NCBI RefSeq assembly: GCF_004765795.1
Contig: NZ_SBIV01000008.1
Location: 62,001-126,000 of the forward strand
Direction: 5' to 3'
DNA from: Halorussus marinus
Lineage (GTDB): Archaea > Halobacteriota > Halobacteria > Halobacteriales > Haladaptataceae
DNA length: 64,000 nt
Position 1 is the first letter of the stretch; each line of letters begins with the position of its first letter. Position numbers and translations under genes: made by a program. Shown in pieces: positions 1 through 64,000 of the stretch. The notes under the pieces are model-generated. The model saw only the letters and a list, made by a program, of their open reading frames with translations. It made no database searches and had not been told where the DNA came from.

Positions 1-337
1 CGATATCGACGTGCAGGCCGTCCTGCGTGAGGACGCGCACCGAGTCGTCCTGAGCCGCGTTAGCTCCTTCGCCACTCTGGTGGCTCATCGTATAGGTCTG
101 AGGTCGGGTGGGGACGCTGACGACGCCCTCGACGAGGGGCGTGATGAAGTGCCAGCCGGGTTCGAGGATGTCGCCCGTCACCGCGCCCTGGTTCTTGACG
201 ACCTTCACTTCGCCTTCGTCTACGCCTTCGAACGCCATCACGCCGCCGATAAGCGAGACGATAAGCACTAGTACGAGACCGATTACCGTGGCGGACTGAG
301 CGAGTCCGCCGGTGTCGATTGGAGGGTCACTGCTCAT
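1..337 (-). CDS. SPFH/band 7 (prohibitin-like) membrane protein, C-terminally truncated by window edge
   Basis: Translating the minus strand from the ATG at 337 gives an open frame of 112 residues running off the left edge. It has a short polar N-terminus (MSSDPPIDTGG), one hydrophobic segment at about residues 16-36, then the start of an SPFH domain (GEVKVVKNQGAVTG, EPGWHFITPLVEGV). A single N-terminal anchor followed by this pattern is typical of prohibitin/stomatin-like proteins, which form membrane-bound oligomeric scaffolds. An A+T-rich TATA-like element at 362-370 sits about 25 bases upstream of the ATG, suggesting a leaderless transcript. The rest of the gene is outside the window, so length and C-terminal coiled coil cannot be checked. 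Confidence 0.85.
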   Translation of the reverse strand, partial: MSSDPPIDTGGLAQSATVIGLVLVLIVSLIGGVMAFEGVDEGEVKVVKNQGAVTGDILEPGWHFITPLVEGVVSVPTRPQTYTMSHQSGEGANAAQDDSVRVLTQDGLHVDI

Positions 338-361
338 CTTCGTGTCGGCGTGGGAATCAAA

Positions 362-370
362 CGCATATAA
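362..370 (-). promoter_or_regulatory. TATA-like promoter element of the SPFH gene
   Basis: The A+T-rich run (minus-strand ATTATATGC) lies about 25-30 bases upstream of the ATG at 337 in an otherwise G+C-rich context. That is the archaeal TATA spacing for a leaderless mRNA. Confidence 0.55.
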
Positions 371-540
371 TTCTGGCTACTTACCGATATTATCAGGTCT
401 ACGTTCGGAGGACGGCGGACGGTCCGACTCGACTCCTACGGCGGGTCCTGAATACCGGAACGGGGTCGGCCTCCGCGAAAACGACGTCGGGCGACCCAGC
501 CCGACGTCCCCAGACGGCCCACCGAATCGGAAACACAGGG

Positions 541-548
541 GTTAAAAC
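541..548 (+). promoter_or_regulatory. TATA-like promoter element of tRNA-Leu
   Basis: The sequence GTTAAAAC sits about 28-35 bases before the first base of the tRNA at 576, the expected position of an archaeal box A. Confidence 0.5.
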
Positions 549-575
549 CCGCAAAGCGCGTACGTCGTCGTGCGT

Positions 576-659
576 GCGAGGGTAGCCAAGCCTGGAAACG
601 GCGGCGGACTCAAGATCCGCTCCCGTAGGGGTCCAAGGGTTCAAATCCCTTCCCTCGCA
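576..659 (+). tRNA. tRNA-Leu (anticodon CAA)
   Basis: The acceptor stem GCGAGGG (576-582) pairs with CCCTCGC (652-658), with discriminator base A at 659. The anticodon stem GCGGA/TCCGC encloses the loop CTCAAGA, giving anticodon CAA at 611-613 (reads UUG). A long variable arm marks a class II tRNA, and the T-arm contains the standard GTTCAAATC. The 84-base length fits leucine. CCA is not encoded. No intron is seen. Pieces of the 3' end recur just downstream (see the repeat features). Confidence 0.95.
639..657 (+). repeat. tRNA-Leu 3'-end direct repeat, copy 1 (inside the tRNA)
   Basis: The 19-base string GTTCAAATCCCTTCCCTCG at the 3' end of tRNA-Leu is repeated exactly at 735-753, 96 bases downstream. 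tRNA 3' ends are the usual attB sites of archaeal integrative elements, so this is a candidate attachment core. Confidence 0.7.
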
Positions 660-696
660 TGTCCGCGCGAAGACAGTGAGCGCGTGACTGCACGAC

Positions 697-753
697 GGAA
701 GGATTTGAACGCTGTCGGACGTAGTCCGGCTGAAGTTCAAATCCCTTCCCTCG
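697..753 (+). repeat. tRNA 3'-end direct repeat (copy 2) combined with an inverted copy forming a long hairpin
   Basis: Bases 735-753 repeat the last 19 bases of the tRNA T-arm/acceptor exactly. Bases 697-710 (GGAAGGATTTGAAC) are the near-perfect reverse complement of 735-749, one base shorter. Between them CGGAC (716-720) pairs with GTCCG (724-728). The whole 697-749 segment can therefore fold as a two-part hairpin built from tRNA-derived sequence. A third, shorter copy (CTTCCCTCGCA) lies at 792-802. This looks like a scar of repeated integration or excision at the tRNA. Confidence 0.65.
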
Positions 754-865
754 AACTCACACGAGTGCAGAAGACGCCCTCAGGGGGCGCTCTTCCCTCG
801 CAAAACTCGGCCCACGCGGGCCCTCGCAACTTCCTTTCGGCGCCGCTGGGCGAGCGACGGCGTTC

Positions 866-1645
866 TCACTCGAACAGAGTGGCCGGCTCGGCGTCCCGGG
901 CGTCGAACGCCTCGGCGATCGCCGGAATCCGGTCCCGAAGCTCGCCGGGGGCGTGCGAATCGGAGCCGGCGACGAACCTCACGCCGCGCTCCCGGAGCGT
1001 CTCCCGGAACCCCGGTTCGGGGTGGAACGCGCCGTAGTCGTCGAGCACTCGCCCGGCGTTCAGCTCCGGGACGGTCCGGGAGCGCTCGAACGCGTCGGCG
1101 ACCATCGTGTGGTGGTCGTCGGTCGTGTACCCGCGGAGCTCCGGCGTCCGCTCGATCAGATCGACGTGGGCGGCGATCTCGAACAGCTCCGAGTCGATCA
1201 GGTCGACGAGTCGGTGGTAGTAGTCGTCGACCACCGCGCGGCGCTCGGCCCGCGACTTGTCCTCGAACGGCCGACTGCGCTGGACGTTTGCGTCGCCGAC
1301 CCGGTGGACGCTACCGATCGCGTAGTCGAAGCCCGCTTCGTCGAGGAAGGTCGCAATATCGTCCTCGTCGCGGGGCGCGTAGTCGAGTTCGACGGCGTCG
1401 TAGACGTCGAGGTCGGCTCGCTCGCGGAGCAGTTCGATGCCCTCGCGCCGGAGCGGGTAGGTCCGATCGAGGTTGAAGCCGTACTCGCGTTTCGCGCGGA
1501 TCAGCCGGTCGCGCTCGGCGACGTTGCAGTGGTCGGCGAACCCGACCGCCGAGAGGCCGGCGTAGGCCGCGGCCGCGACCATCAGGGGCATGCCCGAGCC
1601 GTCGGAGTAGTTCGAGTGGACGTGGTAGTCGTGGATGACCGACAC
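866..1645 (-). CDS. PHP-domain phosphoesterase (HisJ-like)
   Basis: The 259-residue protein starts with a GTG at 1645 and opens at once with the PHP metal motif HVHSNYSDG (residues 8-16). It then shows FADHC (36-40), GSVHR (111-115) and a C-terminal SDSHAP motif, the conserved His/Asp ligands of a trinuclear metal site. The PHP family includes histidinol-phosphatase HisJ and related phosphoesterases that hydrolyse phosphate monoesters. The length matches HisJ, but no his genes are nearby, so the substrate is open. It precedes nothing co-directional within 50 bases and is probably transcribed alone. Confidence 0.8.
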   Translation of the reverse strand: MSVIHDYHVHSNYSDGSGMPLMVAAAAYAGLSAVGFADHCNVAERDRLIRAKREYGFNLDRTYPLRREGIELLRERADLDVYDAVELDYAPRDEDDIATFLDEAGFDYAIGSVHRVGDANVQRSRPFEDKSRAERRAVVDDYYHRLVDLIDSELFEIAAHVDLIERTPELRGYTTDDHHTMVADAFERSRTVPELNAGRVLDDYGAFHPEPGFRETLRERGVRFVAGSDSHAPGELRDRIPAIAEAFDARDAEPATLFE

Positions 1646-1702
1646 GCTCGCCCCTTCGAACGGGAGGAACGTAGCTATTCGGGACGAGCCGGGACCGAGA
1701 AC

Positions 1703-1960
1703 TCAGGCGTCGGCCGCCGAGACCGAGACGTCACCCGCGGCGTCGACGATGACTTCGTAGTCGTTGTAGGAGAAGACGACACGACCGCCGGACGGCGCCG
1801 GTCGGGGAGCGAACAGTCGATCGAGCGCGTCGGGGTCGACGACCTCGTAGAGCGGCGGCGAGAGCTCCGTCGGCGCGACCCCCTCGGCCTCTGCGACCGC
1901 CTCGACGACGCACTGGCTGACGCTGTCGTCGCTCTCGAGTGGTGCGCGTGCTGCTTGCAT
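1703..1960 (-). CDS. HalOD1 output-domain protein
   Basis: This 85-residue protein matches the haloarchaeal HalOD1 pattern. A helix (QCVVEAVAEAEGV) is followed by a PPLYEVVDPDALDRLF segment, then a beta hairpin ending in VVFSYNDYEVIVDAAGDVSV. HalOD1 domains are found alone or as output modules of two-component and regulator proteins in haloarchaea, and their biochemical role is not established. It lies 57 bases upstream of the PHP gene on the same strand and could be weakly co-transcribed. Confidence 0.8.
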   Translation of the reverse strand: MQAARAPLESDDSVSQCVVEAVAEAEGVAPTELSPPLYEVVDPDALDRLFAPRPAPSGGRVVFSYNDYEVIVDAAGDVSVSAADA

Positions 1961-2128
1961 TGTCCGAGGGGTACAGAACGGGCGTCCTAAAACGTATCGG
2001 AGAGTGAAACCGAGCCAACCACTCTCGCCGCGAGTCCCGGCGTCGGCCGTCGTACCTCGCTTCGCAGGCGTCGACAGTCGGGGGTCACTGCGTCTGAGTT
2101 CGTTCGAGTCGAAAACGGAACCCCCGCG

Positions 2129-2449
2129 TCAGTGTCCGGACGTGGCGTGCAGGCCGACGATGCCGACGACGATGACGCCGACGAAGCCGAGCCGGACCGG
2201 GTCGGCCGACTCCTCGAACAGCACGATCCCCAGAATCGCGGTCCCCACCGCGCCGATGCCGGTCCAGACCGCGTACGCCGTCCCGACCGGGAGCGTCTCG
2301 ACCGCGCGGGCGAGCAGTCCCATACTGATCGCGAGCGCGAGCAGAGTCGCGACCGACGCCCGGAGGTTCGTGAACCCCTCCGAGTAGGTCAGCCCGACCG
2401 CCCACGCCACTTCGAACAGTCCCGCCACGACCAGCGTGGTCCACGACAT
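2129..2449 (-). CDS. sugE: SMR-family guanidinium exporter (Gdx/SugE type)
   Basis: The frame from the ATG at 2449 gives 106 residues with four hydrophobic helices. It tracks the Gdx/SugE subfamily closely from recall: MSW start, the essential membrane Glu at residue 13 ([11 protein letters not shown]), [17 protein letters not shown] in helix 3 and a [15 protein letters not shown] final helix. Gdx proteins are dual-topology homodimeric antiporters that expel guanidinium in exchange for protons. The resemblance to bacterial Gdx is striking for an archaeal protein and suggests horizontal acquisition. It is divergent from the DUF309 gene. I saw no guanidine riboswitch in the 145-base upstream gap. 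Confidence 0.88.
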
Positions 2450-2594
2450 ACCGCCGTCTCGGGCCGGCCCGGGCGTATAGTTTGCTCTTCGAGACGGCCC
2501 GGCCCCTCGCCCGACGCCGGCTCCCCGCCTCGGAGCCCCGAACGGGTCGCTCGGAGTCCGACGACGGTATCCGGCTCCGACGCGTACGCCGACT

Positions 2595-3077
2595 ATGGAC
2601 GACCACACCCGCGATCGGACGGTCGGCCCGCCCGCCGGCGAACCGTCGGGGTGGCGCCCCGACGAGCGCCGGTGGGAGCACGGCACGCTCCGCCGGGCGA
2701 CGATACACGGCGTTCGGCTGTTCAACGCCGGCGCGTTCCACGAGGCCCACGACTGCTTCGAGGACGAGTGGTACAACTACGGGACGGGCGCGCCCGAATC
2801 GCAGTTCTGCCACGGGATGGTCCAGATCGCGGCGGGGGCGTACAAGCACTTCGACTTCGAGGACGACGCCGGCATGCGGTCGCTGTTCGAGACCGCCCTG
2901 CAGTACCTCCACGGCGTGCCCTCGGACTTCTACGGCGTGGACGTGACTGACGTGCGAGCGACGGCGACGAACGCGCTCGACGATCCCGCCGCGCTGGAGG
3001 GGTGGGCGATTCGCCTCGACGGCGACCGCCCCGAAGCCGGCCCCACGGACTTCGAGTACGCCGAGGCGCTCGACTAA
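2595..3077 (+). CDS. DUF309 family protein
   Basis: The 160-residue protein carries the DUF309 core: helix [18 protein letters not shown] (residues 43-60), containing the HE..H..FE.EW signature, followed by [16 protein letters not shown]. The family is small, helical and conserved in bacteria and haloarchaea. Its function is unknown, but the HExxHxxxE arrangement suggests a metal or nucleotide pocket. The start ATG is at 2595. The downstream MFS gene has its own TATA element, so this is probably monocistronic. Confidence 0.8.
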
Positions 3078-3140
3078 TCGCGCCGGGCGAGGCGGCCGCG
3101 CGGTCGGGCCAGACCGCGCGAGCGGTTCCGCGACCGGACC

Positions 3141-3149
3141 GCTTTAGCC
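3141..3149 (+). promoter_or_regulatory. TATA-like element of the MFS transporter gene
   Basis: GCTTTAGCC lies 29 bases upstream of the ATG at 3174, consistent with a leaderless archaeal transcript. Confidence 0.5.
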
Positions 3150-3173
3150 GGTCCCAGACCTTCGCCGGAGTAA

Positions 3174-4364
3174 ATGGGTCTGTATCGCGTCGTGTCGCTG
3201 GTCTTCGTCTGGCAGTTGGCGGCCAGCGTCTGTTACTACGCCGTGTTCGCGGCGACGCCGTTCTTCCGCGATCGGTTCAGGCTCTCGGGGACCGAAGTCG
3301 GTCTGGTGGTCACGTCGCTGACCCTCGGCTACGCGGCGTTTCTGCTCCCGTTGGGGGCCATCACCGACCGGTACGGCGAGCGCCGGACGCTCACCGCCGG
3401 CCTGCTCGGGCTCTCGACGGGCGCGATCCTCGTCACCGGATCGTGGTCGTACCCGACCCTGCTGGTCAGCACCTTCCTGCTCGGGTCGCTGTACGGCACC
3501 GCGATGCCCGGGACGAACAAGGCGATCTTCGACACCACGCCGCCCGGCCGCCAGAACCTCGCGGTCGGGATCAAGCAGGTCGGCGTCACCGCCGGGAGCG
3601 GCGCGAGCGCGCTACTGGTCACCGGCATCGCGGGCGTCCTGTACTGGGAGGCGGGCTTCTACGTCGCGGCGGCCGGCGGGCTGGCGGTCGCGGCGGCCTT
3701 CTGGGCGGTCTACCGGGGCTCCGGGGGCGCCGGCGAGGCGAGCTACCCCGACTTCCGGCGGCTCGCGTCGAATCGGCCCTACCGGGCGCTCGCCGGCGCC
3801 GGCGTCTGTCTGGGCGCCGGGCTGTTCACCACCACCGGGTACACGATCATCTACGTCGAGGAGTCGGTCGGCGCGTCGGTCGCCTTCGGCGGGCTCGTGC
3901 TCGCGGCGGTGCAGGTCTCGGGGAGCGTCGGCCGGGTCGTCACCGGCTGGCTGAGCGACGCGTTGCCGGGCGACCCCCGCAGGCGCATCGGCGCGGTCCT
4001 GCTCGTCCAGTCGCTTCTGAGCGCGGCCTCGTTCGTCGGCGTCGCGGTCGTCGACCGGCGACTCCTCGCGGCCGGCGCGTTCGTCGTCCTCGGCTGTTTC
4101 ATCCTCGGATGTACCGGCGTCTACTACTCCTGTCTGGCGACGCTGGTCTCGGCCGACGAGATGGGCGGCGCGACCGCGGGCGGCCAGCTCGCGCTCACGA
4201 GCGGCGCGCTGTTCGCGCCGCCGGCGTTCGGCTACCTCGCCGACGCGGTGGGCTATCGGACGAGCTGGCTCATGCTCGCGGCGCTGGCGCTGGTCGCGGC
4301 GGGGTTCGTCGCCCGCGTCATCGCGACCGAGCCCCCGAGCGACGTCACCCCGGCCGCGGAGTGA
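3174..4364 (+). CDS. MFS transporter
   Basis: This 396-residue polytopic protein has about twelve hydrophobic helices. It carries the MFS loop 2-3 signature (PLGAITDRYGERRTL, about residues 59-73) and a second-half counterpart (GRVVTGWLSDALPGDPRRR). Loop motifs and length are those of a 12-TM major facilitator permease. The sequence gives no clear substrate. The gene ends six bases before the convergent MaoC gene. It is probably a proton-coupled importer or exporter of a small solute. Confidence 0.82.
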   Translation: MGLYRVVSLVFVWQLAASVCYYAVFAATPFFRDRFRLSGTEVGLVVTSLTLGYAAFLLPLGAITDRYGERRTLTAGLLGLSTGAILVTGSWSYPTLLVSTFLLGSLYGTAMPGTNKAIFDTTPPGRQNLAVGIKQVGVTAGSGASALLVTGIAGVLYWEAGFYVAAAGGLAVAAAFWAVYRGSGGAGEASYPDFRRLASNRPYRALAGAGVCLGAGLFTTTGYTIIYVEESVGASVAFGGLVLAAVQVSGSVGRVVTGWLSDALPGDPRRRIGAVLLVQSLLSAASFVGVAVVDRRLLAAGAFVVLGCFILGCTGVYYSCLATLVSADEMGGATAGGQLALTSGALFAPPAFGYLADAVGYRTSWLMLAALALVAAGFVARVIATEPPSDVTPAAE

Positions 4365-4370
4365 GCCGGC

Positions 4371-4955
4371 TCACTCCAGGTCCTCGGGCTGGGTGCCGAC
4401 GCCCTCGGGCCAGCCGGTGGGCCGGGCGGGCGAGGGCTCGACGTGGTCGCGTTTGAGCACCATCGGGGTCCGCTCCAGCGAGAGCACCAGCTCGTCGTCC
4501 TGATTGTACGCCCGGAGCTCGGTGGTGACGATGCCGACGTGGTCCCGCGAGTCGCTCTCGCGCTTGTCGAGCACCTCGCTCTCGGCGAAGATGGTGTCGC
4601 CGTGGTAGACAGGGGCGTGGTGGCGAACCTCGTCGTAGCCGAGGTTCGCGGTCGCGTTCGCCGACACGTCGACGACGCTCATCCCGACCGCCAGCGCGAT
4701 GACGAACGTGCCGTCGACCAGGCGCTCGCCGAACTCGGTGTCGGCGGCGTACGCCTCGTTGAAGTGCATCGGGTTGACGTTCATCGTCAGGTTGGTGAAC
4801 CAGACGTTGTCGGTCTCGGTCACCGTCCGCCCGTACGGGTGTTTGTACACGTCGCCGACCGCGAAATCCTCGTAGTAGCGGCCCTGCCAGCCGGCGACGA
4901 GCCGCCTGTCGTCGGTCGGGGCGCCGTCGCCCTCGGAGGTGTCGTCTTCGGCCAT
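4371..4955 (-). CDS. MaoC-like (hotdog) dehydratase
   Basis: The ATG at 4955 gives 194 residues. An in-frame GTG at 4982 would add nine, but a TATA-like TACTAAGT near 4980-4988 makes the ATG the leaderless start. The sequence shows the MaoC hydratase layout: YYEDFAVGDV, GRTVTETDNVWF, then the hydratase-2 signature region NPMHFNEAYA (with catalytic Asp/His-type residues) and VDGTFVIALAVGMS. Single-hotdog MaoC proteins hydrate enoyl-CoA thioesters. A role such as a mesaconyl-CoA or R-specific enoyl-CoA hydratase is possible but not settled by sequence alone. Confidence 0.78.
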   Translation of the reverse strand: MAEDDTSEGDGAPTDDRRLVAGWQGRYYEDFAVGDVYKHPYGRTVTETDNVWFTNLTMNVNPMHFNEAYAADTEFGERLVDGTFVIALAVGMSVVDVSANATANLGYDEVRHHAPVYHGDTIFAESEVLDKRESDSRDHVGIVTTELRAYNQDDELVLSLERTPMVLKRDHVEPSPARPTGWPEGVGTQPEDLE

Positions 4956-5158
4956 GCGTGCGAGCCGACGCGACAGCGACACTTAGTACCACGCGGCCGC
5001 CAAGGGTCTCCTCGCGGAAGTGTGAGCCACGTCGGTGTCGGTCGATCGCGCGAGCTCCGACGGCGTCGATCCCGCCGATCGAGCCGGTCGGGCGAAATCG
5101 ACACCTTATACATCTCGGCCGAACACGGTTCGAACGTAGGGGACCGCCCCGTCCAAAC

Positions 5159-5164
5159 GGAGGG
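5159..5164 (+). promoter_or_regulatory. Shine-Dalgarno site deciding the start at 5171
   Basis: GGAGGG lies six bases before the GTG at 5171, which favours that codon over the ATG at 5198. A TATA-like CTTATACA at about 5104-5111 lies upstream. Confidence 0.55.
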
Positions 5165-5170
5165 ATCTAC

Positions 5171-5833
5171 GTGACGACGATCGAACGCAGATACGACATG
5201 CTCGCCGACGCCGGCCCGCGGGGCGCCGAGCCCGACGCCCCGACCGACGCGGTCTTCGACGCGGTCGCGGACGCCCGCTGTCGAAGCCTCCTCGACCACC
5301 TCGCCGAGCGCGCGGACGGCGAGAGAATCGAGACCGCCGTCGCGGACCTCGCCGACGAGGTCGACGTCGACTGCCTCCACCACGCGGTCCTGCCGAAACT
5401 CGACGACGCCGGCTTCCTCGACTACGACGCCGAGAGCCGGACGGTCAGCTACCGGTCCGAGCCCCGCCTCGAAGCCGTCCTCGCGGCGACCGACGATCTC
5501 GACGAACTCGCCGAGGTCGGCCTCGACGCGCTGTTGGACGCTCTCGGTGACTTCCGTCGGCGGTGTGTCCTCGCGGCGCTACTCTCACACGCCGACCTCC
5601 CGCTTGCGGACCTCGCCGACGAGGTGACCGTCGAGGAGCGGGGCCGGCCGCTCTCGTCGGTCGACGCCCAGACCGTGTTGGAGGTGTACCTCTCGCTGTA
5701 CCACACCCACGTCCCGAAGCTCTCGGACGCGGGGCTGGTCGCGTACGACCAACAGCGAGACCTCGTGGCGCTGACCGACGCGGGCCGCGAACTCGAACCC
5801 GCGGTCCGGTCGCTGTGTTCCTCGATCGAGTAG
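5171..5833 (+). CDS. tandem winged-helix regulator (DUF7344-like)
   Basis: From the GTG at 5171 (SD at 5159-5164) the protein has 220 residues and two similar halves. Each starts with a helix pair on an FDAVADARCRSLLDHLAE or DALGDFRRRCVLAALLSH pattern, continues through a recognition-type helix (LHHAVLPKLDDAGFLDYD, YHTHVPKLSDAGLVAYD), and ends in a strand such as RTVSYR. This is the haloarchaeal DUF7344 winged-helix fold, duplicated, so a DNA-binding regulator is likely. No effector domain is visible. The target is unknown. Confidence 0.72.
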   Translation: MTTIERRYDMLADAGPRGAEPDAPTDAVFDAVADARCRSLLDHLAERADGERIETAVADLADEVDVDCLHHAVLPKLDDAGFLDYDAESRTVSYRSEPRLEAVLAATDDLDELAEVGLDALLDALGDFRRRCVLAALLSHADLPLADLADEVTVEERGRPLSSVDAQTVLEVYLSLYHTHVPKLSDAGLVAYDQQRDLVALTDAGRELEPAVRSLCSSIE

Positions 5834-5878
5834 CGGTTCCGAAACGCTCAAACGCCGAACCGCCCTTTGTTCCGGGAG

Positions 5879-6676
5879 ATGCGAATCGAGCAGCTAGGCG
5901 AGGGCACGCCGGAGGTGGCGGTCGTCGCCGCGATCCACGGCGACGAGCCCTGCGGCGTCCACGCCGTCGAGCGCCTGTTGGCCGACGACCCCGAGACCGA
6001 GCGCCCCGTGAAGTTCATCGTGGCGAACGAACTCGCACTCGAACGAGAGGTCCGGTACGTCGACGAGGACCTCAACCGCGCGTTCCCCGGCGACCCGGAC
6101 GCAGACACCCACGAAGGCCGGCTCGCGACCGACCTCGCCCGCGAGGTCCGCGACTGCACTACGCTCGCGCTCCACTCCACCCAGTCGTACGGCGAGCCGT
6201 TCGCGGTGACCGACGAGGTCGGGGCGGTCGCCCGAACGGTCTGTCCCCACCTGCCGATCTCGGAGCTCGTCGACACCCAGAACGATACCGACGGCCGGCT
6301 CATCGAGTACCCACACACCGTCGAGGTCGAGTGCGGCTATCAGGGCTCGACCGAGGCCGCCGAGAACGCGGTCGAGCTGACCCGCGGGTTCCTGCGGGCG
6401 ACCGGCGTCCTCCCGGCGGGCGAGTCGCTCCCGGACGAGGGGGCCGACCCCGTCGAGGTGTTCCGACTCGACAGCCGGATTTCCAAGTCACCGGCCACGG
6501 AGTACGAGGTGTTCGCCGAGAACTTCGAGCGCGTCGAGGGCGGCGAGGCGTTCGCGGCCGCCGACGACCGCCGGCTCGTCGCCGACGAGCCGTTCTACCC
6601 CATCCTGCTGTCGGCGTACGGCTACGAGGACATCTTCGGCTACCGGAGCGACCGGATCGGCGTTCTGGAGGGGTAG
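5879..6676 (+). CDS. succinylglutamate desuccinylase/aspartoacylase family hydrolase
   Basis: The 265-residue protein from the ATG at 5879 has the M14-like zinc carboxypeptidase fold signature. AAIHGDEPCG (about residues 16-25) gives His and Glu zinc ligands, DLNRAFPG (about 63-70) gives the substrate Arg/Asn pair, and LALHSTQSYG (about 96-105) gives the third ligand. A later VEVECGYQGS supplies the catalytic Glu. Members deacylate N-acyl amino acids (N-acetylaspartate, N-succinylglutamate). It might release an amino acid from N-acetylglutamate in this genome, but that is inference. It is convergent with psmA and probably leaderless. Confidence 0.82.
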   Translation: MRIEQLGEGTPEVAVVAAIHGDEPCGVHAVERLLADDPETERPVKFIVANELALEREVRYVDEDLNRAFPGDPDADTHEGRLATDLAREVRDCTTLALHSTQSYGEPFAVTDEVGAVARTVCPHLPISELVDTQNDTDGRLIEYPHTVEVECGYQGSTEAAENAVELTRGFLRATGVLPAGESLPDEGADPVEVFRLDSRISKSPATEYEVFAENFERVEGGEAFAAADDRRLVADEPFYPILLSAYGYEDIFGYRSDRIGVLEG

Positions 6677-6746
6677 TCGCCGGCGGCGTTTCGATCCGGA
6701 GCGCCACGGCTGTGCAGGCGTCGAAACCGCGGGAAGAAAGGGGTCG

Positions 6747-7511
6747 TTACTCCTCGGGCTCCTGCTCGTCGTCGTCGCCGCCGCCGAGCAGTTCGAGCTC
6801 CGCGAGGTACTCCTCGGCCTCGTCGTTCGAGAGCTCGATGAACGACTCGCTCTCGACGTCTACGGTGGCGACGCCGACGCCCTCGGGGCTGAGTTCGCCG
6901 TCGTTGACCGAGCCCAGCGCGCGGAGCGCGAGCTCGATGCCGCCGTCGAGGTCCATCGACTCGGCGTAGTTCTCTTCGAGGTAGTCCTGAAGCTCGCCGC
7001 GGTCGGCGCCGACCGCCAGCGCCTTCCACTCGTAGGGAGTCCCCGACGGGTCGGTCTCGTAGAGGCGGGGCTCGCCGTCCTCGATGCCGCCGATGATGAG
7101 CGCGACGCCGAACGGGCGCGCGCCGCCGACCTGCGTGTACTGCTGGATGTGGTCGGTGACCTCCTTCGTCAGCGTCTCGACCCCGATGGGCTCGCCGTAG
7201 CGCAGGCGGTTGACCTGGGCCTGCTGGCGGGCGAAGTCGATGAGCTGGCGGGCGTCGGCGACGTGGCCCGCCGAGGCGATGCCGATGTGGTTGTCGGCCT
7301 TGTGAATCTTCTCGACGCTGGTCCGCTCCATGAGTTCCGAGCGGATGCGCTTGTCCACGGCCAGCACGACGCCGTCGTCAGTTCGGACGCCGATGCTCGC
7401 CGTGCCGCGTTTGACGGCCTCGCGGGCATATTCGACCTGGTAGAGCCGTCCGTCCGGGGAAAAGATGGTGATCCCACGGTCGTAGGCCTGCTGTTGGGCT
7501 TGTCCCTGCAT
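6747..7511 (-). CDS. psmA: proteasome alpha subunit
   Basis: This 254-residue protein has the archaeal proteasome alpha N-terminus (AYDRGITIFSPDGRLYQVEYA). It continues with the fold landmarks GVVLAVDKRI, IGIASAGHVADAR, YTQVGGARPFGVALIIGG and ETDPSGTPYEWKALAVG. The acidic tail (DDDEQEPEE) is usual in haloarchaea. Alpha subunits form the gated outer rings of the 20S core and dock the AAA ATPase PAN. The ATG at 7511 is four bases downstream of the rnp2 stop, so the two are co-transcribed, an arrangement known from the archaeal RNase P/proteasome operon. Confidence 0.96.
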   Translation of the reverse strand: MQGQAQQQAYDRGITIFSPDGRLYQVEYAREAVKRGTASIGVRTDDGVVLAVDKRIRSELMERTSVEKIHKADNHIGIASAGHVADARQLIDFARQQAQVNRLRYGEPIGVETLTKEVTDHIQQYTQVGGARPFGVALIIGGIEDGEPRLYETDPSGTPYEWKALAVGADRGELQDYLEENYAESMDLDGGIELALRALGSVNDGELSPEGVGVATVDVESESFIELSNDEAEEYLAELELLGGGDDDEQEPEE

Positions 7512-7515
7512 AGTA

Positions 7516-7995
7516 TCACTCGAAATCGAGTTCCGTCGCGCCCGCGAACGCGCCGTCGGTCCGCACGTCGAGGCGGTCGCCTCGGACGACTGCGGAGCGT
7601 CGAGCGTCCTCGAACACGACTTTTCTCTCGTCACGAAATTGGCCGTCTCGCCGTAAATACTTTTCTTCACAGGCACGTACCGTACCGCTTATACCGACGA
7701 CGCGCACCCCGACCGGGTCGCCGTTAACCCCGTCGATGCAGGCAAGCGCCGCCCGTGCCGGCTCCGAGTGGCCCCGTCGGACTCTGACGATGGCCTCCCC
7801 GGTCCCGTCGGCGAAGTCAAATCGGAGGACTTTCAGGTCGGCGTCGGCGCTGGCGGCGTCGCCCACAAGGTTCTGGGCGGCGAACCAGACCGACCGCTGG
7901 AAGTCGCGGCGGTCGAAGTCGGCGTCGGGCCAGGCGTCGAGCCGGACCGCGAGGTAGCGCCACCGCGGCCGGAGGTGCTTCGGGAGGTGTTTCAC
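7516..7995 (-). CDS. rnp2: ribonuclease P protein component 2 (Pop5 homologue)
   Basis: From the GTG at 7995 the protein has 159 residues. It starts KHLPKHLRPRWRYLAVRLD and includes AAQNLVGDAASADADLKVLRF and the Pop5 signature EAIVRVRRGHSEPARAALACI. The product is the Pop5/Rpp14-like subunit of archaeal RNase P, which matures tRNA 5' ends together with the RNA and Rpp30. It sits immediately upstream of psmA. Its usual partner rnp3 is about 3.4 kb away at 11347, separated by two opposite-strand genes. Confidence 0.88.
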   Translation of the reverse strand: MKHLPKHLRPRWRYLAVRLDAWPDADFDRRDFQRSVWFAAQNLVGDAASADADLKVLRFDFADGTGEAIVRVRRGHSEPARAALACIDGVNGDPVGVRVVGISGTVRACEEKYLRRDGQFRDERKVVFEDARRSAVVRGDRLDVRTDGAFAGATELDFE

Positions 7996-8096
7996 GGGTA
8001 CTCGTCGGCGCTTGGGTCGGCGTCGGCTTGAAAGGTCGGTTGTTCGATCGACGGTCCGGGCGGGCTCGCGGCCGCGTCGCACGACCGTCTGACGAA

Positions 8097-8104
8097 CGTA
8101 TATG
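8097..8104 (+). promoter_or_regulatory. TATA-like element of the small RHH gene
   Basis: CGTATATG lies 30 bases before the ATG at 8131. Confidence 0.5.
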
Positions 8105-8130
8105 TGCCTCCCGGGTGCACTCTCGGGAAG

Positions 8131-8289
8131 ATGACACTGGACCACCTCGACATGGAGGAGGTCGCGATCGAACTCGAGGAGACCGAAATCGAGGCGCTCG
8201 ACGACCTCGCGTTCGCCGACTACCGCGACAGCCGCGAGGCGGCGGTCCGGGACCTGCTCGACGAGTGGCTGAAGGACCGCGAGGAGTGA
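8131..8289 (+). CDS. small ribbon-helix-helix-like protein
   Basis: This frame of 52 residues has an N-terminal strand-like VAIELEE, a first helix EIEALDDLAFADY and a second helix SREAAVRDLLDEWLKDREE. That order and size fit a CopG/Arc-type ribbon-helix-helix protein, which dimerises and binds DNA through the paired N-terminal strands. The strand here lacks the usual basic residues, so DNA binding is uncertain. A TATA element at the proper spacing supports real expression. It is divergent from rnp2. Confidence 0.65.
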   Translation: MTLDHLDMEEVAIELEETEIEALDDLAFADYRDSREAAVRDLLDEWLKDREE

Positions 8290-8408
8290 ATCCGACGCCG
8301 AGCGCCCGTTCGAAGGCCGGTTCGGCACGTCGGCGCTCGCGCGTCGTATCTGGGTTCAGAGAGGAACACAATTAAGTCGTTTTCCTATCACCACTCGCTC
8401 GTGCACCG

Positions 8409-8495
8409 ATGAGTGACGGATTCGGACTGGCGACGGAGACGGCCGCACCGACAGCGAACCGACGCAGAGACCCCAACGCGGGTGCGCCTCGATGA
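8409..8495 (+). CDS. possible 28-residue leader peptide ahead of the metallopeptidase gene
   Basis: A short frame from the ATG at 8409 ends in a TGA (8493-8495) that overlaps the ATG (8492-8494) of the metallopeptidase as ATGA. A TATA-like ACAATTAAG lies near 8368-8376, so translation of the leader from a leaderless mRNA, followed by coupling to the big gene, is plausible. The peptide itself has no recognisable features, and a chance overlap cannot be excluded. Confidence 0.3.
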   Translation: MSDGFGLATETAAPTANRRRDPNAGAPR

Positions 8496-10750
8496 TCGGC
8501 GCGCGACGGCTCGCGACGCTGGTCGCGGTGGTCGGACTGGTCGCGATCGCGGGCGCAGGCGCGTCGGGCGCCGGAACCGCCCAAGACGCGAACGCGACGA
8601 TCCAGACCGACTACTTCGCCATCAGCTACGAGGACGGGAACCGCGACGACGCCGAGGCGGTCGCCGAGTACGCCGACGCCTACTACGAGGTGCTGTTCCA
8701 GCGGTTCGGCGTCGAACCGGTCGACGAGAAGGTGCCGGTCCGGGTCGTCGACGACGTGGACTGCGAGTTGGGAGACGCCGAGGGCTGTTACAAGAGCGGG
8801 ATCAAGGCGACTATCTACGTCACCGACGACGACCGGTCGGTGTTCTACCACGAGTTGGCCCACCGGTTCCAGGCCAAATCGATGGAGGGAGCCACCTGGA
8901 TAAACCCGCCGGGAGCCCTCGACAAACACGAGGTGTTCGTCGAGGGCACCGCCCGCTACCTCGGCGCGTCGCCCGAGGAGATAGCCGAGCGCGCGTCGTT
9001 CCGCGCCGAAGACGTTCCGATGACGACCAAGAAGGCGACGTTCGACGAGTACGACGACCTCGCGCTGTTCGCGGAGTTCGTGCTCCACGAGTACGGTCGA
9101 GGGGGGTTCGACGTGCTGTACACCGCCTCCGACCCCCGCGAGGTCGCTAGCCTGTCCGACGGCGACTACCCCGAACTCATCGAGGAGTTCTACGATCAGC
9201 TCCCCGAACAGCAGTCCCGAATGGAGGACGGCGGAGCCCCGCTGGTCGGGTTCACCTACGACCCGTTCCTGCCAGAGCCCGGCCAAGAGGTCACGTTCGA
9301 CGCGCGGACGCCCGCCGCGATAGAGGAGTTGGGCCGGTCGTGGTACGACGGCGAGGCCGACTCGTACGAGTGGGACTTCGACGGCGACGGTCAGATCGAG
9401 GCGACCGGGCCGACCGTCACCCGGACCGTCGACGATCCCGCGAACGCGACGGTCACGCTGTACGTCACGGTCGACGGCGAGCGACGCCGGGCCGAACAGG
9501 ATCTACTCGACGCCAGCATGGGTCTCGATCGGACCGCGCGCGAATCCGTCTTCGACGTGTCCGACGTGGAGCGCGGGGCGGGACTCACCTACCCCGCCGA
9601 CCGCGACGCCGACCATCGCGCGTTTGCTGGCGCGACGGTGTCGCTGAACCTGACCGTTCACAACCGTGGGATCGCGGGGACCGAGACCGTCGACGTGCGC
9701 TTCGCGGACCGGCAAGTCAGCTCACAGCGCCTCGCCCTCGACGCCGGCGAGACCCGCCAGATCTCTCTCGACCACGCGATCCCGGCCGATCTGGAACCCG
9801 GCACCTACGACTACGAGATCGCGTTCGGCAATCGGACCCAGACCCAAACCGTGTACGTCCGAGAGCCGGAGGTCTCGCTGGAGGTGGATTCGGTCTCGGT
9901 GCCGAACGGGACCGAGGGCTGGATCGAGAACGAGCTGGTCAAGCCGGGCAAGCGAGTGTCGGTCCGCGCGGAGATCAGCGCCGGCGGGGAGAACCTGAAC
10001 CTCACCCGGACGGTCGCGCTTCGGGTCGACGATCGGACGGTCGCCAGTCGAACCGTGACCGTCGGGTCGGGAACGAGCGGCGTCCGGTTCAACTTCACCG
10101 CGCCGTCCGAACTCGGAACCTACCGGATCCGGGCGACGACGCCGTCGAACGACAGCGCCGTCACGATCAGCGGGTACGCACCGCGGCTCAAAGTGAAAGA
10201 GGAGATCGGAGTCGCGGAGATCGAGATCGAGTCCAAGGCCGGGGCGTGTTCGGCGACCGTCACGTCCGTCTCGATCTCCCGCGTCTACTCGGCGGAGTCC
10301 GGGTCGGTAGAGTACGAGAACGTGTCGGCGATCAACCCCGGCGACGACGTGACATGGATCATCGATCTGATGCCCGCCGAGGAGTGTGGCGGCGTGTTCC
10401 ACCTTCCGTTGAATGTCTCGGGCGAGACGAAGTCCGTCCCCGGGAGCGTCCGGGGTCCGATGGAGGTCTACGTCGACCCGACGTTCTCCTTGGAGGAACC
10501 GGGCGAACACGAGGTTCGATCCGGAGACACCGTGCTCGACACCGTGAACGTCACCGCCGAGTCGGCGTCGACCGAGACGACTCGATCCGACGAGAGCGAC
10601 TCCGACGACGGGGTCGAGTCCGACGAGACGGACGCCGAACGCGACGGGGCGGGTCCCGATCAGTCGACCGGTACGCCCGGGTTCGGCGTCGTCGCCGCGG
10701 TGGTCGCGCTCGTCGCCGCCGCCGCGCTGGGGAGTCGCCGCGAGCGGTAG
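8492..10750 (+). CDS. secreted HExxH metallopeptidase-like protein with PKD/CARDB-type domains and PGF-CTERM anchor
   Basis: This 752-residue exported protein has a Sec signal peptide (residues 1-30). A peptidase-MA-like domain carries HELAH at 120-124 and a downstream Glu (EVFVEGTARY, E151) as third zinc ligand. A PKD-like segment (YEWDFDGDGQIEATGPTVTRTV, about 290-330) and CARDB-like beta domains follow. The C-terminus is PGF-CTERM (TPGFGVVAAVVALVAAAALGSRRER), recognised by archaeosortase A for lipid anchoring after cleavage. A Thr/Glu/Asp-rich stretch before it resembles a cell-wall-spanning linker. It ends one base before the convergent methyltransferase gene. The substrate is unknown. 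Confidence 0.82.
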   Translation: MIGARRLATLVAVVGLVAIAGAGASGAGTAQDANATIQTDYFAISYEDGNRDDAEAVAEYADAYYEVLFQRFGVEPVDEKVPVRVVDDVDCELGDAEGCYKSGIKATIYVTDDDRSVFYHELAHRFQAKSMEGATWINPPGALDKHEVFVEGTARYLGASPEEIAERASFRAEDVPMTTKKATFDEYDDLALFAEFVLHEYGRGGFDVLYTASDPREVASLSDGDYPELIEEFYDQLPEQQSRMEDGGAPLVGFTYDPFLPEPGQEVTFDARTPAAIEELGRSWYDGEADSYEWDFDGDGQIEATGPTVTRTVDDPANATVTLYVTVDGERRRAEQDLLDASMGLDRTARESVFDVSDVERGAGLTYPADRDADHRAFAGATVSLNLTVHNRGIAGTETVDVRFADRQVSSQRLALDAGETRQISLDHAIPADLEPGTYDYEIAFGNRTQTQTVYVREPEVSLEVDSVSVPNGTEGWIENELVKPGKRVSVRAEISAGGENLNLTRTVALRVDDRTVASRTVTVGSGTSGVRFNFTAPSELGTYRIRATTPSNDSAVTISGYAPRLKVKEEIGVAEIEIESKAGACSATVTSVSISRVYSAESGSVEYENVSAINPGDDVTWIIDLMPAEECGGVFHLPLNVSGETKSVPGSVRGPMEVYVDPTFSLEEPGEHEVRSGDTVLDTVNVTAESASTETTRSDESDSDDGVESDETDAERDGAGPDQSTGTPGFGVVAAVVALVAAAALGSRRER

Positions 10751-10751
10751 C

Positions 10752-11363
10752 TCACTCGTCGGCGCGCTCGGCCACCAGCACGCCGACCTGATCGTGGACG
10801 CGCTCGACCGCGGTCAGCGAGAACCCCGCGTCGGTGAGCGCGTCCGCGAGGTGGCCCACCGTCGAGGGGTCGTCGACCTCGGGGCTGTAGAAGGGCTCGT
10901 CGGGGTCGGGCTCGCCGAAGAACATCACGTCGCCGAGCACGAACCTCCGGGGCCCGAGGTCGGCGACGGCCTCGATCGCCTCGCGTTTCTCCTCGTCGCC
11001 GAGGTGGTGCATCGCGAAGTTCGAGACCACCACGTCGGCGGCCTCAACGTTTGGCTCCCGGAACCGGCCCTCGGCGAAGTCGACGTTCTCGATTCCGCGC
11101 TCGTCGGCCTTCTCGCGGGCGCGCTCCATCATCCCGTCGCTGATGTCCCGACCGACGACCTCGCCGGCGTCCCCGGCCAGCGCCAGCGCGATGGCGCCGG
11201 TGCCGGTGCCCAGATCCGCCACGACGTCGTCCGGTCGCGGGTCGGCGTGCTCGACGACCAGCGAGACGCAGGCGCGGTACTCCTCGGTGTCGTTCTGGCT
11301 GTCGTCGTACTCGCCGGCGATCTCGTCGAACCGGGCCGCGTGGGTCTCAATGCTCTTTTTCAT
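10752..11363 (-). CDS. class I SAM-dependent methyltransferase in the RNase P operon
   Basis: The 203-residue protein has the class I motif I VVADLGTGTGAIALALAG (about residues 46-63), motif II VVGRDISDGMMERAREKA and a post-motif VSNFAMHHLGDEEK. Its start overlaps the end of rnp3 by 17 bases, so they are co-translated. The target is unknown. Its place between rnp3 and rnp2 hints at RNA processing or translation, but this is inference from context only. Confidence 0.82.
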   Translation of the reverse strand: MKKSIETHAARFDEIAGEYDDSQNDTEEYRACVSLVVEHADPRPDDVVADLGTGTGAIALALAGDAGEVVGRDISDGMMERAREKADERGIENVDFAEGRFREPNVEAADVVVSNFAMHHLGDEEKREAIEAVADLGPRRFVLGDVMFFGEPDPDEPFYSPEVDDPSTVGHLADALTDAGFSLTAVERVHDQVGVLVAERADE

Positions 11364-12054
11364 ACCTGCCGCGTTTGACCCCCGGCGCTATGAAGTCGTC
11401 GGAGAGTCGCTCGCGGTTGCGCTCGGCGAGCCGACCCCACTCTTCGAGGCCCGCCCGAATCTGGTCCTCGGGGAACCCGACGGTCTTCCCGACCGCGACG
11501 AGTTCGCGGGGCGCCCGGAGCTGGAGGTGGCTCGTCGGGCCCGCGCTGACGACGAACGGCGCGTCGTAGTAGGTCACGATCTCCCGGAGCTTCCGGAGAT
11601 CCTGTAGAGCCTGCACCCGGCGGCCGCCGTCGGCCCGGAGTACCCGCGAGAGGTCGAACTCCACGCGGACCCCGTGGTCGGCGGCCGCCTTCGCGAGGAC
11701 GTGGTTGAAGTCCCCGCGATCGGCCATCGGGTGGGCGAGCACGTCCACCCGGTCGTGTTCGACCGCGAAGCGGTTGAGCGCGGTCGTCCCGCCGTGGACC
11801 GCCAGCACGGTGTGTTTCGGCCGGTAGTTGCCGAGGTGGCCGGCCGCGACCTCGGGGTTGTCCGCCCGGATCTCGACCGCGTCGACCACGTCCACGCCGT
11901 ACTCACCGGCGACCCGCTCGGGGTCGTAGTCGGCGAGCGCGTCGCTGTGGTTGCACACCACGACGCCGTCGAAGCCGTAGTCGGCGGCGGTGGCCGCGAG
12001 GCGCGAGACCGTGCTGTCCCCGTCGGGGTGGGCGTAGACGCCCTCGTAGATCAT
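11347..12054 (-). CDS. rnp3: ribonuclease P protein component 3 (Rpp30 homologue)
   Basis: This 235-residue PHP-like TIM-barrel protein begins MIYEGVYAHPDG. It contains GFDGVVVCNHSD, VVDAVEIRADNPEV, VLAVHGGTTALNRFAVE, VDVLAHPMADRGDFNHVLAKAA, GVRVEFDLSR and PFVVSAGPTSHLQLRAPRE, the diagnostic order of archaeal Rpp30. With Pop5 (rnp2) it forms the heterotetramer that supports the catalytic domain of RNase P RNA. It overlaps the downstream methyltransferase. In this genome it is split from rnp2/psmA by an inserted plus-strand segment. Confidence 0.92.
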   Translation of the reverse strand: MIYEGVYAHPDGDSTVSRLAATAADYGFDGVVVCNHSDALADYDPERVAGEYGVDVVDAVEIRADNPEVAAGHLGNYRPKHTVLAVHGGTTALNRFAVEHDRVDVLAHPMADRGDFNHVLAKAAADHGVRVEFDLSRVLRADGGRRVQALQDLRKLREIVTYYDAPFVVSAGPTSHLQLRAPRELVAVGKTVGFPEDQIRAGLEEWGRLAERNRERLSDDFIAPGVKRGRYEKEH

Positions 12055-12196
12055 CCTCTGTCGGTTCGTACTCGGGGGCGGGGCTTGGATGTTGTCTTTC
12101 CCCGATCGGCGGCGGTGTCTCCCCCGATCGGGGTCGGGGGTGTCCGACTCGCCGACCGGAACTGCCGACTCTCGACGGCCCGGTCGCGCGGACCGC

Positions 12197-12526
12197 TCAG
12201 AACTGGTATCGCCGGTCGTCTTTCTGCTGTTGCTGGGGGAACTGATCGGCGCCGGTCATCTCGTCGAAGGTCATCCCCGAGAGGTACTCGTCGTAGGTCG
12301 TGTCGTAGGCGCTCCGGAGGTGGAAGTCGAGGTTCCCGGTCTCGACCGCGGTCTGGAACAGCATGTGGACCGCCCGCCGGAGGAGTTCGTCGGTGTCGTC
12401 CGGGTCGAACGCGGCGTTCAGCATCGCGAGCTCGTTTCTTGTCTCGCGGTCGAGCGCGACCCCGACCTCGTCGCCGAGGTCGGCGTACTCGCCTTCGAGT
12501 TCGTCCTGAAGGTCGTCGAGACTCAT
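12197..12526 (-). CDS. conserved haloarchaeal protein of unknown function
   Basis: I do not recognise this 109-residue acidic protein. It opens with an amphipathic helix (SLDDLQDELEGEYADLGDEVG). It continues as mostly helical sequence (ELLRRAVHMLFQTAVETGNLDFHLRSAYDTTYDEYLSGMTFDEM) and ends in a Gln-rich tail (PQQQQKDDRRYQF). No membrane segment or metal motif is present. Its ATG at 12526 faces the mnhA promoter across a 122-base divergent gap. It reads like a soluble oligomerising protein with a short basic/aromatic C-terminus. Confidence 0.6.
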   Translation of the reverse strand: MSLDDLQDELEGEYADLGDEVGVALDRETRNELAMLNAAFDPDDTDELLRRAVHMLFQTAVETGNLDFHLRSAYDTTYDEYLSGMTFDEMTGADQFPQQQQKDDRRYQF

Positions 12527-12612
12527 GCCCGAAGCGTCGGGCGCCGGCGGGAAACGCCTTTCGACCCGGTCGAACCGTCCGCGAAGGGCGTTCGGACCGA
12601 GACGGGCACCAC

Positions 12613-12621
12613 GACTAAGTC
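12613..12621 (+). promoter_or_regulatory. TATA-like promoter element of the mnh operon
   Basis: GACTAAGTC lies about 32 bases before the mnhA ATG at 12649. This is the only candidate promoter seen for the seven-gene operon. Confidence 0.45.
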
Positions 12622-12648
12622 CGGCGTGGTCGTTCGGTAGAGTGCTGG

Positions 12649-15000
12649 ATGGCCCCCGAGCTGGCACTCGTCGCCACTGCGGTCGCGCTGCCGTTCGTCG
12701 CTTCCGGAGCCACGCCGCTGGTCTATCGGCTCGTCGGAGCCCGGACCGGCTACTTCGGCGCGGCGGTCGCGATCGCGTGTTTCGCGCTCGCTGGGTCGCA
12801 ACTCGGCCGCCGCGGGGCGGTCGGCGTGCCGTGGGTCCCCTCGATGGACGTCTCGTTGCGGTTCTACGTCGACGGCTGGGCGGTGCTGTTCGCACTGCTC
12901 GCGAGCGCCATCGGGGCGCTCGTGTTCGTCTACTCCGCGAGCTACATGGCCGACGAGCACACCCTCGCGCGGTACTACGCGACCCTGCTCGCCTTTATGG
13001 GTTCGATCCTCGGGGTCGCGTTCGCGGCCGACCTGCTCGCGGTCTTCCTGTTCTGGGAGCTGACGAGCCTCTGTTCGTTCGTGCTGATCGGCCACCACAC
13101 CGACGAGGCCGACTCGCGGTACGCCGCCCGGATGGCGATGATCGTGACCGTCGGCGGCGGGCTCTTCTTGCTCGTCGGGATCGCGTTCCTGTCGATCGCG
13201 GCGACCGAGGCGCTTGGCGCCCGGTCGTTCGACCTCGCGGCGATGCTCGCGAACGCCGACGCGATGGAGTCGTCGCTCCGGGAACTGGGACTGTTCGTCC
13301 CCACCCTCGCGGTCGTCGCCGTCGCCGCCGGCGCCAAATCCGCCCAGGTACCGCTTCACTTCTGGCTCCCGAACGCGATGGCGGCGCCGACGCCGGTCTC
13401 GGCGTTCCTCCACTCGGCGACCATGGTGAAGGTCGGCGTCTACTTCGTCGGCCGGCTCCGGCCGCTACTCGGCGGCGACGAGTGGATGGTCCTGTTCGCG
13501 ACGGTCGGGCTCGCGACGATGACCGCGGGCGCGGCGCTCGCGGTCGTGGCGACCGACATCAAGGAACTGCTCGCCTACTCGACCGCGAGCCACCTCGGGC
13601 TGATGGTGGCCGGGTTCGGGTTCCAGTCGGTCTACGGCGCGGAGGCCGGGGCCTTCCACCTTTTCAACCACGCGCTGTTCAAGGCGGCGCTGTTCCTGGT
13701 GGCCGGGATCGTGGCCCACGAGGTCGGCACCCGTCGGCTGGCCGGACTGAGCGGGCTCTGGCGGGACCTACCGGTGACCGCCGCGGTTGCGGGCGTGACC
13801 GGACTCAGCATGGCCGGCATCCCGCCGTTCAGCGGCTTCTACTCGAAGGAGCTCCTCTTCGAGGCCGCCTACGAGGCGGCCCACGCCGCGGGCGGGCTCG
13901 CGTGGCTCTACCCCGCGGTCGCGGTGTTCGCGAGCGTGCTCACGGTGCTGTACTCGCTTCGCTTGCTCGCCATCTTCGTCGGCGAGCGACCTGGCGCGGT
14001 CGCGTCGGTCCATCGGCCGTCGGCCGCGCTGGTGGCGCCGCCGGCCGTGCTCGGGGTCGCGACCGCGGTCGTCAGCGTCGCGCCCCAGCTCGCGGTCGAC
14101 GCCGTCGTCGAGGCGGCGATCGGCGCGACCGCCGCCGAGAGCCCCGACGTCCACGTCGGCCTCCCGACCCACCTCACTCCGCCGGTCGCCATGTCGGCGG
14201 TCACGATCGTCGCCGGCGCGGCCGCTTACCCCGTTCTCGGCCGGCTCCAGCGGGCGATCGGCGCAGTCGTCGGGGCGACGCCGATCGCGCGGCCCAACTG
14301 GTGGTACGACCGACTGCTGTCTGGGACCGAGGCCGCCGGCCCGCGGGTGGCCCGCACCGTCCACAACGGACTGCTCCGGACGTACGTCGTGTGGGTCCTC
14401 GCGGCCGCGAGCGCGCTCGCGCTGGCGGGCTACGCCGCGACGACGGGGCTGGTCCCCGCGGTCGAGGGAGTCCGGGTCACGCCCGGGATCACGCTCGTGT
14501 TGCTCGTGGCGGTCGTCGCCGCGGTCGCGGTGGTCTCGGCGCCCTCCCACGTCGTCGGGGTGCTCGCGCTATCGATACTCGGGTTCATGGTCGCGATCTT
14601 CTACATCCTCGCGAGCGCGCCCGACCTCGCGCTGACCCAGCTCGTCGTCGAGACGCTCGTGTTGCTCATCTTCTTGCTCGTGCTCGAACAGCTACCCGCC
14701 TTCTACGCCGACACCGACCGGCTGGTCGCCGCCCGCGACGCCGTCCTGTCGGTCGTCGTCGGGGCGACCGCGTTCCTGACGGTGATGCTCGCGAGCCCCG
14801 ACATCGGGGCCGAGCCGACGGCGATCGCCCGGTTCTACGCCACCGAGGCGGTCCCGGCGGGCGGCGGGACCAACGTCGTCAACGTGATCCTCGTCGACTT
14901 CCGGGGGTTCGACACGCTCGGGGAACTGTTCGTGGTCTCGATCGCGGCGATGTCGGTCGTCGTGCTGATCGCGATGCGAAACCGGGGTGAGACGCGGTGA
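12649..15000 (+). CDS. mnhA: Mrp/Mnh Na+/H+ antiporter subunit A
   Basis: This 783-residue protein is the large Mrp subunit. Its N-terminal part is a proton-pumping antiporter module of about 14 helices, related to NuoL, with FLFWELTSLCSFVLIGHH, KSAQVPLHFWLPNAMAAPTPVSAFLHSATMVK and FHLFNHALFKAALFLVAG (conserved Lys and His of the proton path). Its C-terminal part carries the DUF4040/MbhE-type helices (LILLV-rich LALTQLVVETLVLLIFLLVL). It exchanges Na+ for H+ at the cell membrane, important for salt and pH balance. The TGA overlaps the GTG of mnhB (GTGA). Confidence 0.95.
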   Translation: MAPELALVATAVALPFVASGATPLVYRLVGARTGYFGAAVAIACFALAGSQLGRRGAVGVPWVPSMDVSLRFYVDGWAVLFALLASAIGALVFVYSASYMADEHTLARYYATLLAFMGSILGVAFAADLLAVFLFWELTSLCSFVLIGHHTDEADSRYAARMAMIVTVGGGLFLLVGIAFLSIAATEALGARSFDLAAMLANADAMESSLRELGLFVPTLAVVAVAAGAKSAQVPLHFWLPNAMAAPTPVSAFLHSATMVKVGVYFVGRLRPLLGGDEWMVLFATVGLATMTAGAALAVVATDIKELLAYSTASHLGLMVAGFGFQSVYGAEAGAFHLFNHALFKAALFLVAGIVAHEVGTRRLAGLSGLWRDLPVTAAVAGVTGLSMAGIPPFSGFYSKELLFEAAYEAAHAAGGLAWLYPAVAVFASVLTVLYSLRLLAIFVGERPGAVASVHRPSAALVAPPAVLGVATAVVSVAPQLAVDAVVEAAIGATAAESPDVHVGLPTHLTPPVAMSAVTIVAGAAAYPVLGRLQRAIGAVVGATPIARPNWWYDRLLSGTEAAGPRVARTVHNGLLRTYVVWVLAAASALALAGYAATTGLVPAVEGVRVTPGITLVLLVAVVAAVAVVSAPSHVVGVLALSILGFMVAIFYILASAPDLALTQLVVETLVLLIFLLVLEQLPAFYADTDRLVAARDAVLSVVVGATAFLTVMLASPDIGAEPTAIARFYATEAVPAGGGTNVVNVILVDFRGFDTLGELFVVSIAAMSVVVLIAMRNRGETR

Positions 15001-15461
15001 CGACGGTGATCATGAAGACGACCGCCCGGATCATGGTGCCGATCATCCTCGTGCTCGCGATCTCGCTGCTGTTGCAGGGCCACAACCTCCCCGGCGGCGG
15101 GTTCATCGCGGGGGTGTTGACCACGGTCGCGTTCGCGCTGGTGTACGTCGCCTACGGGCTCGATTACCTCGACGCCGGCGTGCTCGGTCGGGACGTCGAG
15201 CCGGGCCGCGGGATCTTCGAGCACCGGTCGGTGACCGCGTTCCGCCGGACGTTCATCTTGGGGCTGGCGATCGCGGTCGCGAGCGGGCTCGGGGCGCTCG
15301 CGTTCGACGAGCCGTTCCTCTCCCAGACGTTCGTGATCGTCGAGTCGATCCCGATCTACCACGAGATCGAGGTCGCGAGCGCGCTCGCGTTCGACCTCGG
15401 GGTCTACTGCGTCGTCGTGGGCGTGCTCCTGACGATCCTCTCGGTGGTGGGAGCCGAATGA
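14997..15461 (+). CDS. mnhB: Mrp/Mnh Na+/H+ antiporter subunit B
   Basis: The 154-residue subunit from the GTG at 14997 has four hydrophobic helices and the MnhB signature LLQGHNLPGGGFIAGVLTTVAFALVYVAYG (about residues 26-55). It overlaps the mnhA stop by GTGA. Its own stop overlaps the start of a 14-codon frame (ATGA at 15458) that leads to mnhC. MnhB is an essential small subunit of the heteromeric Mrp complex. Confidence 0.93.
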   Translation: MTTVIMKTTARIMVPIILVLAISLLLQGHNLPGGGFIAGVLTTVAFALVYVAYGLDYLDAGVLGRDVEPGRGIFEHRSVTAFRRTFILGLAIAVASGLGALAFDEPFLSQTFVIVESIPIYHEIEVASALAFDLGVYCVVVGVLLTILSVVGAE

Positions 15462-15502
15462 TCGCTACCGCCGACCCCGTCGACGGAGGTGTGGGACCGT
15501 GA
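15458..15502 (+). CDS. 14-codon bridging mini-ORF between mnhB and mnhC
   Basis: The frame MIATADPVDGGVGP starts as ATGA on the mnhB stop and ends as GTGA on the mnhC start, so it exactly bridges the only gap between B and C. A GGAGG at 15485-15489 inside it is the mnhC ribosome site. It may exist only to keep ribosomes moving through the gap. A functional peptide is unlikely. Confidence 0.35.
   Translation: MIATADPVDGGVGP
15485..15489 (+). promoter_or_regulatory. Shine-Dalgarno site of mnhC
   Basis: GGAGG lies nine bases before the GTG at 15499. It fixes that codon as the mnhC start. Confidence 0.6.
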
Positions 15503-15840
15503 GCGTCGCGCTCGCGTTCGTCGTCGGCGGGCTGTTCGGGCTCGGGACCTTCCTGTTGCTCCGCCGGGACCTCGTCCGGGTGGTGTGGGGCGTCGCGGTG
15601 GTCTCGCAGGCCGCCAACGTCTATCTGATCTCGATGGGCGGGGTCGCCCCGGGCACCCACGACTCGGTGCCGGTGCTGGCGGGCCACGGCGAGCCGGTGC
15701 CCGAGACCACCGACCCGCTGGTTCAGGCGCTGGTCCTGACCGCGATCGTCATCAGCTTCGGCACGACCGCGTTCGCGCTCGCGCTGACCTACCGGGCCTA
15801 CGAGGAAAACGAGACGATGGACGTCCAGGAGTGGCAGTGA
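15499..15840 (+). CDS. mnhC: Mrp/Mnh Na+/H+ antiporter subunit C
   Basis: This 113-residue NuoK-like subunit has three hydrophobic helices (LAFVVGGLFGLGTFLLL; VVWGVAVVSQAANVYLISMGG; PLVQALVLTAIVISFGTTAFALAL). The PLVQALVLTAIVI motif is diagnostic of MnhC/NuoK. It starts with GTG behind a good SD and ends one base before the mnhD ATG. In the complex it lines the ion and proton path beside subunits A and D. Confidence 0.92.
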   Translation: MSVALAFVVGGLFGLGTFLLLRRDLVRVVWGVAVVSQAANVYLISMGGVAPGTHDSVPVLAGHGEPVPETTDPLVQALVLTAIVISFGTTAFALALTYRAYEENETMDVQEWQ

Positions 15841-15841
15841 G

Positions 15842-17449
15842 ATGACCGACCAGCTCGTCGCCGCGCCGATGCTCGTCGTGTTGACGACGATCGTGGCCCT
15901 GCTCGGGCTCCGCCGGTGGCCCCGGGTCCAGCGGTCCGCGAGCGTCGGCGGCGGTCTCGCGTACGCGCTCGCGGTCGGCGCGGTCGCGTGGAGCGTCGTC
16001 CTCGCGCCCGACGCGCCCGGCGCGGCGGCCTATCAGGTCGGCGGGTGGGTCGCGCCGTTCGGCGTCACGCTGGTGGTCGACGCCCTGTCGGCGTTCATGC
16101 TCGCGATCGCGGCGGCCGTCGGGCTCTCGGCTGCGGTCTTCTCGGTGCTGTACGTCGACCGCGCGAACCAGCGCGTGTTCTACCACGTCCTGTTTCACTG
16201 CCTGTTGCTCGGCGTTACCGGGGCGTTTCTCACCGGCGACCTGTTCAATCTCTTCGTCTGGTTCGAGGTGATGTTGCTGGCGAGCTACGTGTTCGTCGCG
16301 TTCTACGGCGGGCCCGAACACACCGCGGCGGGGTTCCGGTATCTCGTGCTCAACGTCGTCGGGAGCGCGCTGTTGTTGCTCTCGGTCGGCGGGCTGTACG
16401 CGGTCACCGGCACGCTCAACATGGCCGACGTGTCGCGGCGGATGGCCGCCCCGGGCGCCTACGGCGTCGATCCCGCGCCCGCGGTCGGGCTGGCGGCGCT
16501 CGCGCTGGTGACGTTCGGACTCAAGGCCGGACTGGTGCCGTTCCAGTTCTGGGTCCCCGGGGCATACCGGTCGGCGCCGCTACCGGTGACCGCGATGCTC
16601 GCCGGCGTGACGAAGAAAGTCGGGATGTACGCGATCGTCAGGGTCTACTTCACCGTGTTCGGCGGGGCGACCGTCGGGCCCTCGATCGCGGGCGTCGCCG
16701 GCTCGTCGCCGCTGTCGTTTCTCGCGCCGGTGTTGCTGGCGATGGGCATCGCCAGCATCCTCGTCGGCGGGGTCGGCGCCGTCGTCCGGGACACGATCGA
16801 GGAGACCCTCGCGTACTCGAGCGTCGCCCAGATCGGGTTCGTCGCGGTCCCGGTCGGGCTCGCGGCCGCCGCGCCGCCGGGGTCGCTCCGCCGGCTCGGG
16901 CTCGCGGCCGCGCTGGTGTACGCGCTCCACCACGCGCTTGCCAAGCCGCTGCTCTTTCTCGCGACCGCCGCGATCCGGAGCGCCACCGGCACCAACCGGC
17001 TGGCCGACCTCGGCGGGCTCGGCGGGCGCGCGCCGGTCCTGTCGGCGTGTTTCTTCCTCGCGAGCCTCTCGCTCGTCGGAATCCCGCCGCTGACGGGCTT
17101 TTTCGGGAAGTTCCTCGTGTTCGACGCCGCGGCTCGGCGGTTCGCGACCGCGCCGGGCCCGCTCGGGGCGATCGTCCTGATCGCCTTACTCGCCGGCGCC
17201 GTGCTCACCATCCTCTACACGACGCGGATCTGGACCGCGAGCTTCTGGGGCGAGCGGACCCCCGCGGTCGAGGACGCCGGCGTCGACCCGCGCCAGACCG
17301 CGGTGCTCGCGGCGCTCGCGCTCGCGATCGTCGGGGTCGGGATCTGGTTCGATCCGGTCTTCGAGTTCGCGGGCGCGGCCGCCGACGCGGCGCTCGACCG
17401 CGAGGGGTACGTCGACCTCGTCGCGCCGACGGGAGGTGAGGACGCGTGA
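15842..17449 (+). CDS. mnhD: Mrp/Mnh Na+/H+ antiporter subunit D
   Basis: The 535-residue antiporter-like subunit is related to NuoM/NuoN, with about 14 helices. Landmarks are GDLFNLFVWFEVMLLASYVFVAF, TFGLKAGLVPFQFWVPGAYRSAPLPVTAMLAGVTKKVG (conserved Lys), ETLAYSSVAQIGFVAV and LHHALAKPLLFLATAAI. Like subunit A it contains a proton-translocation channel. Its stop overlaps the mnhE GTG (GTGA at 17446). Confidence 0.94.
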   Translation: MTDQLVAAPMLVVLTTIVALLGLRRWPRVQRSASVGGGLAYALAVGAVAWSVVLAPDAPGAAAYQVGGWVAPFGVTLVVDALSAFMLAIAAAVGLSAAVFSVLYVDRANQRVFYHVLFHCLLLGVTGAFLTGDLFNLFVWFEVMLLASYVFVAFYGGPEHTAAGFRYLVLNVVGSALLLLSVGGLYAVTGTLNMADVSRRMAAPGAYGVDPAPAVGLAALALVTFGLKAGLVPFQFWVPGAYRSAPLPVTAMLAGVTKKVGMYAIVRVYFTVFGGATVGPSIAGVAGSSPLSFLAPVLLAMGIASILVGGVGAVVRDTIEETLAYSSVAQIGFVAVPVGLAAAAPPGSLRRLGLAAALVYALHHALAKPLLFLATAAIRSATGTNRLADLGGLGGRAPVLSACFFLASLSLVGIPPLTGFFGKFLVFDAAARRFATAPGPLGAIVLIALLAGAVLTILYTTRIWTASFWGERTPAVEDAGVDPRQTAVLAALALAIVGVGIWFDPVFEFAGAAADAALDREGYVDLVAPTGGEDA

Positions 17450-18069
17450 TCCGTCGCTGGCTGGTCGCCGGGGTGGCGTTCGGGGTGCTGTGGCTGTTCG
17501 TGCGCGGCGTCGAGCTCACCGTCGACGCCGTCGCCGGCGAGTTCCTGATCGGGATCGCCGTCGGCCTGCCGGTCGCGTACCTGTTCCGCCGGCTCTACTC
17601 CGAGGGGATCGACCTCGGGGCGGCCGTCCAGTCGATCCCGTACGCGGTCCTGTACGCCATCGTGTTCGTCCGGGAGATCGTCGTCGCCAACTTCGACGTC
17701 GCCTACCGGGTGCTCGCGCCCGGGGACCAGATCGAACCGCAGGTGATCTTCGTGCCCCTGCGGGTCGAGACCGACCTCGGCGTGACGACGATCGCAAACA
17801 GCATCACCATCACGCCCGGCACGCTCACGCTGGACCACGATCAGGAGGAGAACGCGCTGTACGTCCACGTCATCGACGGCCGAGACGTGGGAGCCATCGT
17901 CGACCCGATCCGGACGTGGGAGGACTACGCGCTGGTGATATTCGACGAGGAGCGGTCGCCGGCCGACCCCGCGCCGGCGGTGTCGGTCCACCCGGAGGAC
18001 CGGAACCCGCCCCGGCCCGCAGACCACCCCGAGGTGCCCGACGAAGGAGGTGGCGACGGTGGCCGCTGA
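17446..18069 (+). CDS. mnhE: Mrp/Mnh Na+/H+ antiporter subunit E
   Basis: The 207-residue subunit starts at a GTG overlapping the mnhD stop, with GGAGG at 17432-17436. It has two N-terminal hydrophobic helices and the MnhE core VRETDLGVTTIANSITITPGTLTLD-type segment (about residues 103-128), followed by LYVHVIDG. An extended Pro/Asp-rich tail of about 40 residues is longer than in bacterial MnhE. MnhE is needed for complex stability and cation exchange. Confidence 0.92.
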   Translation: MIRRWLVAGVAFGVLWLFVRGVELTVDAVAGEFLIGIAVGLPVAYLFRRLYSEGIDLGAAVQSIPYAVLYAIVFVREIVVANFDVAYRVLAPGDQIEPQVIFVPLRVETDLGVTTIANSITITPGTLTLDHDQEENALYVHVIDGRDVGAIVDPIRTWEDYALVIFDEERSPADPAPAVSVHPEDRNPPRPADHPEVPDEGGGDGGR

Positions 18070-18355
18070 AGCCGGCCTGTTGAACGCGGCCGCCGACGTC
18101 GGGCTGGTGGTCGTGAGCGGGCTCTGTGTCCTCTGTAGCTACCGTGCGATCCGCGGCCCGACCGTCCCCGATCGGGTGGTCGCGCTGGACACCATCGCGA
18201 CGAACGTCGTCGCCATCGCGGTGCTGTTCGCGCTCAAGACCGGCCGGGGGCTGTTCGTGACCGTCAGCCTCGTGTTGGCGATCATCGGCTTCCTCTCGAC
18301 GGTCATCGTGGCGAAGTTCGTCACCGAAGGCGACATCATCGAGCGACGCGAGTAA
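18059..18355 (+). CDS. mnhF: Mrp/Mnh Na+/H+ antiporter subunit F
   Basis: The 98-residue subunit has three helices with the MnhF signature YRAIRGPTVPDRVVALDTIATNVVAIAVLFALKTG. Two GTG codons compete for the start (18050 and 18059). The GGAGG at 18046-18050 sits eight bases before 18059 and overlaps 18050, so 18059 is preferred. It overlaps the end of mnhE by 11 bases. It ends two bases before a 38-codon frame that leads into mnhG. Confidence 0.9.
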   Translation: MAAEAGLLNAAADVGLVVVSGLCVLCSYRAIRGPTVPDRVVALDTIATNVVAIAVLFALKTGRGLFVTVSLVLAIIGFLSTVIVAKFVTEGDIIERRE

Positions 18356-18357
18356 TC

Positions 18358-18474
18358 ATGCTCCGAAACCACAGCAGATCGGCGAGTTCACACCGCCGCG
18401 ATCGAGCGACTCCGGACGCACCGCTCCCGACCGCCACCGAGATTCCGGACCCGCGGGGTCCGGGAGGCGCGTGA
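18358..18474 (+). CDS. 38-codon bridging ORF between mnhF and mnhG
   Basis: The frame from the ATG at 18358 fills the 115-base gap between mnhF and mnhG. Its TGA (18472-18474) overlaps the GTG of mnhG (18471-18473) as GTGA, the same junction type seen at A/B, D/E and the B-C mini-ORF. The peptide is Arg/Pro-rich with no recognisable domain, so a coupling role is more likely than a protein role. Chance is possible. Confidence 0.35.
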   Translation: MLRNHSRSASSHRRDRATPDAPLPTATEIPDPRGPGGA

Positions 18475-18809
18475 GGATGGTCGCGGTACGCGCCGCGATC
18501 GCGGTCGGGCTCGTCGCCGTCGGCTGTTTCTTCCTCGCGGTGGGGACGCTGGGACTGCTCCGGCTCCCGAACGTCTACAACCGGATGCACGCCACCAGCA
18601 AGCCGACGACGCTCGGGACCGCCTCGATCTTCCTCGCGGGGTTCGTCCGGTTCGGTCCCGGCGGCGCCGGACTCACCTCGCTGGTCGGGATCGCCTTCCT
18701 GTTCCTGACGGTGCCGACCGGCGCTCACATGATCTCGCGGTCGGCCCAGCGCACCGGCGTCCCCTTCCTCGGGAACGTGACGTGGCCGGGCAAGTCCGAC
18801 GACGAGTAG
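18471..18809 (+). CDS. mnhG: Mrp/Mnh Na+/H+ antiporter subunit G
   Basis: The 112-residue subunit has three helices and the MnhG motif LLRLPNVYNRMHATSKPTTLG (about residues 28-48). The start is either the GTG at 18471 (GTGA overlap with the preceding small frame) or the ATG at 18477, which has better spacing (nine bases) to GGGAGG at 18462-18467. The two differ by two residues. It is the last gene of the operon. The next gene starts 63 bases downstream. Confidence 0.92.
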   Translation: MRMVAVRAAIAVGLVAVGCFFLAVGTLGLLRLPNVYNRMHATSKPTTLGTASIFLAGFVRFGPGGAGLTSLVGIAFLFLTVPTGAHMISRSAQRTGVPFLGNVTWPGKSDDE

Positions 18810-18872
18810 CGATCGAGCCCACCGGCCGTCCCGACAGTACGATTACGGGGTTCCAGAGAGAAAGAGACGCTC

Positions 18873-19547
18873 ATGGCCAGAGAACCGACGACCGACGACT
18901 CGATCGCGTCGGCGCCGACCGCCGACCGCCACCGCCAGTCGCTCGCGGACATCCGCGAGACCTACGCCGAGAACGCCTCCACGATGGCGCGGCTGGGGTG
19001 GCTCGACCGACTGATCACGGGGCGCTACCGGCGCTCGGCCTTCCGGACCGCCGAGGGCCGCGTGCTTGACGTCGCCTGTGGCACCGCGACGAACTACCGC
19101 GCCCTCCCGGACGGGACCGAGTACGTCGGGATCGACCTCAGCCCGGAGATGCTCGACGCGGCGGCCGACCGCCACCCCGAACTGGAGCGCGGAGAGACGC
19201 TGTTCGAGATGGACGCCCAGTCGCTCGCGTTCCCCGACGACAGCTTCGAGACGGTCGTCTCCTCGCTGTCGACCTGTACGTTCCCCGACCCGCTCGCGGC
19301 GCTGGCGGAGATGAGCCGAGTGTGTGCGCCGGACGGACAAGTCCTGTTGCTCGAACACGGCCGAAGCGACGTCGGGGCGATCGCGCGGTTTCAGGACTGG
19401 CGGGCCGACGCCCACTTCGAGAAGCACAACTGCCGGTGGAATCAGGAACCGCTCGACCTCGTCTCGGGGTCCGAACTCGCGGTCCGAGAGTACGCGACGT
19501 GGGCGTTCGGGATCCTCACCGGCATCCGAGCCGAGCCCGGCGAGTAG
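18873..19547 (+). CDS. class I SAM-dependent methyltransferase (UbiE/methyltransferase-11 type)
   Basis: The 224-residue protein has motif I VLDVACGTATNYRALP (about residues 64-79), motif II YVGIDLSPEMLDAA, the acidic motif FEMDAQSLAFPDDSFETVVSSLSTCTFPDP and motif IV GQVLLLEHGRSD. The HNCRWNQEPLD segment near the C-terminus is common in this subfamily of small-molecule or lipid methyltransferases. The N-terminal helix (RETYAENASTMARLGWLDRLITGRYRRSAF) resembles membrane-associated lipid methyltransferases. The substrate is unknown. It follows mnhG after 63 bases and may share its transcript. Confidence 0.82.
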   Translation: MAREPTTDDSIASAPTADRHRQSLADIRETYAENASTMARLGWLDRLITGRYRRSAFRTAEGRVLDVACGTATNYRALPDGTEYVGIDLSPEMLDAAADRHPELERGETLFEMDAQSLAFPDDSFETVVSSLSTCTFPDPLAALAEMSRVCAPDGQVLLLEHGRSDVGAIARFQDWRADAHFEKHNCRWNQEPLDLVSGSELAVREYATWAFGILTGIRAEPGE

Positions 19548-19613
19548 CCCCGTCGGAGCCGACCCTTCCATGGTAGGTACAACGCTAATGTGGGTTCTCC
19601 GGTGACCCACCGT

Positions 19614-20198
19614 ATGCACGAGACCGAGATCAAGGTCGCCGACGCCGACTTCGAGGCGGGGGACGAAGCCCTCCTCGCGCTCGGTCGCGACGCAGGACTC
19701 CTCGAGTTCGAGGAGCTTTCGGGGCAGGGCGACGACGGGGTCGTCCAGATGCGAGTCGAGTCGCGGTGCGACGAGCGGCGCCTCTCGTCGCTGGAGTACG
19801 TCGATCAGTGGACCCACGTCGCCGACCGAGAGGGCTCGCACCTGTACGTCGTCTCCGTGAGCGCACCGCCATCCCCAGAACGGCGACGCGATCCGAGCGA
19901 GGGCCGCGTCGGACCCGAGAGCGGTGTCGCCGGGCGGCTCGGCGACGACGGGGACGCCGGAGCCGCCCCGAAACTCCGGGCGGCCGGCGAGTCGGACGGT
20001 CGGGGTCGTCCGCTCTACTGCCTGACCAACCGACAGCGCGAGGTCGTCGAGACGGCGTGGGAGATGGGCTACTACGAGGTCCCCCGCGAGGTGCCGGCGA
20101 GCGCGGTCGCCGCCGAACTGGGTCTGGACGGCTCGACGGTCAGCGAGCACCTCCAGCGCGCCGAGCGAAACCTCCTCTCGGAACTCCTGTCGGACTGA
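19614..20198 (+). CDS. HTH_10 (Bat-type) transcription regulator
   Basis: From the ATG at 19614 the protein has 194 residues. It has an N-terminal sensing half of alpha/beta character and a Gly/Asp-rich linker (about residues 85-130). The C-terminal HTH_10 domain is recognised by LTNRQREVVETAWEMGYYEVPREV, then ASAVAAELGLDGSTVSEHLQRAERNLLSELL (about residues 137-192). Such one-component regulators are abundant in haloarchaea. No obvious target lies adjacent other than the methyltransferase and mutY. Confidence 0.82.
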   Translation: MHETEIKVADADFEAGDEALLALGRDAGLLEFEELSGQGDDGVVQMRVESRCDERRLSSLEYVDQWTHVADREGSHLYVVSVSAPPSPERRRDPSEGRVGPESGVAGRLGDDGDAGAAPKLRAAGESDGRGRPLYCLTNRQREVVETAWEMGYYEVPREVPASAVAAELGLDGSTVSEHLQRAERNLLSELLSD

Positions 20199-20225
20199 GC
20201 CTCGACCCCGGGTCGGACTCGGGGG

Positions 20226-21188
20226 CTACCGCCGGAGTCGGGCGAGGGTCTCGCCGTCGGACTCGACGGCCTCGACAAGCCCGTCGTCTTCGAGGTCCGC
20301 GATCAGCCCTCGGAGCCACTCGCGGCCGTACTCGGCGTCCGAATCGCCGTTCTCGTCGGCCGAGCCGTCGCTGACTCCCGGCACGTAGTCGACCCGGACG
20401 CGGGGCCCGAGCTTCGACAGCGGCAGTTCCTCGTACTCTTTCAGCGCCGAGATCACGCGCCCGCGCATCTGGCGGCGCGACCCCTCGAAGCTCGGCTGGG
20501 TGGGAACGTCGGGCGCGGTGAAGTCGCCGGTCTCGTAGGCGTGACACCACTCGCGCCACGGACAGCCCGCCGCGTCGCAGTTCGGTGACTTCTCGCAGGC
20601 GACGCCGCCCAGTTCCATGATCGCGTTGTTCCAGACCCGGGACTCGCCGGCGGGCATGAGCGCGCCGGCGGCGGCCTCGAAGGCCGCGTCGTCGTCTGGC
20701 ACGTCGAACGCCCGATGGAGGACCCGCTTGACGTTGGTGTCGACCACGGCGTCGCCGTTGTCGAACGCGAACGACGCGACTGCGTTGGCGGTGTACGGGC
20801 CGACGCCCATCAGGTCCTGAAGGCCCTCGGGCGTCGTCGGGAACTCGCCGTCGTATTCGTCGACCACCTGACCCGCGGCCTCGTGGAGGTACTTCGCGCG
20901 GTTGTTGTACCCGAGGCTGTGGTCGGTCCAGAACCCGACCACGTCGGCCCGGTCGGCCGCCGCGAGGTCGGCCGGCGTCGGCCACCGGTCGAGAAACGCC
21001 GCCCACGCCTCGACGACCCGGCCGAGCTGGGTCTGCTGGCTCATGACTTCCGAGACCAGAATCTCGTAGGGGTCGTCGGTCTCGCGCCACGGGAACGACC
21101 GGTGGTCGGCCTCGTACCACGAGACGAGGGCGTCCCGGACCGCCCCGCGGTCGTCGGGTAGCGACCAGTCGGACTGGGCGTCGCTCAT
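20226..21188 (-). CDS. mutY: A/G-specific adenine glycosylase
   Basis: The 320-residue HhH-GPD glycosylase has the MutY entry WYEADHRSFPWRETDDPYEILVSEVMSQQTQ (catalytic Glu in SEVM), the HhH/GPD segment DLMGVGPYTANAVASFAF followed by VVDTNVKRVL (catalytic Asp), and a four-Cys cluster loop CEKSPNCDAAGCPWREWC. It removes adenine mispaired with 8-oxoguanine. The Cys spacing here (5-4-5) differs from the bacterial 6-2-5 pattern. Instead of a NUDIX-like C-terminal domain there is a shorter winged-helix-like tail (about residues 235-320). Confidence 0.9.
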   Translation of the reverse strand: MSDAQSDWSLPDDRGAVRDALVSWYEADHRSFPWRETDDPYEILVSEVMSQQTQLGRVVEAWAAFLDRWPTPADLAAADRADVVGFWTDHSLGYNNRAKYLHEAAGQVVDEYDGEFPTTPEGLQDLMGVGPYTANAVASFAFDNGDAVVDTNVKRVLHRAFDVPDDDAAFEAAAGALMPAGESRVWNNAIMELGGVACEKSPNCDAAGCPWREWCHAYETGDFTAPDVPTQPSFEGSRRQMRGRVISALKEYEELPLSKLGPRVRVDYVPGVSDGSADENGDSDAEYGREWLRGLIADLEDDGLVEAVESDGETLARLRR

Positions 21189-21246
21189 TGGCCCCCGATA
21201 GGAACGAGTCGACTAAAGGCGCGGCGGTTCGGAGCCGGGCGGAGCG

Positions 21247-21510
21247 TTACTGGCGCGCCCGGTCTCGGACCGTCCGGGCCGCCTCCGAGAGCTCGCCCGA
21301 GCCGTACGTGTCGATGCCAAGCGCCTCGTTGGCCGGACACCGCTGGGTCAGTCCGGTGGCGGTGAGCACCCCGCCGACGCCCAACGCCGCGAGCGCGACC
21401 GCGGGTCTGAGTCGGAGGCTCCCGAGCGCCGATCCGACCGCGGCGACCACGAGAAGCGGCCCGAGGGTGATCCGGACGCCCTGATCGAGTCCGCCGACGT
21501 TTCGCTTCAT
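21247..21510 (-). CDS. YgaP-type two-helix membrane protein (DUF2892)
   Basis: From the ATG at 21510 there are 87 residues: MKRNVGGLDQGVRITLGPLLVV, a second hydrophobic segment, and the DUF2892 motif LTQRCPANEALGIDTY. The family is an inner-membrane module often fused to rhodanese domains in bacteria. Here it stands alone. The function is unknown. Confidence 0.8.
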   Translation of the reverse strand: MKRNVGGLDQGVRITLGPLLVVAAVGSALGSLRLRPAVALAALGVGGVLTATGLTQRCPANEALGIDTYGSGELSEAARTVRDRARQ

Positions 21511-21585
21511 GTGTCTCGGACTGAGCGACGACGCCGGATCACTTGAAGCTATCGCGAAAACCGACTCCCGGGAACGCGAGGCCAC

Positions 21586-22416
21586 CTACCCGCCGTACTT
21601 GAGCGCCGACCACGCCGCGAACACCGCGACCCCGCCGAGGGTCGTGCTCAGGACCGCCTGCGTCCGGAGCCGGTCGAGCAGCGAGTGGGCGTGGTCGTCG
21701 ACCTGCGCGACCTCGTAGACCTCGCCGCCGAGTTCGCACTCGGGCAGGAAGTCCATCGCGACGTGGAGGAACACGCCCGCCGCGAAGCCGAAGACCACGC
21801 CGTTCACCGGGCCGCTACTCGGCAGAGTCAGGAGCGCGGCCGGAATCGCGGTGATGCCGACCCCCGCCGCGGGGAGCAACAGCATCGAGACGTGCTTGTC
21901 CGCCCGCCGGAGCCGGTTTGCGGCGGCGTAGCCCGCCGGCCCCTTGTGCGAGACGATGGCGAGTCCGAGCAGGAGACCGGGATCGGGCATGTTGCCGTAG
22001 ACGAGCCCGATGATCGCCCCGGCGGCAAGCGAGTGGGCGGTGAGCTCGGCCGCGGTGCGGTCGAACGGCAGGTCGACGTGGGTCACCCGGTGGCCGAGGG
22101 TGTGGGCGCCGAACCCGACCAGCACGCCGAGCGCGATGCCGAACCCGCCGAACTTGGCGTGGTGGGAGATCGCGTCGGGGACGATGAACACCGCCGCGCT
22201 CGTGATCATCGCGCCGCTCGCCAGCCCGTACCCCCAGACCAGCCGCCCCGCGTCGGTCGAGGCCGCGGCGCGCTCGCCGAGCAGTCCGGCCCCCGCCATC
22301 GCGACGAACGCCACCCACGCGATGACGACGACCTTCCCGGCGCCGCCCCGGATCGCGAGCGGCGTCAGCGCGACGAGCGCGAGCAGTCCCAGAACGCCGA
22401 GTCGAGAGAATCGCAT
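21586..22416 (-). CDS. ZIP-family divalent metal transporter
   Basis: The 276-residue protein has eight hydrophobic helices. Metal-site residues of ZIP proteins are visible in helices 4 and 5: ELTAHSLAAGAIIGLVYGNMPDPGLLLGLAIVSHKGPAGYAAANRL (the HSLxxG and HKxP-type motifs). It is followed by VAMDFLPECE near the C-terminus. ZIP proteins import Zn2+, Fe2+ or Mn2+ down their gradient, and selectivity cannot be read from sequence. A leaderless TATA element and a TTAAC/GTTAA inverted repeat sit directly upstream, suggesting metal-responsive control. Confidence 0.82.
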   Translation of the reverse strand: MRFSRLGVLGLLALVALTPLAIRGGAGKVVVIAWVAFVAMAGAGLLGERAAASTDAGRLVWGYGLASGAMITSAAVFIVPDAISHHAKFGGFGIALGVLVGFGAHTLGHRVTHVDLPFDRTAAELTAHSLAAGAIIGLVYGNMPDPGLLLGLAIVSHKGPAGYAAANRLRRADKHVSMLLLPAAGVGITAIPAALLTLPSSGPVNGVVFGFAAGVFLHVAMDFLPECELGGEVYEVAQVDDHAHSLLDRLRTQAVLSTTLGGVAVFAAWSALKYGG

Positions 22417-22421
22417 TGTTG

Positions 22422-22446
22422 TTAACCAGATCTGAGAAGTTAATAA
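22422..22446 (-). promoter_or_regulatory. promoter and candidate operator of the ZIP transporter gene
   Basis: A minus-strand TTATTAACT TATA-like element (about 22438-22446) lies 22-30 bases before the ATG at 22416. It is part of an inverted repeat with arms TTAAC (22422-22426) and GTTAA (22439-22443), plus a central AGATCT. Such a repeat between TATA and start would let a DtxR/SirR-type metal repressor block transcription. The regulator is not in the window. Confidence 0.45.
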
Positions 22447-22502
22447 GGCCGTCGGTCGCGGCCCGGTCGACCGGCGCCGAGGAGTTCGCGGCGACGGGCG
22501 GC

Positions 22503-23198
22503 TCACGCCGTCGCTTTCTTGTACTCGCGGAGCCCCACGATCTCGCCGTCGAGGTCCTCGGCCGGCGCGTCGGTCGCGGCCCAGTGGACGAGGCCGGCCG
22601 CATCGGCGGGATCACGCCCCGTGCCGCCGGTGAGGTCCGTCGCGACCTGCCCCGGATCGACGATCCCGACCGTCCGGTCGAGTTCGGCCGCGAACCCGCG
22701 CGCGATCGCCTCCGCGCCGGCCTTCGAGACGGCGTAGGCCCCGTACCCCGGCTTGGCCTCCCGAGCGACGCGTCCGGACGGCACCAGCACCCGCGCGTCC
22801 GGCGCGAGATGGGGTATCGCCTCTCGGATCGCGGTGAACACCCCGCGCGCGTTCGTCCGGAGCGTGTCGTCGAAGGCGGCGTACGACTCCCGGTCGAGGG
22901 GCGTCTCGCCCGGGCGCCCGTGATAGACGCCCGCGCACGCGACCACCACGTCGATGCCGCGCTCGCTCCCCCGGGCGGCGGTCTCCATCAGTCGCTCCAC
23001 GTCGTACTCGTCGCGCACGTCGGCCCGGAGCGCCTCGGCGTCGCCGCCCGCCGCCTCGACGTCCGCGACCAGTTCGTCGAGCCCGTCGCTCTCGCGGGCG
23101 CAGACGACCACTCGCGCGCCCTCCTCGGCGAACCGTCGGGCGACCGCCTCGCCGATGCCACGACTCGCGCCGGTCACGACCGCAGTCTGTCCGTCCAT
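22503..23198 (-). CDS. short-chain dehydrogenase/reductase
   Basis: From the ATG at 23198 the protein has 231 residues. It carries the NAD(P) motif VVTGASRGIGEAVARRFAEEGARVVV (TGxxxGxG), a NAG-like VVACAGVYHG, catalytic Ser in VLVPSGRVAR and the YxxxK pair in GYGAYAVSKAGAEA. This classical SDR fold oxidises or reduces an unknown alcohol or ketone. The basic Arg after the second strand (CARESDG) favours NADP. Confidence 0.85.
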   Translation of the reverse strand: MDGQTAVVTGASRGIGEAVARRFAEEGARVVVCARESDGLDELVADVEAAGGDAEALRADVRDEYDVERLMETAARGSERGIDVVVACAGVYHGRPGETPLDRESYAAFDDTLRTNARGVFTAIREAIPHLAPDARVLVPSGRVAREAKPGYGAYAVSKAGAEAIARGFAAELDRTVGIVDPGQVATDLTGGTGRDPADAAGLVHWAATDAPAEDLDGEIVGLREYKKATA

Positions 23199-23268
23199 AC
23201 CGTCTCGGAAGGGCTCGGGCCCCAAACCGGTTTCCGTCCCGGGGTGGGTGGCCCGGCGTCAGCCGCGA

Positions 23269-23532
23269 TCACTCGAAGACCGGGCTGTCGTCTTCCATCG
23301 CCTCGATGTCGGCGGCGATCTCCCGGACCTCTTCGGGAAACAGCGCGACCTGCACCTCGTTGCCCTCCTCGTCCTCGCAGACGATCTTGACGCGCTTGTC
23401 GCCGAACTCCCGTGCCTCGGCCGACTCGACGTCGAACAGCTTCGCGCTCGCGGTCTTGTTCGAGGGGCCGACGTTCTGGATGGCGCCGTCCTTGAGTTCG
23501 ACCATGAAGTCCTCGACGATGAGATTGAGCAT
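23269..23532 (-). CDS. conserved haloarchaeal protein of unknown function
   Basis: I do not recognise this 87-residue acidic protein. It is predicted to be mostly beta: NLIVEDFMVELKDGAIQNVGPSNK, a KLFDVESAEAREFGDKRVKIVCEDEEGNEVQVALFPEEV body and a short helix. No membrane or metal motif is present. It lies 70 bases upstream of the SDR gene on the same strand. Confidence 0.6.
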   Translation of the reverse strand: MLNLIVEDFMVELKDGAIQNVGPSNKTASAKLFDVESAEAREFGDKRVKIVCEDEEGNEVQVALFPEEVREIAADIEAMEDDSPVFE

Positions 23533-23593
23533 GCGCCCGGAGTTCGCGGGCCGCGGCCTTATAGATGGGCGGACGGACCGACGCCGCCCGCGC

Positions 23594-24247
23594 TCACGCC
23601 ACCGGCAGGCAGAGTTCGAATCCGAGTTCGACCGCGCGCAGACAGATCTCGTCGCCCCGCACGACGAGCAGTTCCTCGAACGCCGCGATCCCCCGGAAGG
23701 CGTAGCCGAACACCAGCGCCGCCGGGATCGCGCCCGCGAGCACCGCCCGGAGCGTCGAGGTGGCGTGGACGGTCCGGAGTCCGATCACGAACAGCACCGA
23801 GCCGTATATCGCGCAGGCGGCCCTGAGCGTGGGGCTCGGGACGCCGGCGAGCACGCAAGGGGCGGTCGCGTACCCGATGACCTGCACCGTCTCGCTGATT
23901 CCGCCCCGATCGGGGACCGCCGCGATGAGCAACAGCGTCTGGAGCGCCGCGGTGAGGTGGAGGGCGGCGGGCGCGACGAACAGGACCGCCAACAGCAGGC
24001 CGAGCAGTGCCGAGAGGCCGGGCTGACCGCCGATGACCGGCGCCGCGCCCGGGACCAGCGCGAACCGGGTCGCCTCCTCGACGAGCACGACCGTCATCGC
24101 AAACACCAGTCCCGGCGCCTGATCGCCGGGGGCCACGCCGCGCTCGAAGAACCGGGTGGGTGCACGCAGTACCTCGATCCACGCGCGAGCGATCGCGGCC
24201 GGCCCGCGGTCGCGCCCGCCCGTGGGGTTCTCGACCCATTGGGTCAC
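23594..24247 (-). CDS. Yip1-domain membrane protein
   Basis: From the GTG at 24247 the protein has 217 residues and five hydrophobic helices. It has the Yip1-like pattern ARAWIEVLRAPTRFFE at the N-terminus, then hydrophobic helices with a conserved ISETVQVIGYATAPCVLAGVPSP segment. Yip1-domain proteins in prokaryotes are integral membrane proteins of unknown role. It ends close to a small convergent gap and follows tdk by seven bases, so it is probably in the tdk transcript. Confidence 0.75.
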   Translation of the reverse strand: MTQWVENPTGGRDRGPAAIARAWIEVLRAPTRFFERGVAPGDQAPGLVFAMTVVLVEEATRFALVPGAAPVIGGQPGLSALLGLLLAVLFVAPAALHLTAALQTLLLIAAVPDRGGISETVQVIGYATAPCVLAGVPSPTLRAACAIYGSVLFVIGLRTVHATSTLRAVLAGAIPAALVFGYAFRGIAAFEELLVVRGDEICLRAVELGFELCLPVA

Positions 24248-24254
24248 AGTCGAA

Positions 24255-24839
24255 CTACTCGGTTCGAAGGGTATGACAGTTGCGACATCGCGCCTCGTAG
24301 GACTCCTCGGCGCCGACCATGATGGTCGGGTCCTCGACGTGGGCGGGTTCGCCGTCGATGAGCCGCTGGTTTCGGGTCGCGGGCTCGCCACAGACCGCAC
24401 AGATGGCCTGATACTTGTCGACGTACTCAGCGAGCGCGATGAGCCGCGGCACCGGCTCGAACGGCTCGCCCCGGAACGTCTGGTCGGTGCCCGAGACGAT
24501 CACTCTGCGGTCGTCGGCCGCAAGCGCCTCGCAGACCTCGACCAACTCCTCGGAGAAGAAGTTCGCCTCGTCGATCGCGACCACCTGCTCGCCGTTGAGG
24601 CTCTCGGCGATCTCCCAGACGCCCGCCTCGGCGTCGACCACGGTCGCGTCCCACTGGCGACCGTTGTGCGAGCCCACGGTGGCGTCACCGTAGCGGTCGT
24701 CGAGAGCCGGCTTGAACACCGCGACCTCTTGGCCGGCGATCTCGGCCCGGCGGAGCCGGCGGAGCAGTTCCTCGGTCTTCCCGGAGAACATGCACCCGGT
24801 GACGACCTCGACCCACCCGCTGTTCGTTATCTTGTGCAC
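24255..24839 (-). CDS. tdk: thymidine kinase
   Basis: The 194-residue protein from a GTG start has the TK1-type P-loop GCMFSGKTEELLRRL (about residues 15-29), Walker B VVAIDEANFF, the lasso region and a structural zinc site (CAVCG and CRNCH). TK1 enzymes phosphorylate thymidine in dTTP salvage. An AGTTTTGAG TATA-like element (minus strand, about 24864-24872) sits about 28 bases before the start, suggesting a leaderless mRNA. Confidence 0.93.
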   Translation of the reverse strand: MHKITNSGWVEVVTGCMFSGKTEELLRRLRRAEIAGQEVAVFKPALDDRYGDATVGSHNGRQWDATVVDAEAGVWEIAESLNGEQVVAIDEANFFSEELVEVCEALAADDRRVIVSGTDQTFRGEPFEPVPRLIALAEYVDKYQAICAVCGEPATRNQRLIDGEPAHVEDPTIMVGAEESYEARCRNCHTLRTE

Positions 24840-24980
24840 GTCGAGAGTGCGCTCAAGCCTGCCTCAAAACTGTTGTCGATTCGGCCGCGTCGCCGGCGAT
24901 ATCGGGGACGGCCCGACCCGCCCCGGCGTCGGCGCGCGGTCACAGGGAGTGGTTACCCACTTACGGACCGTCGCAGGCGG

Positions 24981-24989
24981 CGTATACTG
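24981..24989 (+). promoter_or_regulatory. TATA-like element of the small zinc-ribbon gene
   Basis: CGTATACTG lies about 31 bases upstream of the ATG at 25017. Confidence 0.5.
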
Positions 24990-25016
24990 AAGCCCCGCGG
25001 CGTCGAGCGGGCACGT

Positions 25017-25229
25017 ATGCGGGCGGACGTCTGCTCGGACTGCGGCCGATCGCTCGACGGGTCGGTCGACCGCTACTTCAGCGTGCCCGCGGACGCCGAC
25101 GGCGAGCGAGCGTCGAGCGACGCAGGCGCCGTCTACTGTCGGGACTGCGGGTTCGTCCGGCTCAACTCGGACGCCTCGCTGCCCGCCGGCGCCCTGCGAG
25201 TCCACGCCCCGACCGGCCCGCGGCGGTAA
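25017..25229 (+). CDS. small zinc-ribbon protein
   Basis: The 70-residue protein has two CxxC pairs (VCSDCGRSL at residues 6-9 and YCRDCGFV at about 41-44), giving a four-Cys zinc knuckle. It ends with a short Pro/Arg tail. Haloarchaea contain many such mini-proteins, thought to be zinc-ribbon adaptors or nucleic-acid binders. The specific role is unknown. It is divergent from tdk. Confidence 0.68.
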   Translation: MRADVCSDCGRSLDGSVDRYFSVPADADGERASSDAGAVYCRDCGFVRLNSDASLPAGALRVHAPTGPRR

Positions 25230-25372
25230 GCGACGGGCGCGTCGGCTCACCGCGACGGGCCGGGCGGTGTCGAGGGCGGGAACCGCGTCGCACGACCGTC
25301 TCGGGCGGGAACGCCGGCGTCGCCGAGCGACCGCTTTATTCTGAAAGACTGCTGGGTGAGAACATGCCGAAT

Positions 25373-25380
25373 CACTATAT
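25373..25380 (+). promoter_or_regulatory. TATA-like element of the DUF192 protein gene
   Basis: ACTATATG lies about 30 bases before the ATG at 25410, consistent with a leaderless transcript. Confidence 0.55.
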
Positions 25381-25409
25381 GCGGATGTATTGTCTGTGGT
25401 GCTGGGGAA

Positions 25410-26972
25410 ATGACAACGAATCGGGGGAGAGTTTTCGCAGTCGTGTTCGCAGTGCTGTTGGCGGTGTCGATGGGGGCGCTGGGGGTACAGGGGTCGGTCG
25501 TGAGCCAGAGCGACGCTGACGGGGCCGGACCGGCGGCGGTCCAGACGTCGGCGGACGGGCTGAACCTGACCGCGTCGGGGTCGAACGTGATCGTGCCCGA
25601 TCACAACGTCACGACCACGTTCACGCTCGCGAACGACGGCGACGAGCCGGCCGCGAGTCCGGCGATCGAACTGGTCAGCGTGCCGGGCGAGTGGGAGGTC
25701 GTCGACCAGTCGGCCGGGGAGAACGTCACCTACAGCGAGTCCGAGCGGGCGTGGATCTCGACCGAGTCGCTCGCGCCCGGCGAGTCGATGACCGTCGAGG
25801 CGACGTTCCGGCTCGCGGCCGACGAGGCGCCGACCGAGTACTACGTCTCGGCGCGGGCCAGCGACGCCGGGGGCGGGTCCGACACGGCGGTCGTGACGTT
25901 CCCGGTCGATCGGGCCGAGGCGAACCTGACACTCGAGACCGGCGTCGCCGACACCGTCGCGCAGGGCGAGAACGTCACGATGGACGTGACCCTGCGAAAC
26001 GACGGCGAGGCCGACAGCACGGCGCCCGCCGTCGGCGTCGTGGTACCAGCCGGCTGGGCGATCGTCGACCAGTCGTCGGGGGAGAACGTCAACTTCAGCG
26101 AGGGCAACGCCGAGTGGCTCTCGACCGAACCGCTCGCGCCCGGCGAGTCGACGACCGTCTCGGCGGTGGTACGTCCGGCAGACGACGTGAAGCCGGGCGA
26201 GTACTACGTCTCGGTGCGAGGGTACGACGCCGACGGCGAGTCGGCCGTGAGCGCGGCGGCGATAACCGTCACCGAGGCGGCCGACGAGACGGCGACCGAG
26301 ACGACCGCGAGCGAGGAGACGACGGCCGCCGTCTCCGAGGAGACCACTGCGGCCGAGACGACGACCGACGCGCAAGCTGAGGGCGAAGCGACCGAGACGA
26401 CAGAAGCCGAAACGACCGCGGCCGAAGACAACGAAACGACCGCGGCCGAAGACAACGAGACGACCGCGGTCGAGGGCAATGAAACGACCGCGACCGAAGG
26501 CAATGAAACGACCGCGGCCGAAGCGGCGGCCCAGCCCCAAACCATCACCGAGACCGTCGACGCGACGTTCCTCGTCGACGGCGAGGCGGTGGCGAACGTG
26601 ACGCTGGAGGTCGCCGACTCGCCCGACGAGCGGGCGACTGGCCTGATGCACCGCGAGTCGCTGCCGGAGGACCGCGGGATGGTGTTCGTCTACGGCGAGG
26701 CCGACGAGCGGTCGTTCTGGATGAAGAACACGCTGATCCCGCTCGACATGGTGTTCGTCGACGCGAACGGCACCGTCCGCAACGTCGAGCACGCCGACCC
26801 GCCGGCGCCCGAGGCGTCCGACGACGAGCTCGCGACCTACGCCAGCGACGGCCCGGCGAAGTACGTCCTCGAGATGGAACAGGGGTTCGCTAACGAGACC
26901 GGCATCGGGCCGGGCGCGCAAGTCGAGTTCGACGTCGAGGGGTCCCTGGAGCCGAACCAGACCGACTCGTGA
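25410..26972 (+). CDS. exported DUF192 protein with two NEW3/CARDB-like domains and a repetitive stalk
   Basis: The 520-residue exported protein has a Sec signal (about residues 1-30). Two consecutive beta-sandwich repeats have parallel sequences (WEVVDQSAGENVTYSESERAWISTESLAPGES and WAIVDQSSGENVNFSEGNAEWLSTEPLAPGES). A Thr/Glu-rich stalk contains four AEDNETTA-type octapeptides, each carrying an N-E-T sequon. A C-terminal DUF192 domain includes ERATGLMHRESLPEDRGMVFVY, RSFWMKNTLIPLDMVFVD and PAKYVLEMEQGFANETGIGPGAQVEF. DUF192 proteins are small exported domains of unknown function. Here the domain is presented outside the cell on a probably glycosylated stalk. Confidence 0.8.
   Translation: MTTNRGRVFAVVFAVLLAVSMGALGVQGSVVSQSDADGAGPAAVQTSADGLNLTASGSNVIVPDHNVTTTFTLANDGDEPAASPAIELVSVPGEWEVVDQSAGENVTYSESERAWISTESLAPGESMTVEATFRLAADEAPTEYYVSARASDAGGGSDTAVVTFPVDRAEANLTLETGVADTVAQGENVTMDVTLRNDGEADSTAPAVGVVVPAGWAIVDQSSGENVNFSEGNAEWLSTEPLAPGESTTVSAVVRPADDVKPGEYYVSVRGYDADGESAVSAAAITVTEAADETATETTASEETTAAVSEETTAAETTTDAQAEGEATETTEAETTAAEDNETTAAEDNETTAVEGNETTATEGNETTAAEAAAQPQTITETVDATFLVDGEAVANVTLEVADSPDERATGLMHRESLPEDRGMVFVYGEADERSFWMKNTLIPLDMVFVDANGTVRNVEHADPPAPEASDDELATYASDGPAKYVLEMEQGFANETGIGPGAQVEFDVEGSLEPNQTDS
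26421..26516 (+). repeat. 24-bp in-frame tandem repeat, four copies (stalk of the DUF192 protein)
   Basis: Four 24-base units (26421-26444, 26445-26468, 26469-26492, 26493-26516) encode AEDNETTA, AEDNETTA, VEGNETTA and TEGNETTA. Each unit contributes one N-E-T glycosylation sequon. Copies 1-2 and 3-4 are more alike, suggesting stepwise duplication, so copy number may vary between strains. Confidence 0.85.
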
Positions 26973-27025
26973 ACGCGGTCGGCGCCTCGGCGGGCCGACC
27001 CGCCGCGCGCTCGACCTCACTAAGA

Positions 27026-27033
27026 CTTTATAG
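27026..27033 (+). promoter_or_regulatory. TATA-like element upstream of the LVIVD gene
   Basis: CTTTATAG precedes the ATG at 27099 by about 66 bases, implying a 5' leader of roughly 40 bases. A 29-codon frame starting at the ATG at 27050 overlaps the main start in another frame. Confidence 0.5.
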
Positions 27034-27098
27034 CTGGCAGAAGGGAACAATGGAGAATATTGATTATCGAATGTGTTGGGTTACCACTGGGAAGTCGA

Positions 27099-28601
27099 AT
27101 GGTCGAAAACACTCGACGCGCGTTCCTGAAGACACTTAGTGCGACGGCGCTCGCCGTCGGCGGCGTGGGGAAAGTGGGGGCACAGCAATCCGGCGGTCAG
27201 GAGCAAGTAACTGCGACGAGCGGCGTCCTCGAACTCGAGGCCCACTCGTTGCTGTCGGACCCGCCGGGCGGGTTCTCGGAGGTAGACGTCCGGGCCGACG
27301 GCCAGTACACGGTCATGGGGAGCTATCTCGGCGAGGGCGGGTCGTTCCTCGCGGACCTGAGCGACCTGTCGAACCCGACCGAGGCCCACCGGCTCCCGTC
27401 GTCGGCCTCGACCCGGAACGCCGACGTGAAGTTCGACAGCCGCGACGGCCTGTACTACCGATCCCAAGAGCCAAACGACGACCAGGGGATGGGCGGCGTC
27501 GAGGTCGTCGACTACGGCCACGACGCCGGGTCGGTCTCGGAACCCGAGGTGGTCGGCCGGGTCGACCGCCCCTCGGGAGTTCACAACATGGACGCCCACT
27601 ACAGCGAGCCGGTCCTCTATCTGGTCAACTCGCGAGTAGATGACATGGGCGACGCCGAGAACCCATCGGGGTCGGCACCGGGCATCACGGTGGTCGACAC
27701 GAGCGACCCCGCCAATCCCGAACGGGTCACCACGGTCGAACCGCTGGGGTCGAACCACGACGTCGTGGTCGACGAGAACCGCGACATGCTCCACTCGGCG
27801 TTCATCGCCGGGGAGTTCGTGGGCTACGCCGTCCACGACATCAGCGATCCCCGGAGTCCAGAGCTGGTCGGCACCTTCGACTACAAGTACCGGCCGAACT
27901 ACTCGGAGGTCGGCGAGGTCGGGTTCGAACTGTGTCACTACGCCCACCCCGACCCGGAGGAAGACCTCGTGATCGTCGGCGACGAGAAGGGGACCGGACT
28001 CCCCGGCGGCAAGCACGTACTCGACGTCGGGTGGCAGGACGGCTCGTTCGAGGACCCCGTCCACGTCGGGTTCGTCCACTCGCCGAACGCGAAGTCCCAG
28101 GACGGGGAGTTCGCGCTCTACGACTGGACGACCCACAACCACGAGGTCGTCTACAAGAACGGGACCCGACTGCTCGTCGACGGGGGCTACCACGAGGGAG
28201 CGGTCGTCTACGACCTCTCGGACCCGACCAACCCCGTGGCGGCCCACCAGTATCTCACCATCGACGGCGCCGAGGAAGCACAGGGCGCCGACTGGATCGG
28301 CGACCCCCCGATGGCGTGGGGCGCGAACTACAACGACGAGCGGGACTTCGTCGCGGTCAGCGACCTCGAAACCGGGCTGTACGTGTTCCGAGTCAGCGAC
28401 GAGGAGTCGCCGGTCCGGACCGTCGAGGAGCAACTCGATCGCGACGGCGACGGCGAGCTGACCCAGGCCGATGTCCAGCGCGCGATCTCCTACTGGGAGG
28501 ACGGCGAGACCGTACCCAACACGGGGGTCGCCGGCGATAACGTCGAAATGACCACCGACCGGCTCCAGCAGGTCCTCCGGTCGGCCCGACAGAGCCAGTA
28601 G
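27099..28601 (+). CDS. Tat-exported LVIVD-repeat beta-propeller protein with dockerin-like C-terminus
   Basis: The 500-residue protein has a Tat signal (TRRAFLKTLSATALAVGG, about residues 4-22). Repeated LVIVD-type units follow (VVDTSDPANPERVTTVE, VHDISDPRSPELVGTFDYKY, VYDLSDPTNPVAAHQYL), each with the Asp-x-Ser-Asp-Pro turn of this propeller family. The C-terminal segment LDRDGDGELTQADVQRAISYW resembles a dockerin/EF-hand calcium loop. It probably acts as an extracellular binding or scaffold protein, with the ligand unknown. It is followed at 50 bases by the DUF7282 gene. Confidence 0.78.
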   Translation: MVENTRRAFLKTLSATALAVGGVGKVGAQQSGGQEQVTATSGVLELEAHSLLSDPPGGFSEVDVRADGQYTVMGSYLGEGGSFLADLSDLSNPTEAHRLPSSASTRNADVKFDSRDGLYYRSQEPNDDQGMGGVEVVDYGHDAGSVSEPEVVGRVDRPSGVHNMDAHYSEPVLYLVNSRVDDMGDAENPSGSAPGITVVDTSDPANPERVTTVEPLGSNHDVVVDENRDMLHSAFIAGEFVGYAVHDISDPRSPELVGTFDYKYRPNYSEVGEVGFELCHYAHPDPEEDLVIVGDEKGTGLPGGKHVLDVGWQDGSFEDPVHVGFVHSPNAKSQDGEFALYDWTTHNHEVVYKNGTRLLVDGGYHEGAVVYDLSDPTNPVAAHQYLTIDGAEEAQGADWIGDPPMAWGANYNDERDFVAVSDLETGLYVFRVSDEESPVRTVEEQLDRDGDGELTQADVQRAISYWEDGETVPNTGVAGDNVEMTTDRLQQVLRSARQSQ

Positions 28602-28651
28602 CGGCTTTCGACCGGACGGGATCGACCTCGTCCGACCACAGTTTCGTCCCA

Positions 28652-29542
28652 ATGTCAACGACAAACAGCACGTTCGCACTCGCGGTCGCCTGCCTGCTCG
28701 TCGGGAGCGCCGTCGCGCTCGGAGCCGGTATCGCGACCGCGCACGGCAACCACCTCAGTGCCGACGCCCAGCTTTCGAGCGACGGCACGGTGGTGGTCGA
28801 GAACCTCTTCTTCCAGAACGGCGGCTACCTCGCGGTCCGCGCCGACGACGGCGAGAGTCCGGGCCGGGTGCTCGGGTACGAGCGCCTCGGGGCGGGCTAC
28901 CGGAGCGCGGTGTCGGTCACCGCCGACGCCGAGTACTGGGCCGAGCAGACGAACGCGACGACCGTCTGGGCGACGCTCCACCGCGACGACGGCGACGGCG
29001 AGTTCGAGCCCAACGGCGACGACGACCTCTTCCGGTCGTTCGGTAGCTTCGCCGGCACGCAGATTAGCGTCGGCAAGACCGACGACGGACGGTCGTACGT
29101 CGTCGCCGCGAGCGCGTCGGGGGCCCGACAGGCGACCGACGGCCCGACCGTCGCGATCGAGAACGCGTCGCTGGCCGAGCCCGGCTACCTCGCGATCCAC
29201 GCCGTCGAAGACGACTACTCGCCGGGAGACGTGGTCGGTCACGTCCGCCTGGAGCCGGGCGTCCACCAGAACGTGACCGTCGAGATAGACGAGTCGTTCT
29301 ACGAGTCGCTCGACGAGCGCTACCGGCTGTACGCGATGATCCACGCCGACGACGGCGACGGGGAGTTCGACCCCGAGGCCGACGAGGCCGTGACCGTCGG
29401 CGACGCGACGGTCGGGTCGCTGTTCGACCTCCGGAAGGCGGGCGAGGACGGCGGCCTCGTCAACACCGCCGAGCCGACCGCGACGACGACCGAGGAGTCG
29501 CTCGTGAACACGCCGACCGAGAACCAGACCACACAGAGCTAA
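28652..29542 (+). CDS. exported DUF7282-type protein
   Basis: The 296-residue protein has a Sec signal peptide (about residues 1-31) and two related beta domains. Each has the pattern VVVENLFFQNGGYLAVRADDGESPGRVLGY or VAIENASLAEPGYLAIHAVEDDYSPGDVVGH, then a DGDGEFEPNGDDD or DGDGEFDPEADEA acidic loop. This is the haloarchaeal DUF7282 fold (function unknown), with calcium binding by the Asp loops plausible. The C-terminus is Thr-rich and lacks a clear anchor. It is four bases upstream of the P19-like gene, hence the same operon. Confidence 0.75.
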   Translation: MSTTNSTFALAVACLLVGSAVALGAGIATAHGNHLSADAQLSSDGTVVVENLFFQNGGYLAVRADDGESPGRVLGYERLGAGYRSAVSVTADAEYWAEQTNATTVWATLHRDDGDGEFEPNGDDDLFRSFGSFAGTQISVGKTDDGRSYVVAASASGARQATDGPTVAIENASLAEPGYLAIHAVEDDYSPGDVVGHVRLEPGVHQNVTVEIDESFYESLDERYRLYAMIHADDGDGEFDPEADEAVTVGDATVGSLFDLRKAGEDGGLVNTAEPTATTTEESLVNTPTENQTTQS

Positions 29543-29546
29543 TCCA

Positions 29547-30701
29547 ATGACCGACGACACCGGCACAGACGACGGACCGATCGACCGACGGGCGACGATG
29601 AGGCGGCGCGCGTTTCTCGCGTTCGGGTCGGGGCTCGCCGCCGGGACGGCGCTCTCGGGCGCCGTCGGCGGCGCCTCGACGCGCGACCGACCGAACCGAC
29701 AGGAGACCACGACCGGGAACGAGACCGCCGGTCCCCAGCGCACGACGGTCGAAGACCGGCCCGAGGGCGTCTACGTCCAGCCGTTCCTCGAATCGATGTC
29801 GATGCAGGGGACCGCGGAGGTCGGCGACTACGCGGTCGCGTTGCTGTACACCGTCCCGCACGTCTTCTGGACGGTGACCGGGAGCGACCGGTCCAGACAG
29901 CCGCTGTCTCCGGACGCCTCGGCCCACGTCATGGCGCAAGTGTGGGACCCCGAGACCGACACCGTCCTGCCCGAGGCGGGGCTGTCGATCGAGATCACCC
30001 GAGACGGCGAACTCGTCTCCGAGGAGGTCATCTACCCGATGCTCTCCCAGCGGATGGGCTTTCACTACGGCGGGAACTTCACGCTCGACGGCGACGGAAC
30101 CTACGGCGTGCGCGTGAGCGTCGGCGGGCTCCAAATCCCCCGGACCGGCGCGTTCGAGGGCCGGTTCGGCGAGCCGGCGAGCGCGGAGCTCGAACTGACG
30201 TTCACCGAGGCGACCCGCTCGGAGATCCGGATTCGAGAGATCGATCAGGCGGGCGAGCGCGGCGCGCTCCGGCCAATGGAGATGGAGGCACTGCCGCTCG
30301 GTCGCGCGCCCGCGCTCGAAGAGCTTCCGGGATCGGTCGTCGGCACCGCCGAGAGCGGCGACGCCCGGTTCGCGGTGAGCCGGGTGCCCGCCGACGAGGC
30401 CGGCCGGTTCACCGACGGCGAGCCGTACCTCCTCGCGTCGGCCCGGACGCCGTACAACGATCTCGTGTTGCCGATGATGGGCGTCGAGGCCGCCGTCACC
30501 CGCGACGGCGAGACCGCGTTCGAGGGCCGACTCGAACGGACGCTCGACCCCGAGGCCGGCTACCACTACGGCGCGGCCGTCCCGGGGCTGGCGGCCGGCG
30601 ACACCGTCGCGCTGTCGGTGTCGACGCCGCCGCAGGTCGCCCGCCATCAGGGGTACGAGACGGCGTTTCTCGACATGCCCGAGATGGAGCTGACGGTGTA
30701 G
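29547..30701 (+). CDS. Tat-exported protein with two P19/Tp34-like metal-binding halves (DUF7350-like)
   Basis: The 384-residue protein has a Tat signal (MRRRAFLAFGSGLAAGTALSG, about residues 18-38). The first half (about residues 75-200) contains YAVALLYTVPHVFW and GFHYGGNFTLDGDGTYGVRV, which resembles the HYG-x-N strand of bacterial P19/Tp34 periplasmic iron/copper-binding proteins. The second half (about 270-384) repeats the layout with GYHYGAAVPGLAAGDTVAL. P19-type proteins bind Cu/Fe and feed Ftr1-type iron permeases, but no permease lies in the window. The homology is my reading of motifs and needs a structure search. Confidence 0.65.
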   Translation: MTDDTGTDDGPIDRRATMRRRAFLAFGSGLAAGTALSGAVGGASTRDRPNRQETTTGNETAGPQRTTVEDRPEGVYVQPFLESMSMQGTAEVGDYAVALLYTVPHVFWTVTGSDRSRQPLSPDASAHVMAQVWDPETDTVLPEAGLSIEITRDGELVSEEVIYPMLSQRMGFHYGGNFTLDGDGTYGVRVSVGGLQIPRTGAFEGRFGEPASAELELTFTEATRSEIRIREIDQAGERGALRPMEMEALPLGRAPALEELPGSVVGTAESGDARFAVSRVPADEAGRFTDGEPYLLASARTPYNDLVLPMMGVEAAVTRDGETAFEGRLERTLDPEAGYHYGAAVPGLAAGDTVALSVSTPPQVARHQGYETAFLDMPEMELTV

Positions 30702-30739
30702 GAAACACTCTTGGGAGTTCGTCCCATACCTACGGGGCG

Positions 30740-32020
30740 ATGACACCGAGTGCGAACCGGGGGCTGTCGCGCCGGGCGTTCGTCCGAACGGCCGTCGCGA
30801 TCGGGGGAGCGCCCGCACTCGACGCTTGCATCGAACGCTGGGGAGCGCCCGACGCCGCGCGACCGCCCGACGGCGGACAGTCGCTCCCCGAGCGACAGTT
30901 CGCGTGGGACGAGTCGGTCGCGACCGACGAGGCGGGCAACCACCTCGGGCCCCGCCACCGCGTGCTGTTGTACCTCGACTACGCCCGCGAGGGCGAGCCG
31001 ACCGACGCCGACCGCGAGCGGACCGAGGCGGCGCTCGGGAGCCTCGAACGCGCCTACGAGTGGAGCAACGACGGCCTGCTTTTCACCGTGAGCTACTCGC
31101 CGGCGTACTTCGAGCGGTTCGGCGCCGACCTCCCCGAATCGGTCGAGTTGCCCGAACCCGAGGCGCTCTCGTCGTTCGAGGACCCGGCGCTCGACCGGCC
31201 GGACGCGGTCGTCCACCTCGCGAGCGACCACGGCGAGGCGGTGCTGGCGGCCGAGGAGGCGCTGATGGGCGACCGCGAGTCGCTCGGCGACGTCGAGATG
31301 CAGGCGTCGCTGGCCGACGCCTTCGAGCGGGTCGACCGCCGGACGGGGTTCATCGGCGACGGCCTGCCCGCCGACAATCAGGACGTCGCCGGGATTCCCG
31401 ACTCGGAGCCGGTCCCGGAGGACGCCCCGCTCTACATGGGGTTCAAGTCGGGGTTCCGAAAGAATCAGGCGAGCGAGGACCGGGTCGCGATCGAGTCCGG
31501 GCCGTTCGCCGACGGAACCACCCAGCAGATCTCCCAGATCCGGCTCCGGCTCGACGACTGGTACGGCGAGCAGGACCACGACGAACGGGTGGGCGAGATG
31601 TTCTGTCCGTTCCACGCCGAGGAGGGCCTCGTCGAGGAGACCGGCGAGGAACTCGGCGATTCGAGCCGGGTCGAGGAGTGTCCCGAGGATCTGGACGCGA
31701 CCGCCCGCGAGCACGGCCGGATCGGCCACGCCCAGAAGAACGCGACGGTGCGAGAGGACGGCTCGCCGATCATCCTCCGGCGGGACTTCAACTCGACCGA
31801 CGGCGACGAGGCCGGGGTCCACTTCCTGTCGCTCCAGCGGTCGATCGCCGACTTCGTGAAGACCCGGGAGGCGATGAACGGCACCGAGCAGACCCGCAAC
31901 CTCGAGATCCGCCAGCGGGTGAACAACGGCATCCTCGAGTACACGTTCGTCAAGCGCCGGGGCAACTACCTCCTCCCGCCCCGGAGCCGGCGGGCGCTCC
32001 CGACGCCGCGGTCCGGGTAG
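30740..32020 (+). CDS. Tat-exported DyP-type peroxidase-like protein (DUF7405-like)
   Basis: The 426-residue protein begins with a Tat signal (SRRAFVRTAVAIGGAPALDAC). The Cys at residue 30 could be a lipidation site, though LDAC is an imperfect lipobox. The C-terminal half resembles DyP/EfeB peroxidases: LYMGFKSGF (231-239) at the place of the GxxDG motif, GHAQKN (329-334) at the proximal heme His, then IILRRDFNSTDGDEAGVHFLSLQRSIADF (345-373). The distal Asp of GxxDG is Ser here. It may be a heme or iron-handling protein rather than a classic peroxidase. It follows the P19-like gene after 38 bases. Confidence 0.65.
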   Translation: MTPSANRGLSRRAFVRTAVAIGGAPALDACIERWGAPDAARPPDGGQSLPERQFAWDESVATDEAGNHLGPRHRVLLYLDYAREGEPTDADRERTEAALGSLERAYEWSNDGLLFTVSYSPAYFERFGADLPESVELPEPEALSSFEDPALDRPDAVVHLASDHGEAVLAAEEALMGDRESLGDVEMQASLADAFERVDRRTGFIGDGLPADNQDVAGIPDSEPVPEDAPLYMGFKSGFRKNQASEDRVAIESGPFADGTTQQISQIRLRLDDWYGEQDHDERVGEMFCPFHAEEGLVEETGEELGDSSRVEECPEDLDATAREHGRIGHAQKNATVREDGSPIILRRDFNSTDGDEAGVHFLSLQRSIADFVKTREAMNGTEQTRNLEIRQRVNNGILEYTFVKRRGNYLLPPRSRRALPTPRSG

Positions 32021-32081
32021 GGACCCGGCCGGCGCGCGCCGACCGCGCCGCTTTTGTCCGCGAGCGCCCTGGGTCCTGTCG

Positions 32082-32816
32082 ATGGAAGTCGCTATCCTCA
32101 CCGTCGGCGACGAGGTGCTCGCGGGCGACACCGCGAACACGAACGCGACGTGGCTCGCGAGCCGGCTCACCGAGGGCGGCGCGACCGTCGCGCGCATCCT
32201 CACGGTGCCCGACGACCGCGAACTCGTCGGCGACACCGTCGCCGAGTGGGCCCGGGCGTTCGACGCCGTGGTCGTCACCGGCGGGCTCGGTGGGACCCAC
32301 GACGACGTGACCGCCGACGCGGTCGCCGACGCGTTCGACCGCGACCTCGTCGTCGACGACGCGGTCCGCGAAAACGTGGTCGCGACCGTCGCGGCCTACC
32401 GCGACGAGAACCCCGAGACGGTCGCGGCCCACGACCTCGACATCGACGTCGACGCGTGGGCCGCGCTCCCGGCGGGGAGCCGGCCGCTGATGAACCCCGA
32501 GGGGCTCTGTCCGGGCTGTGTGGTCGAGAACGTCTACGCGTTCCCGGGCGTCCCCGCCGAGATGGAGGCGCTGTTCGAAACAGTCGCCGGGGAGTTCAGC
32601 GGCGACGCGGTCTCGACCACGCTGTACACCCCACAGCCCGAGGCGTCGGTGGTCGAGGCGGTCGCGGGCGTCCGCGAGCGATTCGACGTGACGGTGGGGA
32701 GCTACCCCGCGACCGAGAAACAGAACCGGCTGAAGGTGACCGGAACCGACTCCGAAGCGGTCGCGGCGGCGGCCGCGTGGCTCCGCGATCGGGTCGAGGT
32801 CAGCGCCGAGGAGTAA
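32082..32816 (+). CDS. CinA/MoaB-like molybdopterin-binding domain protein
   Basis: The 244-residue protein has the MoCF-biosynthesis fold typical of the CinA N-terminal domain: VAILTVGDEVLAGDTANTNATWLASRL (residues 3-29), FDAVVVTGGLGGTHDDVTADAVADAF and PLMNPEGLCPGCVVENVYAFPGVPAEM. The C-terminal amidase domain (nicotinamide-nucleotide deamidase) of bacterial CinA is absent. It might bind a nucleotide or pterin, or act as a pyrophosphatase. A CTTTTG TATA-like element lies at 32051-32056, about 30 bases upstream. Confidence 0.85.
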   Translation: MEVAILTVGDEVLAGDTANTNATWLASRLTEGGATVARILTVPDDRELVGDTVAEWARAFDAVVVTGGLGGTHDDVTADAVADAFDRDLVVDDAVRENVVATVAAYRDENPETVAAHDLDIDVDAWAALPAGSRPLMNPEGLCPGCVVENVYAFPGVPAEMEALFETVAGEFSGDAVSTTLYTPQPEASVVEAVAGVRERFDVTVGSYPATEKQNRLKVTGTDSEAVAAAAAWLRDRVEVSAEE

Positions 32817-32838
32817 TCACGCGGGCGGCGTCGGGTCG

Positions 32839-33858
32839 CTACGCCTCGCGCTCGCCGACCTTCACGAGCTGTTTGCCGATGTTCTCGCCCTCGAACAGCC
32901 CGAGGAACGCGTCGGGGGCGTTCTGTAGCCCGTCGGTGACCGTCTCGCGGTAGGTCACCTCGCCGTCGGCGACCCACTCGGCGAGCTGTCGGGTCGCGGC
33001 TTCGAACCGGGGGGCGAAGTCCCCGACCAGAAAGCCCTCGACGCGGGCCCGGGTCTCGACGAGCGTGCCGAGCTTCCGGGGTCCCGTCGGTAGCTCCTCG
33101 GCGTTGTACAGCGAGATCTGGCCGCAGACCGCGACCCGGGCGTCGACGTTGAGCTTCGAGAAGACGGCGTCGGTGATCGGGCCGCCGACGTTGTCGAAGT
33201 AGCTGTCGACCCCGTCGGGCGCGGCCTCGTCGAGCGCCGCCCGGTAGTCGTCGGTCGCCTTGTAGTTGATGGCGGCGTCGAAGCCGAGGTCGTCTTCGAG
33301 GAACGCGACCTTCTCGTCGGAGCCGGCGAACCCGACCACGCGGGCGCCCGACCGCTTTGCGATCTGGCCCGCGACCGAGCCGACCGCGCCCGCCGCGCCC
33401 GTGACGACGAACGTGTCGCCGGCCTTCGGGTCGGCGACCTCGCGGGTGCCGAAGTAGGCGGTCCGGCCGGGCATCCCCAGCACGCCGAGCGCGGTCGAGA
33501 TCGGCCCGAGACTCGGATCGACGGGCTGGAGTTGGGCGCCCGGCGCGGTGGCGTAGTCGGCCCACTCGAGGTTGCCGGTCACCACGTCGCCGGCCTCGAA
33601 GCCCGCGCCGTTGGACTCGACGACCTCGGCGACGACGCCCGCACGGAGGGGCTCGCCCACGTCCCACGGCTCGGCGTACGACTCGCCGGCGTCCATCCGA
33701 CCGCGCATGTAGGGGTCGACCGAGAGGTACAGCGTCCGGACCAGCGCCTCGCCCGGCGCGGGGTCGGGGACGGCTTGCTCGACCAGTTCGAACGTCTCGC
33801 GGTCGGGCGTGCCGTCGGGGCGCTCGGCTAGCAGGTACTTCCGGTTGGTGTCGCTCAT
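32839..33858 (-). CDS. NADP-dependent medium-chain oxidoreductase (CurA/leukotriene B4 dehydrogenase-like)
   Basis: The 339-residue protein matches the zinc-free MDR branch. It has VRTLYLSVDPYMRGRM (about 41-56), GMPGRTAYFGTREVADPKAGDTFVVTGAAGAVGSVAGQIAKRSGARVVG (AxxGxxG cofactor motif) and DSYFDNVGGPITDAVFSKLN. No Cys/His zinc-binding lobe is present. The family reduces the alpha,beta double bond of enones with NADPH. It is 70 bases upstream of the FMN reductase gene in the divergent sense and likely monocistronic. Confidence 0.88.
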   Translation of the reverse strand: MSDTNRKYLLAERPDGTPDRETFELVEQAVPDPAPGEALVRTLYLSVDPYMRGRMDAGESYAEPWDVGEPLRAGVVAEVVESNGAGFEAGDVVTGNLEWADYATAPGAQLQPVDPSLGPISTALGVLGMPGRTAYFGTREVADPKAGDTFVVTGAAGAVGSVAGQIAKRSGARVVGFAGSDEKVAFLEDDLGFDAAINYKATDDYRAALDEAAPDGVDSYFDNVGGPITDAVFSKLNVDARVAVCGQISLYNAEELPTGPRKLGTLVETRARVEGFLVGDFAPRFEAATRQLAEWVADGEVTYRETVTDGLQNAPDAFLGLFEGENIGKQLVKVGEREA

Positions 33859-33928
33859 GGTTCGACCGTGGACGGCCGGCCGGAAGGGCACTGCGGTCCC
33901 GGCAGGTTCGGGGTCGACTCGGCGAGGG

Positions 33929-34510
33929 TTACTCGGTCGCCCCGACGTTCTCCTCGCTCTCCATCGTCGACGGGGTGGGTTCGATGTCGGCGTACCTGAC
34001 CGTCTCCTCGCCGAGTCGGACCACCCGAGCTTCGAGGTCCGGATCGGCGAACGAGCCGTCTCGGACCGCCGCGTGCGAGCGGGCCACCGCGGCCTGATAC
34101 GGCAGGACCCACGCGTCGAGCGCCCGGCAGACCGACCGGAGGTGTTCGAGCGCGGTGATGGGAAACTGGCCGCCCGAGACTCCGAGCAGTCCCACGGTCT
34201 TGTCCCCGAACTCCTCGAACCCGCAGTAGTCGATCGCGGTCTTCAGCGTCGAGGAGTACGAGCCGTGGTACATCGGCGTCCCGAGGATCACGGCGTCGGC
34301 CGCCCGAACCTCGCGGGCGAGCGCGGCGGCGTCGCCCGCCGCGTCGACGTCGGGGTCGAACGCGGGCAGGTCGTACTCGCGCAGGTCGAGAAGCGCGGGG
34401 TCGCCCCCGGCGGCCTCGACGCCGTCGAGCGCGCGCCCGAGGGCCACACGGGTGGTGCTCTCGTCGCGGAGACTGCCACAGAGTGCGGCGATTCGGGGTG
34501 AATCGGTCAT
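33929..34510 (-). CDS. NADPH-dependent FMN reductase (flavodoxin-like)
   Basis: The 193-residue protein has the flavodoxin-like NAD(P)H:FMN reductase pattern. It shows IAALCGSLRDESTTRVAL (FMN phosphate loop), AVILGTPMYHGSYSSTLKTAIDYC (isoalloxazine loop with PxYHG) and KTVGLLGVSGGQFP. It reduces FMN, azo or quinone substrates with NAD(P)H. It is divergent from the large Bat-type regulator. Confidence 0.87.
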   Translation of the reverse strand: MTDSPRIAALCGSLRDESTTRVALGRALDGVEAAGGDPALLDLREYDLPAFDPDVDAAGDAAALAREVRAADAVILGTPMYHGSYSSTLKTAIDYCGFEEFGDKTVGLLGVSGGQFPITALEHLRSVCRALDAWVLPYQAAVARSHAAVRDGSFADPDLEARVVRLGEETVRYADIEPTPSTMESEENVGATE

Positions 34511-34580
34511 ACCCGTCGGTTCGCCCGCGATCCACTAATCGCTGGCCCCGGCGCGTCCCGCCTCCCGCCGACGATACGAA

Positions 34581-34589
34581 GCTTTATCG
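34581..34589 (+). promoter_or_regulatory. TATA-like element of the multi-domain regulator gene
   Basis: GCTTTATCG lies about 28 bases before the ATG at 34613, the spacing of a leaderless gene. Confidence 0.5.
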
Positions 34590-34612
34590 CCGGGAGTTCC
34601 ATAGCGGAAACG

Positions 34613-37477
34613 ATGGATACGACTCGGTCACCTCGGGACGCGAGCGGTCCCGTATCGGTCCTCCTCGTGGGACCCGAGCCGTGGCGAGAGCGGGTGAGAC
34701 CGGCGCTCGGCGGGGAGGGCCTCGCGGCGCGGTCGGTCGGCGACCGCGAGGAGGCGCTCGGGGCGGTGACCGGCCGGTCGTCCGACGTCGACTGCGTGGT
34801 CAGCGCCCACCGCCTCGACGCCGGGACGGGGCTCGATCTGCTGGAGGCGCTCGGATCGGCGGGATCGTCGGTGGCGTTCGTGCTCGCGCCGATCGACGGC
34901 ACCGAATCGCTCGCCTGCGAGGCGGTCGCGGCGGGCGTCGACGGCTACGTCCCGATCGGCGACGGCGGCGCGGACGCCGACCTCGCGAGCCGGTGTGAGA
35001 CCGCGGTGGCCCGAGCCCGCGAGGACCGCGATCGGGCGGCGAAGGCGAGCCGGTTCGAGGCCTTCTTCGCCGACCCGGACCGGTTCGTCGCGGTCCTCGA
35101 TCCCGACGGGACGGTCGTCCGGGCGAACCCGGCGGCCCTCGACGCGCTCGGGCTCGACGAGAGCGCCGCGATCGGCAAGCGGTTCTGGGGACTGCCGTGG
35201 GTGAGCTTCGACGATTCGCGCCGGGACCTCCAGCGCGCGGTCCGGCGGGGCGCCGCGGGCGAGTACGCCACGTTCGAGGCGGGTCTGGCCGGCGACGACA
35301 GGAGCCGCTTCGAGTTCACGGTCCGGCCGGTCGGCGACGACGTCACCGGCCTCGTCGTCGAGGGCCACGAGGTCGCCGAGCGCGTCCGACTCGAAGAGGA
35401 GCTCCGCGAGTCCGAGGAGCTACACCGCGTCACGCTCAACAACATGACCGACACGGTGTTGGTCACCGACGATGACGGGGCGTTCACCTACGTCTGTCCG
35501 AACGTCCACTTCATCTTCGGCTACAGCGTCGAGGAGCTCTACGAGTTCGGGACCATCGACGAACTCCTCGGCGAGGACCTGTTCGACCGCGACCGGCTCG
35601 ACGCCGAGAACGTCCTGACGAACGTCGAGTGCACCGCGACCGACAAGCACGGCCGCGAGCACACCCTGCTCGTGAACGTCCGGCAGGTCTCGATTCAGGG
35701 CGGGACCACCCTCTACAGCTGTCGGGACATCACCAAGCGCAAACAGCGCGAGACGGCGCTCACCCAGCTCCACCAGACGAGCCGGAACCTCCTGTACGCA
35801 GAGACCAAGTCGGAGATCGCGACCGAGGTGGTGACCGACGCGACCGCGGTCCTCCGGACGCCCGCGGCGGCGGTCTACCGCTTCGACCGCGAGGCCAACG
35901 CGCTGGTGCCGGCCGCCGTCGCGGGCGCGCTCGACGAGCGGGCCGGCGGGCTGGCGGAGCTGTCGCCCGACCGGACCACGGCCGTGAGCCGGGCGTTCGT
36001 CGACGAGCAGACCACGACGCGCGCGGACGCCGACCGGGACGAGATCGACCCCGCGCCGCTCTCGGAGTTCGGCGACTTCGTCGCGGTTCCGCTCGGCGAC
36101 CACGGCGTCTTCGTGGCCGCCGCGGCGGACCCGGACGCCTTCGACGAGGTGAGCGAGGAGGTCGCCGAACTGCTCGCGGCGACCGCGGAGGCGGCGTTCG
36201 ACCGGATCGAGCGCGAGACCGAACTCCGGGAGCGCGACCGGACCCTCCAGCGACAGAACCGTCGGCTCTCCCAGCTCAATCGGGTGAACGAGTTCATCCG
36301 CGAGATAGATCAGGCGCTGGTCGGCGCACGGACCCGCGAGACCATCGAGGAGGCGGTCTGCGACAGGCTCACGAGCGACGACCGGTTCGCGTTCGCGTGG
36401 ATCGGCGAGACCGCCGCCTCGGACGCGACGCTCAGACCGCGGGCGTGGGCGGGCGACGAACGGGGCTATCTCGACAGCGTCTCGCTGGAGCCCGGCGCCG
36501 ACGCCGCGGGCGTCGAGCCGAGCGTCCGAACCGCGACCGAACGCGAGGCGACGTTCGTCTCGAACGTCGCCGACCGCCTCCGAGACGCCGAGTGGTGTCC
36601 GGAGGCGGCGGCCCGGGGGTTCCAGTCGGTCCTGTCGATCCCGCTCGCCTACGACGACGTGCTGTTCGGGACGCTGACCGTCTACGCGAACGAGCCCGCG
36701 GCGTTCGACGAGATGGTGCGGTCGGTGCTGTGCGAGCTCGGCGACACGGTGGCGTCGGCCATCAACGCCGTCCAGCGCACCGAGGCGCTCCGGAGCGACA
36801 CCACGGTGGAACTGGAGTACCGCATCGCCGACCGGAGCGCGGTGCTCTATCGGCTCGCCGAGGAGACCGGCGCGGCGTTGCGCGCCGAGAGCGACCTGAC
36901 CCGCGAGGACGGCACGACGCTCGTGTTCGTCACCGTGGAGGGCGCGCCGCTCGATCGGGTGGTCGACGCCGCCGCCGAGTCGGTCGGGATCACGAGCGTC
37001 GAGGCGCTCCGCGAGACCGACGACGGCGGGCTGGTCTGTCTCCGGGTCGGCGACCACTTTCTCACGCGGACTCTCGCCGACCACGGGGCGCTCGTCCGCG
37101 AACTGCGCGCGACGCCCGAGGGCCTCTCGCTGACGGTGGACGTCCCCGACTCGGTCAGCGCCCGGTCGATCGACGAGGTGATCTCGAACGCCTACCCCGG
37201 CGCGGACCTGATCGCACAGCGCGAGCGAACCCGTCCGCTCGACACCCGCGGGCGGCCCGGACGGTTGGCCGACGAGCTCACCGACCGCCAACTGGAGGTC
37301 GCGCAGGTGGCCTACCACAGCGGCTTCTTCGACAGCCAGCGCGACGTGACCGGCCGCGACGTCGCCGCCATGCTCGACATCTCTCACACCGCGTTCTACG
37401 ACCACGTCAACCGCATCCAGCGGAAGCTGTTCGCCTCCCTGCTCGAAACCGCGCCGGGAGCCGCGGACGTTGAATAG
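34613..37477 (+). CDS. multi-domain sensor-regulator: pseudo-receiver, PAS, PAS, GAF, GAF, Bat, HTH_10
   Basis: The 954-residue protein has in order a receiver-like domain (about 13-135), PAS 1 (about 145-255), PAS 2 (about 265-385), GAF 1 (about 390-540), a coiled linker, GAF 2 (about 555-720), a bacterio-opsin-activator-type domain (about 725-880) and a C-terminal HTH_10 (LTDRQLEVAQVAYHSGFFDSQRDVTGRDVAAMLDISHTAFYDHV). In the receiver the position normally holding the phospho-Asp (VVSDxR in haloarchaea) reads VVSAHR (Ala65), so phosphorylation there is unlikely. It probably senses a small ligand or redox state through PAS/GAF and binds DNA directly. The targets are unknown. Its stop lies inside a long inverted repeat. 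Confidence 0.85.
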   Translation: MDTTRSPRDASGPVSVLLVGPEPWRERVRPALGGEGLAARSVGDREEALGAVTGRSSDVDCVVSAHRLDAGTGLDLLEALGSAGSSVAFVLAPIDGTESLACEAVAAGVDGYVPIGDGGADADLASRCETAVARAREDRDRAAKASRFEAFFADPDRFVAVLDPDGTVVRANPAALDALGLDESAAIGKRFWGLPWVSFDDSRRDLQRAVRRGAAGEYATFEAGLAGDDRSRFEFTVRPVGDDVTGLVVEGHEVAERVRLEEELRESEELHRVTLNNMTDTVLVTDDDGAFTYVCPNVHFIFGYSVEELYEFGTIDELLGEDLFDRDRLDAENVLTNVECTATDKHGREHTLLVNVRQVSIQGGTTLYSCRDITKRKQRETALTQLHQTSRNLLYAETKSEIATEVVTDATAVLRTPAAAVYRFDREANALVPAAVAGALDERAGGLAELSPDRTTAVSRAFVDEQTTTRADADRDEIDPAPLSEFGDFVAVPLGDHGVFVAAAADPDAFDEVSEEVAELLAATAEAAFDRIERETELRERDRTLQRQNRRLSQLNRVNEFIREIDQALVGARTRETIEEAVCDRLTSDDRFAFAWIGETAASDATLRPRAWAGDERGYLDSVSLEPGADAAGVEPSVRTATEREATFVSNVADRLRDAEWCPEAAARGFQSVLSIPLAYDDVLFGTLTVYANEPAAFDEMVRSVLCELGDTVASAINAVQRTEALRSDTTVELEYRIADRSAVLYRLAEETGAALRAESDLTREDGTTLVFVTVEGAPLDRVVDAAAESVGITSVEALRETDDGGLVCLRVGDHFLTRTLADHGALVRELRATPEGLSLTVDVPDSVSARSIDEVISNAYPGADLIAQRERTRPLDTRGRPGRLADELTDRQLEVAQVAYHSGFFDSQRDVTGRDVAAMLDISHTAFYDHVNRIQRKLFASLLETAPGAADVE

Positions 37478-37515
37478 TAACCCGTGTCAGAGATATTCAC
37501 GGTTTACTATTCAAC
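37469..37515 (+). promoter_or_regulatory. long inverted repeat overlapping a stop codon and the next promoter
   Basis: GTTGAATAGTAACC (37469-37482) and GGTTTACTATTCAAC (37501-37515) are inverted copies (12 bases identical, then one inserted base) around an 18-base centre. The left arm contains the TAG stop of the regulator gene. The right arm includes TTTACTATT, a TATA-like element for the downstream rubrerythrin-like/gdh genes. It could be an operator, or a transcript-end hairpin. Confidence 0.6.
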
Positions 37516-37559
37516 TGCGACGCCCATGTGGCTGGCTCGGATACCAGTAGTCACCGAGC

Positions 37560-37709
37560 ATGAGCCAACGCGATGTCACCTACGACGCCGACGACGCCTA
37601 CGAGTACGAGTGTCTCCGGTGTGCCGAGACGGTGCGCGCCACCGGTCACCCCGGCGGGTGTCCGGAGTGTGCGAGTCCGATGCGAAACCGACGGATGCCC
37701 TACGAGTAA
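37560..37709 (+). CDS. rubrerythrin-like zinc-ribbon mini-protein
   Basis: The 49-residue frame from the ATG at 37560 has two CxxC pairs ([10 protein letters not shown] and [10 protein letters not shown]) in the pattern of rubredoxin/rubrerythrin-like knuckles, and ends RRMPYE. It lies one base before the glutamate dehydrogenase ATG, so both share a transcript from the promoter near 37503-37511. Such mini-proteins are widespread in haloarchaea. Metal (Zn or Fe) binding is likely and the function is unknown. Confidence 0.75.
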
Positions 37710-37710
37710 G

Positions 37711-38997
37711 ATGGCGACCCACACTGCAGAGGGCGCCGAACCCGACGAGGCCGAGGCCGAATCCGCGCTCGAAACCGCCCTGCGACAGCTCTCGGCGGCC
37801 GCCGCGCACGTCGACACCGACGAGGGCGTGATCGAGCGGCTCAAACACCCCACTCGCGTCGTGGAGGTCGCGGTCCCGCTCGAACGCGACGACGGGAGCG
37901 TCGAGGTGTACACGGGCTACCGCGCCCAGCACGACGACGTCCGGGGCCCGTACAAGGGCGGACTTCGGTTCCACCCGGAGGTCACCGCCGAGGAGTGCGT
38001 GGGGCTGTCGATGTGGATGACCTGGAAGTGTGCGGTGATGGACCTGCCGTTCGGCGGCGCGAAGGGCGGCGTCGTCGTGAACCCCAAGGAACTGAGCACC
38101 GAGGAAAAAGAGCGGCTCACCCGCCGGTTCGCTGGCGAGATCCGCGACACGATCGGCCCGAAACGCGACATCCCGGCGCCGGACATGGGCACCGACGCCC
38201 AGACGATGGCGTGGTTCATGGACGCCTACTCGATGCAGGAGGGCGAGACGATCCCCGGCGTGGTCACGGGCAAGCCGCCCGTGATCGGCGGGAGCTACGG
38301 CCGCGAGGAAGCCCCCGGCCGGAGCGTCGCTATCATCGCCCGGGAAGCCATCGACTACTACGGGAAGCGCATCGAGGACGCGACGGTGGCGGTCCAGGGG
38401 TTCGGGAGCGTGGGGGCCAACGCGGCCCGGGCGCTCGACGACTGGGGCGCGGACGTGGTGGCGGTCAGCGACGTCAACGGCGCGGCCTACGACACGACCG
38501 GGCTGGACACCCACGCGGTCCCCTCCCACGAGGAACAGCCCGAGGCCGTGATGCAGTACGACGCCCCGAACACGCTGACCAACGAGGAACTTCTCGAACT
38601 CGACGTGGACGTGCTGATCCCGGCCGCGATCGGGAACGTCATCACCGCCGACAACGCCGGCGACGTCGACGCCGACGTGGTCGTCGAGGGCGCGAACGGC
38701 CCGACGACGTCGACCGCCGATACGATCCTCGAAGAGCGGGGCGTGCCGGTGGTGCCCGACATCCTCGCGAACGCCGGCGGGGTCACGGTGTCGTACTTCG
38801 AGTGGCTTCAGGACATCAACCGCCGCCAGTGGTCGCGCGAACGCGTCAACGAGGAGCTCGAAGACCACATGCTCTCGGCGTGGAACGACGTTCGAGCCGA
38901 GGTCGAGGCCCGCGACGTGAGCTGGCGCGACGCCGCCTACGTCGTCGCGCTCGGTCGAATCGGCGAGGCGAAAGCGACCCGCGGGCTCTGGCCGTAG
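37711..38997 (+). CDS. gdhB: glutamate dehydrogenase (Glu/Leu/Phe/Val dehydrogenase family)
   Basis: The 428-residue enzyme has the GDH dimerisation and substrate region ([25 protein letters not shown]), the catalytic Lys region [37 protein letters not shown] and the Rossmann motif [17 protein letters not shown]. It interconverts glutamate and 2-oxoglutarate plus ammonia. The cofactor cannot be assigned by eye. Its position about 1.7 kb from the dgcN-dgcA pair is suggestive: D-glutamate salvage would end in L-glutamate. The paralogue number (B) is by analogy only. Confidence 0.92.
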
Positions 38998-39104
38998 GTC
39001 GCACCCGGAGCGAACCGCCGACACGGTGGGCGCATCGCGTTCGCTTCACATGGGTTTGCTTGCACGGACGGCGATGCGCCGGGTCAGGGGCGGGACGCGG
39101 TCGA

Positions 39105-40508
39105 TCACTCTATTTCGGTCACTCGACCGACGAACAGCGGCGTCTCGGTCGGCTTGTCCCGGATGTAAAACAGGAACGGTCGATCGACGGTCATCTCGAC
39201 CCGGTCGGAGAGCGCGGTCTCGGCGATGACCGCGGCGGTCGCGGCCGCGGCCTCGGTGCCCCGCTCGTCGACCGACACGAAACTCTGATGGAAGACGTCG
39301 TCGACGAACAGGTCCCGGTCGTCGCTCATCCCGCTCAGGTCGGCTCGCGGCGTGAACGCTTCGTCCATGCCGAGTTCGCGGAGCGTCTCCACGAGGCTGA
39401 CCCCGGTCTCGAACTCGAACTTCGGGAGCGAGAGCGTGACCTGCGCGCGGCTCGCTTGCTCTACCATGATCGCGAGCCGGTCGACCGTCAGCGACGACTC
39501 GAACGCCTCGAACGCCCCCTCGGCCGGGAGGACCACGACCATGCTTGTGTCGCCGTTCGCGTAGTCGAGTTCGACGAGCTGGTGGCCCTCGATCTCGGCG
39601 TACCGGGTCTTCAGCTCCTGTCGCATCGTGGGCACGTCGGCGGTCGAGCCGTCGAGCGCGGTGAACGGACGGGGCTCGGTTTCGTCCTCGGAGAACGGCA
39701 TCGCCCACCGCGCCGAGAAGTAGACGGCGTTGGTGAGCACGAGCCGCGTCGCGGTGTCGATCGACCCCCTCGGGAGCAGGTCCTCGATGCGGTCGTTCGT
39801 CCGGTCGGCGACCCACCCGTTGATCCGCTCGCGGGCGGCCTCGGGGTCGCCCGTGAAGTCCGCGAGCCTGAGCCCGGCGCCGTAGTAGGCGTCCAGCAGG
39901 TCCAGAAACGCCTCGCCGAAGGGAAAGCCCTCTTGGCCCCACGCGCTGTTGGCCGCGGTGAGTTCGAACGCCGGGCCGGCGTCCTCGCCGTCCGCCTCGC
40001 CCGTCGCGGTCCGGACGGCCGCGTCCGTCCCGTCCTCGTTCCGTCGGGCGAACTCGGCCTCCAGCGCGGCGAACGCCGCGTGGAGGCGCTCGCCGTCGAG
40101 TTCGAAGTCGAGCGCCCCGGCCATCTCCTCGCGGGTGGTCCCGCGGGCGCCGGCGTACGTCATCGCCAGCGCGACCGAGACGCTGTACGGCGAGGCGAAG
40201 ACGTTGCCGCCCTCGCGGTCGCCAAGAACCCTCAGCAGGTCGAGCCCGAAGGCGACGTTCCCGCGGAGCTGGTCGGCCAGCAGGTCCTCGTCCAGATCGG
40301 GATCGGTCGCGAAGTCGGGGTCGGGGAACGCGGGCGCCTCGAAGTCGTCGAAGCCGGTCGGCTCGGTCGTCGTGTCGGTCGGGTCGGGCCGGTCGGTCGT
40401 CTCGGAGGTCGCGGTCGTCTCCGCGCGGGGCTCGTCGCCGGCACAGCCGGCGAGTCCGGCGAGAAACGCGCCGGTCAGCGCGAGCGTCTCGCGTCGTCGG
40501 AAGGGCAT
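39105..40508 (-). CDS. serpin-family protease inhibitor, predicted lipoprotein
   Basis: The 467-residue protein has an N-terminal RRRETLALTGAFLAGLAGC export signal with lipobox Cys at about residue 21, and a Thr/Asp-rich linker (about 22-60). A full serpin fold follows, with NVFASPYSVSVALAMTYAGARGTT, LTAANSAWGQEGFPF, LVLTNAVYFSARWAMPF, FHQSFVSVDERGTEAAAATAAV and RPFLFYIRDKPTETPLFVGRV. The hinge (E415 R G T E A A A A T) is the inhibitory consensus, so the loop should insert into the A-sheet. By register P1 would be Thr431. Likely targets are secreted serine proteases. A GTTTAGG TATA-like element at 40531-40537 supports a leaderless start. Confidence 0.9.
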   Translation of the reverse strand: MPFRRRETLALTGAFLAGLAGCAGDEPRAETTATSETTDRPDPTDTTTEPTGFDDFEAPAFPDPDFATDPDLDEDLLADQLRGNVAFGLDLLRVLGDREGGNVFASPYSVSVALAMTYAGARGTTREEMAGALDFELDGERLHAAFAALEAEFARRNEDGTDAAVRTATGEADGEDAGPAFELTAANSAWGQEGFPFGEAFLDLLDAYYGAGLRLADFTGDPEAARERINGWVADRTNDRIEDLLPRGSIDTATRLVLTNAVYFSARWAMPFSEDETEPRPFTALDGSTADVPTMRQELKTRYAEIEGHQLVELDYANGDTSMVVVLPAEGAFEAFESSLTVDRLAIMVEQASRAQVTLSLPKFEFETGVSLVETLRELGMDEAFTPRADLSGMSDDRDLFVDDVFHQSFVSVDERGTEAAAATAAVIAETALSDRVEMTVDRPFLFYIRDKPTETPLFVGRVTEIE

Positions 40509-40530
40509 GCGCGGCGGTTCGGTCCGGCGT

Positions 40531-40537
40531 CCTAAAC
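40531..40537 (-). promoter_or_regulatory. TATA-like element of the serpin gene
   Basis: Minus-strand GTTTAGG lies about 26 bases before the ATG at 40508. Confidence 0.45.
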
Positions 40538-40662
40538 GCTTTCTGTAGGGTGAAGCCCGCGTTTGAGTCATCTGTCCTCCGGTCCGGGCGGCCGAGTCGG
40601 GTCGGGCGGGCGGCCGAACCCGGACGTGTCACCGCGTCTGAACGCGGTTACCGACACGGGGA

Positions 40663-40670
40663 GCTTTAAG
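40663..40670 (+). promoter_or_regulatory. TATA-like element of the dgcN-dgcA operon
   Basis: GCTTTAAG lies 28 bases before the ATG at 40695, consistent with leaderless transcription. Confidence 0.55.
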
Positions 40671-40694
40671 CCCCGGTGTTACGACGATTGAGTC

Positions 40695-41708
40695 ATGAGA
40701 GTTGCGATACTCGCTCACGAGAAGTTCCCGGACGGTGCCAAGACCGCGCTCGGCCTGTTGCGATACTCCGACTACGACATCGAGGCGGTCCTCGACCGGG
40801 ACACCGCCGGCGGCCGGGTCGCCGACTACGTGGCCGACGTGCAGGACGCCCCCATCGTCGCGGGGATGGACGAGGCCCCCGAGGTCGACGCGCTCATCGT
40901 CGGCATCGCGCCGATCGGCGGCGGGTTCGACGACTCGTGGCGCTCGGACGTCCGGACGGCGCTCGAACGCGGCTGTGACCTGATCTCGGGGCTCCACTAC
41001 TTCCTCGAAGACGACGAGGAGTTCGCCGGGCTCGCGGCCGAGCACGGCGGGGACATCTGGGACGTGCGAAACCCGCCGACCGACCTCTCGGTCGCGGACG
41101 GGGTCGCCGACGAGGTCGACGCGGAGGTCGTCCTGACGGTCGGGACCGACTGCTCGGTCGGGAAGATGACCGCCACGATGGAACTACTCGAAGCCGCCCG
41201 CGACCGCGGGGTCGACGCCGGATTCATCCCGACGGGCCAGACCGGCATCATGATCGAGGGGTGGGGCAACCCCATCGACCGGGTGATCTCGGACTTCACC
41301 GCCGGCGCGGTCGAGGAGATGATCGTCGAGCGCGGCGACGACTACGACTACCTGTTCGTCGAGGGGCAGGGAAGCATCGTCCACCCGGCCTACTCGGCGG
41401 TCACCTGCGGCATCCTCCACGGGTCGATGGCCGACGAGCTCGTGCTGTGTCACGAGGCGGGCCGCGAGGCGATCCACGGCTACGAGGACACCGCCCTCCC
41501 GCCGGTCGCGGAGTACGTCGACCTCTACGAGAACCTCGCCCGGCCGGTCCACGAGACCGAGGTGGTCGCCGGCGCGCTCAACACCCGGTCGGTCGAGGAG
41601 GACGACGCGGCCCGCGACGCCGTCGCGTCGTTCGCCGACGAACTCGGCGCGCCGGCGACCGACCCCGTCCGGTTCGACGCCGACGACGTGCTGGAGGCGA
41701 TCCTATGA
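40695..41708 (+). CDS. dgcN: D-glutamate N-acetyltransferase DgcN (DUF1611)
   Basis: The 337-residue DUF1611 protein has an N-terminal Rossmann-like half (VDALIVGIAPIGGGFDDSW) and a C-terminal P-loop-like GTDCSVGKMT (150-159), followed by FIPTGQTGIMIEGWGNPIDRVISDF and VEGQGSIVHPAYSAVT. Characterised relatives in marine bacteria (DgcN) acetylate D-glutamate and work with DgcA. The gene overlaps dgcA by ATGA at 41705, so the products are made together. The assignment rests on family and the conserved pair. Confidence 0.82.
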   Translation: MRVAILAHEKFPDGAKTALGLLRYSDYDIEAVLDRDTAGGRVADYVADVQDAPIVAGMDEAPEVDALIVGIAPIGGGFDDSWRSDVRTALERGCDLISGLHYFLEDDEEFAGLAAEHGGDIWDVRNPPTDLSVADGVADEVDAEVVLTVGTDCSVGKMTATMELLEAARDRGVDAGFIPTGQTGIMIEGWGNPIDRVISDFTAGAVEEMIVERGDDYDYLFVEGQGSIVHPAYSAVTCGILHGSMADELVLCHEAGREAIHGYEDTALPPVAEYVDLYENLARPVHETEVVAGALNTRSVEEDDAARDAVASFADELGAPATDPVRFDADDVLEAIL

Positions 41709-42745
41709 GCCTCTCGACCGAGTTCGAGCGGGTCGAGCTCCCGCTCGAAGACGCCTTCACCATCTCCCGGAGCACTCAGGAGGTCGCCGAGAACGTGATC
41801 GTCCGGATCTCGGACGGCGAGGGCAACGAGGGCGTCGGCGGGGCCGCGCCCTCGGCCCACTACGGCGAGACCGCCGACACGGTCGAAGCAGTGCTCCCCG
41901 ACCTGCTGGCGGCCGTCGAGGAGGTCGACGACCCCCACCAGCTCGAACGCATCGAGGGCCGGCTGACCGACGTCGTCGAGCGCAACGCGGCCGCCCGGTG
42001 TGCGGTCAGCATCGCACTCCACGATCTGGTCTGTGAACGCCTCGACCTGTCGCTGTACCAGTACTGGGGGCTCGACCCGACCGAGTCGATCGAGAGCTCG
42101 TACACCATCGGGATCGACACCGCCGAGCGGATGCGCGAGAAGACCGAGCGCGCCGTCGAGCGGGGGTACTCCACGCTGAAAGTGAAGGTCGGGACCGACC
42201 GCGACGAGGAGATTCTGGCGGCCGTCCGGGAGGCCGCGCCCGACGCGACGGTCCGGGTCGACGCCAACGAGGGGTGGACGCCCCGCGAGGCCGTCCGGAA
42301 GGTCGAGATGCTCGACGGCTACGGCGTCGAGTTCGTCGAACAGCCGGTGCCGGCGGGCGATCCCGAGGGCCTGCGATTCGTCCGCGAGCAGTCGGTCCTG
42401 CCGATCGCGGCCGACGAGTCGTGTGTCACGCTCGAAGACATCCCCCGGATCGCCGACAAGGCCGACATCGCGAATCTCAAGCTCATGAAGTGTGGCGGAC
42501 TCCGGGAGGCGGTCCGGATGATCCACGCCGCGCGCGCCCACGGCATGGAGGTGATGCTCGGGTGCATGATCGAGTCGAACGCCTCGATCGCGGCGGCGAC
42601 TCACCTCGCACCCCTGCTCGACTACGCCGACCTCGACGGCTCGCTGTTGCTCGCCGAGGACCCCTACGCGGGCGTCCCGATGGACGGCGGCGAGATCGAC
42701 CTCGAAGCGATCGACCGCCCGGGAACCGGCGTCCGCGCCGAGTAG
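41705..42745 (+). CDS. dgcA: N-acetyl-D-glutamate racemase DgcA / dipeptide epimerase (enolase superfamily)
   Basis: The 346-residue enolase-superfamily protein has the KxK motif STLKVKVG (K159, K161), metal ligands D186 (VDANEG), E212 (VEQPVP) and D237 (AADES), and the second-base region NLKLMKCGG (K259). It ends with ASIAAATHLAPLL. The fold is shared by L-Ala-D/L-Glu epimerases and by DgcA, which racemises N-acetyl-D-glutamate to N-acetyl-L-glutamate. The tight pairing with dgcN favours the latter. Confidence 0.85.
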   Translation: MSLSTEFERVELPLEDAFTISRSTQEVAENVIVRISDGEGNEGVGGAAPSAHYGETADTVEAVLPDLLAAVEEVDDPHQLERIEGRLTDVVERNAAARCAVSIALHDLVCERLDLSLYQYWGLDPTESIESSYTIGIDTAERMREKTERAVERGYSTLKVKVGTDRDEEILAAVREAAPDATVRVDANEGWTPREAVRKVEMLDGYGVEFVEQPVPAGDPEGLRFVREQSVLPIAADESCVTLEDIPRIADKADIANLKLMKCGGLREAVRMIHAARAHGMEVMLGCMIESNASIAAATHLAPLLDYADLDGSLLLAEDPYAGVPMDGGEIDLEAIDRPGTGVRAE

Positions 42746-42816
42746 CCGGTAGCCGGCCTCGCTTTCCGCGAATCCGCCACAACCCCTATTGTCGGCTGTG
42801 GAGTCGGTACCGTACG

Positions 42817-43605
42817 ATGGGACGCGCAGAATCGCCGACCGAGGCGGCCCGACAGCGCGGGGAATCGATCTACGACGGACTGCTCACTGTCGCGATAACA
42901 GGCATCGCCATCATCGTGCCGCTGGTGGTGACACTCTGGGTGCTGGCGACGGTCATCCAGTTCATCGCCGGCGCGTTCGCGCCGATGGTGGCGGCGCTCG
43001 AGTGGACAGGCGTCGTCGGGGTCCTCCGGTCGGTGTGGGTCGACCTCGGGATGGCGGTGCCCAGAGCGGTGTTCGGCTACCTCCCGCAGGTGGTCGCGGT
43101 CATCATCCTCGTGGGCAGTATCGTCGGCGTCGGGAGCCTCGCACACGTCAGGTACGGCGAGCGCATCGTGGTCGTGGTCGACAACGCGCTCGCCGAGATT
43201 CCCGGAATCGGGACGGTCTACCAGAGCGTCCGACGGGTCGGCGACGCGATGCTCGGGAGCGAGGCCGAGAACTTCGAGGACGTGAAGGTAGTCGAGTACC
43301 CCCGCGACGGGTCGTACGTCCTCGGGTTCGAGACGGCACAGTCGCCGCCCGCGATCGGCGAGGCGGTCGGCGAGGACGAGCTCGTGGCGATGTTCCTGCC
43401 GTTCGCTCCCAATCCCGTGATGGGCGGCTATCTGGCTCACATCCCCGAAGACAGGGTGTACGACGTCGACATGACCGTCGAGGAGGGAGTCCGGACGATC
43501 GTCACGACCGGGATCGCCGGCGGCGAGGACGACGACGGCGACTTCGCGATCGGCAACATCCCGGGCGTCGAACACGACGAGGACAGCCCGGCGAAAGCCG
43601 ACTGA
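42817..43605 (+). CDS. DUF502 membrane protein
   Basis: The 262-residue protein has two hydrophobic helices (LLTVAITGIAIIVPLVVTLWVLATVI and a second at about 87-108). The DUF502 core follows: VVVVDNALAEIPGIGTVYQSVRRVGDAML, then VVEYPRDGSYVLGFETA and FLPFAPNPVMGGYLAHIPEDRVYDVDMTVEEGVRTIVTTG. DUF502 proteins are membrane-anchored and widely conserved, with an uncertain role. A CCCTATTG TATA-like element lies at 42784-42791, about 29 bases upstream. Confidence 0.88.
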   Translation: MGRAESPTEAARQRGESIYDGLLTVAITGIAIIVPLVVTLWVLATVIQFIAGAFAPMVAALEWTGVVGVLRSVWVDLGMAVPRAVFGYLPQVVAVIILVGSIVGVGSLAHVRYGERIVVVVDNALAEIPGIGTVYQSVRRVGDAMLGSEAENFEDVKVVEYPRDGSYVLGFETAQSPPAIGEAVGEDELVAMFLPFAPNPVMGGYLAHIPEDRVYDVDMTVEEGVRTIVTTGIAGGEDDDGDFAIGNIPGVEHDEDSPAKAD

Positions 43606-43653
43606 ACGGACGCGGACCGGGCCGTCGGCGCTCGTCGCGACCTCGCGTCCGGG

Positions 43654-45111
43654 TCAGTCGTCGGCCGCCGCGGCCGACCGACCGTCGCCGGCGTCGACCC
43701 GCTTTTCGGTGATCCCCCAGCCGGTCAGACCCATCGCGAACAGGACGAGCGGCGAGAGGAACGCGAAGAAGTAGTACGGGAAGTACTCCAGCGTCGCCAC
43801 GCCGAACGCGCCGGACATGTACACCGCCCCGGCGTGCCACGGGATGAGCGCGCCGGTCGGGGTCCCGGCGGCCTCGACCGCCCGCGAGAGGTTCTCGCTG
43901 TCGAGGTCGTACTCGTCGTAGAGGTTCCGGAGCGACATCCCGGGCACGACAATCGACATATATTGCTGGGCCGAGAGCACGTTGACGACGATGGCGCCGA
44001 CGCCGGTGCTGACGATGAGGCTCGATCGGCTCCGGATGCTGGCGGCGAGCCGGTGGGCCAGCACCGCGAGGATGCCGGTCGATTCGAGCAGGCCGCCCAG
44101 CGACAGCGCCGCGACGACCACGGTGATAGTCCACGCGGAGCCCGAGAGGCCGTCACTGTGCAGGAGTCTGTCGACCCGTTCTACCCCGGTCGCGGGCTCG
44201 GTGCCGTTGAGGAATATCTCCCAGCCGACGACGAACGACTGGCCCTGCAGGAGGACGGTCGTGAGCACGCCGGCGAACACGCCCGCGACCAGAGACGGCA
44301 GTGCCGAGTAGCCGGACAGCGCGAGTCCGAAGGTGACGACCAGCGGGAGAAAGACGAGGGGTGAGATGTCGTAAGTCCCCGCGAGCGCGCCCTGAATCTC
44401 GGCGACCTGTCCGGCGGGGATCGCGCCGCCGGCCCGGAGGCCGAGCGCGGCGTACAGCACGACCGAGATGCCCAACGCGAGCAGGGTCCCCCACCGCATC
44501 GACCGGATGTGGTCGTAGAGGTCGGTGTTGGTGACCGCGGCCGCGAGGTTGGTGGTGTCCGACAGCGGCGACTGCTTGTCGCCGGCGTACGCGCCCGAGA
44601 GGATCGCGCCGGCGGTCATCGGCTCGGGGATGCCCAGTCCCGAGCCGATCCCGATGAACGCGACTCCGAGCGTCCCGGCGGTCGTCCACGACGATCCGAT
44701 CGAGAACGCGACCGCCGCCGCGAGCAGCGCGGTCGCGGGCAGGAACACCTCGGGGGTGAGCACCGACAGCCCGTAGTACATCAGCCCCGGGATCGTCCCG
44801 GCGCTGACCCACGTCGCGATGAGCGCGTAGATCGTAAAGAGGATGAGCACCGCCTGCAGGCCCATCATCAGCCCCTTCGCGATCCCGTCGTAGACGTCGT
44901 TCCACGACAGGCCCAGCCAGTAGGTCGCGACCAGTCCGGTCAACACGATGCTCCAGAGCAACGGCGCGTGGGGCGCGAGCTTCAGATACCCCGAGCCGAT
45001 CCCGAGGAAGACGACGACCCCCAGAACCGGCACGAGCGCCTGCGAGAGCGTCGGCCGACGCTCCGGCGACAGTTCCTCGTAGGTCAGCGGTTCGAAGTCG
45101 AGCGAAGGCAT
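43654..45111 (-). CDS. nhaC: Na+/H+ antiporter, NhaC family
   Basis: The 485-residue polytopic protein has NhaC landmarks: LGLSWNDVYDGIAKGLMMGLQAVLILFTIYALIATWVSAGTIPGLMYYGL near the N-terminus, SIGSSWTTAGTLGVAFIGIG, AGAILSGAYAGDKQSPLSDTTNLAAAV and AGTPTGALIPWHAGAVYMSGA. NhaC antiporters exchange external H+ for cytosolic Na+. An A+T-rich promoter lies just upstream. Together with the Mrp complex at 12.6-18.8 kb it gives this window two unrelated sodium exporters. Confidence 0.9.
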   Translation of the reverse strand: MPSLDFEPLTYEELSPERRPTLSQALVPVLGVVVFLGIGSGYLKLAPHAPLLWSIVLTGLVATYWLGLSWNDVYDGIAKGLMMGLQAVLILFTIYALIATWVSAGTIPGLMYYGLSVLTPEVFLPATALLAAAVAFSIGSSWTTAGTLGVAFIGIGSGLGIPEPMTAGAILSGAYAGDKQSPLSDTTNLAAAVTNTDLYDHIRSMRWGTLLALGISVVLYAALGLRAGGAIPAGQVAEIQGALAGTYDISPLVFLPLVVTFGLALSGYSALPSLVAGVFAGVLTTVLLQGQSFVVGWEIFLNGTEPATGVERVDRLLHSDGLSGSAWTITVVVAALSLGGLLESTGILAVLAHRLAASIRSRSSLIVSTGVGAIVVNVLSAQQYMSIVVPGMSLRNLYDEYDLDSENLSRAVEAAGTPTGALIPWHAGAVYMSGAFGVATLEYFPYYFFAFLSPLVLFAMGLTGWGITEKRVDAGDGRSAAAADD

Positions 45112-45134
45112 TCGCCACCGTCTAATGACTGAGA

Positions 45135-45175
45135 GTATTAAAACTCGTTCTTTTTATTCGTATAAAGAATATTTA
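45135..45175 (-). promoter_or_regulatory. A+T-rich promoter region of nhaC
   Basis: Minus-strand GTTTTAATAC (45135-45144) lies 24-33 bases before the ATG at 45111. Further upstream, about 45153-45174 is almost pure A/T (with another TATAC). The island contrasts sharply with the surrounding G+C-rich DNA and could hold several overlapping control sites. Confidence 0.5.
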
Positions 45176-45264
45176 AAGTGTGGGTCGGTACCGCAAGTCG
45201 TACTAACAGTTCCCAGACGGCGCGGCGATTTCGGCACGCGTCACTCAGAGTGGGTCGGCGACGA

Positions 45265-45426
45265 TCACTCTGATCGGCAAGCGTCGGTCGCCCGGAGAAA
45301 CGCGTTAGACGAGACCGGCGTCTCACACAGGACGCACCCAGTGGTCAGCAATTCCGACCGGATGTCGGCGTCGACGATCACCTGCGCCGTACACTCCGGA
45401 CAGTCGAAGACGTACTCCGGTGCCAC
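45265..45426 (-). CDS. zinc-ribbon mini-protein (DUF7560-like)
   Basis: The frame from the GTG at 45426 encodes 53 residues beginning MAPEYVFDCPECTAQ, with a second pair GCVLCETPV. It is a four-Cys zinc ribbon (CxxC near residues 9-12 and 31-34) followed by SNAFLRATDACRSE. It matches a haloarchaeal family of tiny zinc-ribbon proteins often found near HTH regulators. Here it lies about 107 bases downstream of narO on the same strand. A perfect 15-base palindrome and a GGTTATTC TATA-like element lie upstream. Confidence 0.7.
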   Translation of the reverse strand: MAPEYVFDCPECTAQVIVDADIRSELLTTGCVLCETPVSSNAFLRATDACRSE

Positions 45427-45475
45427 GGTGACCCCGTTGGCTCACACCACCGCCCGAACCTGAATAACCCCCGTC

Positions 45476-45490
45476 CCCACATCGTGTGGG
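45476..45490 (-). promoter_or_regulatory. palindrome upstream of the zinc-ribbon gene
   Basis: CCCACATCGTGTGGG has 6-base arms around a 3-base centre. On the minus strand it sits just upstream of a TATA-like GGTTATTC (about 45462-45469) that precedes the GTG at 45426. It could be an operator, or a hairpin following the narO stop at 45533. No T-run follows. Confidence 0.4.
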
Positions 45491-45532
45491 CGTTGAAACC
45501 TCCGGCGGCGTCGATCGGCCCGCCGCGCCGGC

Positions 45533-46168
45533 TCAGGCTTCGAGGACGGAGGTGAGGATCTTCGACTGGGCGGCCGAGAGGTGCTCGGCGAACGTCGAGC
45601 GGTTGATGCCAAGCGTCTCGGAGATGTCGGTGGCGTTCGCGCCCTTCGGGTGATCGAAGTACCCCATCTCGTGGGCGGTCTCGAGCACCTCGCGCTGGCG
45701 ACTCGTGAGCTCCGTGCGGTCGACGAACACGAGGTCGTCCGAGCCCTCCGCGGACGTCGATCGAGTGAGTCGCCGGAGCGTGACTCCGTCGTAGGTCTCT
45801 CGGAGCGCCGAGACGATCTCCCGGAGCGCGCCGATATTCGAGGCGACGAACGACAGCGCGATCGCCCCCTCGTTCGGGTCGAGGTGACGGACCGGACAGC
45901 CGTGGCTCTCGACGAGTTCGCAGGCACACTCCGGAGTCGCGCCCGTCGGGCACTCGAACCGGTAGATCACCTCGTCGCCGTAGTGAAACACCTCGGTGAC
46001 GTCGTCGAGGTCGGCGGCCGCCTCGGCCGTGAACTCGACGGTCACGGCGTCGCCGGTCCGCCCCGACCGCGAGACCGACTGGATCCGTGCCGACTCCGAG
46101 GCGCTGGCGATGCGGCAGACCGAACGATCCTCGACCGCGAGTTCGGCGTGAACGCCCTCCTCGGACAT
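45533..46168 (-). CDS. narO: nitrate-respiration regulator NarO (Bat-type, CXnCXCX7C + HTH_10)
   Basis: The 211-residue protein from the ATG at 46168 has an N-terminal Cys18, then ECACELVESHGC (C81-x-C83-x7-C91; an extra C73), and a C-terminal HTH_10 (LTSRQREVLETAHEMGYFDHPKGANATDISETLGINRSTFAEHL). The CXnCXCX7C plus HTH architecture is that described for NarO/DmsR regulators of anaerobic respiration in Haloferax. The Cys residues probably bind an oxygen- or redox-sensitive metal centre. It is divergent from the nar operon. A strong TATA element at 46194-46202 indicates a leaderless mRNA. Confidence 0.87.
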   Translation of the reverse strand: MSEEGVHAELAVEDRSVCRIASASESARIQSVSRSGRTGDAVTVEFTAEAAADLDDVTEVFHYGDEVIYRFECPTGATPECACELVESHGCPVRHLDPNEGAIALSFVASNIGALREIVSALRETYDGVTLRRLTRSTSAEGSDDLVFVDRTELTSRQREVLETAHEMGYFDHPKGANATDISETLGINRSTFAEHLSAAQSKILTSVLEA

Positions 46169-46193
46169 ACGTGAAGGTACCTCCGTCGGCAGG

Positions 46194-46202
46194 ATAAAAA
46201 TT
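46194..46202 (-). promoter_or_regulatory. TATA element of narO
   Basis: Minus-strand AATTTTTAT lies 26-34 bases before the narO ATG at 46168. It is the strongest A+T run in the narO-nar intergenic region. Confidence 0.6.
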
Positions 46203-46206
46203 CTAC

Positions 46207-46231
46207 CGAACGGGTTAGTCACACCTATTAC
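46207..46231 (+). promoter_or_regulatory. candidate NarO operator and nar operon TATA element
   Basis: CGAA-CGGG-TTAG (46207-46218) matches the CGAA-N4-TTCG semi-palindrome reported upstream of NarO-controlled promoters at seven of eight positions. It lies five bases from the narO TATA on the left and five bases before CTATTACC (46224-46231), a TATA-like element for the nar operon on the right. One site could therefore control both directions. A second TATA-like CTTAAACC is at 46264-46271. Confidence 0.45.
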
Positions 46232-46282
46232 CGACTGGGAATCGCGACCCGACCGGCTCGGGACTTAAACCCCCAGTATACG

Positions 46283-46429
46283 ATGGTCCGTGGGTTACCG
46301 GCGTCGAGTCGGAATCTCAAACCGAGGGGAACTATGGCTCGAACCACAGTCCCATCGGCCGGACCGGGCGCGGGTCGGGAGCCGTCCGACGCCGTCGACC
46401 GCCGGCGTCCGCGGGGTGGTCGCCCGTGA
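46283..46429 (+). CDS. possible 48-residue leader peptide of the nar operon
   Basis: The frame from the ATG at 46283 (or the in-frame ATG at 46334, preceded by GAGGGG) ends in a TGA (46427-46429) overlapping the GTG start of the first nar gene (46426) as GTGA. The peptide is Arg/Pro-rich and unfamiliar. If translated it would couple ribosomes into the operon. It could equally be chance. Confidence 0.35.
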   Translation: MVRGLPASSRNLKPRGTMARTTVPSAGPGAGREPSDAVDRRRPRGGRP

Positions 46430-47001
46430 GGCGCGAGACGGTCGTCGTCGCCCTCCTGATCGCCGCCGTCCTCCTGCCGATGTGGTACGTCGCGCTGCAC
46501 GGGGAACCGCCGAGCGAGGAGATAGCGATCGACCGGGGCGTCACCGAGATGCGGCCGCTGGGTGACATCGTCGACACGCCCGAGAAGCTCGCGCCGAGCC
46601 AGGTCGGCGTCATCGTCTGGGTCGCGCTGTTCGGGCTGGTCGGGGTGCTCACCGCGGTCCACCGGTTCATGAACTCCGCGGTCCGGCCCGACGACGGCGA
46701 GCCCGAACCGGTCGCCGACGGCGGGGCTGTCGGCCTCCCGTGGTTCCGGACCGACGACCGGTGGGTGGTCGAATATCACGACGCCTCGGACGCGATCGAG
46801 GGGATTCTTGCGATGGGCGGGCTCACCGTCCTCGCCATCGTCTTCGCCGCGCTGTTCACCGGCGAGTACCTCACGCTCGCGCGGACCCAGTACTTCGGCG
46901 TGTACGCCGCGGGGATGTTCGTCTCGCTGGCGCTGCTCACGGTCGCGTACTACGCGTGGTTCCTCCCGCACGTCGAGGTCGCCGAACGGAGGACACACTG
47001 A
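46426..47001 (+). CDS. narA: NarA-like membrane protein of the nitrate reductase operon
   Basis: The 191-residue protein from the GTG at 46426 has an N-terminal hydrophobic helix (VVVALLIAAVLLPMWYVAL), an external-type loop and three more helices (VGVIVWVALFGLVGVLTAV; LAMGGLTVLAIVFAALFTGEYL; FGVYAAGMFVSLALLTVAYYAWFL). It has no heme His pairs. It is the first gene of haloarchaeal nar operons (narA of Haloferax mediterranei) and probably anchors or assembles the Rieske/cytochrome b module. Its stop overlaps the Rieske start by one base. Confidence 0.72.
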   Translation: MRRETVVVALLIAAVLLPMWYVALHGEPPSEEIAIDRGVTEMRPLGDIVDTPEKLAPSQVGVIVWVALFGLVGVLTAVHRFMNSAVRPDDGEPEPVADGGAVGLPWFRTDDRWVVEYHDASDAIEGILAMGGLTVLAIVFAALFTGEYLTLARTQYFGVYAAGMFVSLALLTVAYYAWFLPHVEVAERRTH

Positions 47002-47660
47002 TGGGACCGAACACCGAATCCGACGACTGCGACGGCTGTTGTACCGACTGCGGGACCGACGCCGACGCCGACGCGGGCGGTCGGCCCAGCATCTTCACCG
47101 ACGCCCGGGCGTCGATGGAGCGACGTGACTACGCGAAACTGCTCGCGACCGCGGGCGGGCTGACCGCGGTCGGGAGCCTCGCCGCGCCGCTGGCGGGGCT
47201 CACCCGCGTGTTCGAGCGGTCCTACACCGGGCCGATCTACTCCGAGGGGATCAACCTCGTCGACGGCGAGGGCGAGCCGATCTCCGAGTCGGCGCTGTCG
47301 GAAGGCGAGAAGATGACCGTCTTCCCCGAGCCCCGACCGGGGATCGAGAAGGCGCCGACGCTGCTGGTTCGGCACCCGGAGGACGCCTACGGCGGCGAGA
47401 CGAACATGGAGTTCACGGTCGCGGGCTACGCGGCCTACTCGAAGGTCTGTACCCACGCCGGCTGTATGGTCTCGGACGAGGACGGCGAGACGCTGGTCTG
47501 TCCGTGTCACTTCGGGAAGTTCGATCCGACGGCGGGCGCCGCGGTCGTGGGCGGGCCGCCCTCGCGGGCACTGCCCCAACTCCCCATCACGGTATCGAGC
47601 GACGGATATCTGGTCGCCACGGGCGACTTCGAGGGGCCGGTCGGCCCCGGGGGTGAGTGA
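47001..47660 (+). CDS. narB: Rieske [2Fe-2S] protein of the nitrate reductase complex
   Basis: The 219-residue protein has a Cys-rich N-terminus (CDGCCTDCG), a single anchor or Tat-like helix ([28 protein letters not shown]) and the Rieske motifs CTHAGC (about 152-157) and [10 protein letters not shown] (about 169-178). It ends in [23 protein letters not shown]. It passes electrons from quinol/cytochrome b towards NarGH on the outer face. The extra Cys cluster at the N-terminus (four Cys in nine residues) is unusual. It overlaps narC by TGATG. Confidence 0.9.
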
Positions 47661-49165
47661 TGTCCCGAGCCGACCGGCTGACCGAGCGAGCGACCGGCGC
47701 CGGCGACCGGGCCTACGCGTGGCTCGACGACCGGTTCGACCTCGATCGGGGTCGGTCGTTCCTCGGGAAGGCGTTCCCCGCGGAGGACTCGTTCCTGCTC
47801 GGGGAGGTCGCGCTGTTCTGCTTCGTGATGCTCGTGCTCACGGGGATCTTCCTCGGGATGTTCTTCGAGCCCTCGACCAGCGGCGTCGAGTACGAGGGCA
47901 GCGTCCAGAAGTTCCAGGGTCAGGAGGTGCCCGAGGCGTTCGCGAGCGTGCTCCAGATCACCTACGACGTCCCGTTCGGGATGTTCATCCGGCGGATGCA
48001 CCACTGGGCCGCCCACCTGTTCGTCGCGGCCATCGGGCTCCACATGCTCCGAGTCTTCTTCACCGGCGCGTACCGCAACCCCCGCGAGCCCAACTGGGTC
48101 GTCGGCACCGGACTCGCCGGGCTCGCGATGGGCGCGGCCTACACCGGCTACGCGCTGCCGTTCGACGAGTTCGCCGCGACCGCGACCGGGATCGGCTACA
48201 ACCTCGCCATCTCGGTCCCCGTCGTCGGGGAGGTGATCGGCAAAGTCGTGTTCGGCGGCCAGTTCCCGTCGAGCGCCACCATCCCGCGGCTGTACTTCCT
48301 CCACGTCCTCGTGATCCCGGCGCTCATCGCCGGACTGCTCGCGGTCCACATGGTGATCCTCGTCCGCCAGAAACACACCGAGGCGCCCCGCGACGGCGAC
48401 GTTCCCGGTCCGGGGGCGGCCAGCCGATCGGCCGACGCGGAGACCGGCGCCCGATCGGCCAATCCCGGCACGACCGCCTCGGACGGCGAGCCGGCGATCG
48501 GCGACGGCGGGACCGCGACCGCCGACGCGACGGTTTCGGCGGACGACGACGGCGTCGTCGTCGGCCTGCCGGCGTTCCCGAACCAGGCGGCCGTGAGCGC
48601 GGTCGTCTTCTTCCTGACGCTGGCGACCCTGTCGGCGCTGGCCGGGTTCCTGCCGGTCCACAACATCGCCGAATACGGCCCGAACGACCCGGCCGGGACC
48701 CCGGAGCTCATCATGCCCGACTGGTTCCTGATGTGGGTGTACGGCTTCCTGAAGCTGCTGCCGTCGTGGCTGAGCTTCACGATCCCGGTGGTCGACGTCC
48801 ACGTCTCGACCGAGTTCGTCGGCGGCGTCGTACTCCCGACGCTCGTGTTCGGCGCGGTCGCGATCTGGCCGTTCGTCGACTCCCGCGAGGAGCCGACCCA
48901 CTTCACCGCGAATCCGCTCGACCGGCCGCGCCAGACCGCTGTCGGGGTCGCGGCGGTCCAGTTCGTCATGATCGCCTCGATCGCGGGGATGAACAACCTC
49001 CTCGGACGAGCGATCGGGGTCGGCACTGGGGTCGTGAACCCGATCCTCACGGTCGCGCTGGTGGTCGTCCCGATCGCTTCGGGCCTGGTGACCTACCGGG
49101 TGCTGGCGGGCGGCGACGACCGGGAGCGCGCCGACGAGACCGCGGAGGTGAACGGGGATGACTGA
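47660..49165 (+). CDS. narC: cytochrome b of the nitrate reductase complex
   Basis: The 501-residue protein starts at the ATG at 47660, overlapping the narB stop. It combines a cytochrome b6-like half with two His pairs for two b hemes ([24 protein letters not shown] and [20 protein letters not shown]) and a subunit IV-like half ([18 protein letters not shown]). Between them lies a low-complexity Ala/Gly/Asp linker of about 55 residues (about 240-300) that is absent from bacterial homologues. With the Rieske protein it forms a bc-type quinol oxidase replacing NarI. Confidence 0.9.
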
Positions 49166-49370
49166 CGGCCCGACCGCTGACCCCGACGCCGCGGGCGTCG
49201 CACTGTCGGCGAGGACGTATCGACACCTCGACCGCGCGAGCAAGCTCCTCGGCGTCGGGCTGGTCGCGCTCGGCCTCGACGCTGGCGGCGACACGCTCGC
49301 GGGGCTCGCGCTCGGCGCGGTCGGCGCAGCGCTCGCACTCGCGACGGTTTTCCTACGGAGAGACGAATGA
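49158..49370 (+). CDS. small membrane protein of the nar operon
   Basis: The 70-residue protein (ATG at 49158, overlapping narC by eight bases and narG by four) has one or two short hydrophobic segments ([35 protein letters not shown]) and ends in FLRRDE. It corresponds in position to the unnamed small frame between narC and narG in other haloarchaea. The function is unknown. Confidence 0.7.
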
Positions 49371-52303
49371 GCCGAAACTCACTCGACGACCAGACGACAG
49401 GCGAATCGGACCACGAGGAGCCGACCGACACCGCCCCGGACGTGGGCGACCCGCCCGGCGACCCGACGGAGTCGCCCGGCGTCTCCCGAAGGGGGTTCCT
49501 CGAAGGCCTCGGGGTCGCGTCGGTGCTCGGCCTCGGTAGCGCGGCGGCCGACGACGACCTGTTCCGGATGGACGGGCTGGAGACGGTCGAGGACCCGATC
49601 GGGGAGTACCCGTACCGCGACTGGGAGGACCTCTACCGCGAGGAGTGGGACTGGGACTCGGTCGCCCGCTCGACCCACAGCGTCAACTGCACCGGGAGTT
49701 GCTCGTGGAACGTCTACGTCAAGAACGGGCAGGTCTGGCGCGAGGAGCAGTCGGGCGACTACCCCCGATTCGACGAGAGCCTCCCGGACCCGAACCCCCG
49801 GGGCTGTCAGAAGGGGGCGTGTTACACCGACTACGTCAACGCCGACCAGCGCATCAAACACCCGCTCAAGCGGGTCGGCGAGCGCGGCGAGGGCAAGTGG
49901 CAGCGAGTCTCGTGGGACGAGGCGCTCACCGAGATCGCCGAGCACGTCGTCGACGAGGTGCAGGCGGGCCGGTACGACGCCATCTCGGGGTTCACGCCCA
50001 TCCCGGCGATGAGTCCGGTGTCGTTCGCCAGCGGCTCGCGGCTCGTCAATCTGCTCGGGGGCGTCTCTCACAGCTTCTACGACTGGTACTCGGACCTGCC
50101 GCCGGGCCAGCCCATCACCTGGGGCACCCAGACCGACAACGCAGAGAGCGCCGACTGGTACAACGCAGACTACATCGTGGCGTGGGGATCGAACATCAAC
50201 GTCACTCGCATCCCGGACGCGAAGTACTTCCTCGATGCGGGCTACGACGGCACCAAGCGTGTCGGCGTGTTCACCGACTACTCTCAGACCGCGATCCACA
50301 CAGACGAGTGGGTCAGCCCCGAGCCCGGCACCGACACCGCGCTCGCGCTCGGGATGGCTCGGACCATCGTCGACGAGGGGCTGTACGACGAGGCCCACCT
50401 CAAGGAGCAGACCGACATGCCCCTGCTGGTCCGTCAGGACACCGGGAAGTTCCTCCGGGCCAGCGACGTGCCGGGCGTCGAGACCGACGCCGACCGCCCG
50501 AAGTGGATGCTCCTGATGGTCGACGAGGACGGCGACCTCCGGGAGACGCCCGGCTCGCTGGGCGAGCGCGACGGCCAGACGGACTACTCGGCGAGCATCG
50601 AACTCGACTTCGACCCGCGACTCGACGCCGAGCGGACCGTCCGGACCGACGACGGCGAGGTCGAAGTCCGGACCGTCTGGAACGAGCTCCGCGAGGAGCT
50701 CGCGGAGTACGGCCCCGAGACCGTCCACGAGGAGACCGGCGTCGGCACCGACACGTACCAGCGGCTCGCCCGGGAGTTCGCCGAGGCCGAGAAGGCCAAG
50801 ATCATCCACGGCAAGGGCGTCAATGACTGGTACCACAACGACCTCGGCAACCGCGCGATCCAGCTCCTGGTGACCCTGACCGGCAACATGGGCGAGCAGG
50901 GAACCGGCCTCGACCACTACGTCGGCCAGGAGAAGATCTGGACGTTCGACGGGTGGAAGTCCCTGTCGTTCCCGACCGGGAGCGTCAGGGGCGTGCCGAC
51001 GACGCTGTGGACGTACTACCACGCCGGCATCCTCGACAACACCGACCCCGACACCGCCGCGAAGATCCGCGAAGCCGTCGACGAGGGGTGGATGCCGGTC
51101 TACCCCGCCGAGCGCGAGGACGGCTCGCGGCCCGACCCGACGACGATGTTCGTCTGGCGGGGCAACTACTTCAATCAGGCGAAGGGCAACGTCGCGGTCG
51201 AGGAGGAGCTGTGGCCGAAGCTCGACCTCGTGGTCGACATCAACTTCCGGATGGACTCGACGGCGATGTACAGCGACATCGTGCTCCCGACCGCGAGCCA
51301 CTACGAGAAACACGACCTCTCGATGACGGACATGCACACCTACGTGCACCCGTTCACGCCCGCGGTCGAGCCGCTGGGCGAGTCCAAGACCGACTGGCAA
51401 ATCTTCCGGGAGCTCGCCGAGAAGATTCAGGAAGTGGCGACCGAGCGGGGTGTCGAGCCGATCGCCGATCGGCAGTTCGACCGCGAGATCGACCTCCAAT
51501 CGATCCACGACGACTACGTCCGGGACTGGCAGACCGGCGAGGCGGGCGCGCTCGCCGAGGACCGAGCGGCCTGCGAGTACATCCTCGAAAACTCCGCCGA
51601 GACGAACCCCGACGGCACCGACGAGCAGATCGAGTTCGCCGACACCGTCGAACAGCCCCAGCGCCTGCTGGAGGCCGGCGACCACTGGACCTCCGACATC
51701 GAAGAGGGGGAGGCCTACGCGCCGTGGCAGGACTTCGTGCAGGAGAAGAACCCGTGGCCGACGGTCACCGGGCGCCAGCAGTACTACATCGACCACGACT
51801 GGTTCCTCGAACTCGACGAGCAGCTGCCGACCCACAAGGAGGGGCCGACGAACACCGGCGGCGACTACCCGATGGAGTACAACACGCCCCACGGCAGGTG
51901 GGCGATCCACTCGACGTGGCGCGACAGCGAGAAGATGCTCCGGCTCCAGCGGGGCGAGCCCGTCGTCTACCTCCACCCGGAGGACGCCGCCGAGCGCGGC
52001 ATCGAGGACGGCGACACCGTCGAGGTGTTCAACGACCTCGGGAGCGTCGAGGTCCAGGCGAAGCTCTACCCGTCCGGGGAACCCGGCACCGTCCGGCACT
52101 TCTTCTCGTGGGAGAAGTTCCAGTACGACAGCCGGAACAACTTCAACACGCTCGTCCCGATGTACATGAAGCCGACCCAGCTGGTCCAGTACCCCGAGGA
52201 GTCGGGCGAACACCTCTACTTCTTCCCCAACTACTGGGGGCCGACCGGGGTCAACAGCGACGTCCGGGTCGACGTGCGCAAGCCGGGAGGTGACGGCGAA
52301 TGA
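49367..52303 (+). CDS. narG: respiratory nitrate reductase catalytic subunit
   Basis: The 978-residue Mo-bisMGD enzyme has a Tat signal (SRRGFLEGLGVASVLGLGSAAA, RR at 41-42), so it faces outward. The FS0 cluster ligands are H104, C108, C112 and C147 (HSVNCTGSC and PRGCQKGAC). The Mo ligand is Asp239 in SHSFYDWYSDLPPGQP. Nitrate reductase landmarks ESADWYNADYIVAWGSN and NYFNQAKGN follow. It reduces nitrate to nitrite. It overlaps narH by four bases. Outward-facing NarG with Rieske/cytochrome b is the known archaeal arrangement. Confidence 0.96.
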   Translation: MSRNSLDDQTTGESDHEEPTDTAPDVGDPPGDPTESPGVSRRGFLEGLGVASVLGLGSAAADDDLFRMDGLETVEDPIGEYPYRDWEDLYREEWDWDSVARSTHSVNCTGSCSWNVYVKNGQVWREEQSGDYPRFDESLPDPNPRGCQKGACYTDYVNADQRIKHPLKRVGERGEGKWQRVSWDEALTEIAEHVVDEVQAGRYDAISGFTPIPAMSPVSFASGSRLVNLLGGVSHSFYDWYSDLPPGQPITWGTQTDNAESADWYNADYIVAWGSNINVTRIPDAKYFLDAGYDGTKRVGVFTDYSQTAIHTDEWVSPEPGTDTALALGMARTIVDEGLYDEAHLKEQTDMPLLVRQDTGKFLRASDVPGVETDADRPKWMLLMVDEDGDLRETPGSLGERDGQTDYSASIELDFDPRLDAERTVRTDDGEVEVRTVWNELREELAEYGPETVHEETGVGTDTYQRLAREFAEAEKAKIIHGKGVNDWYHNDLGNRAIQLLVTLTGNMGEQGTGLDHYVGQEKIWTFDGWKSLSFPTGSVRGVPTTLWTYYHAGILDNTDPDTAAKIREAVDEGWMPVYPAEREDGSRPDPTTMFVWRGNYFNQAKGNVAVEEELWPKLDLVVDINFRMDSTAMYSDIVLPTASHYEKHDLSMTDMHTYVHPFTPAVEPLGESKTDWQIFRELAEKIQEVATERGVEPIADRQFDREIDLQSIHDDYVRDWQTGEAGALAEDRAACEYILENSAETNPDGTDEQIEFADTVEQPQRLLEAGDHWTSDIEEGEAYAPWQDFVQEKNPWPTVTGRQQYYIDHDWFLELDEQLPTHKEGPTNTGGDYPMEYNTPHGRWAIHSTWRDSEKMLRLQRGEPVVYLHPEDAAERGIEDGDTVEVFNDLGSVEVQAKLYPSGEPGTVRHFFSWEKFQYDSRNNFNTLVPMYMKPTQLVQYPEESGEHLYFFPNYWGPTGVNSDVRVDVRKPGGDGE

Positions 52304-53376
52304 GCAGTCAGGACACCACGACCGCCGCCGGCGAGGGCGAGTCCGTCGACCTCGCCGACGGGGTCGACCACCAGGTCGCGATGGTGATGGACCTCAACAA
52401 GTGCATCGGATGCCAGACGTGTACGGTCGCGTGCAAGTCGCTGTGGACCGAGGGCGGGGGTCGCGACTACATGTACTGGAACAACGTCGAGACCAAGCCC
52501 GGCGAGGGCTACCCCCGCGGCTGGGAGGAGTCGGGCGGCGGCTGGCAGTCGTCCGACCACAGCGAGCGCAGTCCCGGCGAGATCCCCGACAAGGAAGACT
52601 ACGGCGAGTCGTGGGAGTTCAACCACGAGGAGATCATGTACGAGGGCGGCGACCAGCCGCTCCGGCCCCAGTCGGACCCCGAGTGGGGCCCCAACTGGGA
52701 CGAGGACCAGGGCGCCGGCGAGTACCCCAACTCCTACTACTTCTACCTCCCGCGCATCTGCAACCACTGCACCCACCCCTCGTGCGTCGAGGCCTGCCCC
52801 AGAAAGGCGATCTACAAGCGCGAGGAGGACGGCATCGTCCTGATCGACCAGGAGCGGTGTCGGGGGTACCGCTACTGCGTCGAGGGGTGTCCGTACAAGA
52901 AAGTCTACTACAACGCGGCCCAGAAGACCTCCGAGAAGTGCGTCTTCTGCTACCCGCGGCTCGAAGGCGAGGGCCCCGAGGGCGAGACGTTCGCGCCGGC
53001 CTGCGCCGAGGAGTGTCCGCCACAGCTCCGGCTCGTGGGTTTCCTCGACGACGAGCAGGGCCCGATCTACAAGCTGGTCGAGGAGTACGAGGTCGCCCTG
53101 CCGCTCCACCCCGAGTACCGGACTCAGCCCAACGTCTACTACATCCCGCCGTTCGCACCGCCCCAGCACTCCGAGGACGGCGAGACGATCGACGTCGACC
53201 GCATCCCTCGGACGTACCTCGAAGAGCTGTTCGGCGAGCGCGTCCACGACGCGCTCGATACGATCGAGCGCGAGCGCGATAAGGTCGATCGGGGCGGCGA
53301 CAGCGAACTGCTCGACATGCTGACCGACACCAACCCCGCGCGCAAGTACCGACTGGAGGTGTTCGACGATGCGTGA
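52300..53376 (+). CDS. narH: respiratory nitrate reductase iron-sulfur subunit
   Basis: The 358-residue protein has four ferredoxin-like Cys groups: NKCIGCQTCTVACKSLW (35-51), CNHCTHPSCVEACPRKAIY, CRGYRYCVEGCPYKKVYY and CVFCYPRLE with CAEECPPQ. They carry three [4Fe-4S] and one [3Fe-4S] cluster. The tryptophan in CRGYRY-CVEGC replaces a Cys in the usual [3Fe-4S] manner (here Tyr). It bridges cytochrome b/Rieske electrons to NarG. The last bases are duplicated just downstream (53355-53371 and 53407-53423). Confidence 0.94.
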   Translation: MSSQDTTTAAGEGESVDLADGVDHQVAMVMDLNKCIGCQTCTVACKSLWTEGGGRDYMYWNNVETKPGEGYPRGWEESGGGWQSSDHSERSPGEIPDKEDYGESWEFNHEEIMYEGGDQPLRPQSDPEWGPNWDEDQGAGEYPNSYYFYLPRICNHCTHPSCVEACPRKAIYKREEDGIVLIDQERCRGYRYCVEGCPYKKVYYNAAQKTSEKCVFCYPRLEGEGPEGETFAPACAEECPPQLRLVGFLDDEQGPIYKLVEEYEVALPLHPEYRTQPNVYYIPPFAPPQHSEDGETIDVDRIPRTYLEELFGERVHDALDTIERERDKVDRGGDSELLDMLTDTNPARKYRLEVFDDA

Positions 53377-53423
53377 GCAGCGTCGGACTCGCCGGACCGT
53401 CGGTCCGGAGGTGTTCGACGATG
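53355..53423 (+). repeat. direct repeat of the narH 3' end supplying a second SD-ATG module
   Basis: GGAGGTGTTCGACGATG occurs at 53355-53371 (end of narH) and again at 53407-53423 (start of the next gene), 52 bases apart. Each copy offers GGAGG nine bases before an ATG. The first ATG (53369) opens a 19-codon frame that ends inside the second copy with the same EVFDD peptide as NarH. The second ATG (53421) is the real start of the gamma-like subunit. A local duplication is the simplest explanation. Confidence 0.75.
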
Positions 53424-54248
53424 GCTGAGGACCGCCTCCTCGCGGTCTGGGCGGCGCTCGCCTGCCTGCTCGTGGTGACGGGCGCGCTCGCGCCGACGCT
53501 GGCGTCGGCCCGCCCCGCGAACCAGATCCCGGTCGAGTCGGTCCGGGCCGACGAGAACCCCCAGCGGCCGACCGGCGAGGCGTGGGACGCCGTGCCCGCC
53601 GTCGAGGTGCCGATGACCAGCGCCCCGAGCGGACTGCCGAACGCCGACGAGACGTCGATCGAGGGGATTCGGGTCCAGTCGGCCGAGTCCGACGGTCGAT
53701 TCTACCTCCGACTGTCGTGGGCCGACGAGACGGCCGACCTGAACGCCTCGGCCCCCCGGGAGTTCGCCGACGCGGTCGCGGTGCAGGTGCCGGCCAACAC
53801 CAGCGTCCGCCCGCCGATCGCGATGGGTAGCACCCGCAACCCGGTCAACGTCTGGTACTGGCGGGGCGACGCCGGGACCGAGGAGCTGTTGGCCGGGGGC
53901 GCGGGGACCACGACCCCCTTCGAGCGGCCCGCGGTGAACGCCTCGGCGACCCACGACGACGGGCGCTGGACGGTCGTGCTCTCGCGGCCGACCGCGGCCG
54001 ACGCCGCCAACAGGACCACGCTGGCGGTCGAGCGCGACGTCGACGTGTCGTTCGCGGCGTGGAACGGCTCGGAGATGGAGCGGTCGGGGCGGAAGTCGGT
54101 CAGCGAGTGGTACCACTTCCGGCTCGGCCCCGGCCCGCAGGGCCCGCCCTACGAGTCGATCCTGTGGACGATCGCGGGGCTCGCCATCGTCGGCGTCTCG
54201 CTGGTGACGATCCAGGCGGTCCGGAACACCGGAGGTGGAGCCGAATGA
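53421..54248 (+). CDS. nar operon heme-binding gamma-like subunit (ethylbenzene dehydrogenase/DMSO reductase gamma type)
   Basis: From the ATG at 53421 the protein has 275 residues. A GTG at 53373 would add 16, but the GGAGG nine bases before the ATG decides. It has an N-terminal signal (LLAVWAALACLLVVTGALAPTLASA). A beta-sandwich typical of EbdC-like heme b subunits follows (EAWDAVPAVEVPMTSAP, FYLRLSWADETADLN, WTVVLSRPTAAD and DVSFAAWNGSEMERSGRKSVSEWYHF), and a C-terminal membrane helix. The Met in EVPMTSAP could be a heme axial ligand. Position 7 in the operon matches the frame between narH and narJ in Haloferax. Confidence 0.78.
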   Translation: MAEDRLLAVWAALACLLVVTGALAPTLASARPANQIPVESVRADENPQRPTGEAWDAVPAVEVPMTSAPSGLPNADETSIEGIRVQSAESDGRFYLRLSWADETADLNASAPREFADAVAVQVPANTSVRPPIAMGSTRNPVNVWYWRGDAGTEELLAGGAGTTTPFERPAVNASATHDDGRWTVVLSRPTAADAANRTTLAVERDVDVSFAAWNGSEMERSGRKSVSEWYHFRLGPGPQGPPYESILWTIAGLAIVGVSLVTIQAVRNTGGGAE

Positions 54249-54958
54249 CCGCCGACGCTCGCGAGGACCCACCGGTCGATACCGACCGCCTCGGCGCCGA
54301 CGACCTCGACCGCCGGGCGGCCGCCCGCGGCGGGCTCTACGGGCTGCTCGCCACGCTGTTCGACGAGCCCGACGAGGCGACGTACGCCCGGCTGGCGGCC
54401 GGCGACGTCGACGAGACCTGCCGGGCGCTGGTCAAGGCCTCGGGGCTCGCGGTCGACTCGCCGGACCTCACCGTCGCCGAGGACCGCGAGACGCTGTGTG
54501 CCCGGTTCAACGACCTGTTCACCGTCGGCTACGCCGAGTACGAGGACCGGACCGATGGGTCGCTCGACAGCGAGGGGCCGCCGGTGTCGCTGTACGAGAC
54601 CGCCTACCGCCCCGAGGCGTCGTGGAACGACGTGAACCTCGATCTGGCGCGGGCGTACGACTACTTCGGGCTCGACGTCGACGAGTCGGCCCGCGACAAC
54701 CACGACTACCTCCCGTACCAGCTCGAGTTCGCGGGCTACCTCGCGCGCCGGGAGGCCGAGTCGTCGACGGACGCCGCGCGGGCCCGGCTCGACCTCCACG
54801 ACCGCCACCTCCACGTCGTCGCGGGCGGCCTGGCCGACCGGCTGGCCGAGGAGTCCGGGACGAGCATCTACGGCGAACTCGCCGGCTTCCTCGACCGGCT
54901 GGTGACCGCCGATCAGGCCGCGCTCGCCGATCGTTTCGAAGGGGGTGACCCCGAGTGA
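54245..54958 (+). CDS. narJ: nitrate reductase maturation chaperone (TorD/NarJ family)
   Basis: The 237-residue helical protein (ATG overlapping the previous stop) has the TorD/DmsD-like core: ARGGLYGLLATLFDEPDEATYARLAAG, a middle ARFNDLFTVGYAEYED, then VSLYETAYRPEASWNDVNLDLARAYDYFGLDVD and HDYLPYQLEFAGYLARREA. These chaperones bind the Tat signal of the apo molybdoenzyme (here NarG) and promote cofactor insertion before export. Confidence 0.87.
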   Translation: MTADAREDPPVDTDRLGADDLDRRAAARGGLYGLLATLFDEPDEATYARLAAGDVDETCRALVKASGLAVDSPDLTVAEDRETLCARFNDLFTVGYAEYEDRTDGSLDSEGPPVSLYETAYRPEASWNDVNLDLARAYDYFGLDVDESARDNHDYLPYQLEFAGYLARREAESSTDAARARLDLHDRHLHVVAGGLADRLAEESGTSIYGELAGFLDRLVTADQAALADRFEGGDPE

Positions 54959-55851
54959 GCCGCCGTCGAGCCGAGCGGACGGCCCGAACGCCCGGCGATC
55001 GCCTCGGGGCGCGTCTGGCGGGGCTCTCGGCGGTCGTGCCGGTCTCGCCCCGCGTCGTCGCCGGACTGCTCGCGGTCGTCCCGGTCGCCGGAGCGACGCT
55101 GTACCGGGTCGCGCACAACGCCCCCGGACCGGTGCCGGCCGGGGTCGCCGAACTCGCCGCCGTCGGGCTCCCGACGGCGGTCGCGGGCCCGGCGGTGGCG
55201 GCGCTAGTGCTCGCGGCGCTCGCCGACGCGCCCGGCGAGCGGGTCGGCCTCGCGTTCGCCGGCGGGTTCGGACTGCTCGCGATCGCGTCGCCGGCGGCGT
55301 GGTACCCCGCCGCGGCCGGAACCGTCTGTGGCGGCGCGCTCGCTGTCGCGGAGCGTGCGCGCCGCCTCGGGGCTGACGCGAGCCTGCGGAGGGCTTGCCG
55401 GGTCGGCGTCGGCGCCGTCCTCGCGACCGGCGTCGGCGTCTCGCTCGCGGCGAGCGCGGGCGTCGCGCCGGCGACGCTCCGTCCGATCGGGTCGGTCGCG
55501 GCGCTGGTCGGGATCGGTCTGACCCCCGCGCTCGTCGGCTGGGACCGGGCGAGCCTGGCGGCCGGCGCGCTCGCGGGCGGCCTGACGTTCGGGCTCGCGA
55601 CGAGCGCCCCCTACGTCGCCGGGGCGGTGATGCTCGTCGGCGGCGGGGTCGTCGACGCGCCGCTCGGGCTCGTCGCGTTCGCGGTCGCCGGCGGCGTCGC
55701 CGGGATCGTCCGCGGGGGTCGGCGCCGCAGGCCCGACCGCTCGCTCGGGGCCGGACTGGTGGTCGCGGCCGGCGTCCCGGGAACGCTGCTCGGGGCGCTC
55801 GGCGTCGTCGTCGCGCTCGCGCTGCTCGCAGACGGGGGTGAGTCTGCGTGA
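54955..55851 (+). CDS. multi-spanning membrane protein of the nar operon, function unknown
   Basis: The 298-residue protein from the GTG at 54955 has a basic N-terminus (SRRRAERTARTPGDRLGARLAG) and about eight Ala/Val/Gly-rich hydrophobic helices. A short basic loop (RGGRRRRPDRS) precedes the last helix. No cofactor ligands or transporter motif stand out. It is translationally coupled to narJ and to the following HEAT gene by GTGA overlaps, so it belongs to nitrate respiration. It could be a membrane assembly factor. It is not NarK-like. Confidence 0.68.
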   Translation: MSRRRAERTARTPGDRLGARLAGLSAVVPVSPRVVAGLLAVVPVAGATLYRVAHNAPGPVPAGVAELAAVGLPTAVAGPAVAALVLAALADAPGERVGLAFAGGFGLLAIASPAAWYPAAAGTVCGGALAVAERARRLGADASLRRACRVGVGAVLATGVGVSLAASAGVAPATLRPIGSVAALVGIGLTPALVGWDRASLAAGALAGGLTFGLATSAPYVAGAVMLVGGGVVDAPLGLVAFAVAGGVAGIVRGGRRRRPDRSLGAGLVVAAGVPGTLLGALGVVVALALLADGGESA

Positions 55852-56675
55852 GAGACGAGGAGGCGACCGACGGCCCGCCGGACCCGCAACTCGACCCCGA
55901 GCGGAGCCCCGGGTTCGACGCCGAGCCCGCGGGGCTCGAAGACATCGAGGTCGATCGGGACGTGACCATCGGCGAGGCAACGCCCGCGGAGCTCGCGGCC
56001 AGCGACACCGAGCCGGTCGCCGACGACGAGGTGGCCGATCTGCTCGACTCGCTCGCCGGCGACGAGGTCGTCGAGCGCCGGCGGGCCGCGCTGGCGCTCG
56101 CGGACCGCGAGCCGGCTCCAGCGATCGTCGAGGCGGTGTCGGCGGCCGCGAGGACCGACGACGACGCCGAAGTCCGGCAGTTCGCGGTCGAGGCGCTCGC
56201 GAAGCTCGGCGGGTCGGTCGCGGCCGAGACCGCGCTCGCGCTGACCGACGATCCCGAGCCGTGGGTCCGGGCGGAAGCGGTCGTCGCGCTCGATCGGCTC
56301 GATCGGGCGGCCCACGAGCCCGCCATCGAGGCGGCGCTCGACGACGACCACCACGCGGTCCGGCGGAACGCCGCGGTGTCGCTGTTCAAGCGCCGCGGCG
56401 AGGGCGCGCTGTCGGTCCTGCTCGGGCTGGTCGACGATCCGAGCGAGCGGGTCCGCGAGTGGGCCGCCCACCTGCTCGGCGGCATCGACGACGAGCGGGC
56501 CGAGGAGGCGCTGGCCCGACTCGCCGACGACGAAAGCGACATCGTCCGGAAGACGGCCGCCCGCGCACGCGAGGTCGACGCGGGTAGCTTCCGCCGGCAG
56601 TTCACCGGCGCACTCGAGGAGACCGATCGGACGCTCCCGGGCGAGGACGACCTCAACCGAACCCCGAACCTCTGA
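55848..56675 (+). CDS. HEAT-repeat protein of the nar operon
   Basis: The 275-residue acidic protein from the GTG at 55848 has no signal. Its middle is built of about five PBS-lyase-type HEAT repeats (RRAALALADREPAPAIVEAV, DDAEVRQFAVEALAKLGG, DPEPWVRAEAVVALDRL, DDHHAVRRNAAVSLFKR, DPSERVREWAAHLLGGI), preceded by an acidic 60-residue tail. Such cytosolic scaffolds hold partners together. Here it may serve cofactor assembly of NarGH. It ends two bases before the Mrp-fusion gene. Confidence 0.78.
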   Translation: MRDEEATDGPPDPQLDPERSPGFDAEPAGLEDIEVDRDVTIGEATPAELAASDTEPVADDEVADLLDSLAGDEVVERRRAALALADREPAPAIVEAVSAAARTDDDAEVRQFAVEALAKLGGSVAAETALALTDDPEPWVRAEAVVALDRLDRAAHEPAIEAALDDDHHAVRRNAAVSLFKRRGEGALSVLLGLVDDPSERVREWAAHLLGGIDDERAEEALARLADDESDIVRKTAARAREVDAGSFRRQFTGALEETDRTLPGEDDLNRTPNL

Positions 56676-56677
56676 CA

Positions 56678-58006
56678 ATGACCGAGACCCCATCCACCGA
56701 CCGCAACCGACCGAAGCCGCCCCAAGACGACTCGGACGAGACGCGACGAGACCCGCCCGACGACGCCTCGCTCGAAGACCGGGTCGAGGCCGCGCTCCGG
56801 GCGGTCAGGGACCCGGACGCCGACGTGACCGTCTTCGAAGCTGGACTGATCGAGTCGATCGACGTCGACGGGCGGGCGGCGACCGTCGAGGCCGCGGTCA
56901 CCGAGTTCGACGAGTCGAGCGCGACCGCCGCGATGGAGGCGATGCTCCGGGCGGTCAGGGAGGTCCCCGGCGTCGAGAGCGCTCACGTCGAGCCGGTCGC
57001 GCCGACCGGCGACGACCGGACCGGCGGGGTCGCGGAGTTCGACACGGTGATCGCGGTCGCGAGCGCGAAGGGCGGGGTCGGTAAGTCGACCGTCTCGACC
57101 GGCCTCGCGTGCGCGCTCGCGGCCGACCGGCCGACCGGACTGTTCGACGCCGACATCCACGGGCCGAACGTGCCGTCGCTGCTCGAGGTCTCGGGCCCCG
57201 TCCGATCCGATCAGGCGGGCCGCCCGCTCCCGGTGGAGGCGTCGGGGCCGGACGCCGACCTCGACGTGATGAGCGTCGGCCTGATGGAGTCGGGCGCGCC
57301 GCTGGCGTGGCGGGGCGCGATGGCTCACGACGCGCTGACCGAACTGTTCGAGGACACCGCGTGGCGTGCCGACGACACGCTCGTCCTCGACCTGCCGCCG
57401 GGGACCGGCGACGTGGTGCTCACCACCCTGCAGGAGGTGCCGGTCGACGGGGTCGTGGTCGTGACGACTACCTTCCCCGCGAGCCTCGACGACACCGCCC
57501 GGAGCGTCGAACTGTTCCGCGACAACGACGTGCCGGTGCTCGGGGCGGTCGTCAACATGGGCGGGTTCACCTGTCCGACGTGCGGTGACGACCACGACCT
57601 CTTCCCCGGAAGCTCGCCTGCAGAGACGCTGTCTGCGCCCGTCCTCGCCGAGCTTCCGTTCGCGACCGAGTTCCAGGAGACGCCGGTGCCCGGCGAGCCG
57701 ATCGCCGAGTTGGCCGGGGTCGCCGAGTCGGTCGCCGACGCCGCCGCGACCGCGTGGGACCCAGATCCGCCGGACGGCGCCCTCGACATCCGCGGGGACT
57801 CTCCGGAGCGGCGCCGCGAGCGCGTCGCCGAGCGCTTCGAGGCGCTCGACAGCGGCGAGACGTTCGCGCTCGTCAGCGACCGCGATCCCGCGCCGGTCAG
57901 AGAGTATCTCGCCGAGGTGACCGACAGCCGACCCTCCGATATCGAGGGGTTCGAGGTCGAACGCCGGACCCCCGACGACTGGGTGCTCACCGCCACCCGC
58001 CCGTGA
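56678..58006 (+). CDS. DUF59-Mrp/NBP35-DUF2249 fusion ATPase (Fe-S carrier) of the nar operon
   Basis: The 442-residue protein has an N-terminal MIP18/DUF59-like domain (about 31-106). A deviant Walker A ASAKGGVGKST (128-138) opens an Mrp/ApbC P-loop domain with FDADIHGPNVPSLL, LDLPPGTGDVVLT and the bridging FTCPTC (C299, C302) that holds a [4Fe-4S] cluster at the dimer interface. A C-terminal DUF2249 domain (about 366-440, LDIRGDSPERRRERVAERFEALDSGE and DDWVLTATRP) completes it. It probably delivers Fe-S clusters to NarH/NarG. DUF2249 is otherwise found with NO/nitrite-response proteins. It is the last gene of the operon. Confidence 0.85.
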   Translation: MTETPSTDRNRPKPPQDDSDETRRDPPDDASLEDRVEAALRAVRDPDADVTVFEAGLIESIDVDGRAATVEAAVTEFDESSATAAMEAMLRAVREVPGVESAHVEPVAPTGDDRTGGVAEFDTVIAVASAKGGVGKSTVSTGLACALAADRPTGLFDADIHGPNVPSLLEVSGPVRSDQAGRPLPVEASGPDADLDVMSVGLMESGAPLAWRGAMAHDALTELFEDTAWRADDTLVLDLPPGTGDVVLTTLQEVPVDGVVVVTTTFPASLDDTARSVELFRDNDVPVLGAVVNMGGFTCPTCGDDHDLFPGSSPAETLSAPVLAELPFATEFQETPVPGEPIAELAGVAESVADAAATAWDPDPPDGALDIRGDSPERRRERVAERFEALDSGETFALVSDRDPAPVREYLAEVTDSRPSDIEGFEVERRTPDDWVLTATRP

Positions 58007-58017
58007 CCGAGCCGGGG

Positions 58018-59676
58018 TTACCGACCCCCCCGGTCCGCGAACCGCGGCCGCCGACTCACACGCCGGGGCGTCGACAGTCTGGATCGGGGCTTGTCGCCGA
58101 CGGCCGCCGCCACCGCCTCGCGGAGCTGTGAGACCGTCAGTTCGCGCTCGGTCGCCTCGCGTCCGACGGTCACGTCGAGGGCGTCGGCGTCGCGCTCGCG
58201 GTCGCCGACGACCGCGTAGTACGGGACCCAGTCGGCCGCCGCGTCCGCGAGTCGGTCGCCGACGGTCGCCGTTCGGTCGTCGATATCGACCCGGACGCCG
58301 CCGGGGTCGAGGGCGGTCGCGACCGCCTCGCATCGGGCGAGGTGTCGGTCGGCGACCGGGACGAGCCGGACCTGCGTCGGCGCGAGCCACGTCGGGATCC
58401 CCGGCGGGTCCCGGCGGGCCGCGCTCGCGGCCAGCGCGTCGACCGCGCGGTCGAGCCGTCCGACCGGCGCACACCGCACGCGTCTGACCGGGCCGTCCGA
58501 TTCCGGGCCATCGCGGTCGGGTGCGGCGCGGTCGAGCCGAACCCCGGCGACCGCGAGCGCACGGTCGTCGGCGTCTATCGTGAGCAGATCGACTGCGAGC
58601 GACCGCGAGCCGCGCTTCTTCTCGGAGACTTCGACGGGGACCGGCGCGTCGAACGCCCCGGCCAGTTCGGCGAGCCACGTCTCGTTGTCGGCGTAGAACG
58701 CCCGCGTCGCCCGAACCATCGGCCGGACGTCGAGGCCCAGCGCCTCGCTCGCCCGGCTCGCCACCTCGACGCCGGCTCGGAACGCCTCGCGGGCGCGCTC
58801 GGGGTCGCGCGTCGCGGCGCGGAGTTCGGGCGTCTCGCGGCCGGGATCGAAGCGCCACGCCGGCCGATCGGTCGACTCGACGCCCGGATCGGCGACCGAC
58901 GGGGCGTCCCCGCCGGTTCGAACGCCGTCGACGCCGGCGGTCTCGATCGGCGCCCCATCGCGTTCGGCGGCGAGGTCCGCGGCGTACGCCGCCAGCACGT
59001 CCCGGACCACCGCGCCGCGGGGGAGCCACCGGAGCCCGCCGTCGTCGTCGGGCGAGTCGGCGAGTCCGGACTCGCGCAGGCGCTCGACCGCGAGCCCGTC
59101 GCCGCGGTCGCCCGCGAACGCTCCCGTCGGGTCGGCATCGAGGACGGCGCGGGCGTCGTCGAGCGCCGCGTCGAGGTCTTCGGGGTGGGTGAGCTCGCCG
59201 TCGGCTCCGAGCAGTCGGCGCTCGGTCGGCGGCGCCTCGCGGGCGTCTGCGGGGTCGATCCGGACCGATCGGCGCGCGAACGGGTGGCCCTTCGCCGAGA
59301 GGTCGAGCGCGGCGTGCCACCCGACCGGCGCGCGAACCACCTCGATCTCGGGAGCGATCGCGGCGTCGAGCCCCCGGAGGACGGTCCGGACGCGCTCGGC
59401 GTCGGCGGGGTCGTCGACGAGGTGATCAGCCGGCGAGAGGACGGCGCCGTCGGCGTTCAGGCGGTCGATCGCGGCCCGAAGCTCGTCGGCCGCGTCGGCG
59501 ACCACCGCGTCGAGGGCGGTCGCGTCGGCCGACTCGACGCCGACGAACGCGGCCACGCAGTCGGTGAGCTCGCCCGCGGACGGAGCGCCGTCGGGCTCGG
59601 CGGCGTCGACCCCCGGCTCGACCGCCGTCGTCGCCTCGAACGCGACGCGGTCGGCGTGGACGAACAGCACTCGCAT
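58018..59676 (-). CDS. archaeal ThrRS-like protein with editing and anticodon-binding domains but degenerate catalytic core
   Basis: From the ATG at 59676 (an in-frame ATG at 59682 is an alternative) the protein has 552 residues. Residues 1-140 match the archaeal ThrRS D-tyrosyl-deacylase-like editing domain (MRVLFVHADRVAFEA and APVGWHAALDLSAKGHPF). Residues 180-240 keep the pre-catalytic segment (GLRWLPRGAVVRDVLAAYAADLAAERDGAPIETA). The class II motif 2 region (FRYE...FTMPD in active enzymes) is missing. About 428-530 is the anticodon-binding domain (PTWLAPTQVRLVPVADRH). It probably hydrolyses Ser-tRNA(Thr) in trans. It is convergent with the nar operon. Confidence 0.8.
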   Translation of the reverse strand: MRVLFVHADRVAFEATTAVEPGVDAAEPDGAPSAGELTDCVAAFVGVESADATALDAVVADAADELRAAIDRLNADGAVLSPADHLVDDPADAERVRTVLRGLDAAIAPEIEVVRAPVGWHAALDLSAKGHPFARRSVRIDPADAREAPPTERRLLGADGELTHPEDLDAALDDARAVLDADPTGAFAGDRGDGLAVERLRESGLADSPDDDGGLRWLPRGAVVRDVLAAYAADLAAERDGAPIETAGVDGVRTGGDAPSVADPGVESTDRPAWRFDPGRETPELRAATRDPERAREAFRAGVEVASRASEALGLDVRPMVRATRAFYADNETWLAELAGAFDAPVPVEVSEKKRGSRSLAVDLLTIDADDRALAVAGVRLDRAAPDRDGPESDGPVRRVRCAPVGRLDRAVDALAASAARRDPPGIPTWLAPTQVRLVPVADRHLARCEAVATALDPGGVRVDIDDRTATVGDRLADAAADWVPYYAVVGDRERDADALDVTVGREATERELTVSQLREAVAAAVGDKPRSRLSTPRRVSRRPRFADRGGR

Positions 59677-59713
59677 GTGCATCGAGACCGGTCGCGGCGC
59701 CAAAAGCGTGGCC

Positions 59714-60499
59714 CTACCGGTCGGCGAGCGCGGCCGGGAGGTCCGCGATCGACTCCAGCACGTAGTCGGGCGCCGGGTCGGCGGCCGCGGCGTCCTCGCG
59801 GGTCGCCACGCCGGACAGCACGAGCGCGGTCGTCATCCCCGCCCGTTCGCCCATCGCGAGGTCGGTGTCGAGGCGGTCGCCGACCACAAGACACGACCCG
59901 GCGTCCGCCCGGACGCGGTCGAGCGCCGCGGTCGCGGCCCGCTCGGAGGGCTTGCCGAGCACCGCCTCGGGGTCGCGGTCGGCCGCGCCGGCGAGCGCGG
60001 CCACGATCGCGCCCGAACCGGGCAACGGGCGACCGTCGACCGGGATCGTGCGGTCGGGATCGGTCGCCACGAACGTCGCGCCGTCGAGCGCCCACAGCCC
60101 GTCGCGCAGGCGGTCGTAGGTGAACTCCCGGTCGATCGAGCCGACCACGACCGCCGCGGCCTCGGGATCGTCGGTCAACGCGCGGTCGCGAGCCGCGAGC
60201 AGGTCACACAGCCCCTGCTCGCCGACGACGTAGACGGGATCGTCGGGGTGCTCGTCGGCGAGGTACTCGGCGGTGACGACCCCGGAGGTCAGCACCTCGC
60301 CGGGGCGAACCTCGAACCCGAGGTCGGCGAGCCACTCGCGGTAGGACGCGGGTTCCCGGGTGGGGTTGTTCGAGAACAGCAACACGTCGGCCCCGGTCTC
60401 CCGGAGTCGGTCGAGCGCGCCGATCGCGCCCGGGACGGGGTCGCCGCCCCGGACCAGCGTGCCGTCGACGTCGAGGACGACGCTTTCGAAGCCAGTCAT
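59714..60499 (-). CDS. HAD-IIA family phosphatase (NagD-like)
   Basis: The 261-residue protein has HAD motif I VVLDVDGTLVRGG (residues 7-19), motif II LLFSNNPTREP, a C2-type cap and the motif III/IV region GKPSERAATAAL with VVGDRLDTDLAMGERAGM. The layout is that of NagD/4-nitrophenylphosphatase-like enzymes acting on small phosphorylated metabolites. It lies 37 bases upstream of the ThrRS-like gene and may be co-transcribed. Confidence 0.88.
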   Translation of the reverse strand: MTGFESVVLDVDGTLVRGGDPVPGAIGALDRLRETGADVLLFSNNPTREPASYREWLADLGFEVRPGEVLTSGVVTAEYLADEHPDDPVYVVGEQGLCDLLAARDRALTDDPEAAAVVVGSIDREFTYDRLRDGLWALDGATFVATDPDRTIPVDGRPLPGSGAIVAALAGAADRDPEAVLGKPSERAATAALDRVRADAGSCLVVGDRLDTDLAMGERAGMTTALVLSGVATREDAAAADPAPDYVLESIADLPAALADR

Positions 60500-60569
60500 C
60501 GAGCGGGGGTTAGGACCGCCGCCACAAGGGTCTGTGGCCCGCGGTCGCGTCGGTCCGATCGCCCGACCA

Positions 60570-60579
60570 CAAAGTACTT
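60570..60579 (+). promoter_or_regulatory. TATA-like element of the DUF7490-type gene
   Basis: CAAAGTACTT lies about 30 bases before the ATG at 60605. Confidence 0.45.
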
Positions 60580-60604
60580 GCCCGCCACACGTAACCGCAC
60601 GAAC

Positions 60605-61612
60605 ATGAACCGCGAGACGATGCTGGCAGTCGCGATCGCCGCCGTCGTCGCGGTGTCGGTCGTCGCGGCCGCCGCGGTCCCGGGGGCGGTGGCGGACGCC
60701 GAACCCGAGGACGTCCGCCCGAGCTACCTCGACATCGAGGAGGTGTCGATCACCCCCGGCGAGGTGTCGGGCGCCACGGCGACGCTGTCGGTCGAGACCC
60801 GCCTCGACCACCGTGGCGGCGACGACGAGAACGTCACCGTCCTCGTCCGGGCGGTCCACCTCGACTCCGGGCTGGTCGAGACCACCGACGAGGTCGCGGT
60901 CCCGCCGATCTCGGGCGACCGCGAGGTGTCGGTGGTCCAGAACCTCTCGGTCGAGCGATCGGGCGGCTACCGGATCGAGACCGTGGTGTTCCGCGACGGC
61001 GAGCGCATCGGCGAGGGCAGTAAAGCGGTCCGGGGCGTGGGGACGCTCACCCCCGCCTACGCCGAGACCGACGTGCGATTCCACTGGCTCGGCGGCGAGT
61101 TCCCCGCCGTCGAGTACAGCGTCGCCGAGACCGACGGGAACCGCACCGTCCTGAACGTCTCGACCGCCCTCACCAACGACGGCGACGCCGCCTCCGAACA
61201 GCTCCGGGTCGTCCTCACCGCCCGGCAGGCCGACTCGAACATCGTCGCCGACCGCACGACCGTCCGGGTCGGCACCATCGCGCCGGGGCGGACCGCCTCG
61301 CCGAGCGCCGAACTCGAGGTGCCCGACGGCTACAACTACTACCTCGACGCGGTGCTCTGGAAGGACGGCGTGGTCGTCGGCACCGCCCGGAGCGCGGCGA
61401 ACCTGAACCCGACCGAGACCCTCTCGGTCAACGAGACCGTCCGGGAGGTCGGCGTCGAGGTGAGCGACTTCGAACGCGGCGAGGACGCACCGAGGCGCGA
61501 GACGACCGAGGCCAGCTACGACGGCGGCGGCGGCGGAATCCCCGGATTCACCGCCGTCGGGGCGCTCGCGGCGCTCGTCGGCGCGGTACTGCTCGCACGG
61601 AGACAGACATGA
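60605..61612 (+). CDS. PGF-CTERM surface protein (DUF7490-type)
   Basis: The 335-residue protein has a Sec signal (about residues 1-30) and two tandem beta domains with similar wording (YLDIEEVSITPGEVSGATATLSVETRLDH and YAETDVRFHWLGG...EYSVAETDGNRTVLNVSTALTNDG). A Gly linker (DGGGGG) leads to the PGF-CTERM tail IPGFTAVGALAALVGAVLLARRQT, cleaved and lipid-anchored by archaeosortase A. The function is unknown. It overlaps the small membrane-protein gene by four bases (ATGA). Confidence 0.82.
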   Translation: MNRETMLAVAIAAVVAVSVVAAAAVPGAVADAEPEDVRPSYLDIEEVSITPGEVSGATATLSVETRLDHRGGDDENVTVLVRAVHLDSGLVETTDEVAVPPISGDREVSVVQNLSVERSGGYRIETVVFRDGERIGEGSKAVRGVGTLTPAYAETDVRFHWLGGEFPAVEYSVAETDGNRTVLNVSTALTNDGDAASEQLRVVLTARQADSNIVADRTTVRVGTIAPGRTASPSAELEVPDGYNYYLDAVLWKDGVVVGTARSAANLNPTETLSVNETVREVGVEVSDFERGEDAPRRETTEASYDGGGGGIPGFTAVGALAALVGAVLLARRQT

Positions 61613-61884
61613 CCGAGACAGACGATCCGAACGCGACCGAGGAACCGGCTCCGTCGACCACCGGCTTCGACGTGCGGACAAACATCTACCGCGGCGCGCT
61701 GGGGCTTTTCGCCCTGCTCGCGGTCGTCGCGGTCGCGCAACTCTACGCCAGCGTCGGCGCGACTATCGACACGTTCATCTCGCGGCGCTACCAGCCGCTG
61801 TACCGGACCGCGTTCAATCTGGTGGTGCTTCTCGCGGCCGGGATCGGCATCTCGTGGAGCGTCCGCCGACTGAGCGGGGAGTGA
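61609..61884 (+). CDS. small two-helix membrane protein
   Basis: The 91-residue protein has an acidic N-terminus (TETDDPNATEEPAPS) and two hydrophobic helices (GALGLFALLAVVAVAQLYASV; FNLVVLLAAGIGISWSV), ending RRLSGE. Its ATG overlaps the stop of the PGF-CTERM gene, so the two probably work together. I recognise no function. Confidence 0.72.
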   Translation: MTETDDPNATEEPAPSTTGFDVRTNIYRGALGLFALLAVVAVAQLYASVGATIDTFISRRYQPLYRTAFNLVVLLAAGIGISWSVRRLSGE

Positions 61885-61885
61885 G

Positions 61886-64000
61886 TCACCGCCGGTCGTC
61901 GAGCCGACGGGCGGCGTCTTCGGCCTCCCGCATGAACCGCTGTTGGGCCGCGCCGGTCGACGCGCCTTCCTCGGGGGTGACTCGCTCGTAGCTCCCGTCG
62001 GCGGCCATCTCCCATCGGTTCCGATCGTCCGAGAGCAACGCGTCGAGGAGCCGATCCAGTTCGGCCCGCAACGCCGGCGACTCGATCGGCGCCACCGCCT
62101 CGACTCGATTGTCGAGGTTCCGACTCATCCAGTCGGCCGACCCGAGGTAGTAGCCGGGGTCGTCGTTCGCGAAGCGCCAGACCCGCGAGTGTTCGAGGAA
62201 TCGCCCGACGACGCTGTAAACGTCGATGTTCTCGCTGACGCCCTCCACGCCCGGTCGGAGCCGGCAGATGTCTCTGACCACGAGGTCGACGTCGACGCCG
62301 GCCATCGACGCCTCGTACAGTTCGGCGACGAGTTCGGGGTCCTCGAGCCGGTTCATCTTCGCGACGATGCGGGCGTCCTCGCCCCGACGCGCACACTCGG
62401 CCTCGTTCCGGACGAGGTCGACGAACCGCTCGCGCATGTTGCCGGGCGCGACCAGCAGCTTGCGGTACTGCTCGTGGAGCGAGTGGCCGGTGAAGTAGTT
62501 GAACAGCTTCACGAGGTCCTGGCCCACGTCCCGATCGGCGGTCAGCAGTCCGAGGTCCTCGTAACGCTTTGCGGTCTCGGAGTGGTAGTTGCCCGTCCCG
62601 ACGTGCGAGTAGAGCCGGACCCGATCGCCCTCGTCGCGGACGACCAGCGACACCTTGGTGTGGGTCTTGTAGCCGATCGTCCCGTAGGCGACGTGGATGC
62701 CCTCGGATTCGAGCTTCTTCGCCCACTCCAGGTTGTTCTGCTCGTCGAACCGGGCCTTGAGTTCGACCATCACCGCGACCTGCTTGCCGTTGCGCGCGGC
62801 CTCGATGAGCGTCTCGATAATCCGCGAGTCGCTGGCGGTCCGGTAGATGGCGGCCTTGATCGCGAGCACGTCGGGGTCGCGAGCCGCGGATTCGAGGAAT
62901 CGCTGGACGGTGCCTCCGAACGAGTGGTACGGGTGGTGGACGAGCACGTCGTCGTCCCGGATCGTGGCGAAGATGTCGTCGCTGTCGGCCAGCCGCGGGT
63001 GGGGCTTTGGAGTCCACTCGGCGAGCTTGTGGTCCGGGTACTCGAGGTCGGTCAGCGACGCGAAGTCCCGGAAGTCGAGCGGGCCGGGCAGTTCGAACAC
63101 CTCCCGCTCGGTGAGCCCGAGCTGTTCGGTGAGCACCTCGCGGATCGCGGGATGGGCGTCGGACTCGATCTCCAGTCGGACCACGGTGGCGAATCGGCGC
63201 TCTTCGAGGACCTCCTCGATCATCTCGATGAGGTCCTCGGCGACCTCCCCGTCGCGGCCGACCTCCGCGTTCCGTGTCACCCGAAACAGCGAGTGGTCGA
63301 CGAGTTCGACGTTCGGGAACAGCAGTTCGAGGTTGTCGGCGATCACGTCTTCGAGCAGGACGAACCGGTCGTCGGCGTCGTCACCGACCGAAACGAGCCG
63401 CGAGCGGTTCTGGGGCACCTTCACCCGCGAGAAAGTCGGATCAGCGCCGGGGTCCTCGCGGGTCAGCACCGCGAGCGACAGGCTCAGGTTCGAGATGTGG
63501 GGAAACGGATGCGCGGGGTCGAACGTCAGCGGCGTCAGCGTCGGCAACACCGAGCTCTCGAAGTACGTCCGCAGGTCGGCCCGCTCGGCGTCGGTGAGAT
63601 CGTCGTACTCGAGGATCTCGACGCCGATCTCGGCGAGCGCGGGCCGGATCGCCTCGCGGTAGCACTCGGTCTGGCGCTCGAAGAGCGGCCGAGCCGTCTC
63701 CAAGACCTCGATCCACTGCTCGCGGGGCGTGCGGCCGTCGGGGGTGCGCTCTTCGACGCCCGCCGCGATCTGCTGTTTCAGCCCGCCGACCCGCTTGCGG
63801 AAGAACTCGTCGAGATTCGTGGTGACGATCGCGAGGAACTTGACCCGCTCTAGGAGGGGGTTGTCGTCGTCGAGGGCCTCCGCGAGGACGCGCCGCTGAA
63901 AGGCGAGCTCCGAGAGCTCGCGGTTGAGATAGAGGTCGGGGTCGGTCCGATCGAAGCAGTCGAGCGTCCCGTCGTCGGCCGGTGGTTCGGCGTCGCCGGC
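61886..64000 (-). CDS. ppk1: polyphosphate kinase 1, N-terminus beyond the window
   Basis: The frame is open from 61886 to the right edge, at least 705 codons. It contains the PPK1 N-terminal helix region (YLNRELSELAFQRRVL, DNPLLERVKFLAIVTTNLDEFFRKRVGGL), then TLTPLTFDPAHPFPHISNLSLSLAV. The catalytic region has AIKAAIYRTASDSRIIETLIEAARNGKQVAVMVELKARFDE, the phosphorylated His in LYSHVGTGNYHSETAKRYEDLGLLT, and YSVVGRFLEHSRVW with the second His. The enzyme makes polyphosphate reversibly from ATP. The start codon is not visible. Two bases separate the end from the preceding gene's stop on the other strand. Confidence 0.93.
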   Translation of the reverse strand, partial: AGDAEPPADDGTLDCFDRTDPDLYLNRELSELAFQRRVLAEALDDDNPLLERVKFLAIVTTNLDEFFRKRVGGLKQQIAAGVEERTPDGRTPREQWIEVLETARPLFERQTECYREAIRPALAEIGVEILEYDDLTDAERADLRTYFESSVLPTLTPLTFDPAHPFPHISNLSLSLAVLTREDPGADPTFSRVKVPQNRSRLVSVGDDADDRFVLLEDVIADNLELLFPNVELVDHSLFRVTRNAEVGRDGEVAEDLIEMIEEVLEERRFATVVRLEIESDAHPAIREVLTEQLGLTEREVFELPGPLDFRDFASLTDLEYPDHKLAEWTPKPHPRLADSDDIFATIRDDDVLVHHPYHSFGGTVQRFLESAARDPDVLAIKAAIYRTASDSRIIETLIEAARNGKQVAVMVELKARFDEQNNLEWAKKLESEGIHVAYGTIGYKTHTKVSLVVRDEGDRVRLYSHVGTGNYHSETAKRYEDLGLLTADRDVGQDLVKLFNYFTGHSLHEQYRKLLVAPGNMRERFVDLVRNEAECARRGEDARIVAKMNRLEDPELVAELYEASMAGVDVDLVVRDICRLRPGVEGVSENIDVYSVVGRFLEHSRVWRFANDDPGYYLGSADWMSRNLDNRVEAVAPIESPALRAELDRLLDALLSDDRNRWEMAADGSYERVTPEEGASTGAAQQRFMREAEDAARRLDDRR

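Follow-up and report, generated by a model that had tools for sequence, protein, structure and literature searches.

A displaced archaeal threonyl-tRNA synthetase gene in Halorussus marinus, likely maintained as a non-catalytic module

The gene at positions 58,018–59,676 on the reverse strand of the window (i.e., the whole 64,000-nucleotide stretch of Halorussus marinus DNA analysed here) is likely a displaced homeoallele of archaeal ThrRS (ThrRS-R) that has lost catalysis and is maintained as a folded, non-catalytic module. In the series of events that we propose, a bacterial-type ThrRS that carries an editing domain of its own would, judging by its sequence, have taken over both charging and editing; the archaeal enzyme would then have lost aminoacylation, through deletion of motif 2 and alteration of motif 3, and very probably also the editing of Ser-tRNA(Thr) together with the equivalent of Lys121; and what remained would be a predicted editing-domain (ED) fold, a motif 1 dimer surface and an anticodon-binding domain. 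Archaeal ThrRSs belong to two anciently separate types, and a 2011 study of these homeoalleles found no genome with both; its reviewer raised the question why genomes in an intermediate state are so rare (PMC3191353). Halorussus, from the gene sequences compared here, appears to be that graded intermediate state of ThrRS replacement.

The window gene encodes a 552-residue protein whose starting methionine is shared across its aligned homologues (MRLLxxHAD). Since long spurious ORFs are common in DNA of ~70% GC, ORF length by itself was left out as evidence; that the gene did not arise by chance follows from its homologues in 18/18 Halorussus genomes and from several of these having common neighbours. 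Pfam places an archaeal editing domain at the N end (tRNA-Thr_ED, PF08915; residues 1–138, E 3e-22; 59,263–59,676, reverse strand) and an anticodon-binding domain near the C end (HGTP_anticodon, PF03129; residues 435–522, E 4e-12; 58,111–58,374, reverse strand), the latter being the best-conserved part of the relics, as we call these genes; it gives no match to tRNA-synt_2b in the window protein, in which no synthetase core was recognised. Sequence matches in the PDB follow the same layout, the N end matching archaeal EDs and the part beyond it the C-terminal halves of ThrRSs. Among NCBIfam models, archaeal ThrRS comes closest (PRK03991, E 7e-87); the protein is orthologous to it, aligning full length with the intact Halorussus ThrRS-R copies at 35–40%, from the ED and the motif 1 region to the anticodon domain and the C-terminal tail, although its 292 bits fall short of that model's cut-off of 484.

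What separates the window protein from intact haloarchaeal ThrRS is the state of its active sites. Class II motif 1, a dimer-interface helix and strand, is partly retained (YGGMPVETP to RDGAPIETA; residues 215–246, 58,939–59,034, reverse strand); motif 2 (SFRREQRGE...GLKRQRAFTMPDMH) is deleted, the deletion site lying at residues ~247–283 (58,828–58,938, reverse strand), partly a low-confidence linker in the structural model; and motif 3 is changed from SPSGGIER to APVGRLDR. On this alignment, with motif 2 deleted and motif 3 altered, aminoacylation is judged to be lost. KGHP is found in the ED, and His83 of the Pyrococcus abyssi domain is retained, but Tyr120, Lys121 and Glu134 are replaced by His121, Ala122 and Arg135, respectively, the codon of Ala122 (59,311–59,313, reverse strand) marking the position of Lys121. 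In an AlphaFold2 model (alignment of 29 sequences, mean pLDDT 81, pTM 0.67), the ED matches that of P. abyssi (3pd3, a DTD-like fold; TMt 0.90, rmsd 2.3), and the remainder resembles the catalytic-plus-anticodon domains of ThrRS with TMt up to 0.68; the model as a whole is steered by intact relatives in its alignment and so counts for little in the middle part. The original prediction, made from the DNA alone, had described an archaeal ED with KGHP and an anticodon domain without motif 2, and had derived the protein from archaeal ThrRS; the Pfam matches and alignment bear out the first claim, and the full-length alignment, tree position and common neighbours the second.

A second ThrRS resides in the same 3.76-Mb genome. 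Among five class II genes recovered by a core-domain search is a bacterial-type ThrRS (P0002, 642 residues, contig C4) that aligns over its whole length with the E. coli enzyme (1QF6). Its motif 2, motif 3 and Zn ligands are intact and both editing motifs, HxxxH (HSAAH) and CxxxH (CKGPH), are present, and it is the sole apparently competent ThrRS found in the genome. The expectation that another ThrRS charges tRNA-Thr thus agrees with the sequence of P0002. A search for a second ThrRS without editing had also been proposed; the second ThrRS was found, but its own editing site is complete. The same holds more widely: bacterial-type ThrRSs of Halorussus retain the editing, Zn and motif 2/3 signatures in all copies examined, and each of the 15 relic genomes checked has a bacterial-type ThrRS and both editing motifs, the relic never being a genome's sole ThrRS. 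In Halomicrococcus gelatinilyticus (G142), one of two such copies matched the search pattern for the first motif (HxxxH). Two bacterial-type genes each were likewise seen in four genomes of the same family (G017, G082, G102 and G147). The notion that the relic compensates for an editing-defective bacterial ThrRS was rejected because the partner's editing sites are complete in relic genomes.

Of 195 genomes sampled from the order, 44 contain a PF08915 gene and 151 lack one; a single-sequence scan of the genome contigs gave no match, and relatives were found with an alignment of relics as the query. By their aligned motifs, the 44 archaeal-type genes sort into three groups. Intact genes carry PYAH/WYK/E in the ED together with SFRREQRGE, GLKRQRAFTMPDMH and SPSGGIER. 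Transitional copies, from Halorussus, include two with FRRERRD (G090 and G136), two near-intact synthetases in which the Lys121 equivalent is already Thr and motif 2 is still largely there (G058 and G118), and one incomplete gene (G171). In the relics, motif 2 is gone or unrecognisable, motif 3 is altered in most, and the Lys121 equivalent is A, T, L, S, V or I. All three states are found within Halorussus, where archaeal and bacterial-type ThrRS occur together in 18/18 genomes, the archaeal copies being variously intact, transitional and doubly dead. Besides the window gene, relics are carried by Halorussus halobius HD8-83 (G156) and Halorussus litoreus HD8-51 (G050) and, outside the genus, by Halostella pelagica (G035), Halomicrococcus gelatinilyticus, Haloglomus halophilum, Halorubellus salinus and three Halobacteriales MAGs. 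At the other end of the series, 12 genomes of the sample have an intact ThrRS-R and no bacterial type, in agreement with the ThrRS-R reported for Halorhabdus utahensis (PMC3191353), and at least 11 (eight from Halorussus, three from a different genus) have a bacterial ThrRS alongside a sequence-intact ThrRS-R. In three genomes (G022, G044 and G116), the intact ThrRS-R adjoins the bacterial-type gene in divergent orientation.

The main alternative, which we hold to be unlikely, is that the relics are ordinary pseudogenes, replaced by the bacterial enzyme and slowly fading under residual selection. Several features point that way: GC at codon position 2 has risen from ~0.41 to 0.56, a sign of relaxed constraint; the motifs were lost in several separate lineages; the gene is missing from those 151 genomes; and one MAG relic (G086) has an in-frame TAA (L037, ~6588–6590, reverse strand) where G078 has Arg, with coding similarity resuming after it, which would fit either genuine decay or a mistake in the assembly. 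Against this stand the substitution rates. Under a pairwise GY94/F3x4 codon model written for this work, relic–relic dN/dS lies between 0.08 and 0.36, with likelihood ratios (LRT) against w = 1 of 15–203, dS being saturated for several pairs. Specifically, w was 0.255 for G023–G054 (LRT 60), 0.106 for both G006–G045 (190) and G062–G070 (203), 0.080 and 0.156 for G078–G086 (139 and 80), and 0.25–0.36 for a MAG trio (15–95), in which the weakest pair, L140–L143 (LRT 15), is little above the neutral range. With the same estimator, pairs of intact genes gave 0.02–0.09 and neutral simulations gave 0.55–1.01, with no LRT above 13.6; the estimator thus errs somewhat on the low side, yet not as far down as the relic values. 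On the branch of the window gene, w = 1 was rejected for the ED and anticodon domain together (2dlnL 70), the ED alone (19) and the anticodon domain alone (55), on a branch that may reach back to a time when the protein was still catalytic and whose dS is large and poorly bounded, making the absolute w there rough.

The reading frames tell against simple decay as well. When an intact copy was left to decay neutrally in simulation, ~2–8 stops arose overall; at 50–65% identity the average was ~4–8, and at 50% identity it was 5–8, with 0/60 runs per setting stop-free; neither the window gene nor any other relic except G086 contains an in-frame stop, and the 6–21 indels per relic relative to an intact copy are all in frame. 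The gene is moreover retained in all 18 Halorussus genomes. Judged by dN/dS values far under 1 and by their open frames, the relics still look maintained by selection, and, G086 excepted, they do not evolve as neutral sequence and are not plain pseudogenes.

A more improbable reading holds that the relics descend from an old, separate paralogue that lost catalysis once and was then spread or differentially lost. They do cluster in a protein tree of all ThrRS-R sequences, but on very long branches that the program flagged as unsafe; in trees built with one relic at a time, every relic nests within Halorussus, beside transitional copies. Nor do the species relationships favour a single loss: in an EF2 tree, the relic genomes G050 and G156 (together with support 100), G066, G000 (98, with intact-copy genomes) and G130 (weakly placed) lie apart among intact-copy genomes, suggesting, as far as these trees go, three or four separate losses within Halorussus. 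A combined EF2 and bacterial-ThrRS nucleotide tree was poorly resolved. Finally, in neither the 195-genome sample nor the 18 Halorussus genomes was a relic found together with an intact ThrRS-R, and some neighbours are common to relics and intact orthologues, which also counts against a paralogue.

That the relic clears Ser-tRNA(Thr) in trans for the other ThrRS, as the original prediction supposed, we consider very improbable. The comparison that inspires it is with crenarchaeal ThrRS-ed (ThrRS-2, PRK14938; e.g., of Aeropyrum pernix), which likewise combines an ED and an anticodon domain with no working synthetic core while a second ThrRS charges; the window protein matches this model (E 2e-36) and its predicted ED fold is intact, but the score of 126 is far under the cut-off of 362. 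Furthermore, ThrRS-ed serves an editing-less ThrRS whereas the relic's partner, by its motifs, edits in cis, and the relic, separately derived from haloarchaeal ThrRS, retains a motif 1 remnant and lacks the key lysine. That residue, numbered 121 in P. abyssi, 116 in Aeropyrum and 122 in M. jannaschii, serves to position the catalytic water, and its replacement by Met severely compromised editing in three archaeal EDs while a substrate analogue was still bound tightly (PMC4491819). Its equivalent is gone in 15/15 relics scored and retained in fully intact enzymes, and the His83 equivalent is also missing in several relics. By extension from the published mutants (Met, not Ala, Thr or Leu), the window protein has very probably lost the editing of Ser-tRNA(Thr). 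It is true that the chemistry of these EDs is largely RNA-based, or substrate-assisted, and that the P. abyssi domain tolerates loss of Tyr120 and Glu134 (PMC4491819); editing that survives the loss of side chains was nonetheless rejected as the main reading, the Lys121 mutants having lost activity in three archaeal EDs. Selection for trans-editing should, moreover, have let Lys121 outlast motif 2, and the opposite pattern is seen. What had been named beforehand as refuting the trans-editing claim, a full-length, editing-competent ThrRS elsewhere in the genome together with mutated editing residues here, is in substance what we observe, with a bacterial enzyme in place of the archaeal one.

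If the relics are, as we favour, folded non-catalytic modules, their surviving surfaces, including an ED that would bind substrate without hydrolysing it, might suit a tRNA(Thr)- or RNA-binding role. We tentatively propose that the relic is a putative tRNA(Thr)- or RNA-binding pseudo-synthetase (a regulator, chaperone or sensor), a role favoured by the tight binding of the analogue without hydrolysis in Lys121 mutants and by the anticodon-domain positions that most relics keep. Counting against it, the position aligned with what we take to be an anticodon contact like R609 of E. coli is Gly in the window gene, although Arg in most relics. Similarly tentative is the broader possibility that haloarchaea have repeatedly taken a displaced archaeal ThrRS and, under selection, made of it a tRNA(Thr)- or RNA-binding protein that has neither catalytic activity left, which may then constitute a new pseudo-synthetase family. 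Precedents for the class II synthetase fold being retained for tRNA or ligand sensing after charging was lost are HisZ and the HisRS-like domain of GCN2; the relic differs in that there is no sign of a target enzyme or kinase, its own function being a proposal. Cyanobacterial genomes reportedly carry two ThrRS-like genes of one family, whereas the Halorussus pair joins two anciently separate families, one member of which is catalytically dead.

These comparisons would, if the proposed history is true, capture every stage from two competent ThrRS types per cell to a dedicated non-enzyme, and they make it possible to test directly, among close Halorussus relatives, how fast and in what order one synthetase replaces another. 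Should the relics prove functional, they would further exemplify a housekeeping enzyme turning into a non-enzyme. The labels "editing domain-containing protein" and "threonine--tRNA ligase" would be misleading for relic genes, and no paper describing the window relic was found in a literature search that covered papers available outside subscription.

Two observations concern the surroundings and the insertions of these genes. No conserved operon partner hinting at function was found in the genomic neighbourhoods of the relic and the orthologues compared; in the window, an Mrp/NBP35-type ATPase gene (56,678–58,006, forward strand) lies tail to tail with the relic and was not found beside those orthologues. 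Two related MAG relics share a near-identical in-frame stretch of 35–40 residues (GGCNS..HQSLLSAETDPFRLDSQFE..TYSHQY) at different sites, the N-terminal part in L140 and the linker in L170, resembling the insertion of a short mobile or repeated DNA element in frame.
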